A DNA stretch of 34,759 nucleotides, taken from contig ONIM01000020.1 in NCBI GenBank assembly GCA_900317885.1, positions 1 through 34,759 on the forward strand, written 5' to 3'. A program made the translations under genes and the position numbers. This document shows, one piece after another, positions 1 through 34,759 of this stretch. The notes under the pieces were generated by a model. The model did no database searches, was not told the DNA's origin, and worked only from the letters and a program-made list of their open reading frames with translations. Origin of the DNA: an uncultured Bacteroidales bacterium. Lineage in GTDB: Bacteria; Bacteroidota; Bacteroidia; Bacteroidales; Paludibacteraceae. How positions within the stretch are numbered: position 1 is the stretch's first letter; each line of letters opens with the position of its first letter.

Positions 1-516
1 ATCTAATCCCACAATCGGGATATTCCTCTCCAGCGCCACGGATTCGAAGAAGTTCTCCATCGATTTTTGCTCGTCGTACCCCAACCATTGCTTCATCAAT
101 TCCGTCCGAAACATCTCCGTCAAGTACGAAGGTTTCATCCGGCATAACTGATCCAAACCCATGCCTATATTGATGCGAAGGGCGTTGTCGATATATGTAT
201 ATTCCTTTTCGCTATAGAAATTCGTCAGTTTGACTAAATCGGGCAAGAGGGCAGCTTTGCGCAAAGCGGCGATGGCTTCGTAGTCCTGCATGGCAAATTC
301 CGTAACCACTTTGTTGCACCGCGAGAAGCACTTGAAGACGTTCGGAATGGTGTCTATGAATTGCATCTCTACGTACCGGTTGGTAGCTAAGACGTAGGAC
401 TTGGACCGGGTGCCTTTGCCGCTGATTTCATAGAGCACCTGCGCCTGTAAGGGAGTATAAATCGCTGTGCTGCAGGAGCCAAGGATAAGAAATACTATGT
501 ATCTAAAAGTTCTCAA
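1..516 (-). CDS. TraB/GumN family protein, C-terminus cut by the window edge
   Basis: The minus strand reads open from 516 to the edge, giving 172 codons. The product begins with a hydrophobic signal segment (MRTFRYIVFLILGSC...) and has a likely cleavage site at LQA|QVLYE. It then reads LYEISGKGTRSKSYVLATN, the opening strand of TraB/GumN proteins, followed by IPNVFKCFSRCNKVVTEF and a helical region ending ESVALERNIPIVGLD. A cysteine after ILGS might instead be a lipobox. An in-frame stop at 520-522 leaves TTG at 516 as the earliest start and no in-frame ATG was seen near it, so the start is uncommon. It follows the TPR gene by 7 bp and is probably the last visible gene of the minus operon. 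The molecular role of the family is poorly defined in bacteria; an exported, possibly hydrolase-like protein is likely. Confidence 0.8.
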   Translation of the reverse strand, partial: MRTFRYIVFLILGSCSTAIYTPLQAQVLYEISGKGTRSKSYVLATNRYVEMQFIDTIPNVFKCFSRCNKVVTEFAMQDYEAIAALRKAALLPDLVKLTNFYSEKEYTYIDNALRINIGMGLDQLCRMKPSYLTEMFRTELMKQWLGYDEQKSMENFFESVALERNIPIVGLD

Positions 517-523
517 TTGTCAA

Positions 524-2479
524 TTATTTAAATCTTGTGATGAGGTTATACGCCTGGTAAATACCTAATTCTCCGGCTTTGCTCAGGTCCGCGAGTCCTT
601 TCTCGTTTTCGCCTGTATAGATGAGGGTCAAGCCTCTGTTGAAATAGGCTTCCGCAAAATCATTATCCGCCTGGATCGCTTTTGTATAGTACCGGATAGC
701 CTCTTGGTAGTCCTTGCGGGCGCAGAGGATATTGGCTTTGTTATACAGCGCAAAAGAGAAATCCGGTTGGAGGGTCAGCACGTGGTCGTAATCCCTGAGT
801 ATCAGTTCGTTATCTCCGTCCATCATGCGGTACCGCCAGTTGGCGCGGCAGAAGACGATGATGGGTTCCAACTGTGTGTTGGCGAGTAGTAAAGCCCGGG
901 TACAGTCGTCCACAGCGCTGGCGTAATCCTTGATGATGGCGAACTCCATCGCCCGCGCGAGGTATAGGATAGCAGAGGGCGCTTCGTCCGTCTGTTGCGT
1001 CAGGCGGTTGATGTTCGAGAAATGATAATCCACCATCTCCGCCGTGAGGGTCAGCTCCTGGGAGGTGAATTTGAGCGCTGCCGGAAGGGCTTCTCGCTTA
1101 TTGAGTTTATCCACGAGCGGGTGGTAGTAGTTGGTGCGCCTGAGACTCATGTCCTGGCTGTAGTAAGAGAGGATGATATTCGGTTCGTTGACGACGTCCT
1201 GGTGCTTCTTCTGGATTGAACCACGGGTCTGCGAGTCGTATTTCTGTTCCTCGTCGGGGATATCGGTCTGTTCCTGCGCAGTAGAGGAGGAGAACTCTTT
1301 GCGATGGTCTTTCTTCTGCGGCTGGGCATCGGCTATCAGGAGGTCGGTATTGGGCTGCGCGGCCTGTTGCGACTGGATTTCCTCTTTCTGCTGCTCCAAG
1401 TCGTAGGCTTTCTTGCGGTATTGATAGGCAACCTTGGTGAGACCTTGTTTGTCCGCCGCTTGCGAGGCAAGGTAGTATGCCGGCAGGAAATAAGGATAGC
1501 GTGCAATGAGGGAGTCCATGTCGCGTGTGACGGCTTTCCAGAGCCTCAGTTGCATCTCAACCAAGCCGCGCTGGTAACGCATCTCCGTCCGCTCGGGATC
1601 AAGAGAGATAGCGGTATTGAGGTCCTCCAAAGCGCGGTTATAATCGCCCACTTCCTGCCGCATCACGCCGCGGTTGTAGTAACAATCCGCTTCACGAGGC
1701 GCAATCTTCACCGCCTGGTCATAGTCGCTCAACGCCCCGCGGTAGTTATGGCGGTGGTAATGAATGATACCGCGGTTGATGTAGTCGCCCGCCCATTTGG
1801 ATCCTAAATTGATGGCTTGCGTCAATTGGACATATGCCTCATCCTCGCGGTTGAGCATGAGGTTCGTGACGCCGAGAGCCGACCAAACGGCAGGGTTCGT
1901 TTTGTCATACTGCGCCGCTTTCTCAAAGGCTTCGAGGGCGGTCATGGTATCTTTCTTCAAGATACTGATATGCCCTTTCTCACCCCATACAGAAGCCGAT
2001 TGCGGCTCGCGTTTGAGCATCTGGGCGATGTCCTCCAACGCCGCGTCGTAATGCTTCATCTGCGCCCGTGTGTCCGCGCGTAATAACATATAGGTGCGGT
2101 TCTCCGGCGAGAAACGAAGTGCCTCCGTATAATCTGCCTCTGCCTCCTCCAAACGGTTCAACTGTCGGTAGATATACCCGCGGGCATAATAGCAGCCCGG
2201 CGAGAAAGGATTACGCTCGATAGCCGCATTACAATCCCGCAAAGCGCCCTGATAATCCTCCAACTGGATCTTCGCAATCGCCCGGTAGAAATACGGTTCG
2301 CTCAGATACGGCTTGAGGTGGATGACCTGATTGAAATACTGGATGGAGAGCACGTAATCCTCGAAATACAACGCATTCCGCCCGATCGCAGTAATACGGT
2401 CGGTGTTCAATTGGGCCGAGATCTTCGGCGCAAAGGCCAAAAGCATCAGCAGGAATACAATATTTCGATATTTAGACAT
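524..2479 (-). CDS. Exported tetratricopeptide-repeat protein (651 aa)
   Basis: This protein has a signal peptide (MSKYRNIVFLLMLLAFAPKISAQ, cleavage after residue 23) and many degenerate 34-residue TPR units, for example the segments around YFYRAIAKIQLEDYQGALRD and YYNRGVMRQEVGDYNRALED. A charged low-complexity linker in the middle (QQKEEIQSQQ to SIQKKHQD) separates an N-terminal TPR array from a second, shorter C-terminal one. The reading frame stays open upstream to 2725, but that 82-residue extension lies over the PBP1A gene and has no exported-protein character. The ATG at 2479, which gives a good signal peptide, is therefore the start. It lies 16 bp after the PBP1A stop. TPR arrays bind proteins, so a periplasmic scaffold role is likely; the partner is unknown. 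Confidence 0.85.
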   Translation of the reverse strand: MSKYRNIVFLLMLLAFAPKISAQLNTDRITAIGRNALYFEDYVLSIQYFNQVIHLKPYLSEPYFYRAIAKIQLEDYQGALRDCNAAIERNPFSPGCYYARGYIYRQLNRLEEAEADYTEALRFSPENRTYMLLRADTRAQMKHYDAALEDIAQMLKREPQSASVWGEKGHISILKKDTMTALEAFEKAAQYDKTNPAVWSALGVTNLMLNREDEAYVQLTQAINLGSKWAGDYINRGIIHYHRHNYRGALSDYDQAVKIAPREADCYYNRGVMRQEVGDYNRALEDLNTAISLDPERTEMRYQRGLVEMQLRLWKAVTRDMDSLIARYPYFLPAYYLASQAADKQGLTKVAYQYRKKAYDLEQQKEEIQSQQAAQPNTDLLIADAQPQKKDHRKEFSSSTAQEQTDIPDEEQKYDSQTRGSIQKKHQDVVNEPNIILSYYSQDMSLRRTNYYHPLVDKLNKREALPAALKFTSQELTLTAEMVDYHFSNINRLTQQTDEAPSAILYLARAMEFAIIKDYASAVDDCTRALLLANTQLEPIIVFCRANWRYRMMDGDNELILRDYDHVLTLQPDFSFALYNKANILCARKDYQEAIRYYTKAIQADNDFAEAYFNRGLTLIYTGENEKGLADLSKAGELGIYQAYNLITRFK

Positions 2480-2491
2480 CTCGATATTTCG
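2460..2491 (-). repeat. Four tandem 8-bp units across the TPR gene start
   Basis: On the minus strand four consecutive octamers read CGAAATAT, CGAGATGT, CTAAATAT and CGAAATAT. The second holds the ATG of the TPR gene and the last two encode the first residues of its signal peptide. Related ATATCGA-containing octamer tracts precede the oadA-like gene and dcp. Confidence 0.8.
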
Positions 2492-2495
2492 GTAA

Positions 2496-4766
2496 TTATT
2501 TACATCCCTCATTGGGGTCAAACCATGCCGGGACATCAAACTGTTCCTCGGACGAATATCCCAAATCCGGATCGGCCAGCACTTTCTGCATGTACAGTCC
2601 GCAGATAGGCAATGCCATCGAAGCGCCCTGTCCCTCTGCCATACCATCAAAATGTATGCCGCGATCTTCGCCACCGACCCACGTACCGCTGACGAGCGAC
2701 GGCGTGAAGCACATGAACCATCCATCGGAGTTATTGTTCGTTGTGCCCGTTTTGCCGCCCATCGGTACCGTCAGACCGTATCTGTACCGCATTCGGACAC
2801 CCGTTCCGCGATCGACAACCGCGCGCAACATATAAATCATTTTATACGCAGTCGTCTCACTGATTATCTCATGCGTCCGTGGGGTGAACGAGCCGATGAC
2901 GTTGCCGTTGCTGTCCTCGATGCGGGTGACGTATAGCGGTTCGGTACGGATACCTTTGTTGGCGAAAGTCGTGTATGCGTCCACCATCTCCTCTACGCTC
3001 ACCTCGCACGGTCCCAGACAGAGCGAGACCACGGGGTCTAACTGCCCCTGGATGCCGAAGGACTGCATGATTTTTACCAATTGTTCCGGCGTGAAGAGGG
3101 ACATGAGGTAAGCAGAGATCCAGTTGGACGAGTTCATCAGTCCCCAGGTCAGCGTGACCGTGTCGCCTCGGTATTTGTCGTGGGTGTCACGAGGTGTCCA
3201 TTCGATGCCGTTGGCGTCGATGAGGGTGATGGGTTCATTAACTGTCTTCTCGCACGGCCACATGCCTTCGTCCATCGCGAGTGTGTAGAGATACGGCTTG
3301 ACCGTCGAACCCACTTGCCGGCGACCTTTGGTCGTCATGTCGTATTGGAAATGCGCAAAGTTCGGACCGCCGACATACGCCTTCACGTGACCTGTATGCG
3401 GGTCCATGGACATGAATCCGCAACGCAGGTAGCTCTTCTGCCATTTGATCGAGTCATATGGGCTCATAACGGTATCAATCATTCCGCTGTCGTACGTGAA
3501 GATCTGCATCTCCCGCGGGGTTTTGAATGCCGCCATGATCGAGTCGTGCGAGTAGCCCTCGCGTTTCATGTTACGATATCGGTCTGTCTGCCTAATTGAG
3601 CGGTTCATGATGCCGTCCACTTCCTCCTGCGTCAACGACCGGGAGAAGGGTGCGTTCTTCTTGCGTTTGAGTTCTTTGAAGAAGGATTTCTGTTGTGCCT
3701 GCATATGCTCGCTTACGGCCTCTTCGGCATACCTCTGCATTCGTGAATCGATGGTCGTGTAGATTTTCAGACCGTCTTGATAGATATCGTATTTGGTGCC
3801 ATCCGGCTTTTTGTTCTTCTCGCAAAAACCATACAGCGGGTTGTTCTCCCATTGCCAGCGGTCTAAGCGGTATTGCTGCTGGTTCCACTCGGAATAATCG
3901 CTCTCCTTAGGCTCTTTGGCGGTCAGCACTACGCGCAAGTACTCGCGGAAATAAGGAGCGATGCCTTGTTTGTGATCCACCGAGCGGTAATGCAACTCCA
4001 AGGGCAGCGCCGCCAGCGAATCGCGTACGGCTTCGTCTATGTAGCCGTATTTCTCCATCTGCCCCAAGACGGTGTTCCTGCGGCCTGTAGCGCGCTCGGG
4101 ATGGCGCACGGGGTTGTACAGCGAGGGGTTCTTACACATGCCGACCAACATCGCCGCTTCCTCCATCTTCAGGTCCTTCGGCGTAGTCGAGAAATAGACC
4201 TGCGCCGCCGACTGAATTCCCACCGCGTTATACAGAAAATCGAACTGGTTGAGGTACATCAGCAGGATCTCGTCCTTGCTGTAGAGCCGCTCCAACTTCG
4301 TGGCGATGACCCATTCGATAGGTTTCTGCATCGCGCGCTCGAAGATATTGTTCGCCCGCGGAGACCAGAGCTGTTTGGCGAGCTGCTGCGTGAGGGTAGA
4401 GCCGCCACCTGCGCGGCCGAGTTTGAGAATAGCACGGAACATCGACTTGAAATCCACTCCCGTGTGGTCATAGAACCGCACATCCTCCGTCGCTATTAAT
4501 GCGTTGATCAGGTCCGGCGAGAGATCTGTGTACTGCACACCGATACGGTTCTCATAACGGTAGTAACGCCCCAGGGACTGCATGTCCGAGGAGATGATCT
4601 CGCTCGCAAAAGAGTTCTTTGGGTTCTGCAATTCCTCCAAAGGAGGAAGATAACCCAACGCACCCTCTGTAATCAGCCAAATGACCAAAAAAGCTACGGT
4701 AATTCCGCCGACAAACAAACTCCAAAACCAAATCAAAAATGGTTTATACCAACTTTTCCAATTCAT
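2496..4766 (-). CDS. mrcA: Penicillin-binding protein 1A, bifunctional peptidoglycan synthase
   Basis: This is a class A PBP that polymerises lipid II into glycan strands and cross-links the peptides, anchored in the inner membrane. A transmembrane segment covers about residues 12-32. The GT51 glycosyltransferase follows, with catalytic E94 in ATEDVRFYDHTG and the GGSTLTQQLAKQL motif at 121-133. The transpeptidase has S487 in STVK, SSN at 546-548 and KTGT at 672-675. The length of 756 aa is usual for the Bacteroidales enzyme and all catalytic motifs are intact. The start ATG overlaps the hemW stop by 4 bp (ATGA), which suggests translational coupling. The TPR gene follows after 16 bp. Confidence 0.96.
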   Translation of the reverse strand: MNWKSWYKPFLIWFWSLFVGGITVAFLVIWLITEGALGYLPPLEELQNPKNSFASEIISSDMQSLGRYYRYENRIGVQYTDLSPDLINALIATEDVRFYDHTGVDFKSMFRAILKLGRAGGGSTLTQQLAKQLWSPRANNIFERAMQKPIEWVIATKLERLYSKDEILLMYLNQFDFLYNAVGIQSAAQVYFSTTPKDLKMEEAAMLVGMCKNPSLYNPVRHPERATGRRNTVLGQMEKYGYIDEAVRDSLAALPLELHYRSVDHKQGIAPYFREYLRVVLTAKEPKESDYSEWNQQQYRLDRWQWENNPLYGFCEKNKKPDGTKYDIYQDGLKIYTTIDSRMQRYAEEAVSEHMQAQQKSFFKELKRKKNAPFSRSLTQEEVDGIMNRSIRQTDRYRNMKREGYSHDSIMAAFKTPREMQIFTYDSGMIDTVMSPYDSIKWQKSYLRCGFMSMDPHTGHVKAYVGGPNFAHFQYDMTTKGRRQVGSTVKPYLYTLAMDEGMWPCEKTVNEPITLIDANGIEWTPRDTHDKYRGDTVTLTWGLMNSSNWISAYLMSLFTPEQLVKIMQSFGIQGQLDPVVSLCLGPCEVSVEEMVDAYTTFANKGIRTEPLYVTRIEDSNGNVIGSFTPRTHEIISETTAYKMIYMLRAVVDRGTGVRMRYRYGLTVPMGGKTGTTNNNSDGWFMCFTPSLVSGTWVGGEDRGIHFDGMAEGQGASMALPICGLYMQKVLADPDLGYSSEEQFDVPAWFDPNEGCK

Positions 4767-5854
4767 ATCATCAATTCTTCAATTATTCTATTTAATACAT
4801 GCAGGCCTTCCTGCGTGGCGACCAGCCGTCCATCCTCCGTGAGCCGTAAGAGACCTGAATTACGGCTCAATACCGTTTGCATCTCGTTCGCATTACGTAC
4901 ATCTACGTCCGATAGGGGGACCCCTTTTCTCGTCCTCAGCCCCAACATGATCCGCTCGTTGTACAGATTTGTCTCGCTCAGCGTCTCGCTCTCGCGGGTT
5001 AACGAGCCGCTCTCAATGCCCGTTATATAGGCGTTCAGGTCGCTTGGGTTCCAACTCCTTACGGGCGGCAAATAACTGTGCGCGCCGGCGCCTATACCGA
5101 TATACGGCGTGCCGTCCCAGTAGCTGCTGTTATGTTGCGCCTCGTAGCCTGGCAAAGCAAAATTGCTGACCTCATAATGCACGAATCCCGCCTCTTTGAG
5201 TCGCCGGCAGAGGGTGTCGTACATAGCGTTCTCCGTATCTTCATCCACCGCCTCTATTTCTCCTTTCTCCAACCTCTTCGTCATCGCGGTTCCTTCTTCG
5301 TACATCAGCCCATAAGACGATATATGCTGTACTTTCAGGTCGAGCGCCGTCTCGATATCTTCTTCCCATTGCGCCATCGTCTCACCCGGCAGGGCGTACA
5401 TGAGGTCGATGGAGAGGTTCTCAAAACCTGCCTTCTGCGCCATCCTAACCGCCTCTATCGCTTGCACGGCATTATGCCTTCTTCCAATGAGTTGCAACAA
5501 CTCGTCCTGAAAGGACTGAATACCGATGGACAACCTATTGATGCCGGCTTCCAGGATGGCCTTGAGATACTCTGCCGACGCGTCGCCCGGGTTCATCTCC
5601 ATCGTCACTTCCGTGGCATCGGGTGCACCGACAGCCTCTATCATCCGTCGTATCTGCTCCGCTTTCAACGTGCTTGGCGTACCGCCGCCGATATAGATCG
5701 TCCGGATTGTTCCGGCTTCTTCACGCCGCTTCTCTATCTCCTTCAACACCGCCTCGACATACGCCTCACGCAGCTCCAGAAGGGTAGTGGAGAAGAAGTC
5801 GCAGTACGCACACCTGCGCACGCAAAACGGTATATGTATATAGACACCCGCCAC
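4763..5854 (-). CDS. hemW: HemW, radical-SAM heme chaperone (HemN-like)
   Basis: A 363-aa radical SAM protein with the CxxxCxxC 4Fe-4S site at C11, C15 and C18 (PFCVRRCAYCDF) and the GGGTPS motif. The HNSSYWDGTPYIGIGAGAHS segment is typical of HemW rather than true HemN, which is longer and has a different N-terminus. Known HemW proteins bind heme and deliver it to target proteins; they are often misannotated as coproporphyrinogen III dehydrogenase. The start is GTG at 5854, sharing its G with the TAG stop of rarA (TAGTG). The stop overlaps the PBP1A start (ATGA). Both junctions imply coupled translation. Confidence 0.93.
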   Translation of the reverse strand: MAGVYIHIPFCVRRCAYCDFFSTTLLELREAYVEAVLKEIEKRREEAGTIRTIYIGGGTPSTLKAEQIRRMIEAVGAPDATEVTMEMNPGDASAEYLKAILEAGINRLSIGIQSFQDELLQLIGRRHNAVQAIEAVRMAQKAGFENLSIDLMYALPGETMAQWEEDIETALDLKVQHISSYGLMYEEGTAMTKRLEKGEIEAVDEDTENAMYDTLCRRLKEAGFVHYEVSNFALPGYEAQHNSSYWDGTPYIGIGAGAHSYLPPVRSWNPSDLNAYITGIESGSLTRESETLSETNLYNERIMLGLRTRKGVPLSDVDVRNANEMQTVLSRNSGLLRLTEDGRLVATQEGLHVLNRIIEELMI

Positions 5855-7131
5855 TATTTACTTCCCCATAGGAATTTCATCCAGTCTGCCATCTTCTGTT
5901 CTTGCGGGCTGCCTTGAGCCTGCCAGAATTCCCTTCCAACCAACTCGTCCGGCATGAATTGTTGCTTGACAAAATGGTTCGGAAAATCATGCGCATATTT
6001 GTATCCGTCCGAGTAACCAAGCTCTTTCATCAGACTCGTTGGCGCATTTCTCAGGTGCAGAGGTACGGGCAGATTGCCGGTTTCTTGTACTACGCCAAGG
6101 GCAGCGTCGATAGCTAATATGCCGGAGTTGCTCTTTGGGCTTGTGGCTAAATAGATAGTGGCTTCTGCTAAGGGGATTCGTCCTTCCGGCCAGCCGATTT
6201 TTGTCAGTACGTCGAAACACGCATTGGCTACCAGCATTGCATTCGGGTTCGCGAGCCCTATGTCTTCGCTCGCGGAGATGACTAACCGCCGGGCGATAAA
6301 CTTCGGGTCCTCGCCGCCTGCAATCATCCGCGCCAGCCAATAGATGGCGGCCTGCGGGTCACTGCCGCGGATGGATTTGATGAACGCAGAGATGATATCA
6401 TAATGCATCTCGCCGTCCTTGTCGTACGCCACGGGGTTCTGTTGCAACTGTTTGGTAACGGTCTCGTTGTCAATGACCTTGACGCCGCTGTTGCTGACTA
6501 ACTCAATGATATTCAGTAATTTACGTGCATCGCCGCCACTATATCGTAATATCGATTCAGTCTCTTTAACCGTGATACCGAGCGACCGAATATACTCATC
6601 TTTGGTCATCGCGCGGTCTAATAACTCCAATAGATCCGCCTTCTCCAAGGATTTCAGTACATATACCTGACACCGGCTCAAAAGCGGCGTGATAACCTCA
6701 AACGACGGGTTCTCCGTAGTGGCGCCGATCAACGTGATCGTACCTTCTTCCACCGCTCCCAAAAGGCTGTCTTGCTGGCTCTTGCTGAAACGATGGATCT
6801 CGTCGATAAAGAGGATTGGACTGCGGCTGTCTGCCGGCGCAAAAAGACCGCTGTTCATGACCGATGTGCGTTTGGCTTTGTCAATCACGTCGCGCACCTC
6901 CTTCACGCCGCTCGTAACGGCGCTCAGCGTGTAAAACGGCCGTTGTAACTGATGTGCGATAATCCGCGCCAGGGTCGTCTTGCCGACACCCGGAGGACCC
7001 CACAGAATGAACGAAGCGATATTCCCGCTCTCGATCATCTGCCTCAGGATCGCTCCTTCACCCACCAGATGTTTCTGTCCTATGTATTCGTCCAAAGTCT
7101 TTGGCCGAAGTCTCTCTGCTAATGGCAACAT
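5854..7131 (-). CDS. rarA: RarA/MgsA, replication-associated recombination AAA+ ATPase
   Basis: A 425-aa AAA+ ATPase related to clamp loaders. It begins LAERLRPKTLDEYIGQKHLVG, has Walker A GPPGVGKTT at residues 45-53 and Walker B ILFIDEIHRF with D110 and E111. The sensor segment GATTENPSFEV and the C-terminal tetramerisation region (...GYKYAHDFPNHFVKQQFMPDEL) are the RarA signature. Family members act at stalled forks and at ssDNA gaps. It starts 4 bp after the recN stop, so two DNA-repair genes lie together. Confidence 0.95.
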   Translation of the reverse strand: MLPLAERLRPKTLDEYIGQKHLVGEGAILRQMIESGNIASFILWGPPGVGKTTLARIIAHQLQRPFYTLSAVTSGVKEVRDVIDKAKRTSVMNSGLFAPADSRSPILFIDEIHRFSKSQQDSLLGAVEEGTITLIGATTENPSFEVITPLLSRCQVYVLKSLEKADLLELLDRAMTKDEYIRSLGITVKETESILRYSGGDARKLLNIIELVSNSGVKVIDNETVTKQLQQNPVAYDKDGEMHYDIISAFIKSIRGSDPQAAIYWLARMIAGGEDPKFIARRLVISASEDIGLANPNAMLVANACFDVLTKIGWPEGRIPLAEATIYLATSPKSNSGILAIDAALGVVQETGNLPVPLHLRNAPTSLMKELGYSDGYKYAHDFPNHFVKQQFMPDELVGREFWQAQGSPQEQKMADWMKFLWGSK

Positions 7132-7135
7132 AATG

Positions 7136-8713
7136 TTATTTACGATTTACTAACTCTTTTGCCGTCTTGAGTGCCGATTCGCTTACTTCGTTTCCGCTCA
7201 GCATTGTGGCTATCTCTTGTATCCGTTCGTCCTCGTTGAGACGGCTGATATGCGTCTCGGTACGTTGTGCCGTGTCGGCTTTATAGACCTTATAATGGTT
7301 CTCACCCAAGGCGGCTATCTGCGGCAGATGGGTGATGGCGATGATCTGTCGGCTTTTCGCCATCTCCCGCATGATAGACGCCATCTGGGTGGCGATATTA
7401 CCGCTCACGCCGGTATCTATCTCGTCGAAGATGATGGTCGGCAGCCCTTTTGTATTGGCTATCAGCGCTTTGACGCACAGCATCAGTCGGCTGATCTCAC
7501 CGCCGGACGCCACCTCGCTCACGGCCCTCAGACTCTGATTGAGATTCGCGGCAAACATCAGTTGCACCTCGTCGCAGCCTTTTGGCGTGAAGTCTTCTGT
7601 CTTCGTGATCGGAATCTCCACTTTGGCGTGCGTCACGCCCAAGCGTTGCAATCCTTCCTCCAGGCTCTTGCATATCTGCGGCACGACAGCTTTGCGGCTT
7701 TTCGTCAGCGTCTCTCCGGCTTGCTGAAGAGCTTTGCGCTCTTTCTCCGCCTCTTTCTTGGCTTGCTCGATATCGAAATCGAAACTGTCCATCCGCTCGA
7801 CCTGTTGCGCCAACGTATCGCGCTCTTGGATCAGCTCCTCAATCGTCTCTACACCGAATTTCTGCAGTAACTCATGCAAGGCTCCGATACGCTCTTCAAC
7901 CCATTCCAGACGTCTCGGATCGCGTTCGATGCGATTCAGTTTGCGTTCCGCCTCTTCAGCTATGTCTTGTATCTCGATCCGAGCACTCTCAATCCGTTCC
8001 TGCAAATCTGCTGCCGCCTCGTCTAACCGACAAGCCCGCAAGACCTCTATCGCACTTCCTTGCTCTCCGTTGAGTGCCTCAATTGCCGTCTGCAAAGCCA
8101 TCTGGATCTCCTCCGCATGGCTCAACTGGTACTGCTCTTGTTCCAACTCCTCCAACTCGCCTTCCTGCAGTTCCGCGTCGCTCAACAACTTATACCGATA
8201 TTGAATATAATCCGCGTCTTGACGGCTCTTGCGGGCCAGTTCTTGCAATTTATGCAATTGTTCCTGAGCCGCCATAAACCGCTCATACTGAGTACTATAG
8301 GTTTCTAAAATCGCCTCATTGGCAGCAATCGCATCGACTACCTCCAGCTGAAAATCCGCGTTCTCTATCAGCAGATTCGCGTGCTGCGAGTGGATATCTA
8401 TCAGCCTGTTAGCCAGTGCCTTCAGTTCCTGCAACGTCACTACGCTGTCGTCCACAAACGACCTACTTTTGCCGTTGGCATATAGCTCCCGGCGGATGAT
8501 ACTGTCATCAAACTCCGCCTCGATGATACATTTGTCCTCACCGTCTGTGATGGCTTTACTGTCTGCCCGGGCACCCAACACCAGAGCAAGAGCACCTAAA
8601 ATGATACTCTTTCCGGCACCTGTCTCTCCGGTCAAAACCGAGAATCCCTCGCTGAAATCGATGTCCAGATGGCTGATCAGCGCATAGTTTTGTATGTGTA
8701 AATGCTTTAGCAT
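7136..8713 (-). CDS. recN: RecN, SMC-like DNA double-strand-break repair protein
   Basis: A 525-aa protein with an N-terminal ABC half (MLKHLHIQNYALI..., Walker A GETGAGKS at 29-36) and a long Glu/Gln-rich coiled coil across about residues 140-350. The C-terminal half carries the signature ASGGEISRLML, Walker B TIIFDEIDTGVSG and a switch His (ITHLPQIAA). The length is slightly below the usual 550 or so because the coiled coil is compact. Nothing is missing. It is preceded by a tandem-repeat spacer and followed by rarA. Confidence 0.96.
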   Translation of the reverse strand: MLKHLHIQNYALISHLDIDFSEGFSVLTGETGAGKSIILGALALVLGARADSKAITDGEDKCIIEAEFDDSIIRRELYANGKSRSFVDDSVVTLQELKALANRLIDIHSQHANLLIENADFQLEVVDAIAANEAILETYSTQYERFMAAQEQLHKLQELARKSRQDADYIQYRYKLLSDAELQEGELEELEQEQYQLSHAEEIQMALQTAIEALNGEQGSAIEVLRACRLDEAAADLQERIESARIEIQDIAEEAERKLNRIERDPRRLEWVEERIGALHELLQKFGVETIEELIQERDTLAQQVERMDSFDFDIEQAKKEAEKERKALQQAGETLTKSRKAVVPQICKSLEEGLQRLGVTHAKVEIPITKTEDFTPKGCDEVQLMFAANLNQSLRAVSEVASGGEISRLMLCVKALIANTKGLPTIIFDEIDTGVSGNIATQMASIMREMAKSRQIIAITHLPQIAALGENHYKVYKADTAQRTETHISRLNEDERIQEIATMLSGNEVSESALKTAKELVNRK

Positions 8714-8750
8714 CCTCTAATCCACTAATCCTCTAATCCCTAATCCCTTA
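8711..8750 (-). repeat. GGATTAG-type tandem spacer between DUF4835 and recN
   Basis: The gap is built almost entirely of GGATTA words. On the minus strand they read GGGATTA twice, then GAGGATTA, GTGGATTA and GAGGATG, with period 7 then 8. It begins in the TAA stop of the DUF4835 gene and ends in the recN ATG. Confidence 0.85.
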
Positions 8751-9668
8751 ATTCTCATTCATCCGGTCATACGTATTCTGCCGCGTCGGGTCGATATCTA
8801 CCAACAAATCATACACCTCTTTCTTTTCTTTGTCTGTGCCTTTCTTGAAGATATCTACCAACTCATCGGCCTTGGCATCCAGAAACGTATTGATGACGTA
8901 CGTCGCCGGCCGTGCCCGATAGGCTTCTTTCAGTACCGGTATGCCTTCTGCAATACGGGCTCTGCCGTTCGTCACATTACCGCTCATCTCATCCAGACCG
9001 AGCCTGTGATACTCGTAGTAATAGTTCCGGTATTTCTTAAACGCCTCGTCTAACAGATTGTTAATCAACGCATAGCGGTTTCTGTTGCTGTCAAAAGCCA
9101 GCCATCCTTTCTGCTCCGAGTTATCCATACTTGCGCTCTGGCATGCATTCACAATATCCTCGCATTGCTCGAAGTACGGCGTGCCTCCCAAGCGCTGGTA
9201 ACTGTCCATATCATGCCCGATAATCAGATAGCAGTAGTACGCCAACATCGCGGTCAAGTTTGTCGTGAACTGGTTCTGCTGGTACTCAATACGGTCAAAC
9301 TCCTGGTACGTGAAATTGAAATTACGGTCCACGAAATTGAGGAGCGGGGTAGTGTATGTAGTGCCGTAAACCGGACGGCGGCTTTGCAGCGTCATCTCGC
9401 ATTTATATAGGTTATCCGCAGCCTCCTTGACAACCAGCATCATACTGCATTCAATCTTCTCTTGTTCCGCAAAGGTCATATTCGTCCATCGGTTCTGGTT
9501 CATGTACTCCTCGATGGCGGATTTCAGGGTCTCATATACCTGTTTGTTCGAACCCTCTATCTGGTCGGAATTGACGGTTACGGTACAGTTAATCTCCTGC
9601 GCACGAATCGATGCAATCCCGACGAGACTTACGAGAAATAGGGCTATAAATCTAAAATTTGAAATCAT
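8748..9668 (-). CDS. DUF4835 family exported protein (PorD-like)
   Basis: A 306-aa protein with a signal peptide (MISNFRFIALFLVSLVGIASIRAQ|EINC) and the DUF4835 pattern: EINCTVTVNSDQIEGSNKQVYETLKS near the N-terminus, a central NFVDRNFNFTYQEFDRIEYQ segment, and a GHDMDSYQRLGG stretch. The family is confined to Bacteroidota and commonly lies beside recN, as here. I recall it being listed in some databases as type IX secretion protein PorD; I treat that name as tentative. PorE and a CHU_C-domain protein elsewhere in the window make a T9SS setting plausible. Its first eight codons lie inside a heptamer tract. Confidence 0.85.
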   Translation of the reverse strand: MISNFRFIALFLVSLVGIASIRAQEINCTVTVNSDQIEGSNKQVYETLKSAIEEYMNQNRWTNMTFAEQEKIECSMMLVVKEAADNLYKCEMTLQSRRPVYGTTYTTPLLNFVDRNFNFTYQEFDRIEYQQNQFTTNLTAMLAYYCYLIIGHDMDSYQRLGGTPYFEQCEDIVNACQSASMDNSEQKGWLAFDSNRNRYALINNLLDEAFKKYRNYYYEYHRLGLDEMSGNVTNGRARIAEGIPVLKEAYRARPATYVINTFLDAKADELVDIFKKGTDKEKKEVYDLLVDIDPTRQNTYDRMNEN

Positions 9669-9679
9669 AAATCTGAAAT
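9645..9679 (-). repeat. Five ATTTnnn heptamers spanning the DUF4835 start codon
   Basis: On the minus strand five exact 7-bp units each start with ATTT: ATTTCAG, ATTTATG, ATTTCAA, ATTTTAG and ATTTATA. They begin at the DUF4831 stop, include the ATG of the DUF4835 gene (9666-9668), and continue into its coding region. Confidence 0.9.
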
Positions 9680-10737
9680 TATTTCGAAATCGAAATCACT
9701 CCTCCAGTCTTCTCGCTGAATTTAATCTTCGGCAACTCATTCCCCGTGAAAAGCTCTTTAGGCAGGGCTACATCGATGCCGAATTGCGCCATCGGAACGA
9801 CTTTGCTGTTGATCAATTCGCCGTTGTAATATACCAAAGCTAGTGCGCTGCCCGGCAGGTTATATACAATAGGAGAGAGTTCCGGCGTTTTTTTGTCTTT
9901 CTTGCCCTTCTTGCCGTTGTCTTTTTTGATCAGCTGATGCACGAACTCCACATTGATCTTAATCTTGTCGGCATCCACATTATCTGCGCCCGTAAAGCCG
10001 TTCTCCGTAGAGAAATAGAGCATCTCGTTCCATACCTTGAAGTTCTCTCCGTACGGACAACTTCCCACATGCTTATGCTTGATCTCTTTCGTGACCTTGC
10101 CCGTAAACAGCTCGACTAACTGCTTCTCCTGACGTCTCAACTCCTTGAGGACCAACTCCATGGCTTGCCCATCCGCCGGCGCGTGTTCCACTTCGCCGTT
10201 CAAGAGATACATCCTTGTCTCACGGATTCGGAAGATCTGTTTCGCGATTGCCTGAGCTTGTGCTTTGGCACTACCTGATTCAACGATCTCCTCGGTATAA
10301 GGTAAGACTTGAATAGGACTAATCCTAGACTTTACAGCCTCTTTTACAGGACTTTTCTTGTGCTCTTTAGGTTCTGCCGGCAGATTATACCCCACCAGAA
10401 GACCGCGGTCGTTGATGTTTACCAACTGCCAAGGCATGCCTTTCTCCGCTGTGATGGTATGCGGTCGTTTCAAGTCCACCTGCGTGTGTGTGGTAATCTC
10501 TACGCCCTTGAAGGTATAGGTCGTCTTGTCCTCCTTAATGGCATCTTTGATACCTAATAACTCCTCGGCAAACGCCGCAAACTCGCCCGCTTCTTCACGT
10601 CGCTCTTCATACGTGAAATCCAGCCGAACACTGGTCTTCGGGCTGTAATATACCATCTCGGACTTACCAGCCTCGTGGTATTTGTCATTCAGATTGGTCA
10701 GCGCTATAGTTAATAGCACCATTAAAAATGTTTTCAT
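9679..10737 (-). CDS. DUF4831 family exported protein
   Basis: A 352-aa protein starting with a short hydrophobic signal (MKTFLMVLLTIALT). It then shows a DUF4831-type pattern: YYSPKTSVRLDFTYEERREEAGEFAAFAEELLGI, a central RIRETRMYLLNGEVEHAPADGQAMELVLKEL, and KHKHVGSCPYGENFKVWNEMLYFST. The function is unknown. The family is found in Bacteroidales and I know of no catalytic motif. A lysine-rich loop (KKDNGKKGKKDKKTPELSP) sits near residue 270. It is 10 bp from DUF4835 and about 30 bp from aroE, in a likely single transcript. Confidence 0.8.
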   Translation of the reverse strand: MKTFLMVLLTIALTNLNDKYHEAGKSEMVYYSPKTSVRLDFTYEERREEAGEFAAFAEELLGIKDAIKEDKTTYTFKGVEITTHTQVDLKRPHTITAEKGMPWQLVNINDRGLLVGYNLPAEPKEHKKSPVKEAVKSRISPIQVLPYTEEIVESGSAKAQAQAIAKQIFRIRETRMYLLNGEVEHAPADGQAMELVLKELRRQEKQLVELFTGKVTKEIKHKHVGSCPYGENFKVWNEMLYFSTENGFTGADNVDADKIKINVEFVHQLIKKDNGKKGKKDKKTPELSPIVYNLPGSALALVYYNGELINSKVVPMAQFGIDVALPKELFTGNELPKIKFSEKTGGVISISK

Positions 10738-10738
10738 A

Positions 10739-10769
10739 TATCTTTAAATCCTTAAACGTTCAACATTCA
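10739..10769 (-). repeat. Heptamer-period spacer between aroE and DUF4831
   Basis: On the minus strand the gap reads GTTGAAT, GTTGAAC, GTTTAAG and GATTTAA, four related heptamers. They start in the aroE stop codon and end just before the DUF4831 ATG at 10737. Confidence 0.7.
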
Positions 10770-11483
10770 ACTTTCCCATATCTTCCATGCCGCTTTGGCT
10801 TGCCCGTACAGCATCTCCATGCCGTTTTGGATAGTAGCTCCTTGTGCTCGGCCTTTCTGCAGGAACAACGTCACTTCGGGGTTATACACGCAGTCAAACA
10901 GCAAATGGCGTGCCGAAATCATTTCATATGGGATTTCAGGATACGTGTCCTCCTCCGGCGCCATACCTAATGGCGTACAATTAACAATCACTGTTTGTTC
11001 CTTCATTACTTCCGCCGTCAGATCCTCATAGCTCAACATCCCGTCTCTCGGCGTGCGACTGACGAGAGTGGGGGTGACACCTAATGTGCGCAAGCCATAA
11101 CAGACCGCTTTTGATGCGCCTCCTGTGCCTAATACCAAGGCTTTCTTGTCACTCTCGCGCAGCAACGGACGGATGGACTCGATAAATCCCATGCAATCGG
11201 TGTTATAACCTACACGCTTGTGAATCACATTCACCGCCCCGACGGCTTTTGCCGTCTCGTCCAACCTGTCCAGATACGGGATGATTGCCTGTTTGTACGG
11301 CATGGTGACATTCATACCATCCAGAGTATCCAAAAGACTTTCGACTTTCGACTTTAGACTTTCTTCTTGTATCGGATACAAACTATACTCCGCATCGATC
11401 TGCTCACGCTCGAACTTCTCGTTGAAATACTTAGCCGAGAAGGAGTGAATCAGCGGAAATCCTATGATACCAAAGTGACGCAT
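10767..11483 (-). CDS. aroE: Shikimate dehydrogenase
   Basis: A 238-aa NADP-dependent enzyme reducing 3-dehydroshikimate to shikimate in aromatic amino acid synthesis. The shikimate site is visible in HSFSAKYFNEKF and MNVTMPYKQAI (catalytic Lys), and NTDCMGF supplies the Asp. The nucleotide site is GTGGASKAV, and the C-terminal GMEMLYGQAKAAWKIW is typical. It is at the short end of the family. An in-frame tract of four heptamers (11336-11363) encodes ESLKSKVESLL in a surface loop after the first strand pair. The gene starts 22 bp inside the end of tilS. Confidence 0.95.
   Translation of the reverse strand: MRHFGIIGFPLIHSFSAKYFNEKFEREQIDAEYSLYPIQEESLKSKVESLLDTLDGMNVTMPYKQAIIPYLDRLDETAKAVGAVNVIHKRVGYNTDCMGFIESIRPLLRESDKKALVLGTGGASKAVCYGLRTLGVTPTLVSRTPRDGMLSYEDLTAEVMKEQTVIVNCTPLGMAPEEDTYPEIPYEMISARHLLFDCVYNPEVTLFLQKGRAQGATIQNGMEMLYGQAKAAWKIWES
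11336..11363 (-). repeat. Four tandem heptamers inside aroE
   Basis: On the plus strand GACTTTC, GACTTTC, GACTTTA and GACTTTC follow directly on one another within the aroE coding region. Because 7 is not a multiple of 3, gain or loss of one unit would break the frame. Confidence 0.9.
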
Positions 11484-12343
11484 AATTTTCCTTTTTTTAT
11501 TATTGCTTGGTGCGTCTTCGAAGTGAAAACCTTACCGCCTTCTCCCTTCTGTAACGCATCGTAAATCTTATCTATTTCTGCAAATCCGCACTCACGAAGA
11601 CTTTCGTACAGCCGCGCAACTCCCGCTTCGCGTGTGTCTTTGCCGTCTAAAATATCTATGTATCCTTGCACGTATTCTGCCGTCTGAGCCATGTGTTCGA
11701 TCTCCGCTTTGCTGTAACTCTTCAGTTGTTCACGGATAGCATTCCGGCTAATGGTGGTGTCGCTGTTCGTGCTGTCGGTGACCCATTCCAGACCTCTCTT
11801 GTCGCGCAAGTAATGTTCTATATAATCCCGTGTGGTGCATAGCAGTGGACGCACAATCGGCAGACCTTCTTTTACCATCGGATTCGGACTTATCGGCCGC
11901 ATTCCTGCCAGACCTCTGAGTCCCGTTCCGCGTCTCAGATTCAGCAGGATCGTCTCTGCCTGATCGTTCTGATGATGCGCTACTGCAACCGCCTGACAGC
12001 CATGATTTCTTCCCACCTCGTCAAACCATTTATACCGCAACTCCCGTGCCGCCATCTCTATACTAATATGGAGCGTGTGCGCGTACGCGTGCGTATCAAA
12101 TTCCGCTACTTCCAGCTCCACACTCATTTCCTTGCACAACTCTCGAACAAAAGCTTCATCTCTGTTGCTCTCTTCGCCACGGAGGTGAAAATTACAATGT
12201 GCCGCTACACATTTGTAGCCTGCGCGAAGCAGCACATCTAATAATCCCACACTGTCCGCTCCGCCGCTCAAGGCCACCAACACCGGCTTGTCTTTGTCCA
12301 ACAAACCCCGCTGGCGAATATATGTACTGACCCGCCGTAACAC
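11462..12343 (-). CDS. tilS: tRNA(Ile)-lysidine synthase, short form
   Basis: This N-type ATP pyrophosphatase modifies C34 of tRNA-Ile2 to lysidine so that it reads AUA. The PP-loop SGGADS is at residues 26-31, followed by HCNFHLRGEESNRDE and AVAHHQNDQAETILLNLRRGTGLRGLAGM, all diagnostic. The start is GTG directly after the TAA of the regulator gene. At 293 aa it ends after the segment FTSKTHQAIIKKGKLCVTLVS and lacks the C-terminal TilS domain found in most Bacteroidales proteins of about 430 aa. Single-domain TilS proteins exist (Aquifex), so it is probably active. aroE begins inside its end. Confidence 0.93.
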   Translation of the reverse strand: MLRRVSTYIRQRGLLDKDKPVLVALSGGADSVGLLDVLLRAGYKCVAAHCNFHLRGEESNRDEAFVRELCKEMSVELEVAEFDTHAYAHTLHISIEMAARELRYKWFDEVGRNHGCQAVAVAHHQNDQAETILLNLRRGTGLRGLAGMRPISPNPMVKEGLPIVRPLLCTTRDYIEHYLRDKRGLEWVTDSTNSDTTISRNAIREQLKSYSKAEIEHMAQTAEYVQGYIDILDGKDTREAGVARLYESLRECGFAEIDKIYDALQKGEGGKVFTSKTHQAIIKKGKLCVTLVS

Positions 12344-13240
12344 TTACAAACTATCCAAATCAACCAACTTATTTACAATCGCATAGATCGTCAGCCCCGC
12401 GGTGGAGTGGATATTCAGTTTGCGGGTAATGTTCTTTCGGTGCGAGATGACCGTGTGCGTCGAGATACAGAGTACATCGGCTATCTCTTTGTTGCTCAGC
12501 CCTTTCACAACCTGAATCAGTACATCTTTTTCTCGGTCGCTCAGTTCTTCACTCTCGATGGCTTGTGAATCGGTTTTGACTTTCCGCTTGCCGTTTTTCG
12601 CGCGCTCCAATGCCGGCCTGAGAATCTCATCTTCAATCGCACAATGGTCCGCAAAATCCTGCTCGGTATGCCATAGATCGCTCATTACTCCGACTAAGGG
12701 GTAGCGCACATGGATATGCTGGCTCTCGTCCGAAGTGGTCTGTGTGTCGTCCTTCGGAAAATACTTGATAATCAACTCTTTGATCTCACTCAGCTTACCT
12801 GTGATTCGCTCGTCGTCATGCTCGTGTTCCTCGTATAATCCTGCGTTCTCGTGTTCGATATGCGTGCGGATCTCCTGTACAAACTCGTCGTAGCATCGCA
12901 AGATTAGCATCGGAATCTGGCTCTTCGGATTTGCCGGATTGATGGCTTCTATCAATGCCAGACGAAGCCGCGGAAGACGAAACTCCAGAAAATAGGTATG
13001 GGCATGGTGTAAATATCGCTGCAGAGTATCCAAATCAATCTCTGCCGGTAACGCACGATGGCGGTATAACTTGAAATTGACAACCGTCAGGAAGGTTGGA
13101 GTATGTACGCCGTGCTCTACACAGACATCCTCGATACTCTTGTCTCCCACACCCACATTCAGCCCGAAACGGCTGATGATCTGGATGGCTTCTTCTTCGT
13201 GCGCCATGAGGTCGCACATCTTGTCTTGCGCTTTATACAT
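12344..13240 (-). CDS. RIC/hemerythrin-like domain fused to LuxR-type DNA-binding domain
   Basis: Residues about 15-60 (IISRFGLNVGVGDKSIEDVCVEHGVHTPTF) resemble the ScdA/RIC N-terminal domain, but the usual Cys pair is replaced by GVGD. Residues 70-210 form a hemerythrin-like helical bundle with candidate iron ligands H81, H127 with E131, H191, and H199 with E203. Residues 233-298 are a GerE/LuxR helix-turn-helix (LSDREKDVLIQVVKGLSNKEIADVLCISTHTVISHRKNI). RIC proteins such as YtfE hold a di-iron centre and respond to nitric oxide and oxidative damage. The inference is a one-component transcription factor sensing NO, O2 or peroxide through iron. No response-regulator receiver domain is present. 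It overlaps ettA by 8 bp and abuts tilS. Confidence 0.85.
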   Translation of the reverse strand: MYKAQDKMCDLMAHEEEAIQIISRFGLNVGVGDKSIEDVCVEHGVHTPTFLTVVNFKLYRHRALPAEIDLDTLQRYLHHAHTYFLEFRLPRLRLALIEAINPANPKSQIPMLILRCYDEFVQEIRTHIEHENAGLYEEHEHDDERITGKLSEIKELIIKYFPKDDTQTTSDESQHIHVRYPLVGVMSDLWHTEQDFADHCAIEDEILRPALERAKNGKRKVKTDSQAIESEELSDREKDVLIQVVKGLSNKEIADVLCISTHTVISHRKNITRKLNIHSTAGLTIYAIVNKLVDLDSL

Positions 13241-14912
13241 TGCCTAATCCTCTATATTTAACGCGGTGAGGCTGAACGGCTTCTTCGCCTAACCGCATCT
13301 TCTTGTTCTCTTCGTATTCCGAATAACTCCCCTCGAACCAGAATACCTTACTATCGCCCTCGTACGCCAATATATGCGTGCAAATACGATCTAAGAACCA
13401 TCTGTCGTGCGAGATTACCACCGCACAGCCGGCGAAGTTCTCTAATCCTTCCTCCAACGCCCGCAAGGTATTGACATCAATATCGTTCGTCGGCTCGTCT
13501 AACAGCAGTACATTTGCTTCGCTCTTCAGCGTCAAAGCCAGATGCAGCCTATTGCGCTCTCCGCCGGAGAGCACGCCGCATTTCTTCTCCTGGTCTGCGC
13601 CGGTGAAGTTAAAACGACTCAGATACGCACGAGCGTTAATTTCCTTCCCGCCCACGCGGATGAACTCCGTGCCACCGCTGATGGTTTCAAAAACCGACTT
13701 ATTCGGATCGATATCCGTGTGTTGCTGATCCACATAACCGATCTTCACCGTCTCGCCTACGGAGAACGTACCCTTGTCAGCTTTCTCCGTGCCGATAATC
13801 ATGCGGAAGAGGGTCGTTTTTCCCGCTCCGTTCGGACCAATGACTCCTACAATGCCGTTAGGTGGCAACGTGAAGTTCATGTCTTCAAACAGCACTCTGT
13901 CTCCAAAAGACTTGGCTACACCTTCTGCGTTGATAACCTTATTGCCCAAACGCGGACCATTCGGAATGAAGATCTCCAACTTCTCTTCGCGCTCTTTCTG
14001 CTCCTCGTTCAACATTCGGTCGTACGCATCCAGACGTGCTTTCTGCTTGGCGTGACGCGCTTTCGGAGCCATGTGAATCCACTCCAACTCGCGTTCCAAA
14101 GTCTTGCGACGTTTTGAGGCTTGTTTCTCTTCCTGCGCCATTCGGTTGGTCTTTTGCTCCAACCACGACGAGTAATTGCCCTTCCAGGGAATTCCTTCTC
14201 CGCGGTCCAACTCCAAGATCCAACCAGCCACATGATCCAGGAAATAGCGGTCGTGCGTGATACAGATCACCGTTCCGGCGTATTGTTGCAGGTGTTGCTC
14301 CAACCAATCGATGGACTCCGCGTCCAGATGGTTCGTCGGCTCGTCTAAGAGCAGTACATCCGGTTGTTGCAACAACAGACGACACAACGCCACGCGTCTT
14401 CTTTCTCCTCCGGAGAGGGTAGTGACACTCGCGTCATCCGGCGGGCAACGAAGAGCATCCATCGCGCGGTCGAGTTTCTGGTCGATATTCCAGGCGTCCG
14501 CAGCATCTAATTTATCCTGCAACTCTGCCTGTCTTGCCAGTAACTTGTCGAAGTCTGCATCCGGTTCAGCAAAAGCCGCGTTGATCTCATCGTACTCCTT
14601 GAGCATGTCCATAATCGGCTGTACACCTTCCTGTACCACCTCGCGGACGGTCTTGGATGCGTCCAACTTTGGGTCCTGCTCCAGGTATCCGACCGAGTAT
14701 CCCGGACTCCATACAACCTCGCCCTGGTACTCTTTCTCAATACCGGCGATGATCTTGAGCAAGGTACTCTTACCTGCGCCGTTCAGACCGATAATACCGA
14801 TCTTTGCGCCGTAAAAGAAACTCAAATAGATGTTGTTCAACACTCGTTTTTGTGGACCGAAATTCTTACTCAGTCCCACCATCGAAAAAATTATCTTCTT
14901 ATCGTCTGCCAT
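13233..14912 (-). CDS. ettA: EttA, energy-dependent translational throttle (ABC-F)
   Basis: A 559-aa protein with two ABC domains and no membrane part. The first Walker A is GLNGAGKST (42-50), with signature LSGGERRR and Walker B VLLLDEPTNHLD. The second has GPNGAGKTT, LSGGERNR and VLLLDEPTNDID. Between them is the ABC-F linker (WIHMAPKARHAKQKARLDAY), and an arm segment typical of EttA is present. Family members bind the ribosomal E site and gate entry into elongation according to the ATP/ADP ratio. A five-unit heptamer tract leads into its ATG. Confidence 0.96.
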   Translation of the reverse strand: MADDKKIIFSMVGLSKNFGPQKRVLNNIYLSFFYGAKIGIIGLNGAGKSTLLKIIAGIEKEYQGEVVWSPGYSVGYLEQDPKLDASKTVREVVQEGVQPIMDMLKEYDEINAAFAEPDADFDKLLARQAELQDKLDAADAWNIDQKLDRAMDALRCPPDDASVTTLSGGERRRVALCRLLLQQPDVLLLDEPTNHLDAESIDWLEQHLQQYAGTVICITHDRYFLDHVAGWILELDRGEGIPWKGNYSSWLEQKTNRMAQEEKQASKRRKTLERELEWIHMAPKARHAKQKARLDAYDRMLNEEQKEREEKLEIFIPNGPRLGNKVINAEGVAKSFGDRVLFEDMNFTLPPNGIVGVIGPNGAGKTTLFRMIIGTEKADKGTFSVGETVKIGYVDQQHTDIDPNKSVFETISGGTEFIRVGGKEINARAYLSRFNFTGADQEKKCGVLSGGERNRLHLALTLKSEANVLLLDEPTNDIDVNTLRALEEGLENFAGCAVVISHDRWFLDRICTHILAYEGDSKVFWFEGSYSEYEENKKMRLGEEAVQPHRVKYRGLGNV

Positions 14913-14944
14913 AAATCATAAATTACAAATCATAAATCATAAAT
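14910..14944 (-). repeat. Five-unit heptamer tract between tex and ettA
   Basis: On the plus strand five heptamers occur in a row: CATAAAT, CATAAAT, TACAAAT, CATAAAT and CATAAAT. They fill the whole junction from the end of tex (stop at 14937-14939) to the ettA ATG (14910-14912). Three further ATG triplets, besides the ettA start, arise from the units in the coding direction. Confidence 0.95.
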
Positions 14945-17033
14945 GCCGAAGGCTCAATTGTATTCTTCCTCTCGCGCGATCGACATCGACCACACGCACT
15001 TTTACGTGCTGATGCAGTTTGACTACTTCCTGCGGGTTGCTGATTCGTCGGTCTGCCATCTCGGAGATGTGTATCAATCCGTCCTTATGCACGCCTAAGT
15101 CCACGAATGCGCCAAAAGCGCTGATATTCGTCACAATACCCGGCAACACCATGCCTGCTTGCAGATCATCGATCGTGTGCACGTGTTCGTCGAAATGGAA
15201 CTCCTCTGTCTCGCCACGCGGGTCACGACCCGGTTGCGCCAACTCCTTCATAATATCCGTGAGGGTGGGCATGCCCACTTCGGCTGTCACATATTTGCTC
15301 AGATCCACTTGCTCGCGCAACTCTTTCTTGGCAATCAAGTCCGCCACCGAGCATTTATGATCTTTTGCCATCTTCTCTACAATGCCGTAACTCTCCGGGT
15401 GTACTGCGCTGTTATCCAACGGATTAGCACCTTTCAGACGCAAGAATCCTGCAGCTTGTTCATAAGTCTTAGCACCTAATTTCGGCACTTTCAGCAACTC
15501 TTTACGGCTTCCAAAAGCGCCATGTTCCGCGCGGTAATCCACAATATTCTGCGCTAACATCGGTCCTAAACCGGAGATATACGTCAAGAGGTGTTTGCTG
15601 GCGGTATTGACATCTACACCCACATAGTTCACCACGCTTTCTACCGTTTGTTGCAAGCTCTCGCGCAACTCCGTCTGATCGACGTCATGCTGGTATTGCC
15701 CCACGCCGATAGACTTCGGCTCGATCTTCACCAACTCTGCGAGCGGGTCTATCAACCGCCTTCCTATACTTACGGCTCCACGTACGGTCACATCCTCATC
15801 GGGAAACTCCTCCCGCGCAGTCTTGCTGGCGCTATATACCGATGCCCCGGCTTCACTGACTACGAATATCTGAGGAACACTTAGTCCCTTGATACTTAGT
15901 CCCTTTGTCACTTCTCGTGCCATCTGCTCCGTCTCCCGACTCGCGGTACCGTTACCGATAGCAATCGCCTCAATCTTATATTTCTCGATCAACTCCTGCA
16001 ATTTCTGCGTGCTTTGCAGGTTATGCAGATAGATGACGTCATGCATCAATAGATCGCCTTGTTCATTGAGTACTACAGTCTTGCACCCCGTTCGAAATCC
16101 CGGATCGAGTGCCAACACGCGTTTCTGACCCAATGGAGCACCTAATAATAGTTGCCTCAGGTTCTCCGCAAAGACCCGAATCGCCTCTTCGTCCGCTTTC
16201 TCTTTCGAGAGCGCCGCAAACTCCGTCTCGATAGCCGGTTTCAGAAGCCGTTTATAACCGTCCTCCATCGCCAACTCCACTTGATAAGCGGTGTCGTTAT
16301 TGGCCCGTAGCCACAAGTGTGCTAACTTATCTAAGGCTTTCTCCGTGTCCGGCGAGATGTCCACCCGCAGGTATCCTTCCGTTTCTGCACGGCGAATCGC
16401 CAATAACTGATGGCTCTTCACATGTTTGAGCGGACACTTGAAATCGAAGTAATCTTTATAGTTCTGCGCTTCCGGTGTGTCACACTTGGTCTTTACCGCC
16501 TTGCTACTCAATATTGCAGTATAACTGAACTCTCGGCGAATGGCGTTACGGCTCTTTTCGTCTTCGGCTATCCGCTGGGCAATAATATCCCGTGCGCCTT
16601 GCAGGTCCTCCTCCTTGGGCATCTTCATCGGCCGCTGTTTGAGAATCTCTTCTGCCAGCGGAAGCAGTCCTTTCTCGATGGCTACATCGGCACGGGTCTT
16701 TCGATGCGGTTTGTAGGGTAGGTATATATCCTCTAACTCCGTCGCGTCCCAACATTCTTCAATGCGCTTGCGCAGTTCCTGATCGTCGTTTCCGAGTTCA
16801 TCCAAACGCGCGTATATTGTATCCTTGCGTTTGGCGAGTTCTTGCAGATTGACATATTGCGCTTGGATGGCCGCAATCTGAACCTCGTCCAGACTACCTG
16901 TTTTCTCCTTTCTATATCGCGCGATAAAGGGAATGGTGGCTCCTTCGTTCAATAACGTTACGGTTGCAGCCACTTGCCGCTCGGCAATACCGACAGCTCC
17001 GGAGATAATATGTGAGAACTTATTTTCGTACAT
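14937..17033 (-). CDS. tex: Tex, S1-domain RNA-binding transcription accessory protein
   Basis: A protein of about 698 aa. It opens with the Tex N-terminal segment (VTLLNEGATIPFIARYRKEKTGSLDEVQI), followed by a YqgF-like nuclease fold (RVLALDPGFRTGCKTVVL). A helix-hairpin-helix region comes next (LTYISGLGPMLAQNIVDYR) and the protein ends with an S1 domain (GMVLPGIVTNISAFGAFVDLGVHKDGLIHISEM). The frame extends to a TTG at 17042, but ATG at 17033 (MYENKF) is the better start; it lies inside the last codons of folA. A 15-bp in-frame duplication at 15879-15905 gives KGLSIKGLS in a loop before VVSEAGASVYSAS. Confidence 0.95.
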   Translation of the reverse strand: MYENKFSHIISGAVGIAERQVAATVTLLNEGATIPFIARYRKEKTGSLDEVQIAAIQAQYVNLQELAKRKDTIYARLDELGNDDQELRKRIEECWDATELEDIYLPYKPHRKTRADVAIEKGLLPLAEEILKQRPMKMPKEEDLQGARDIIAQRIAEDEKSRNAIRREFSYTAILSSKAVKTKCDTPEAQNYKDYFDFKCPLKHVKSHQLLAIRRAETEGYLRVDISPDTEKALDKLAHLWLRANNDTAYQVELAMEDGYKRLLKPAIETEFAALSKEKADEEAIRVFAENLRQLLLGAPLGQKRVLALDPGFRTGCKTVVLNEQGDLLMHDVIYLHNLQSTQKLQELIEKYKIEAIAIGNGTASRETEQMAREVTKGLSIKGLSVPQIFVVSEAGASVYSASKTAREEFPDEDVTVRGAVSIGRRLIDPLAELVKIEPKSIGVGQYQHDVDQTELRESLQQTVESVVNYVGVDVNTASKHLLTYISGLGPMLAQNIVDYRAEHGAFGSRKELLKVPKLGAKTYEQAAGFLRLKGANPLDNSAVHPESYGIVEKMAKDHKCSVADLIAKKELREQVDLSKYVTAEVGMPTLTDIMKELAQPGRDPRGETEEFHFDEHVHTIDDLQAGMVLPGIVTNISAFGAFVDLGVHKDGLIHISEMADRRISNPQEVVKLHQHVKVRVVDVDRARGRIQLSLRHL
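15879..15905 (-). repeat. 15-bp in-frame direct repeat inside tex
   Basis: The 12-mer ACTTAGTCCCTT occurs twice, at 15879-15890 and 15894-15905, separated by GAT. It encodes KGLS twice. The spacing of 15 bp keeps the frame. Confidence 0.85.
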
Positions 17034-17508
17034 ACTCCGCAAACGTGTAATCGTACGGGTTCTTCTCGTCCGCTTCGTGTCTTTCAGCGCTTGTTTGTCG
17101 CCAGATAGCCGGATCGATTACAGGGAAGAACGTATCTGCGTCCTCCCAACTATGATGAATATGCGTGATATAGAGTTTGTCCGCGCGCTCCATCATCTGG
17201 CGATAGACCATGCCTCCGCCAATAACAAAAGCCTCTTCTTCGCCTTTGACCTTAGCCTCCATCTCGTCCAAGGAATAAACGGCTTCTGCGCCATCAAAGC
17301 TCTTGCCCTGTACGTCCGTCAGAACGATATTCCGCCTGTTGGGCAGGGGATGTTTGGGCAGCGAGAAGAAGGTTCTTTCGCCCATCATTACGGTCTTACC
17401 GGACGTGATCTCCTTAAAATGCTTCAGGTCCGCCGGCAGGTGGCACAACAGATCACCTTTCTTTCCGATCGCATAGTTCTCTGCGACAGCTACTATAATC
17501 GAAATCAT
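17020..17508 (-). CDS. folA: Dihydrofolate reductase
   Basis: A 162-aa enzyme reducing dihydrofolate to tetrahydrofolate with NADPH. It begins [35 protein letters not shown] (substrate site), followed by [13 protein letters not shown] and [13 protein letters not shown] (NADPH site). The pairing with thyA is functional because ThyA oxidises methylene-THF to DHF, which FolA recycles. The start overlaps the thyA stop (ATGA) and the end overlaps tex by 14 bp. Confidence 0.97.
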
Positions 17509-18299
17509 ACACTTACAACGCCCGCAATGTGGGGGTGCGGGTCATATCCCTCTAATTGAAAATCTTCGTATTGGAATTGGAAGAGGTCTTTTACCTCCGG
17601 ATTGATCACCATCTTCGGTAATGCCCGCGGCTCACGTGTTAGTTGCAGTTTGACTTGCTCCAGGTGATTCAGATAGATATGTGCATCGCCGAGTGTGTGT
17701 ACGAAATCGCCGCATTCGAGTCCTGTTACTTGTGCCATCATCTGCAGCAATAACGCATAGCTGGCGATATTAAAGGGCACGCCGAGGAAGATATCTGCGC
17801 TGCGTTGGTAGAGTTGCAGACTCAGTTTGCCATCCGCCACATAGAACTGAAACAGGCAGTGGCAGGGTGGGAGAGCCATTTTCTCTACTTCGGCTACGTT
17901 CCACGCGCTGACCATCATCCGGCGGCTGTCGGGATTTTCCTTGATCATCTTCACTATATTGGCTATCTGATCAATCGTACCGCCATTATAATCCGGCCAC
18001 GAGCGCCATTGATGCCCATACACAGGGCCCAACTCGCCGTTCTCATCCGCCCATTCATTCCAGATACGCACGCCGTGCTCCTGCAGGTATTTCACATTCG
18101 TGTCGCCCTGTAAGAACCACAGCAACTCATAGATGATGGACTTCAGATGCAGTTTCTTCGTCGTCAAGAGCGGAAAACCGTCCGACATCTTGAATCGCAT
18201 CTGGTGACCGAACACAGAGATGGTACCTGTGCCCGTACGGTCGTGCTTGATAGTGCCTTCATCCAGCACACGCTGGCATAAATCTAAATACTGTTTCAT
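17505..18299 (-). CDS. thyA: Thymidylate synthase
   Basis: A 264-aa protein, the same length as the E. coli enzyme, converting dUMP to dTMP with methylene-THF. The catalytic cysteine is C146 in [12 protein letters not shown]. Other motifs are the phosphate-binding RTGTGT near residue 21, [13 protein letters not shown], and [20 protein letters not shown]. The start shares bases with the porE stop (TAATG) and its stop overlaps folA. Confidence 0.98.
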
Positions 18300-20356
18300 T
18301 AGTATAACTTATATGTTGTCTTTAGTACCTTAAATTCCGTACGACGGTTAATCTGGTTGCAGATCTCCTGCTTGTCTTCCGTCAGCCCGGTGATAAACGC
18401 CTCGTCTAACTCCTGCTCCACAGGAATCCACGGATATTGTTTGTTCAGCGCTTTGTCGGCTTTTACGGGTTTGCTCTTGCCATAACCCACCGGCGTCAGA
18501 CGCTCTGCTTCAATACCTTTCTTAATGAGGTAGTCGCAGCAACTCTGCGCACGTTTCTGGCTCAAGTCCAAGTTGAACTCTTCATTACCTTTCATATCCG
18601 TATGTGCGCTCAACTCAATGGTGATATTCGGGTTGTCTTGCAGCAGTTTCACGAGGTGCAACAACTCTGTTTCACTCGCTTTCGTGATCTCCCATCGGCC
18701 GAACTCATAGAAGATATTCTCCATCTTCACCGGCCTGCTGATCGGACTTAGCGTGAAATTGAGCGTATAGGTCTTGCTGTCCTTCAAGTTCAGCGTCGTC
18801 CATTGCTCTTTGGCGTTCAGGTGTCCGCGAGCGGTGGCTAACATCACATATTTGACTTCTTTCTGCAGTTTGATCTTGTATGTTCCATCGCGGCGCACAT
18901 TAACGCGGCTGTTGGTGCCGTCGCTGCCCACTACGTGCAACTTGGCATCCGAAAGCGGGTTACCTTCTTCGTCGCTTACTATGCCTTCCGCAATGAACTC
19001 CATCTCCGGCAACCGGAAGCTGTATATCTTGTCAAAACCTTTCTTATCGCCTCTGTTCGAAGAGAAGAAGCCGTCCTGGCTCTCACCCGCAAAGGTGATT
19101 CCGAAGTCGTCTCCCGAACCGTTAAACGGCGCGCCCATGTTATAAAGCACCCAAACCGTTGTATCTTTTGCAGTCGTGTCGAGCGTCGCTTTATAGAGGT
19201 CCAAGCCGCCATAACCCGGATGTCCGTTGCTGGCGAAATAGAGTGTCCCGTCGGCATGCACGTACGGGTACATCTCATCTGCCGGCGTGTTGATACCTTT
19301 TCCGAGAGGATGGGCGTTTACCCATTCCGAGCCGTCCAGCTCTGCCATCCAGATATCTTTTCCTCCTTCACCTCCCATCGCGTCGCTTACGAAATACAAA
19401 GTATCGCCCGTGGGATTCAAAGCCGGATGGCCGACGGTAATCGAACTATCCGCAAAAAGCTTCACTTCCTGCGCTTCGCCCCATTCGCCACTGGCACGCT
19501 CGCTCTTGTAGATCTTTGCGCCCAGGTCTTTTCCGTTAATCGGCTTTGAATAGGTGAAATACATCGTCCTGCCGTCCTTGCTGAAGCTGCAAACACCCAT
19601 CTCTGCCGTTCCGGCTTGCTTGCCTCCGGTTGAGTCATTCTTCTGCTCCTCTTCCGGCGCGTCGTACAGACCTTCTGCGAGCACTATTTCTTCCCATTCT
19701 CCCGCCGCGTTCTTGCGCGTCTGGTATAACTGAAATAACTGCTGCCCGGTTACGTTACTCGGTCTTTTCAACTTCTTTGTACCGCCTTTCTGCTTCTCCT
19801 GCCGGTTGCTGGTGAACATCATCGCATCGCTCTGGTCTCCGATAAACATCGGCGCGAAGTTACTTGTGCGGCGTTGGTTAAACTCCTTCGCTTCGGCAAT
19901 CTTGTACCGCGAACCTTGTTTCTTCCACTCCTCTATCTTCGCGCACGCGTATTGACCTGCCTGCGCTACATAGTTGTCCGGATGGGCTTGGAGATAGAGT
20001 TCATAGTTCTTGGCGGCATCTTTATACTTACCCTGGTATTGGTACACCATGCCGGCATGAAGAAAGACCGTCGAGTCCTGAAGGTAATACTTGTTACGGA
20101 TGGCATTCTGGTAACAATTGGTTGCTCTCGGGTTATTCAAAATCCGATAGCACTCGCCTTGTTTGTATGCCACATAGCCTTTCAGTTGTTTCTCGGTCTT
20201 GGACGACAGACGGCTGTAGCAGGACTTATAGATATCCGCCGCGACGTAGTACTCGCCGATAGCGAACTTCTTATCCGCTCGCTTGATTCGCTTCTGAATA
20301 CTACATCCCGGCAGTAACAAAAGAATTGCTACTATGTATAAAATGCTTTTTCTCAT
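18299..20356 (-). CDS. porE: PorE-like lipoprotein: TPR, beta-propeller, CRD and OmpA domains
   Basis: A 685-aa lipoprotein with lipobox LLPGC (C18). It has an N-terminal TPR region (about 25-150) and a WD40/PD40-like propeller (about 160-450, with repeats such as [33 protein letters not shown] and [17 protein letters not shown]). A carboxypeptidase-regulatory-like domain follows (about 460-545, [24 protein letters not shown]), then an OmpA peptidoglycan-binding domain (about 560-685, [24 protein letters not shown]). This order is that of PorE, a type IX secretion component linking the outer-membrane machinery to peptidoglycan. Many OmpA/PD40 paralogues exist in Bacteroidota, so the exact PorE name is likely rather than certain. 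Its start overlaps the DUF1015 stop (ATGA). Confidence 0.87.
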
Positions 20357-21687
20357 TCCAAGCTGTGTACTACAAGTCCGCTGCGCAGTTTGGGTTCAAA
20401 CCACGTTGTTTTCGGCGGCATAATGTTTCCGCTGTCGGCGATGTCGATGATCTGCTGCATGGTAACGGGATAGAGTGCCAATGCCATCTTCATCTCGCCG
20501 CTATCCACACGTTTCTTCAGCTCACCAAGTCCACGGATTCCGCCCACGAAATCAATACGTTTGTCGCTCCGGAGGTCTTTGATGCCGAGAATCTTATCCA
20601 AAATCAGGTTACTGGAGATTGTTACGTCCAGTACGCCGATCGGATCTGCATTATTATAGCGACCTTCTTTGGCAGTCAACGAGTACCACTTTCCGCCCAG
20701 ATACAAGCTGAAATTATGCAATCCCTTAGGCTTTACTGCAGAGAAATCTTCCTTCCCTTCAGGGAGGGGCTGGGGGTAGGCTTTGATTTCGAAATCCTCT
20801 TTCAACTTCTCGATAAACTCCGCTTCGCTCAGTCCGTTCAGGTCCTTCACCACGCGGTTGTAATCAATAATATTCAGCTGGTCATCCGGGAAGCACACCG
20901 CCATAAAGAACTCATACTCCGGGATCTCCCCTCCTTTACGGAGGGGTTGGGGGAGGCTTTTCCTTTCTGCGCCGACTCCGGCAGCTGCCGCCGAGCGATG
21001 ATGTCCGTCCGCAATATACATCGCCGGAATCTGAGCAAAAATCTCCGTGATACGCGCGATGGTCTGCTTGTCGTTAATCACCCAGAACGTGTGGCGGAAA
21101 CCTTCCGGAGCCGCTACAAAATCATACTCCGGCTCGCCCTTCGTCACTTCCGCTACAATCTTATCCAAGTCCTCGCGATGGGGATAAGCAAAGAACACAG
21201 GCTCCATGTTTGCGTTCAAAACGCGCACATGTTTCATTCGGTCTTCCTCTTTGTCCTTACGCGTCAACTCGTGCTTCTTAATGCGTCCCTCCAGGTAATC
21301 ATCTACCCACGCCCCGACAACCAGACCATACTGCGTCTTCGCTTTCTCACCTGCCAAAGCCGCTCCGGTAGCGTTCTCCAGACCTTCGCCTTTAGCCAAA
21401 ATCGTTTGCGCATAGACGTAGTATTTCTCCTCCTGGTCCTGCACAAGCCATCCTTTCTTTTTGAACAGCTTAAACTGCTCAACTGCCGCTCCATACACAC
21501 GCTCGTCGTGCTCATCCGTTTCCGGTGCAAAATTGATCTCGGGTTTGATGATGTGGTATAGCGATTTCTCGTTACCTGCCGCTTCCGCACGTGCTTCTTC
21601 ACTATTGAGCACGTCGTACGGACGGCTACTTACTTGCTCCACCAACTCTTTTGGCGGACGTATTCCTCGAAATGGTTTAATCTTCAT
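20353..21687 (-). CDS. DUF1015 domain protein carrying two palindromic-element insertions
   Basis: A 444-aa protein that starts MKIKPFRGIRPPKELVEQVSSRPYDVL, has YIADGHHRSAAA in the centre, and ends with the DUF1015 pattern ALYPVTMQQIIDIADSGNIMPPKTTWFEPKLRSGL. The family is HTH/kinase-like in some annotations, but I know of no proven function. In Bacteroidales it is often found near serC and serA, which here are on the other strand about 6 kb away. Two in-frame segments, SLPQPLRKGGE and AYPQPLPEGKE, are encoded by copies of a GC-rich palindromic repeat and look like additions to the fold. Confidence 0.88.
   Translation of the reverse strand: MKIKPFRGIRPPKELVEQVSSRPYDVLNSEEARAEAAGNEKSLYHIIKPEINFAPETDEHDERVYGAAVEQFKLFKKKGWLVQDQEEKYYVYAQTILAKGEGLENATGAALAGEKAKTQYGLVVGAWVDDYLEGRIKKHELTRKDKEEDRMKHVRVLNANMEPVFFAYPHREDLDKIVAEVTKGEPEYDFVAAPEGFRHTFWVINDKQTIARITEIFAQIPAMYIADGHHRSAAAAGVGAERKSLPQPLRKGGEIPEYEFFMAVCFPDDQLNIIDYNRVVKDLNGLSEAEFIEKLKEDFEIKAYPQPLPEGKEDFSAVKPKGLHNFSLYLGGKWYSLTAKEGRYNNADPIGVLDVTISSNLILDKILGIKDLRSDKRIDFVGGIRGLGELKKRVDSGEMKMALALYPVTMQQIIDIADSGNIMPPKTTWFEPKLRSGLVVHSLE
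20751..20784 (-). repeat. GC-rich palindromic element, copy A, in frame in the DUF1015 gene
   Basis: On the plus strand CCTTCCCT and AGGGAGGG form imperfect arms around TC, followed by a G-run tail ending in TAGGCTTT. On the coding strand it encodes AYPQPLPEGKE. Confidence 0.85.
20926..20961 (-). repeat. GC-rich palindromic element, copy B, in frame in the DUF1015 gene
   Basis: On the plus strand the perfect arms CCCCTCC and GGAGGGG flank TTTAC, followed by a G-run tail ending in GAGGCTTTT. It encodes SLPQPLRKGGE, in the same frame as copy A. Confidence 0.9.
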
Positions 21688-21761
21688 ACAATTTCTGTAT
21701 TTTCGTAAACTATACCTGTTTTCGGTATTTTGGGTTGTTATTTTTTTATTTTGTTCATTGT

Positions 21762-21778
21762 GCCGGATGGTATCCGGC
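21762..21778. other. Perfect 7-bp hairpin in the bactofilin-DUF1015 gap
   Basis: GCCGGAT, loop GGT, ATCCGGC. No T-run follows on either strand, so it is not a typical intrinsic terminator. The 123-bp gap (21688-21810) also holds palindromic copy C and an AT-rich stretch, with no convincing TAnnTTTG box. An RNA-processing or stability role is possible. Confidence 0.7.
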
Positions 21779-21812
21779 TTCCTCCCCTTTATAGAGAGGT
21801 TTGGTGGGGCTT
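21779..21812 (-). repeat. GC-rich palindromic element, copy C, at the end of bactofilin
   Basis: A diverged copy (CCTCCCCTTTATAGAGAGG core, tail GGGGCTT) ends at the bactofilin stop codon. It aligns with copies A and B in order and tail sequence but has weaker arms. Confidence 0.65.
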
Positions 21813-22179
21813 ATTTCTTTTCCGTAGCTGCTGTAACATTACCTCCCATAGAGCAAGTGCCGTTAAACTGCGCACCCGGCTCTACCACCAGTGTCTTGGT
21901 TTGTACGTCGCCTTGTATTTTTCCGCTTGCACGGAGCGATAGCTGTTGGCTGCAAATAATCTTGCCATCCATCAGACCCAATATCTCTGCGTTTTGGCAA
22001 CTAACGGTACCTTTGATCTTACCTGCTTCGCCAATAACTACCTTGCCCGTACATTTCAACTCTCCCTCAATCATTCCGTCAATTCGAAAATCACTATCGG
22101 CAGTAATATTGCCGACAATCTTACTTCCTGCGGTCAGCGCGTTGAACATCAAACCGCTTTGTTGTTTGTCATTTGCCAT
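21811..22179 (-). CDS. Bactofilin (polymer-forming cytoskeletal protein)
   Basis: A 122-aa protein made almost wholly of a right-handed beta-helix pattern: SKIVGNITADSDFRIDGMIEGELKCTGKVVIGEAGKIKGTVSCQNAEILGLMDGKI, then KIQGDVQTKTLVVEPGAQFNGTCSMG. Short tails flank the helix. Bactofilins polymerise without nucleotide and place cell-wall or envelope enzymes. It lies 25 bp downstream of prsW in the same direction. PBP1A, further along the same block, is a thematically related envelope gene. Confidence 0.93.
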   Translation of the reverse strand: MANDKQQSGLMFNALTAGSKIVGNITADSDFRIDGMIEGELKCTGKVVIGEAGKIKGTVSCQNAEILGLMDGKIICSQQLSLRASGKIQGDVQTKTLVVEPGAQFNGTCSMGGNVTAATEKK

Positions 22180-22204
22180 AATTCCTATATATTTTTTGTT
22201 ATGA

Positions 22205-22900
22205 TCAATCTATTTCTTGTTGGTGCTTCTCAATCAGTTTGACGCTGTATTTGCGCAGTCTGTTGAAGCCCACGAGGAACACAATCATCATGATTCCTGC
22301 GATATATTCCGGCATTGCACCCATACTCATTAGAATGCCGTCGTACAAACCATGCGCCATCATCGGCATGAACCAGGCGAGGAACATATTTCTCTTTTTG
22401 TTTGCGGGATCTCCAAAGGTAGCCAGACCGAAGAAGAATCCCATAACCACGCCGAAGAAGAAATGTCCCGGAACTGCGAACAGCGCCCTGCTCACGCCGA
22501 TAGAGATCCAGCTGCCGTCTTCTAATCCTTGCATGAGATAGCCGATATTCTCAAACCCGGCAAATCCCAGACCGATGCAGGACGCGTACACGATTCCGTC
22601 CAGACGCTCGTCGTAATAGGGGTTCTTGCGCAGCAGCAACCACAGCATCAGCAGTTTGGCGCTCTCCTCCGGAATGCCGGCCTGCACAAAGGCCTTGATG
22701 AATCCCGTAAGCCAACTCGTAACAGGTATCTCACCAAACGGGGTCATGACCAGTATTACCAGCAATGCAGAAAGAACACCATAGCACAGCGCCTTGAGCA
22801 ACCATTTCAAGGGCTCCGGCTGGCGCATATCTTTCACCAAAATGTAAATAAAAAGCAGTATTACCGGTGCTAACGCCGCTGCGATCAAACTCCAAATCAT
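22205..22900 (-). CDS. PrsW-family intramembrane metalloprotease-like protein
   Basis: A 231-aa polytopic membrane protein with the PrsW/CAAX-like motifs IPEESAK (E78, E79, K82), GFENIGY (E117), PGHFFFG and a C-terminal HGLYDG. The Bacillus homologue cleaves the anti-sigma factor RsiW; the substrate here is unknown. The frame is open to a TTG at 22927, but that codon lies within the promoter -7 box, so ATG at 22900 is the start. The leader would be about 20 nt. It is the promoter-proximal gene of the long minus-strand block. Confidence 0.92.
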   Translation of the reverse strand: MIWSLIAAALAPVILLFIYILVKDMRQPEPLKWLLKALCYGVLSALLVILVMTPFGEIPVTSWLTGFIKAFVQAGIPEESAKLLMLWLLLRKNPYYDERLDGIVYASCIGLGFAGFENIGYLMQGLEDGSWISIGVSRALFAVPGHFFFGVVMGFFFGLATFGDPANKKRNMFLAWFMPMMAHGLYDGILMSMGAMPEYIAGIMMIVFLVGFNRLRKYSVKLIEKHQQEID

Positions 22901-22924
22901 AAGCTGTTCACAAAAAATTGCGTG

Positions 22925-22955
22925 CAAAGTTACAACTTTTTTTTGACATACGCAA
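22925..22955 (-). promoter_or_regulatory. Bacteroidota-type promoter of the prsW block
   Basis: On the minus strand TTG (22955-22953), 20 bp, then TAACTTTG (22932-22925), followed by CAC. This fits the -33 TTTG/-7 TAnnTTTG consensus of the Bacteroidota primary sigma factor. Transcription would start near 22920. It is the only strong promoter seen for the whole 19-gene block. Confidence 0.85.
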
Positions 22956-23069
22956 GCCCGCGCGCGTTTTCTTTAAATTTTTTATGAAAATCCCTTCCTA
23001 ACCTGCCGCACACTCTACACCTCCTTTTTCTACCCAAAACAACACCATTAACTACCCCTAACAAGACTC

Positions 23070-23113
23070 TCACCATAGGATCACCATAAGATGACCATAG
23101 GATCACCATAGGA
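23070..23113. repeat. Four perfectly spaced 11-bp tandem repeats
   Basis: Units are TCACCATAGGA (23070-23080), TCACCATAAGA (23081-23091), TGACCATAGGA (23092-23102) and TCACCATAGGA (23103-23113). An 11-bp period puts each unit on nearly the same face of the helix, as in iterons or cooperative regulator sites. A partial unit (ACACCATTAAC) lies just upstream. Confidence 0.95.
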
Positions 23114-23276
23114 TGAATGACCCATTTTGTCATTTATGCCATTTTACTATATATACATAGTATATATACTTTTTATTCGTCATCTTTCAAAAATAGGACT
23201 CATTTTATCTCCTGATCCCCTTTTCTAACCACCTCTTTTTATTGCAAAAAAATGAGAAAAATCACGAAAATGATGG

Positions 23277-23292
23277 CATATGCTTGCATATG
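23277..23292. promoter_or_regulatory. Perfect palindrome over the -33 element of the plus promoter
   Basis: CATATGC, TT, GCATATG: 7-bp arms whose centre coincides with the -33 TTG (23284-23286). Its position fits a repressor operator. The matching minus promoter retains only the GCGTATG half. Confidence 0.6.
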
Positions 23293-23314
23293 TCATATTT
23301 TTTTAGTAACTTTG
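23284..23314 (+). promoter_or_regulatory. Bacteroidota-type promoter of the small-protein/ompH block
   Basis: TTG (23284-23286), 20 bp, TAACTTTG (23307-23314), then CAC. The expected start near 23320 gives a leader of about 15 nt before the ATG at 23335. Confidence 0.87.
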
Positions 23315-23334
23315 CACGCAATTTTTGAAAATGT

Positions 23335-23544
23335 ATGAAATCTATACTGTTAGCGGTGGTATTTTTGATGGTGGCGATGATGCTGCTATGTGTGGGAGTG
23401 ATCTTTAGAAAGGATCATTCGTTTCGCTCGCAACACATCCACCAGAACGCGCGTCTGAAGAAGGATAAGATCCACTGCGCCAAGACGCTAGACAAAGAGG
23501 CGGAGCGGAAATCCGCCCGGAAATTAAATATTTCGGAGCTTTAG
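23335..23544 (+). CDS. Small single-pass membrane protein, 69 aa
   Basis: The N-terminal hydrophobic segment (residues 3-24, SILLAVVFLMVAMMLLCVGVIF) is followed by a basic polar tail with FRSQHIHQNARLKKDKIHCAKTLDKEAERK. Small proteins of this form, with the HxHxN..L.K..IHCA pattern, recur upstream of ompH-like genes in Bacteroidales as far as I recall; I know no function. It sits directly behind a strong promoter and is the first gene of the plus block. ATG at 23335 is chosen over the out-of-frame ATG at 23331. Its stop lies in a 5-bp hairpin (GAGCT, TT, AGCTC). Confidence 0.75.
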   Translation: MKSILLAVVFLMVAMMLLCVGVIFRKDHSFRSQHIHQNARLKKDKIHCAKTLDKEAERKSARKLNISEL

Positions 23545-23557
23545 CTCTGCATATAGC

Positions 23558-23587
23558 GGCCTATTCCGGCCTAAAAAGGCCTAAAAA
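23558..23587 (+). repeat. Three tandem decamers between the small protein and ompH
   Basis: GGCCTATTCC, GGCCTAAAAA and GGCCTAAAAA follow directly on each other. The second and third can fold into an AGGCC/GGCCT stem. They lie in the 69-bp gap before ompH. Confidence 0.8.
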
Positions 23588-23613
23588 TGTAAACAATAAA
23601 AAACAAAATAACA

Positions 23614-24159
23614 ATGAACAAAATTAGTATTATCGTTGAATCGATTTTGGCAGCAGGAGTTGCTGCGCTGTTTATTCTCTTTTTTACGTACAATCCTTGG
23701 GCAAAGAAGTCTGCAGCGGTGGAGAGTTCGGAGAAACTGCAATCGCAATATGAGGAGTCGATGGTAAAGCTGGATACCAAAGCAAAAGCCTTCCAGAAAG
23801 AGTACGAGACCTTCCAGCAGGACGTGCTGAACTTCCAGAAGAAGGTAGAGGCAGGTGCTTTCCTGAGCCGTGAGCGTGCAGAGAGTGAGCAGAGCCGTTT
23901 GCAGAAGAAAGAGCAACAGCTGGCTGCCAAACAGCAGGAGCTGGAGAACCTGCGTCAGCAGTTGAGCAACGATTTCATGAACCAGCAAGCCGCATTGACT
24001 CAGCAGTTGCAGGATTCGGTACAGGCATACTTGCGTGAACTGAACGCCGATGGCCACTACCACCTGATTTTGAACGACGCTGTGCTGATGAACAAGGTTG
24101 CCGGCTACGATATTACCGACGAAGTGGTAGAAGGCCTGAACGCACGTTATGCGAAGTAA
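23614..24159 (+). CDS. OmpH/Skp-like membrane-anchored chaperone
   Basis: A 181-aa protein with one N-terminal membrane segment (about 6-25) followed by a long coiled coil (about 35-140, rich in Gln, Lys and Glu: SRLQKKEQQLAAKQQELENLRQQL). A C-terminal strand follows (YHLILNDAVLMNKVAGYDIT). This is the Skp/OmpH layout, but with an uncleaved anchor rather than a plain signal peptide. Skp proteins hold unfolded outer-membrane proteins in the periplasm, which fits the barrel gene that follows and overlaps it by 11 bp. Confidence 0.85.
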   Translation: MNKISIIVESILAAGVAALFILFFTYNPWAKKSAAVESSEKLQSQYEESMVKLDTKAKAFQKEYETFQQDVLNFQKKVEAGAFLSRERAESEQSRLQKKEQQLAAKQQELENLRQQLSNDFMNQQAALTQQLQDSVQAYLRELNADGHYHLILNDAVLMNKVAGYDITDEVVEGLNARYAK

Positions 24160-25959
24160 GCTGCTTGCTATAGTACTCCTGTGCGCACTGAGCATTTCTG
24201 CCCAGCGCATCCCACGGAGATATATGACTTCATCGAGGAACTGACGACAGATGGAGTGATCTCTTCGAATGCGGCGGTCAAGCCTTATACGCGGGATGCG
24301 ATTGCCCGGATGTTAGCCGAGGCGCAGAGCAAAGACTCGTTGCTGAACAAAAGGCAGAAAGACGACCTGCAGTTTTACATGCAGGACTACGCGCTGGAGC
24401 TGGATACTCTCCCTGTTTATTATTCGTACGGGCACAGGCATGTGACGCAATGGATCACGCCGGTATCGAATCTGTCGCTGGCGGACCCGAGTCTGCATAT
24501 CCTGACGAAGAACAAGATCTTCAAGATGCGAATCCGTCCGATATTAGGCATGGATATCTATGCCGGCAAGAAAGGTATGATCACCAAGCGCTGGTACGGA
24601 GCGGAGATCCAGATGGATATCGCGCATCATTTGTCAATCTGGGGCTCTATCCGTGATAACAGTTGGAAAGGAACCGGGTATCTGAAGGATGCTTATTTTC
24701 CGACAGAATACGATAAGATTTACGGCGCAAGGCTGACGAAGCCCGGCTACCTGAATAACTTGCCGGGTGTGCAATACAAGGAGTCTAATTACGGAGGCGA
24801 CTTCTCGGATTCGAGAGGCGGTATATCGCTTTATGCGTGGTGGGGTAGTATCGGAGTGCAGCGTGAGCGGATCCAATGGGGCGATGCGCAACACGCGTCG
24901 AATATCCTCTCTGCGCACAATCCTGCGGTACCGATGGTGACGCTGCAGTTGACGCCGTGCAAATGGTTTCAGTTCGATTATTTCCATGCGTGGCTGCCAT
25001 CGAATGTGATGGACTCGACGTATTATTACTCGGAGCGCGAGCGCGAAGGCGTGACGCAGCGTGAATACCGGCCTGCCAACAAATTCATGGCAGCGAACAT
25101 GTTTACGTTCATGCCGATTAAATATATTCAGTTCTCCATCGGAAACTCGATTGTTTATGCGGAAAGGAATGTGCAGGCTGCATATTTCATCCCGATAGCG
25201 TTCTTCAAATCGCTGGATCATCTGATGACCAAAGGCTTGGGCTCGGAGAATCAGAACAGCCAGGCCTTTGCGACCATCACCGTGCGCCCGACAGACCATT
25301 TGCGGTTGTACGGTTCGTTCTTCCTGGATGAGTTTAAGTTTGCCCGTTTGAAGAAATCCAACCCCGAACACAACCCTGTATCTTATCTGGTGGGCTTTAA
25401 TTGGAGCGGTTGGCCGGTAAAAGGTCTGTCGCTTCGCGGGGAGTTTATGCGAAGCTATATTGCTTGCTATACGCATTCGATTGCGGTACTGGATTACACG
25501 TCCAACTCCTATAAGATGGGGCACTATATGGGCGATAACTCTCAATCGATATTTGTAGAGTTGGCATATCGTCCGGTTCGTGGATTGAGGCTGGTTCTGA
25601 ATTATACGAATGACACAAAATATAATTCGTATGATTATATTCGCAAAAATATCGGAGCGATTATTGCCCAGAAACCGTTTGCAGAGAAGATCTGGCGGAA
25701 TGACGAGATCAATTTCCGGGCGGTGTATGAGGTATTCAATAACTGCTATGCACATGTGGACTTTAGTTATAATAACACGCGCGCGTACGCTCCGAAGTCA
25801 GCCCGTGTAGCCGGAGAAGACCGCGGATGGAATGCCGATGGCACTTCTCAGGAGTTGAGCGGCGATGCACTTGTGAACTATTATTTGAACAAATATACCC
25901 CCGTTTATCTGCAAGGCAAGAATTTTACGGTGACTTGTGGATTGAGCTTTGGATTTTAA
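24149..25959 (+). CDS. Wzi-like outer-membrane beta-barrel protein with apparent frameshift near codon 21
   Basis: The ATG at 24149, inside the end of ompH, encodes a clear signal peptide (MRSKLLAIVLLCALSISAQ) but that frame loses the protein after RIP. The mature protein continues in another frame as TEIYDFIEELTTDGVISSNAAVKPYTRD. One extra base in the run at 24211-24213 (CCC) would join them as SAQRIPTEIYDFIEEL, giving about 603 aa. The body has Wzi-family features: WGSIGVQRERIQWGD, a long aromatic-rich barrel (FDYFHAWLPSNVMDS, ENQNSQAFATITVRP) and a terminal Phe (CGLSFGF) typical of barrel insertion. Wzi anchors capsule polysaccharide at the surface. Without the extra base the longest frame starts at GTG 24181 and lacks a signal peptide. 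Confidence 0.8.
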
Positions 25960-25967
25960 CGGAATAA

Positions 25968-25991
25968 CGTAATATCGAAATATCGAAAACA
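25968..25991 (+). repeat. Octamer-period spacer before the oadA-like gene
   Basis: CGTAATAT, CGAAATAT and CGAAAACA occur in tandem in the 40-bp gap, 9 bp before the ATG. The words match those across the TPR gene start. Confidence 0.75.
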
Positions 25992-25999
25992 ATCATTAT

Positions 26000-27673
26000 A
26001 TGAAAAAAGAAATTCAATTCTCCCTTGTCTATCGCGACATGTGGCAGAGTAGTGGAAAGTACGTGCCGCGTAGAGACCAGTTGGCGAAGATAGCGCCGGT
26101 GATTATCGATATGGGCTGTTTTGACCGTGTTGAGACCAACGGCGGTGCGAGTGAACAAGTGAACCTGTTGTACGGCGAGAACCCGAACTTAGCGGTTCGT
26201 ACGTTCTGCAAGCCGTTCAACGAGGCAGGAATCAAGACCCACATGCTGGATCGCGGTCTGAACGCATTGCGCATGAATCCTGTGCCGGCTGATGTGCGTC
26301 AGTTGATGTACAAAGTGAAGCACGCGCAGGGAACGGATATTACCCGAATCTTCTGCGGTCTGAACGATCCGCGCAATATTATTCCGTCTATCAAATGGGC
26401 GAAAGAGGCCGGTATGACTGCGCAGGCTACGATGTGTATCACCTATTCGAAAGTGCACACGGCGGAGTATTATATCAACCTCGCGGAGCAGCTGATCGAA
26501 GGCGGCGCACAGGAGCTCTGCCTCAAAGACATGGCAGGTATCGGTCGTCCGGCTATGCTCGGAACGATTGTAGCAGCGATCAAAGAGAAACATCCGGATA
26601 TCATCATTCAATACCACGGACATACAGGTCCGGGCTTTAGTGTAGCGTCGATGTTAGAGGTGGCGAAAGCCGGCGGCGATGTGTTGGACGTAGCGATGGA
26701 ACCGCTCTCTTGGGGTAAAGTACACCCGGATGTGATTACCATTCAGGCGATGCTCAAAGACGCAGGCTTCCTGGTAAAAGACATCAATATGAAGGCCTAT
26801 ATGGAGGCGCGCAGTCTGACGCAGTCCTTCATCGATGATTTCCTCGGTTACTGGATTGATCCGAAGAACGCGTTGATGACTTCGCTGCTTGTGGGATGCG
26901 GTCTGCCGGGAGGTATGATGGGTTCGCTGATGGCGGATCTCAAAGGTATGCACGCAGCTATCAACGCCAACCTCAAGAAGAAAGGCGAGAAAGAGTTGAG
27001 CGAGGATGAGTTGCTGGTACAACTCTTCGATGAGGTACAACGCATCTGGCCGATGCTCGGTACGCCGTGCTTGGTAACGCCGTTCAGCCAGTATGTGAAG
27101 AACGCTGCGCTGATGAACCTCTTCAGCCGCTCGATGGGCGAGAAAGACTTTACGAGAATGGATCCCGCTATGTGGGGTATGATTTTGGGTAAGAGCGGTA
27201 AGTTGCCGGGCAAGTTAGCGCCTGAGATCATCGAACTCGCCAAAGAGAAAGGCTTCGAGTTCTATACTGATGATCCGCAGAAACTCTATCCGAACGTCCT
27301 GCCGCAGTACATCCAAGAGATGAAAGAACTCGGCTGGGATAGGGGACAAAACGACGAGGAGTTGTTTGAGTTCGCTATGCACGACAAACAATACCGCGAG
27401 TTCAAGTCCGGCATCGCCAAAGAGCAGTTCAACAAGGATCTGGCAGAAAGGATGCAGAAGGCCGGTAAAGAAGTACCGGAGAACCTGCGGAAATACCTGG
27501 CTAAGGGACAAAGTGACCAAGTACCAAGTACCAAGGGAGCTTCCGAGGATGAGATGGCAGCCGTAGCGATGGCGTTGCATCTGGCGCAAGGTAAGCAGCA
27601 TAAAGAGGGAATTATCGAGTTGCCGAACGTACATTCGACCGCTTGGAATAATAAGTATTATACGCTTAAATAA
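26000..27673 (+). CDS. Oxaloacetate decarboxylase alpha/pyruvate carboxylase subunit B-like carboxyltransferase
   Basis: A 557-aa TIM-barrel carboxyltransferase. RDMWQSSGKYVPRRDQL (12-28) corresponds to the metal-site region, K176 in LCLKDMAGIGRP is the carboxylated lysine, and H206/H208 in YHGHTGPGF bind metal. GLPGGMMGSLMADL and TPFSQYVKNAALMN match the PYC/OadA conserved domain. No biotinyl domain (no MKM site) is present, so a separate biotin carrier would be required. After about residue 485 a Gln/Ser/Pro linker is followed by EDEMAAVAMALHLAQGKQHKEGIIELP and STAWNNKYY, a tail resembling the soluble end of OadG-type subunits. The likely role is oxaloacetate/pyruvate interconversion, perhaps Na+-coupled. 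Confidence 0.85.
   Translation: MKKEIQFSLVYRDMWQSSGKYVPRRDQLAKIAPVIIDMGCFDRVETNGGASEQVNLLYGENPNLAVRTFCKPFNEAGIKTHMLDRGLNALRMNPVPADVRQLMYKVKHAQGTDITRIFCGLNDPRNIIPSIKWAKEAGMTAQATMCITYSKVHTAEYYINLAEQLIEGGAQELCLKDMAGIGRPAMLGTIVAAIKEKHPDIIIQYHGHTGPGFSVASMLEVAKAGGDVLDVAMEPLSWGKVHPDVITIQAMLKDAGFLVKDINMKAYMEARSLTQSFIDDFLGYWIDPKNALMTSLLVGCGLPGGMMGSLMADLKGMHAAINANLKKKGEKELSEDELLVQLFDEVQRIWPMLGTPCLVTPFSQYVKNAALMNLFSRSMGEKDFTRMDPAMWGMILGKSGKLPGKLAPEIIELAKEKGFEFYTDDPQKLYPNVLPQYIQEMKELGWDRGQNDEELFEFAMHDKQYREFKSGIAKEQFNKDLAERMQKAGKEVPENLRKYLAKGQSDQVPSTKGASEDEMAAVAMALHLAQGKQHKEGIIELPNVHSTAWNNKYYTLK
27514..27534 (+). repeat. Three tandem heptamers in the oadA-like linker
   Basis: TGACCAA, GTACCAA and GTACCAA encode part of the linker (GQSDQVPSTKG) between the catalytic body and the C-terminal tail. 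A loss or gain of one unit would shift the frame. Confidence 0.85.
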
Positions 27674-27685
27674 AACTTTACAAAT

Positions 27686-28765
27686 ATGAAAAAGTACAAC
27701 TTTAATGCAGGACCATCGATCCTGCCGCAAGAGGTAATCAAACAGACGGCTGATGCCGTTATGGATTTTCAGGGCGAGGGGCTTTCTATCTTGGAGATTT
27801 CTCACCGCGCCAAGTATTTCCAACCCGTTATGGACGAAGCGGAAGCCCTGATGAAAGAGCTTCTGAATGTGCCTGAGGGCTATCGTGTACTGTTCTTGGG
27901 TGGCGGCGCGAGCCTGCAGTTCTGCATGGTTCCGTTTAACCTGCTGGAGAAGAAAGCAGCGTATCTGAACACCGGTGTTTGGTCCAAGAAAGCACTCAAA
28001 GAGGCAAAAGGTTTCGGTGAGGCCGTAGAAGTAGCCGCTTCAACGGATTCCATTCCGACGGATTATGAGATTCCGCAGGACGCAGATTATTTCCATATCA
28101 CGACCAACAATACCATCTTCGGAACCGAGATTAACGACGAGAAACTCGCAGAGATCTACAAGAAAAAAGGCAATGTACCTTTGGTAGCCGATATGAGTTC
28201 AGATATCCTGAGTCGTCCGATTGATGTAAGTCAGTATGATATCATCTACGGCGGTGCGCAGAAGAACCTGGCTCCGGCAGGTGTGACGTTCGTGATCATT
28301 AAAGAGAGCTGCTTGGGCAAAGTAAGCCGTTATATCCCGACGATGCTGAACTACCAGACGCATATCGAGGGTGGCTCGATGTTCAACACGCCTCCTGTAC
28401 TGCCGGTTTATACGGCGCTGCTGACGCTTCGTTGGCTCAAAGCAAACGGCGGTGTGAAGTGGATTGAGGCGCGCAACAAAGCAAAAGCGGAGTTGCTGTA
28501 CAAGTGTCTGGATGAGTCGAAACTGTTCATGCCGACGATTAGCAAGAAAGAGGATCGCAGCCGCATGAATATCTGCTTCGTCTTCAAGCCGGGCTACGAG
28601 GAGCTGCAAGACGACTTCTTCAAGTTCGCTACCGCTAAAGGCATGGTAGGTATCAAGGGGCACCGTCTGGTAGGCGGTTTCCGCGCGTCCTGCTATAACG
28701 CTATGGACCTTGAGGGCGTACAGGCTCTGGTAGATTGCATTAAAGAATACGAGAAATTACACTAA
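27686..28765 (+). CDS. serC: Phosphoserine aminotransferase
   Basis: A 359-aa PLP enzyme making 3-phosphoserine from 3-phosphohydroxypyruvate and glutamate. It begins [13 protein letters not shown]. The phosphate-binding [10 protein letters not shown] is at 72-81, and K193 in [13 protein letters not shown] is the PLP lysine. The length is normal and the C-terminus ([18 protein letters not shown]) is conserved. It is followed by serA, which makes its substrate, across an 87-bp gap rich in inverted repeats. Confidence 0.97.
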
Positions 28766-28767
28766 TT

Positions 28768-28794
28768 ATGAAGGTTCGTGCTAGTCGAGTGTAA
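28768..28794 (+). other. Possible 8-codon leader ORF in the serC-serA gap
   Basis: ATG AAG GTT CGT GCT AGT CGA GTG TAA starts 2 bp after the serC stop. Its first bases (ATTATGAAGGT) resemble the true serA start (ATTATGAAAGT), so it may be a duplicated start region rather than a functional leader. It ends inside the first hairpin. Confidence 0.3.
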
Positions 28795-28813
28795 GCTCGC
28801 TTACACTACTCGA
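28785..28813 (+). promoter_or_regulatory. Stem-loop in the serC-serA gap
   Basis: AGTGTAAGC and GCTTACACT form perfect 9-bp arms around TC; TCG and CGA extend the stem after a 3-base bulge. No T-run follows. It may act in RNA processing or differential expression of serC and serA. Confidence 0.7.
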
Positions 28814-28830
28814 TGACGCCGAAGCTCCAA

Positions 28831-28852
28831 AATTTAAAACGAGTTTTAAATT
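28831..28852 (+). promoter_or_regulatory. Perfect inverted repeat abutting the serA start codon
   Basis: AATTTAAAAC, GA, GTTTTAAATT: 10-bp perfect arms ending one base before the serA ATG (28853). In mRNA it would place the initiation region next to a hairpin; in DNA it could be an operator. Confidence 0.85.
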
Positions 28853-29773
28853 ATGAAAGTACTTGTAGCAACAGAAAAACCTTTTGCGAAAATAGCCGTG
28901 GACGGCATTCGCGAGGTGGTAGAGAGTGCAGGGTATGCACTCGCTCTCTTGGAGAAATATACAGACAAACAGCAGTTGCTGGACGCTGTAGCAGATGCTG
29001 ACGCGCTCATCATCCGTTCGGATGTGGTGGACGCTGCGGTGTTGGATGCAGCCAAGCAACTGAAGATTGTCGTTCGTGCCGGAGCCGGGTATGACAACAT
29101 CGATCTGGAGGCGGCTACAGCGCACAAAGTGGTAGCTATGAATACTCCGGGTCAAAACAGCAACGCCGTTGCCGAATTGGCTTTAGGATTGATGGTATAT
29201 GCCGTTCGCAATTTCTATAACGGTACTTCAGGAACGGAATTGAAAGGCAAGAAACTGGGTATTCATGCCTTCGGAAACGTGGGTCGTAACGTAGCTCGCA
29301 TTGCGCAGGGCTTCGGAATGGATGTTTATGCGTACGATGCGTATTGCCCGGATGAGGCGATGGTAGCCGCTAACGTGAAGCCGGTTCATAGTGCCGAGGA
29401 GTTGTATAAGACTTGCGACATCGTGAGTCTGCATATCCCGGCCACGGCAGAGACCAAGAGCAGCATCAATCATGATCTTGTGAACCTCATGCCGAAAGGC
29501 GGTATTCTCGTCAATACGGCACGCAAAGAGGTCATCGATGAGGAAGGTCTGATTGCCCTGATGCAAGAACGTACCGATCTGAAGTACATGACGGATATCA
29601 TGCCGGTTGCGGACGCGAAGTTCCGTACACTCTTTGAGGGGCGCTATTTTGCAACGCCGAAGAAGATGGGTGCGCAGACCGCTGAAGCCAACATCAATGC
29701 CGGAATCGCAGCTGCGAAGCAGATTGTGGACTTCATCCAGAACGGCAATACCCGTTTCCAAGTAAATAAATGA
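28853..29773 (+). CDS. serA: D-3-phosphoglycerate dehydrogenase, short form without ACT domain
   Basis: A 306-aa NAD-dependent dehydrogenase starting the serine pathway. VVRAGAGYDNID (73-84) and NTARKEVID with catalytic R224 are present. The nucleotide motif is GIHAFGNVGR (136-145), where the first Gly of GxGxxG is Ala, as I recall for Bacteroidales. The usual catalytic His of the TPHIGA motif is replaced by Lys (TPKKMGA, K270). No C-terminal regulatory domain follows, so serine feedback through ACT is absent. The stop overlaps the next gene by 4 bp (ATGA). Confidence 0.95.
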   Translation: MKVLVATEKPFAKIAVDGIREVVESAGYALALLEKYTDKQQLLDAVADADALIIRSDVVDAAVLDAAKQLKIVVRAGAGYDNIDLEAATAHKVVAMNTPGQNSNAVAELALGLMVYAVRNFYNGTSGTELKGKKLGIHAFGNVGRNVARIAQGFGMDVYAYDAYCPDEAMVAANVKPVHSAEELYKTCDIVSLHIPATAETKSSINHDLVNLMPKGGILVNTARKEVIDEEGLIALMQERTDLKYMTDIMPVADAKFRTLFEGRYFATPKKMGAQTAEANINAGIAAAKQIVDFIQNGNTRFQVNK

Positions 29774-31095
29774 GGAAAAGACTTATTTTCATAATGACGC
29801 TTCTTCTGGCTCTTCCATTTGGAGGAGCCGGGAGTGGCAGTCTTTGGGCTTTGCCTATTGAATGCACCGGTGCTACGCAGGTAGTGAACGGAAACGATAC
29901 GCTTTTCTTCTTTAGCGGTTCTATCGATATTACCTCCAAATGGGGCGAGGTTGATTGGCATAGTATTGAGACCGGGGAAGTAGAGACGAATATCGAGACC
30001 CAGTATAATTTGGACGAAGGAGGGTATTATATCCAAAAAGGCAGCATGATTTCTGAGCCTTTTTATGTGTTTCATTATTCCGAGCCTTCGGATTTGGAGC
30101 TTTCGGCTGAGACGGAATGCGGTTCTACTATCTTGCGTCTGAAAGGCGATACTAAGCCCTATGTGTATACGCGTCAGGATGGTTCGCAAGGTTCGTATGC
30201 GCGCGCGTGTACCATAGATTATAATGCGCTCGCATGGAATACGGAGGAGTGGGTAGATTCGGCAGCCACAATGACTTCAACGCTTCGGCCTGCTTTTCAT
30301 CTGCCGGCACTCTATGGTTCGACGCCTATTAAATTATGCTATGATCTGGCTATCCGTGAGGCATTAGGGAAGGATTCCGCATGTATAGAGATTGACGTTC
30401 CGATAGATAGTATCAAGGCTGTCAATATGCAACTCATGTCGTTGGCGACGACCCGCGGCAAAGAAGGCGAGAAATCCAATGAACGCAACCGTCCGATTTC
30501 TCAGGAGTTGATTGCTTCGTCGGAATACAGTGGTCCGTTGGAGGTGGCTTTTTATTCGAATCCCACGCCGGCTGCGCAATTCTATAAATGGTCGATCTAT
30601 CATTCTACGGAACTGATAGTTACGCGTAATGACAAAGATATACGTTATGTCTTTACCGAACCGGGTTCGTACCGCGTTGTTTGCTCGGTGAATAATGCTA
30701 CTTGTGCGTCCGATTCGATGGAGGTGACGGTAGCAATCGCGGAGTCGTATCTGGCGGTACCGAACGTGTTTACACCTAATGGTGACGGCAAGAACGATGA
30801 GTTCCGCGTGGCGTACAGGTCTCTTCGGGATTTCCATATATGGGTTTATAACCGATGGGGCAAATTAGTATATGAATCGACCGACCCGGCAAAAGGGTGG
30901 GATGGTAACATCAACGGCCGTCCGGCAGCAGAAGGTGCGTATTTCTATGTCGTACGGGCTATGGGTACCGATGCTGACAAGAATGCGTCCTTTATGATGA
31001 AGGCTTCGTACAACAAGAAGAAACTCAACGCCGATGAGTCTGTCTTAGGCATTTATCAGATGTCCGGCGACATCAATCTTCTCCGGGGGAAATAA
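29770..31095 (+). CDS. Surface protein with gliding-motility (CHU_C) C-terminal domain
   Basis: A 441-aa protein with a signal peptide (MRKRLIFIMTLLLALP..., cleavage near SLWA|LPI). A unique N-terminal region follows with several cysteines, then a PKD-like segment (FYKWSIYHSTELIVTRNDKDIRYVFTEPGSYRVVCSV). It ends with a CHU_C domain: YLAVPNVFTPNGDGKNDEFRV, WVYNRWGKLVYES, GWDGNINGRPAAEGAYFYVV. CHU_C domains are type B sorting signals for the type IX secretion system, so it is likely exported to the cell surface. PorE in this window is a machinery component for such cargo. Start overlap with serA suggests coupling, though the functions are unrelated. Confidence 0.87.
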   Translation: MRKRLIFIMTLLLALPFGGAGSGSLWALPIECTGATQVVNGNDTLFFFSGSIDITSKWGEVDWHSIETGEVETNIETQYNLDEGGYYIQKGSMISEPFYVFHYSEPSDLELSAETECGSTILRLKGDTKPYVYTRQDGSQGSYARACTIDYNALAWNTEEWVDSAATMTSTLRPAFHLPALYGSTPIKLCYDLAIREALGKDSACIEIDVPIDSIKAVNMQLMSLATTRGKEGEKSNERNRPISQELIASSEYSGPLEVAFYSNPTPAAQFYKWSIYHSTELIVTRNDKDIRYVFTEPGSYRVVCSVNNATCASDSMEVTVAIAESYLAVPNVFTPNGDGKNDEFRVAYRSLRDFHIWVYNRWGKLVYESTDPAKGWDGNINGRPAAEGAYFYVVRAMGTDADKNASFMMKASYNKKKLNADESVLGIYQMSGDINLLRGK

Positions 31096-31109
31096 TATTA
31101 ACTTCGGTA

Positions 31110-31141
31110 TATCGACAGACCGATATATCGACATATCGAAA
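31110..31141 (+). repeat. Four tandem octamers before dcp
   Basis: TATCGACA, GACCGATA, TATCGACA and TATCGAAA occur in tandem and end 6 bp before the dcp ATG at 31148. They share the ATATCGA word with the TPR and oadA-like junctions. Confidence 0.8.
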
Positions 31142-31147
31142 TTATCA

Positions 31148-33292
31148 ATGAGAAAATTACTGACTATGGCTCTTGCCACTACTGTTTTAGCAGCTACTGC
31201 TGCAACCAACCCGTTCTTCGACTATAAGAACTGGAAGACGCCGCATGGCACGTATCCCTTTAATGAGATTCATGCGGAGCACTATATGCCGGCTTTTGAG
31301 GAGGCATTCAAACAAGGTCTGAAGGATATTGACAACATCGTGAATAATCCCGCGGCCCCGACTTATGCCAACACTATCGAGGCGTATGAGGCTTCTGGAG
31401 AGTTGCTGACGGTAGTTGCCGGTTGTTTCTATAACCTTACCAGTGCAGAGACCAACGACACGCTGCAGCAGATTGAGATGGAGCTCTCTCCGAAATTGTC
31501 GGAATACTCCTCTACGATTCGTCTGAACGAGGGATTGTTCAAGCGTATCAAGGCGGTTTATGACCAGCGAGAGAAACTCAAACTGAACAAAGCACAGTAT
31601 AAGCTGCTGGAGGATATCTATGAGTCGTTTGCCAATAACGGCGCAAACCTGAGTCCTGAGGATAAGCAGACTTATCGCGAGTTGAGCGCCAAACTCAGTC
31701 AGCTGACCCTCCAATACGGTCAGAACGTCCTCAAGGCAACTAACGCCTGGACGATGCTTATTACCGACGAGGCGCTCTTGGCAGGTCTGAATGACGACAC
31801 CAAGGCTATGCTTCGTGTAAACGCTGAGAAGAAAGGACAGGAGGGATGGTTGCTGAACCTCAAACCGACGACTACCATCCCTGTGATGCAGGATATGGAC
31901 AACCGTGACATCCGTCGTGAGTTATATATGGCGAATGCCGGCAGATGTGTCGGAGGCGAGTTTGACAACACCGGCCTGATTGTGGAGATCGTGAATACGC
32001 GTCTGGCGCTCGCGAAACTCTTTGGCAAGAAGACATACGCGGAGAAATCGCTCTATAAGACCATGGCGGAGACGCCGGAGAATGTATATCGTCTCTTGGA
32101 TCAGCTGCGTGACGCCTATATGCCGGCTGCGCGCGAGGAAGTGAAAGAGTTAGAGGACTACGCTCATGCGCACGGTTTCTATGCGGCACATCTGCAGCCA
32201 TGGGACTTCAGCTATTATAGCAAGAAACTCAAACAGGAGAAATATGCTATCTCTGATGATGATCTGCGTCCGTATTTCGAGTTGGAGAATGTCAAGAAGG
32301 GTGTCTTCGGACTCGCAGAGAAACTCTATGGCCTGAAATTCAAGGAGAACAAGAAGATTCAGGTGTATAACCCTGAGGTGACGGCCTATGAGGTGTTTGA
32401 CGAGAAAGGTAAGTTCTTGGCGGTTTACTACGCAGATTTCCATCCGCGGGACGGCAAGCGTGGCGGCGCATGGATGAACGACTTCCAGCCGCAGTATATG
32501 AAGGGTAAGAAAGATCATCGTCCGCATATCGTGAACGTCATGAATTTCACCCGTCCGACGGCAGACAAACCGGCGCTCTTCACGTATGACGAGGTGCGTA
32601 CGTTCCTCCATGAGTTCGGTCATGGCCTGCATGGCATGCTGACTCGCTGCCAGTATGCTGCGCAGAGCGGTACTAATGTGCCGAGAGATTTTGTGGAGCT
32701 GCCGAGCCAGTTCAACGAGAACTTTATCGATGAGAAAGAGTTCCTGGATACTTTTGCAAAGCACTATAAGACAGGCGAGAGTCTGCCGCAGGAGTTGCTG
32801 GATAAGATGCATGCTTCGCAGACCTACCATGCTGCGTACGCTTGTGCGCGCCAGCTCAGCTTCGGCTATCTGGATATGGCATGGCATACCTTGGAGAAGC
32901 CGTTTGAGGTAAACGAGGCTATCGGAACCGTGGAGTCCGTTGTTCGTTTCAGCGATGAGGCAATGGAGCAGGTACAGGTTCTGCCGAACGTCCCCGGAAC
33001 GCAGATGTGCTGCGCGTTCACGCATATCTTCTCCGGCGGTTATGCCGCAGGTTACTATAGCTACAAGTGGTCTGAACTCCTCGACGCAGATGCCTTCTCT
33101 GTCTTCAAGGCTGCGCAAGCCAAGAACGGCTCTATTTTCGATAAGAAAGCCGCAAAGCGTTTCCGCGAGAACATCCTGGAGAAGGGTGGTACTGAAAAAG
33201 CGATGGATCTGTACAAACGTTTCCGTGGCGGCGAACCGACCATCAATGCCCTCCTTGAGCGCGACGGCATCAAAGCTGTAGAGATTAAGTAA
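31148..33292 (+). CDS. dcp: Exported M3 family peptidyl-dipeptidase (Dcp-like)
   Basis: A 714-aa zinc peptidase. The N-terminus (MRKLLTMALATTVLAATAAT) is a signal peptide, so a periplasmic place is expected. The zinc site is H488EFGH492 in FLHEFGHGLHGML with a downstream Glu in the NFIDEKEF region; AYACARQLSFGYLDMAWH and HIFSGGYAAGYYSYKWSELL are typical of M3 Dcp enzymes. They release C-terminal dipeptides from peptides. No terminator was seen after it; the next promoter lies 8 bp beyond its stop. Confidence 0.95.
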   Translation: MRKLLTMALATTVLAATAATNPFFDYKNWKTPHGTYPFNEIHAEHYMPAFEEAFKQGLKDIDNIVNNPAAPTYANTIEAYEASGELLTVVAGCFYNLTSAETNDTLQQIEMELSPKLSEYSSTIRLNEGLFKRIKAVYDQREKLKLNKAQYKLLEDIYESFANNGANLSPEDKQTYRELSAKLSQLTLQYGQNVLKATNAWTMLITDEALLAGLNDDTKAMLRVNAEKKGQEGWLLNLKPTTTIPVMQDMDNRDIRRELYMANAGRCVGGEFDNTGLIVEIVNTRLALAKLFGKKTYAEKSLYKTMAETPENVYRLLDQLRDAYMPAAREEVKELEDYAHAHGFYAAHLQPWDFSYYSKKLKQEKYAISDDDLRPYFELENVKKGVFGLAEKLYGLKFKENKKIQVYNPEVTAYEVFDEKGKFLAVYYADFHPRDGKRGGAWMNDFQPQYMKGKKDHRPHIVNVMNFTRPTADKPALFTYDEVRTFLHEFGHGLHGMLTRCQYAAQSGTNVPRDFVELPSQFNENFIDEKEFLDTFAKHYKTGESLPQELLDKMHASQTYHAAYACARQLSFGYLDMAWHTLEKPFEVNEAIGTVESVVRFSDEAMEQVQVLPNVPGTQMCCAFTHIFSGGYAAGYYSYKWSELLDADAFSVFKAAQAKNGSIFDKKAAKRFRENILEKGGTEKAMDLYKRFRGGEPTINALLERDGIKAVEIK

Positions 33293-33300
33293 TTTATTTG

Positions 33301-33308
33301 TACCTTTG
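33301..33308 (+). promoter_or_regulatory. -7 box of the rhuM promoter
   Basis: TACCTTTG followed by CG matches TAnnTTTG. The region 20 bp upstream has no good TTG, so the -33 element is weak. The likely start near 33314 leaves a leader of about 18 nt before the ATG at 33332. Confidence 0.65.
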
Positions 33309-33331
33309 CGTCCGCAACTGTAAAAGCGACC

Positions 33332-34366
33332 ATGCAATCCGGCGAAAGCAATATTATCATCTACAACACACTTGACGGTCGTGCAAGTGTAGCACTTTAT
33401 GCGCATGACGGAAGTGTGTGGATGAACCAAGCCCAGCTCGCAGAACTTTTTGACACCTCTAAGCAATTAGTTAGTCATCATATAGTTAATATATTGAAAG
33501 AAAACGAGTTAGATGCTAATTCAGTTGTCAAAAATTATTTTACAACTGCTTCAGACGGCAAGCAATATAACGTCACTTTCTATTCATTAGAGATGATTTT
33601 GGCGGTGGGATTTCGTGTGCGGAGCAAACGTGGTACGCAGTTTCGTATCTGGGCAAATCAACACCTTAGCGAGTATCTGGTTAAAGGCTTTACGATGGAT
33701 GACGAGCGATTGAAGAATCCCAACGGAAGACCGGATTATTTTGACGAATTGCTCGAACGCGTACGTGAGATACGCGCCTCTGAAAAACGCTTTTATCAAA
33801 AAGTGCGTGATCTGCTGGCTCTAAGTAGCGATTATGACAGCACGGACAAAGCGACTCAGATGTTCTTCGCAGAGACGCAGAATAAACTGCTATATGCTGT
33901 GACGGGTGAGACAGCGGCAGAGATTATTGTGCATAGAGCAGATGCTTCGCAGCCTAATATGGCGCTTACCTCATGGAAGGGCAACGTGGTTCGCAAGCAG
34001 GATATCTACATCGCCAAGAACTATTTGCAGCAAGGTGAGATTGATACGCTTAATCGTTTGACGACGCTCTTCTTAGATACCGCGGAACTGCGCGTGAGGG
34101 AGCGCAAGGATCTAACGTTGCGTTATTGGCGTGACACGGTGGATGGATTATTGAATTTCCAAGGCAAAGTAGTGTTGCAAGGCTCAGGAACTATCAGTAA
34201 TCGGCAGATGGAGGAACATGTGAATGCTATCTACGAGCAGTTTAATGCCCGTCGTAAAGCTTTTGCTGCCGCAGAGGCGGATCGTGAAGATCAACTGGAA
34301 CTCTCCGCTGCAACTGATGAAGATTTAGCCGCTTTGCAAAGTTCTGCAGAGAAGAGAGAAATATAA
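33332..34366 (+). CDS. RhuM family protein
   Basis: A 344-aa soluble protein. Residues 7-110 hold the RhuM pattern: IIIYNTLDGRASVALYAHDGSVWMNQAQLAELFDTSKQLVSHHI, then YFTTASDGKQYNVTFYSLEMILAVGFRVRSKRGTQFRIWA. The middle reads ASEKRFYQKVRDLLALSSDYD, followed by a helical C-terminal region ending in an acidic tail. The name comes from a Salmonella pathogenicity-island gene. Homologues are common in mobile and restriction-modification regions; the biochemical activity is not established to my knowledge. It has its own promoter and terminator, unlike the genes to its left, which fits an acquired unit. Confidence 0.88.
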   Translation: MQSGESNIIIYNTLDGRASVALYAHDGSVWMNQAQLAELFDTSKQLVSHHIVNILKENELDANSVVKNYFTTASDGKQYNVTFYSLEMILAVGFRVRSKRGTQFRIWANQHLSEYLVKGFTMDDERLKNPNGRPDYFDELLERVREIRASEKRFYQKVRDLLALSSDYDSTDKATQMFFAETQNKLLYAVTGETAAEIIVHRADASQPNMALTSWKGNVVRKQDIYIAKNYLQQGEIDTLNRLTTLFLDTAELRVRERKDLTLRYWRDTVDGLLNFQGKVVLQGSGTISNRQMEEHVNAIYEQFNARRKAFAAAEADREDQLELSAATDEDLAALQSSAEKREI

Positions 34367-34392
34367 TACAAGTAATTTTGTTTAAAATTCAT

Positions 34393-34429
34393 AAAAATGG
34401 CACTTTTATTTGCAAGTGTCATTTTTTTT
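34393..34429 (+). terminator. Intrinsic terminator after rhuM
   Basis: The stem ATGGCACTT/AAGTGTCAT (one G-U pair) has an 8-nt loop, flanking A-tract and T-tract, and T8 on the plus strand. It starts 27 bp past the rhuM stop. Confidence 0.87.
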
Positions 34430-34440
34430 GTGTACCTTTG
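34409..34440 (+). promoter_or_regulatory. Promoter of the DUF1016 gene, overlapping the terminator
   Basis: TTTG (34409-34412), 20 bp, TACCTTTG (34433-34440), then CAC: an exact match to the Bacteroidota consensus. The -33 element is in the terminator loop. The expected start is near 34446. Confidence 0.88.
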
Positions 34441-34557
34441 CACTCGCAAAGGTTAGAAACCTCTCTGTCACTCACTGACGTAAAACAGGAGGACATAATA
34501 AAAGGCGTTTATTGACGTTGTTTGCGACTAACTGAAATCTTCGCAACAAAATATAAA
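34441..34557 (+). other. Structured 5' leader of the DUF1016 gene, about 112 nt
   Basis: Unlike other leaders here (about 15-20 nt), this one is long. It can form AGGTT/AACCT, GTCA/TGAC and a strong stem of TTGTTTGCGA (34518-34527) with TCGCAACAA (34541-34549), with one bulged T. The last stem ends 8 nt before the ATG at 34558. No coding ORF was seen in it. Confidence 0.6.
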
Positions 34558-34759
34558 ATGTTAGCACATAAAGAAAATAGTTTAGTATCAGAACCTGTAT
34601 TTCAAGAGATTTTGCAAGGTGTTGTAGAGATTATTGAACAATCCCGTCAACGAGTTGCGATATATGTCAATCAAGAGTTGACAATGATGCACTGGCATGT
34701 GGGTAAGTTTGTGCTCCAAAAAATTGACTACCAAGAGAAAGCGGAGTATGGTCAAAAGA
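34558..34759 (+). CDS. DUF1016/YhcG-type PDDEXK nuclease-like protein, N-terminus only
   Basis: The open frame runs from ATG 34558 to the window edge, 67 codons. It reads MLAHKENSLVSEPVFQEIL, then VVEIIEQSRQRVAIYVNQELTMMHWHVGKFV and DYQEKAEYGQK. The pattern Ix.aR..va...N.el...yW.iGk.i....q...k..YG.k is the DUF1016 N-terminal domain. The nuclease domain, if present, lies outside the window. Homologues often sit within type I restriction-modification loci. Confidence 0.82.
   Translation, partial: MLAHKENSLVSEPVFQEILQGVVEIIEQSRQRVAIYVNQELTMMHWHVGKFVLQKIDYQEKAEYGQK

Follow-up and report, generated by a model that had tools for sequence, protein, structure and literature searches.

Short heptamer arrays with many words turn over rapidly at gene junctions and in protein loops of Paludibacteraceae

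Our results show that tandem tracts with a period of 7 bp, and less often of 8 bp, form a large and fast-changing stock of short arrays built from many different words. We consider it likely that such arrays are copied into sites that tolerate them, are resized by slippage, and are filtered by selection. Heptamer repeats between aligned genes are already known from Beggiatoaceae, Xanthomonas, and Nostoc. What is new is the form they take here, with many words, apparent copying, and fast turnover.

The window, by which we mean the whole stretch of 34,759 nucleotides analyzed here, comes from an uncultured bacterium of the Paludibacteraceae. The records closest to it are draft assemblies of Bacteroidales and Paludibacteraceae, many of ruminant origin, and nearly all sequences that we compared are draft metagenome assemblies. 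In the main alignments the window is about 89% identical to its relatives L059 and L060.

Arrays in the window

Three features make up the tex–ettA junction:

13233..14912, minus strand: ettA-like gene for an ABC-F ATPase, the downstream gene (Pfam ABC_tran in two stretches, ABC_tran_Xtn)
14910..14945, minus strand: GATTTAT array of five units, from lag-7 matches, with the tex stop codon inside it and the ettA start codon as its end
14937..17042, minus strand: tex, the upstream gene, whose open reading frame ends within the array (Pfam Tex_N, Tex_YqgF, S1)

At 14910–14944, 24 of 28 comparisons match at lag 7. None of 20,000 letter shuffles was as high, and the junction is indeed made of five 7-bp units, as the initial annotation had it. 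Further tracts in the window are:

510..523, minus strand: two AATTGA(C/G) units only
8711..8752, minus strand: GGATTAG(T/A/G) array of period 8 that fills a two-gene junction, from lag-8 matches
9648..9679, minus strand: weak junction array, AAATCTG-like with 72% matches, that reaches into the first codons of the gene downstream
10739..10775, minus strand: short GTTGAAT/GTTGAAC/GTTTAAG array at a junction, from lag-7 matches
11334..11363, minus strand: GTCGAAA array in aroE, codons 41–51, frame kept
23069..23117, strand unassigned: 11-bp array, a 49-bp stretch that is identical at L035:76
25957..25989, plus strand: octamer array at a junction
27511..27537, plus strand: AAGTACC array in a carboxylase-type gene, codons 505–513
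31109..31142, plus strand: octamer array at a junction

Three of these had been described before. The tract at 8711–8750, given a period of 7–8, is tandem with a period of 8 (23 of 32 matches, 0 of 20,000 shuffles), but its lag-7 signal is weak (shuffle fraction 0.04). The GTTGAAT-like tract at 10739–10769 does carry a period-7 signal, although a weaker one (14 of 24 matches, fraction 0.004). The two AATTGAC/AATTGAG units at 510–523 are there (6 of 7 matches, fraction 0.00075), and no more than two. The shuffle fractions of all four tracts are uncorrected for the tracts having been picked beforehand. In L059 and L060 some of these tracts look different: the 8711 array lacks 15 bp in L059 and 23 bp in L060, the 9648..9679 array is 14 bp longer in both, and L060 has a GATTAGTG-type array at the junction of 10739..10775.

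Abundance

We sampled the window's genome (G000) in 20 stretches of 20 kb, which together with the window amount to 434,759 bases. Its 208 spacers contain 20 lag-7 tracts, against 0.37 in 30 dinucleotide shuffles, and 14 lag-8 tracts, against 0.30. The rise is smaller at lags 10, 11, and 14 (6, 8, and 6 tracts); there is little at lag 6 (3 versus 0.43) and none at lag 5 (0 versus 0.53). Comparison with composition-matched shuffled spacers was a test that the initial annotation had set for such tracts, and the phenomenon as a whole came through it. The idea that chance, or the base composition of AT-rich spacers, produces the tracts is already refuted by these counts and by their dependence on the lag, and we give it practically no credence. 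In coding sequence of the same sample, 32 tracts were found at lag 7, five at lag 6, and two at lag 8. With 7-bp units in tandem above chance, and with unit numbers that vary among relatives, the arrays are heptanucleotide simple sequence repeats.

The rate of lag-7 arrays is 29 per 100 kb pooled over 20 records of the genus and 12 in G000. Five more genomes give between 5 and 16 each, and the GTCGAAA pattern discussed below is absent from four of them. The same scan gives 5.6 per 100 kb in more distant loci. One record of the comparison (L067) has no lag-7 arrays at all, and the genome G011 has only four, with more at lag 8. In G011 (L140–L142) octamer arrays outnumber heptamer arrays by 16 to 5 per 100 kb; they include long GATGAGGA-type and CTCCTCAA-type runs, and 5 of the 13 octamer rows form one cluster on L142.

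Position and word content

Positions were analyzed in 1.24 Mb pooled from up to 26 species; some of these genomes may coincide with other records, and genes were called with an in-house script rather than a published gene finder. The counts are not fully independent, since 20 loci from the ettA region are homologous. Among 290 arrays of period 7 or 8, 133 lie in codirectional spacers, 111 in coding regions, 12 in divergent and 4 in convergent spacers, and 30 at ends. Short spacers (15–80 nt) hold an array in 82 of 263 codirectional cases and in 1 of 17 convergent or divergent ones (Fisher's exact test, p = 0.027), which bears out the earlier claim of a pile-up at stop-to-start junctions. Per junction, the rates for codirectional (115/764), divergent (10/62), and convergent pairs (4/60) are not significantly different (p = 0.85 and 0.086). 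Junction arrays are denser per base than the tolerance of free DNA alone predicts.

The claim that the position is always the same has to be given up. Coding regions contain 32 of the 52 lag-7 tracts of the G000 sample, and in long codirectional spacers the arrays show no pull toward the start codon (median distance 77 nt versus 72 nt for a uniform placement, 44 arrays). Of the arrays in codirectional spacers, 69 of 133 do lie within 10 nt of a start codon, many of those spacers being short.

The words themselves differ by site. Stop codons occur in 59 of 66 arrays in short codirectional spacers and in 23 of 94 coding arrays; that junction words carry stops had been noted correctly. Stop-rich words at junctions and stop-poor words in coding regions are what one would expect if selection sorts words by site. 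On the sense strand, arrays at short junctions contain 3% C and 18% G, those in long spacers 11% C and 9% G. We set aside a bias in orientation (G over C) as general evidence, since it is strong (44:8) in the 20 homologous ettA loci but weak elsewhere (21:10, p = 0.07).

Turnover

The tex–ettA junction illustrates how quickly arrays change. The array has five units in the window, seven in L059, and six in L060; it is absent in L061 and L062, and L068, L070, L071, and L072 carry other words at this junction. In several species the gene upstream of ettA is a different one. Of L063 and L065, which are 95.6% identical, one has a 42-bp array right at the start codon of ettA and the other has none. 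Directly ahead of the array their bases differ as well, and recombination with a relative may be involved.

The same is seen more widely. Thirteen conserved codirectional junctions in 21 sequences make 273 combinations, of which 192 were readable; the other 81 were dropped because the genes were not adjacent or the BLAST ends were too short. Under a laxer array threshold (11 of 14) without a shuffle control, 103 of the readable junctions have a gap of less than 10 nt and no array, 53 have an array, and 36 have another spacer. The 53 arrays use 43 junction-distinct words, and two of the 13 junctions have no array in any of the 21 and 18 sequences read. Judging from these alignments, a site that has an array in one species is empty or filled with a different word in related species, and the unit number differs between sister species. 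That unit numbers change by slippage, as had been proposed, agrees with the five, seven, and six units at tex–ettA and with exact 7-bp indels between L061 and L062, where three of four indels (7, 7, and 20 bp) lie inside arrays. Local expansion seems to occur too: in L068/L071 an array has seemingly grown from a local seed, ATTGACGATT.

Arrays inside proteins

In the G000 sample 28 genes bear arrays. Ten of them were scanned with Pfam, and among the proteins recognized are RecF-like and Radical-SAM proteins, DXS, shikimate dehydrogenase, and an IleRS-like tRNA synthetase of class I. The AroE loop, which holds a GTCGAAA array in the window, contains GTCGAAA, GATTGAA, ATTGGAA, AATGGAC, or no array depending on the species, and is mostly 26–27 and up to 35 codons long. 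Two loops of DXS were compared in 24 sequences (the partial matches L191 and L192 were left out, and G004 gave no match). Loop 1 holds six clear heptamer arrays with differing words. Loop 2 holds GTCGAAA-type, GATATCG-type, or GAGAGG-type arrays or another repeat in six sequences, and is a short loop of 69 nt in eight. Arrays in both proteins were named by eye. These loops behave like the junctions, with differing words or no array between species.

Dispersed words and identical copies

The tracts had been judged not to be a dispersed repeat family because their words differ. This judgment was wrong: in the window's genome the tex–ettA word GATTTAT has 91 matches with at most three mismatches, against five for the reversed control, and other words recur too. 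Overlapping matches within one array are counted separately here and in the GTCGAAA counts below. For AATTAAA and GTTGAAA the reversed control is uninformative because these words read nearly alike backward, and no claim is based on that comparison.

The 54 lag-7 arrays of the G000 sample use 31 consensus words, of which GTCGAAA accounts for 10 arrays. This word occurs in species-specific bursts. Among 41 genomes scanned, G000 has 58 matches, five sister genomes have 89 (G007), 46, 39, 25, and 19, and seven genomes have one to three; there are none in 12 of 25 genomes of the genus and none in 16 genomes of other families. Of 120 genomes drawn from the family, 5, the window's included, contain an exact match to the pattern. 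Words other than GTCGAAA are distributed differently among genomes. Within species, 99 pairs of arrays share a word, against 41 after permutation (maximum 79 in 2,000). With GTCGAAA left out and pairs more than 2 kb apart counted, a weak excess remains (44 versus 27, maximum 51 in 300).

Evidence for copying comes from irregular units. A GH3 gene on L009 and a Mur-ligase gene on L013 have in common 36 identical bp of the GATTTAT family, variant units among them; the flanks differ, and both genes read the stretch as DKSQIINHKSQ. At further unlinked loci, two genes on L045 have an identical irregular array of 30 bp, L044 and L050 one of 26 bp, and L035 and L044 one of 24 bp; a regular array of 32 bp has the same ends in L040 and L050. 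The same arrays, irregular units included, recur at unlinked sites of one genome.

A variant of the GTCGAAA array end points in the same direction. After two GTCGAAA units, at places where a C follows, the next letter in G000 is T in 19, A in 14, and C in 1 of 34 cases, and in five sisters T in 40, A in 5, and C in 17 of 62. For A versus C the difference is pronounced (Fisher's exact test, p = 2.9e-5), in a test made after the pattern had been noticed and with sisters picked for their GTCGAAA bursts. The variant predominates in G000, where it is found at 14 loci, and not in the five sisters. Amplification of an end variant within one lineage favors copying, which predicts it, over independent slippage, which does not. 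Among 30 GTCGAAA loci fetched, 21 are distinct and 13 of these end in AAAGAC; the flanks share no more than control sequence does.

The ends of neighboring genes were considered as a source of the words as well. The ends of upstream genes are rejected in this role, with 4.24 shared bases versus 4.22 after permutation (42 arrays). The ends of downstream genes show a small excess (5.14 versus 4.69, with 4 of 42 sharing at least 8 bases versus 1.1 expected), most of which, judged by eye, is continuing array sequence.

Discussion

We propose that ready-made arrays, mostly of three to six units, would be copied into new sites and would survive where the sequence is free, that is, at codirectional gene junctions and in variable protein loops. 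Replication slippage would then add or remove units. Selection would sort the words, so that stop-rich ones are kept at junctions and stop-poor ones in coding regions. At a junction, the upstream gene may take a new stop codon from the array, as tex does. Several points count against this reading: the 88.8% complete genome of the window offers no good match to a copying machinery, the same-word excess is weak without GTCGAAA and for pairs more than 2 kb apart, the array in L068/L071 seems to be a local expansion, the L063/L065 difference may be due to recombination, and the per-base density at junctions is higher than tolerance alone predicts. A stronger version is conceivable, although we lean against it, in which the arrays are minimal mobile DNA: heptamer runs of 25–40 bp with defined ends (e.g., AGTC...GAAAGAC) would be copied into junctions and loops, and each lineage would amplify its own words, so that loops in essential enzymes and operon spacing would be rewritten routinely.

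Could the arrays arise in place, by local slippage with a favored step of about 7 nt and no copying between loci? Unit-number changes, exact 7-bp indels, and the expansion around a local seed in L068/L071 fit this idea. In-place slippage has been proposed for heptamer repeats in general, and most of the repeat-rich genomes in the survey of Mrazek 2007 (as cited in PMC4679880 and PMC4692102) have heptamers as their commonest long simple repeats. Local slippage would not easily give identical irregular arrays in unrelated genes, an end variant predominant in one genome at 14 loci, or species-specific bursts of words, and the words share no more with the upstream gene end than permuted ones do. 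The identical copies and the end variant in particular speak against slippage as the sole process, which we regard as rather unlikely. Quite unlikely, in our view, is that the arrays are the cargo or the ends of mobile elements moved by a transposase, in the manner of REP/RAYT systems, or by a reverse transcriptase. The shared ends of the GTCGAAA family, and the fact that slots with arrays also receive palindromic elements, would suit such a mechanism. On the other hand, neither a reverse transcriptase nor a Y1 transposase has a good match as the obvious machine in the burst-carrying G000. In this genome, which is 88.8% complete, RVT_1 has no match, and Y1_Tnp has a single weak one, just over the cut-off and with an internal stop; RVT_1 matches are present in four sister genomes (G002, G008, G012, and G015). 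Longer shared flanks are lacking, and there are many different words, though one would be expected for a transposase.

The phylum Bacteroidetes is reported not to use Shine-Dalgarno sequences. The initial annotation had suggested that selection keeps the tracts as unstructured sites for initiation or recoupling in such a lineage. The concentration at short codirectional junctions, the C-poor sense strand that long spacers do not share, and the stop codons in most junction words all suit this suggestion. Array starts also have the lowest upstream GC content (0.24) and are somewhat less structured than starts with gaps of less than 10 nt (folding –3.49 versus –4.27, p = 0.036 uncorrected). Their folding does not differ from array-free short junctions (–4.02, p = 0.94) or from long spacers (p = 0.21), and A at position –3 is not raised (0.38 versus 0.45), a positive determinant in Flavobacterium johnsoniae according to the accessible text of PMC6847099. 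In the same text, extra AUGs near starts tend to be avoided in Bacteroidetes. The tex–ettA array supplies two of them within 21 nt of ettA, with T at –3, which counts against a role in initiation. To this can be added the missing pull toward starts in long spacers, a strand skew not significant outside the homologous ettA loci, per-junction rates that do not differ by orientation, the many orthologous junctions without an array, and the 111 of 290 arrays inside proteins, where initiation is irrelevant. Hence, a dedicated role in initiation is not supported and seems unlikely to us; a weak effect, or an effect at single sites, is possible.

How do the arrays, copied and sorted as we propose, compare with known systems? 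The STRR heptamers of heterocystous cyanobacteria are heptanucleotide tandem repeats with a few fixed words, and we know of no occurrence of them in protein loops. Rickettsia palindromic elements, and small mobile sequences found within genes, are short repeats placed in frame in unrelated proteins, but they are palindromic and longer. The arrays described here are likewise inserted in frame in unrelated proteins. REP/RAYT systems combine a palindromic unit with a Y1 transposase; here the arrays are tandem, and the Y1_Tnp match of G000 is the weak one with a stop.

Close in form are the TAACTGA repeats found in Beggiatoaceae, some cyanobacteria, and five Bacteroidetes (MacGregor 2015, PMC4679880). 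According to the accessible part of that paper, they lie mostly within several nucleotides ahead of start codons, a placement that our arrays may share. They resemble our arrays in their tandem 7-bp units, their stops in every frame, and their overlap with the upstream stop; some sets lie inside open reading frames, and possible mobility and a translational role are discussed. As far as that text goes, TAACTGA is one word and similar heptamers are rarely repeated, whereas our arrays use many words per genome, with species-specific bursts, identical irregular copies, and in-frame use in housekeeping enzymes. No rotation of TAACTGA is found among the 31 consensus words of the G000 sample, and one array of this class (AACTGAT) is found in L125, a Paludibacter record. 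The GGGNATC repeats of Xanthomonas and Nostoc (Rehm 2015, PMC4692102) also lie preferentially between aligned open reading frames near starts and stops and vary in unit number. The accessible text describes a single G-rich type that forms quadruplexes and is under-represented in coding regions, and it mentions three heptanucleotides of Calothrix. Our arrays are varied, mostly AT-rich at junctions, and present in coding regions as well; judged by their composition (78% A+T, 16% G), the 88 lag-7 codirectional arrays lack the G-tracts for quadruplexes. Our literature search, with most subscription journals outside its coverage, found no description of such heptamer arrays in Bacteroidetes or Bacteroidales.

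If our reading is right, short tandem repeats in these genomes do more than stutter locally: copies of them spread through the genome, and this continually remodels operon spacing and the variable loops of enzymes, DXS and AroE among them. The arrays would then be a natural way to gain in-frame insertions, and a model for how patches of 30 bases of bacterial DNA can be copied without a known transposase. A warning would follow as well: "spacer" sequence and odd peptide loops in such genomes may be repeat insertions rather than functional signals.

Other repeats at the same sites

Heptamers and octamers are accompanied by other repeats. Tandem arrays of 11 bp are a further class; the irregular 49-bp stretch at 23069–23117 is partly common to L047:4673. 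At two junctions, a few species have perfect inverted repeats that extend across the upstream stop codon (L071:14369, L072:15281, L078:14352, and L078:15302). Hairpins over the stop codon, by template switching, were considered as an origin of the arrays. At 83 array junctions arms of at least 7 occur four times, versus 1.8 expected by permutation, and arms of at least 9 three times, versus 0.23. We rejected hairpins as a general mechanism because array-free junctions show a like excess.

Slots with arrays can hold palindromic elements instead. At about position 3245 of L068/L071, two species that are 95% identical fill one protein loop differently, the first with a heptamer array and the second with a palindromic repeat. 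The dispersed palindromic element CTCCCTTCCCTTCAGGGAGGGGCTGGGGGTAGG occurs at 20751–20783 of the window, inside a DUF1015 gene, and at L038:11705, L045:17334, and L036:16550; in the corresponding region of the DUF1015 gene, L059 has an octamer array. A short dispersed TCTGTCAGCGAAGCGGTCTGTCAG-like repeat fills junctions at L031:18089, L036:16212, L038:11875, and L045:11629, and is also found in loop 2 of DXS in L168 and L171.
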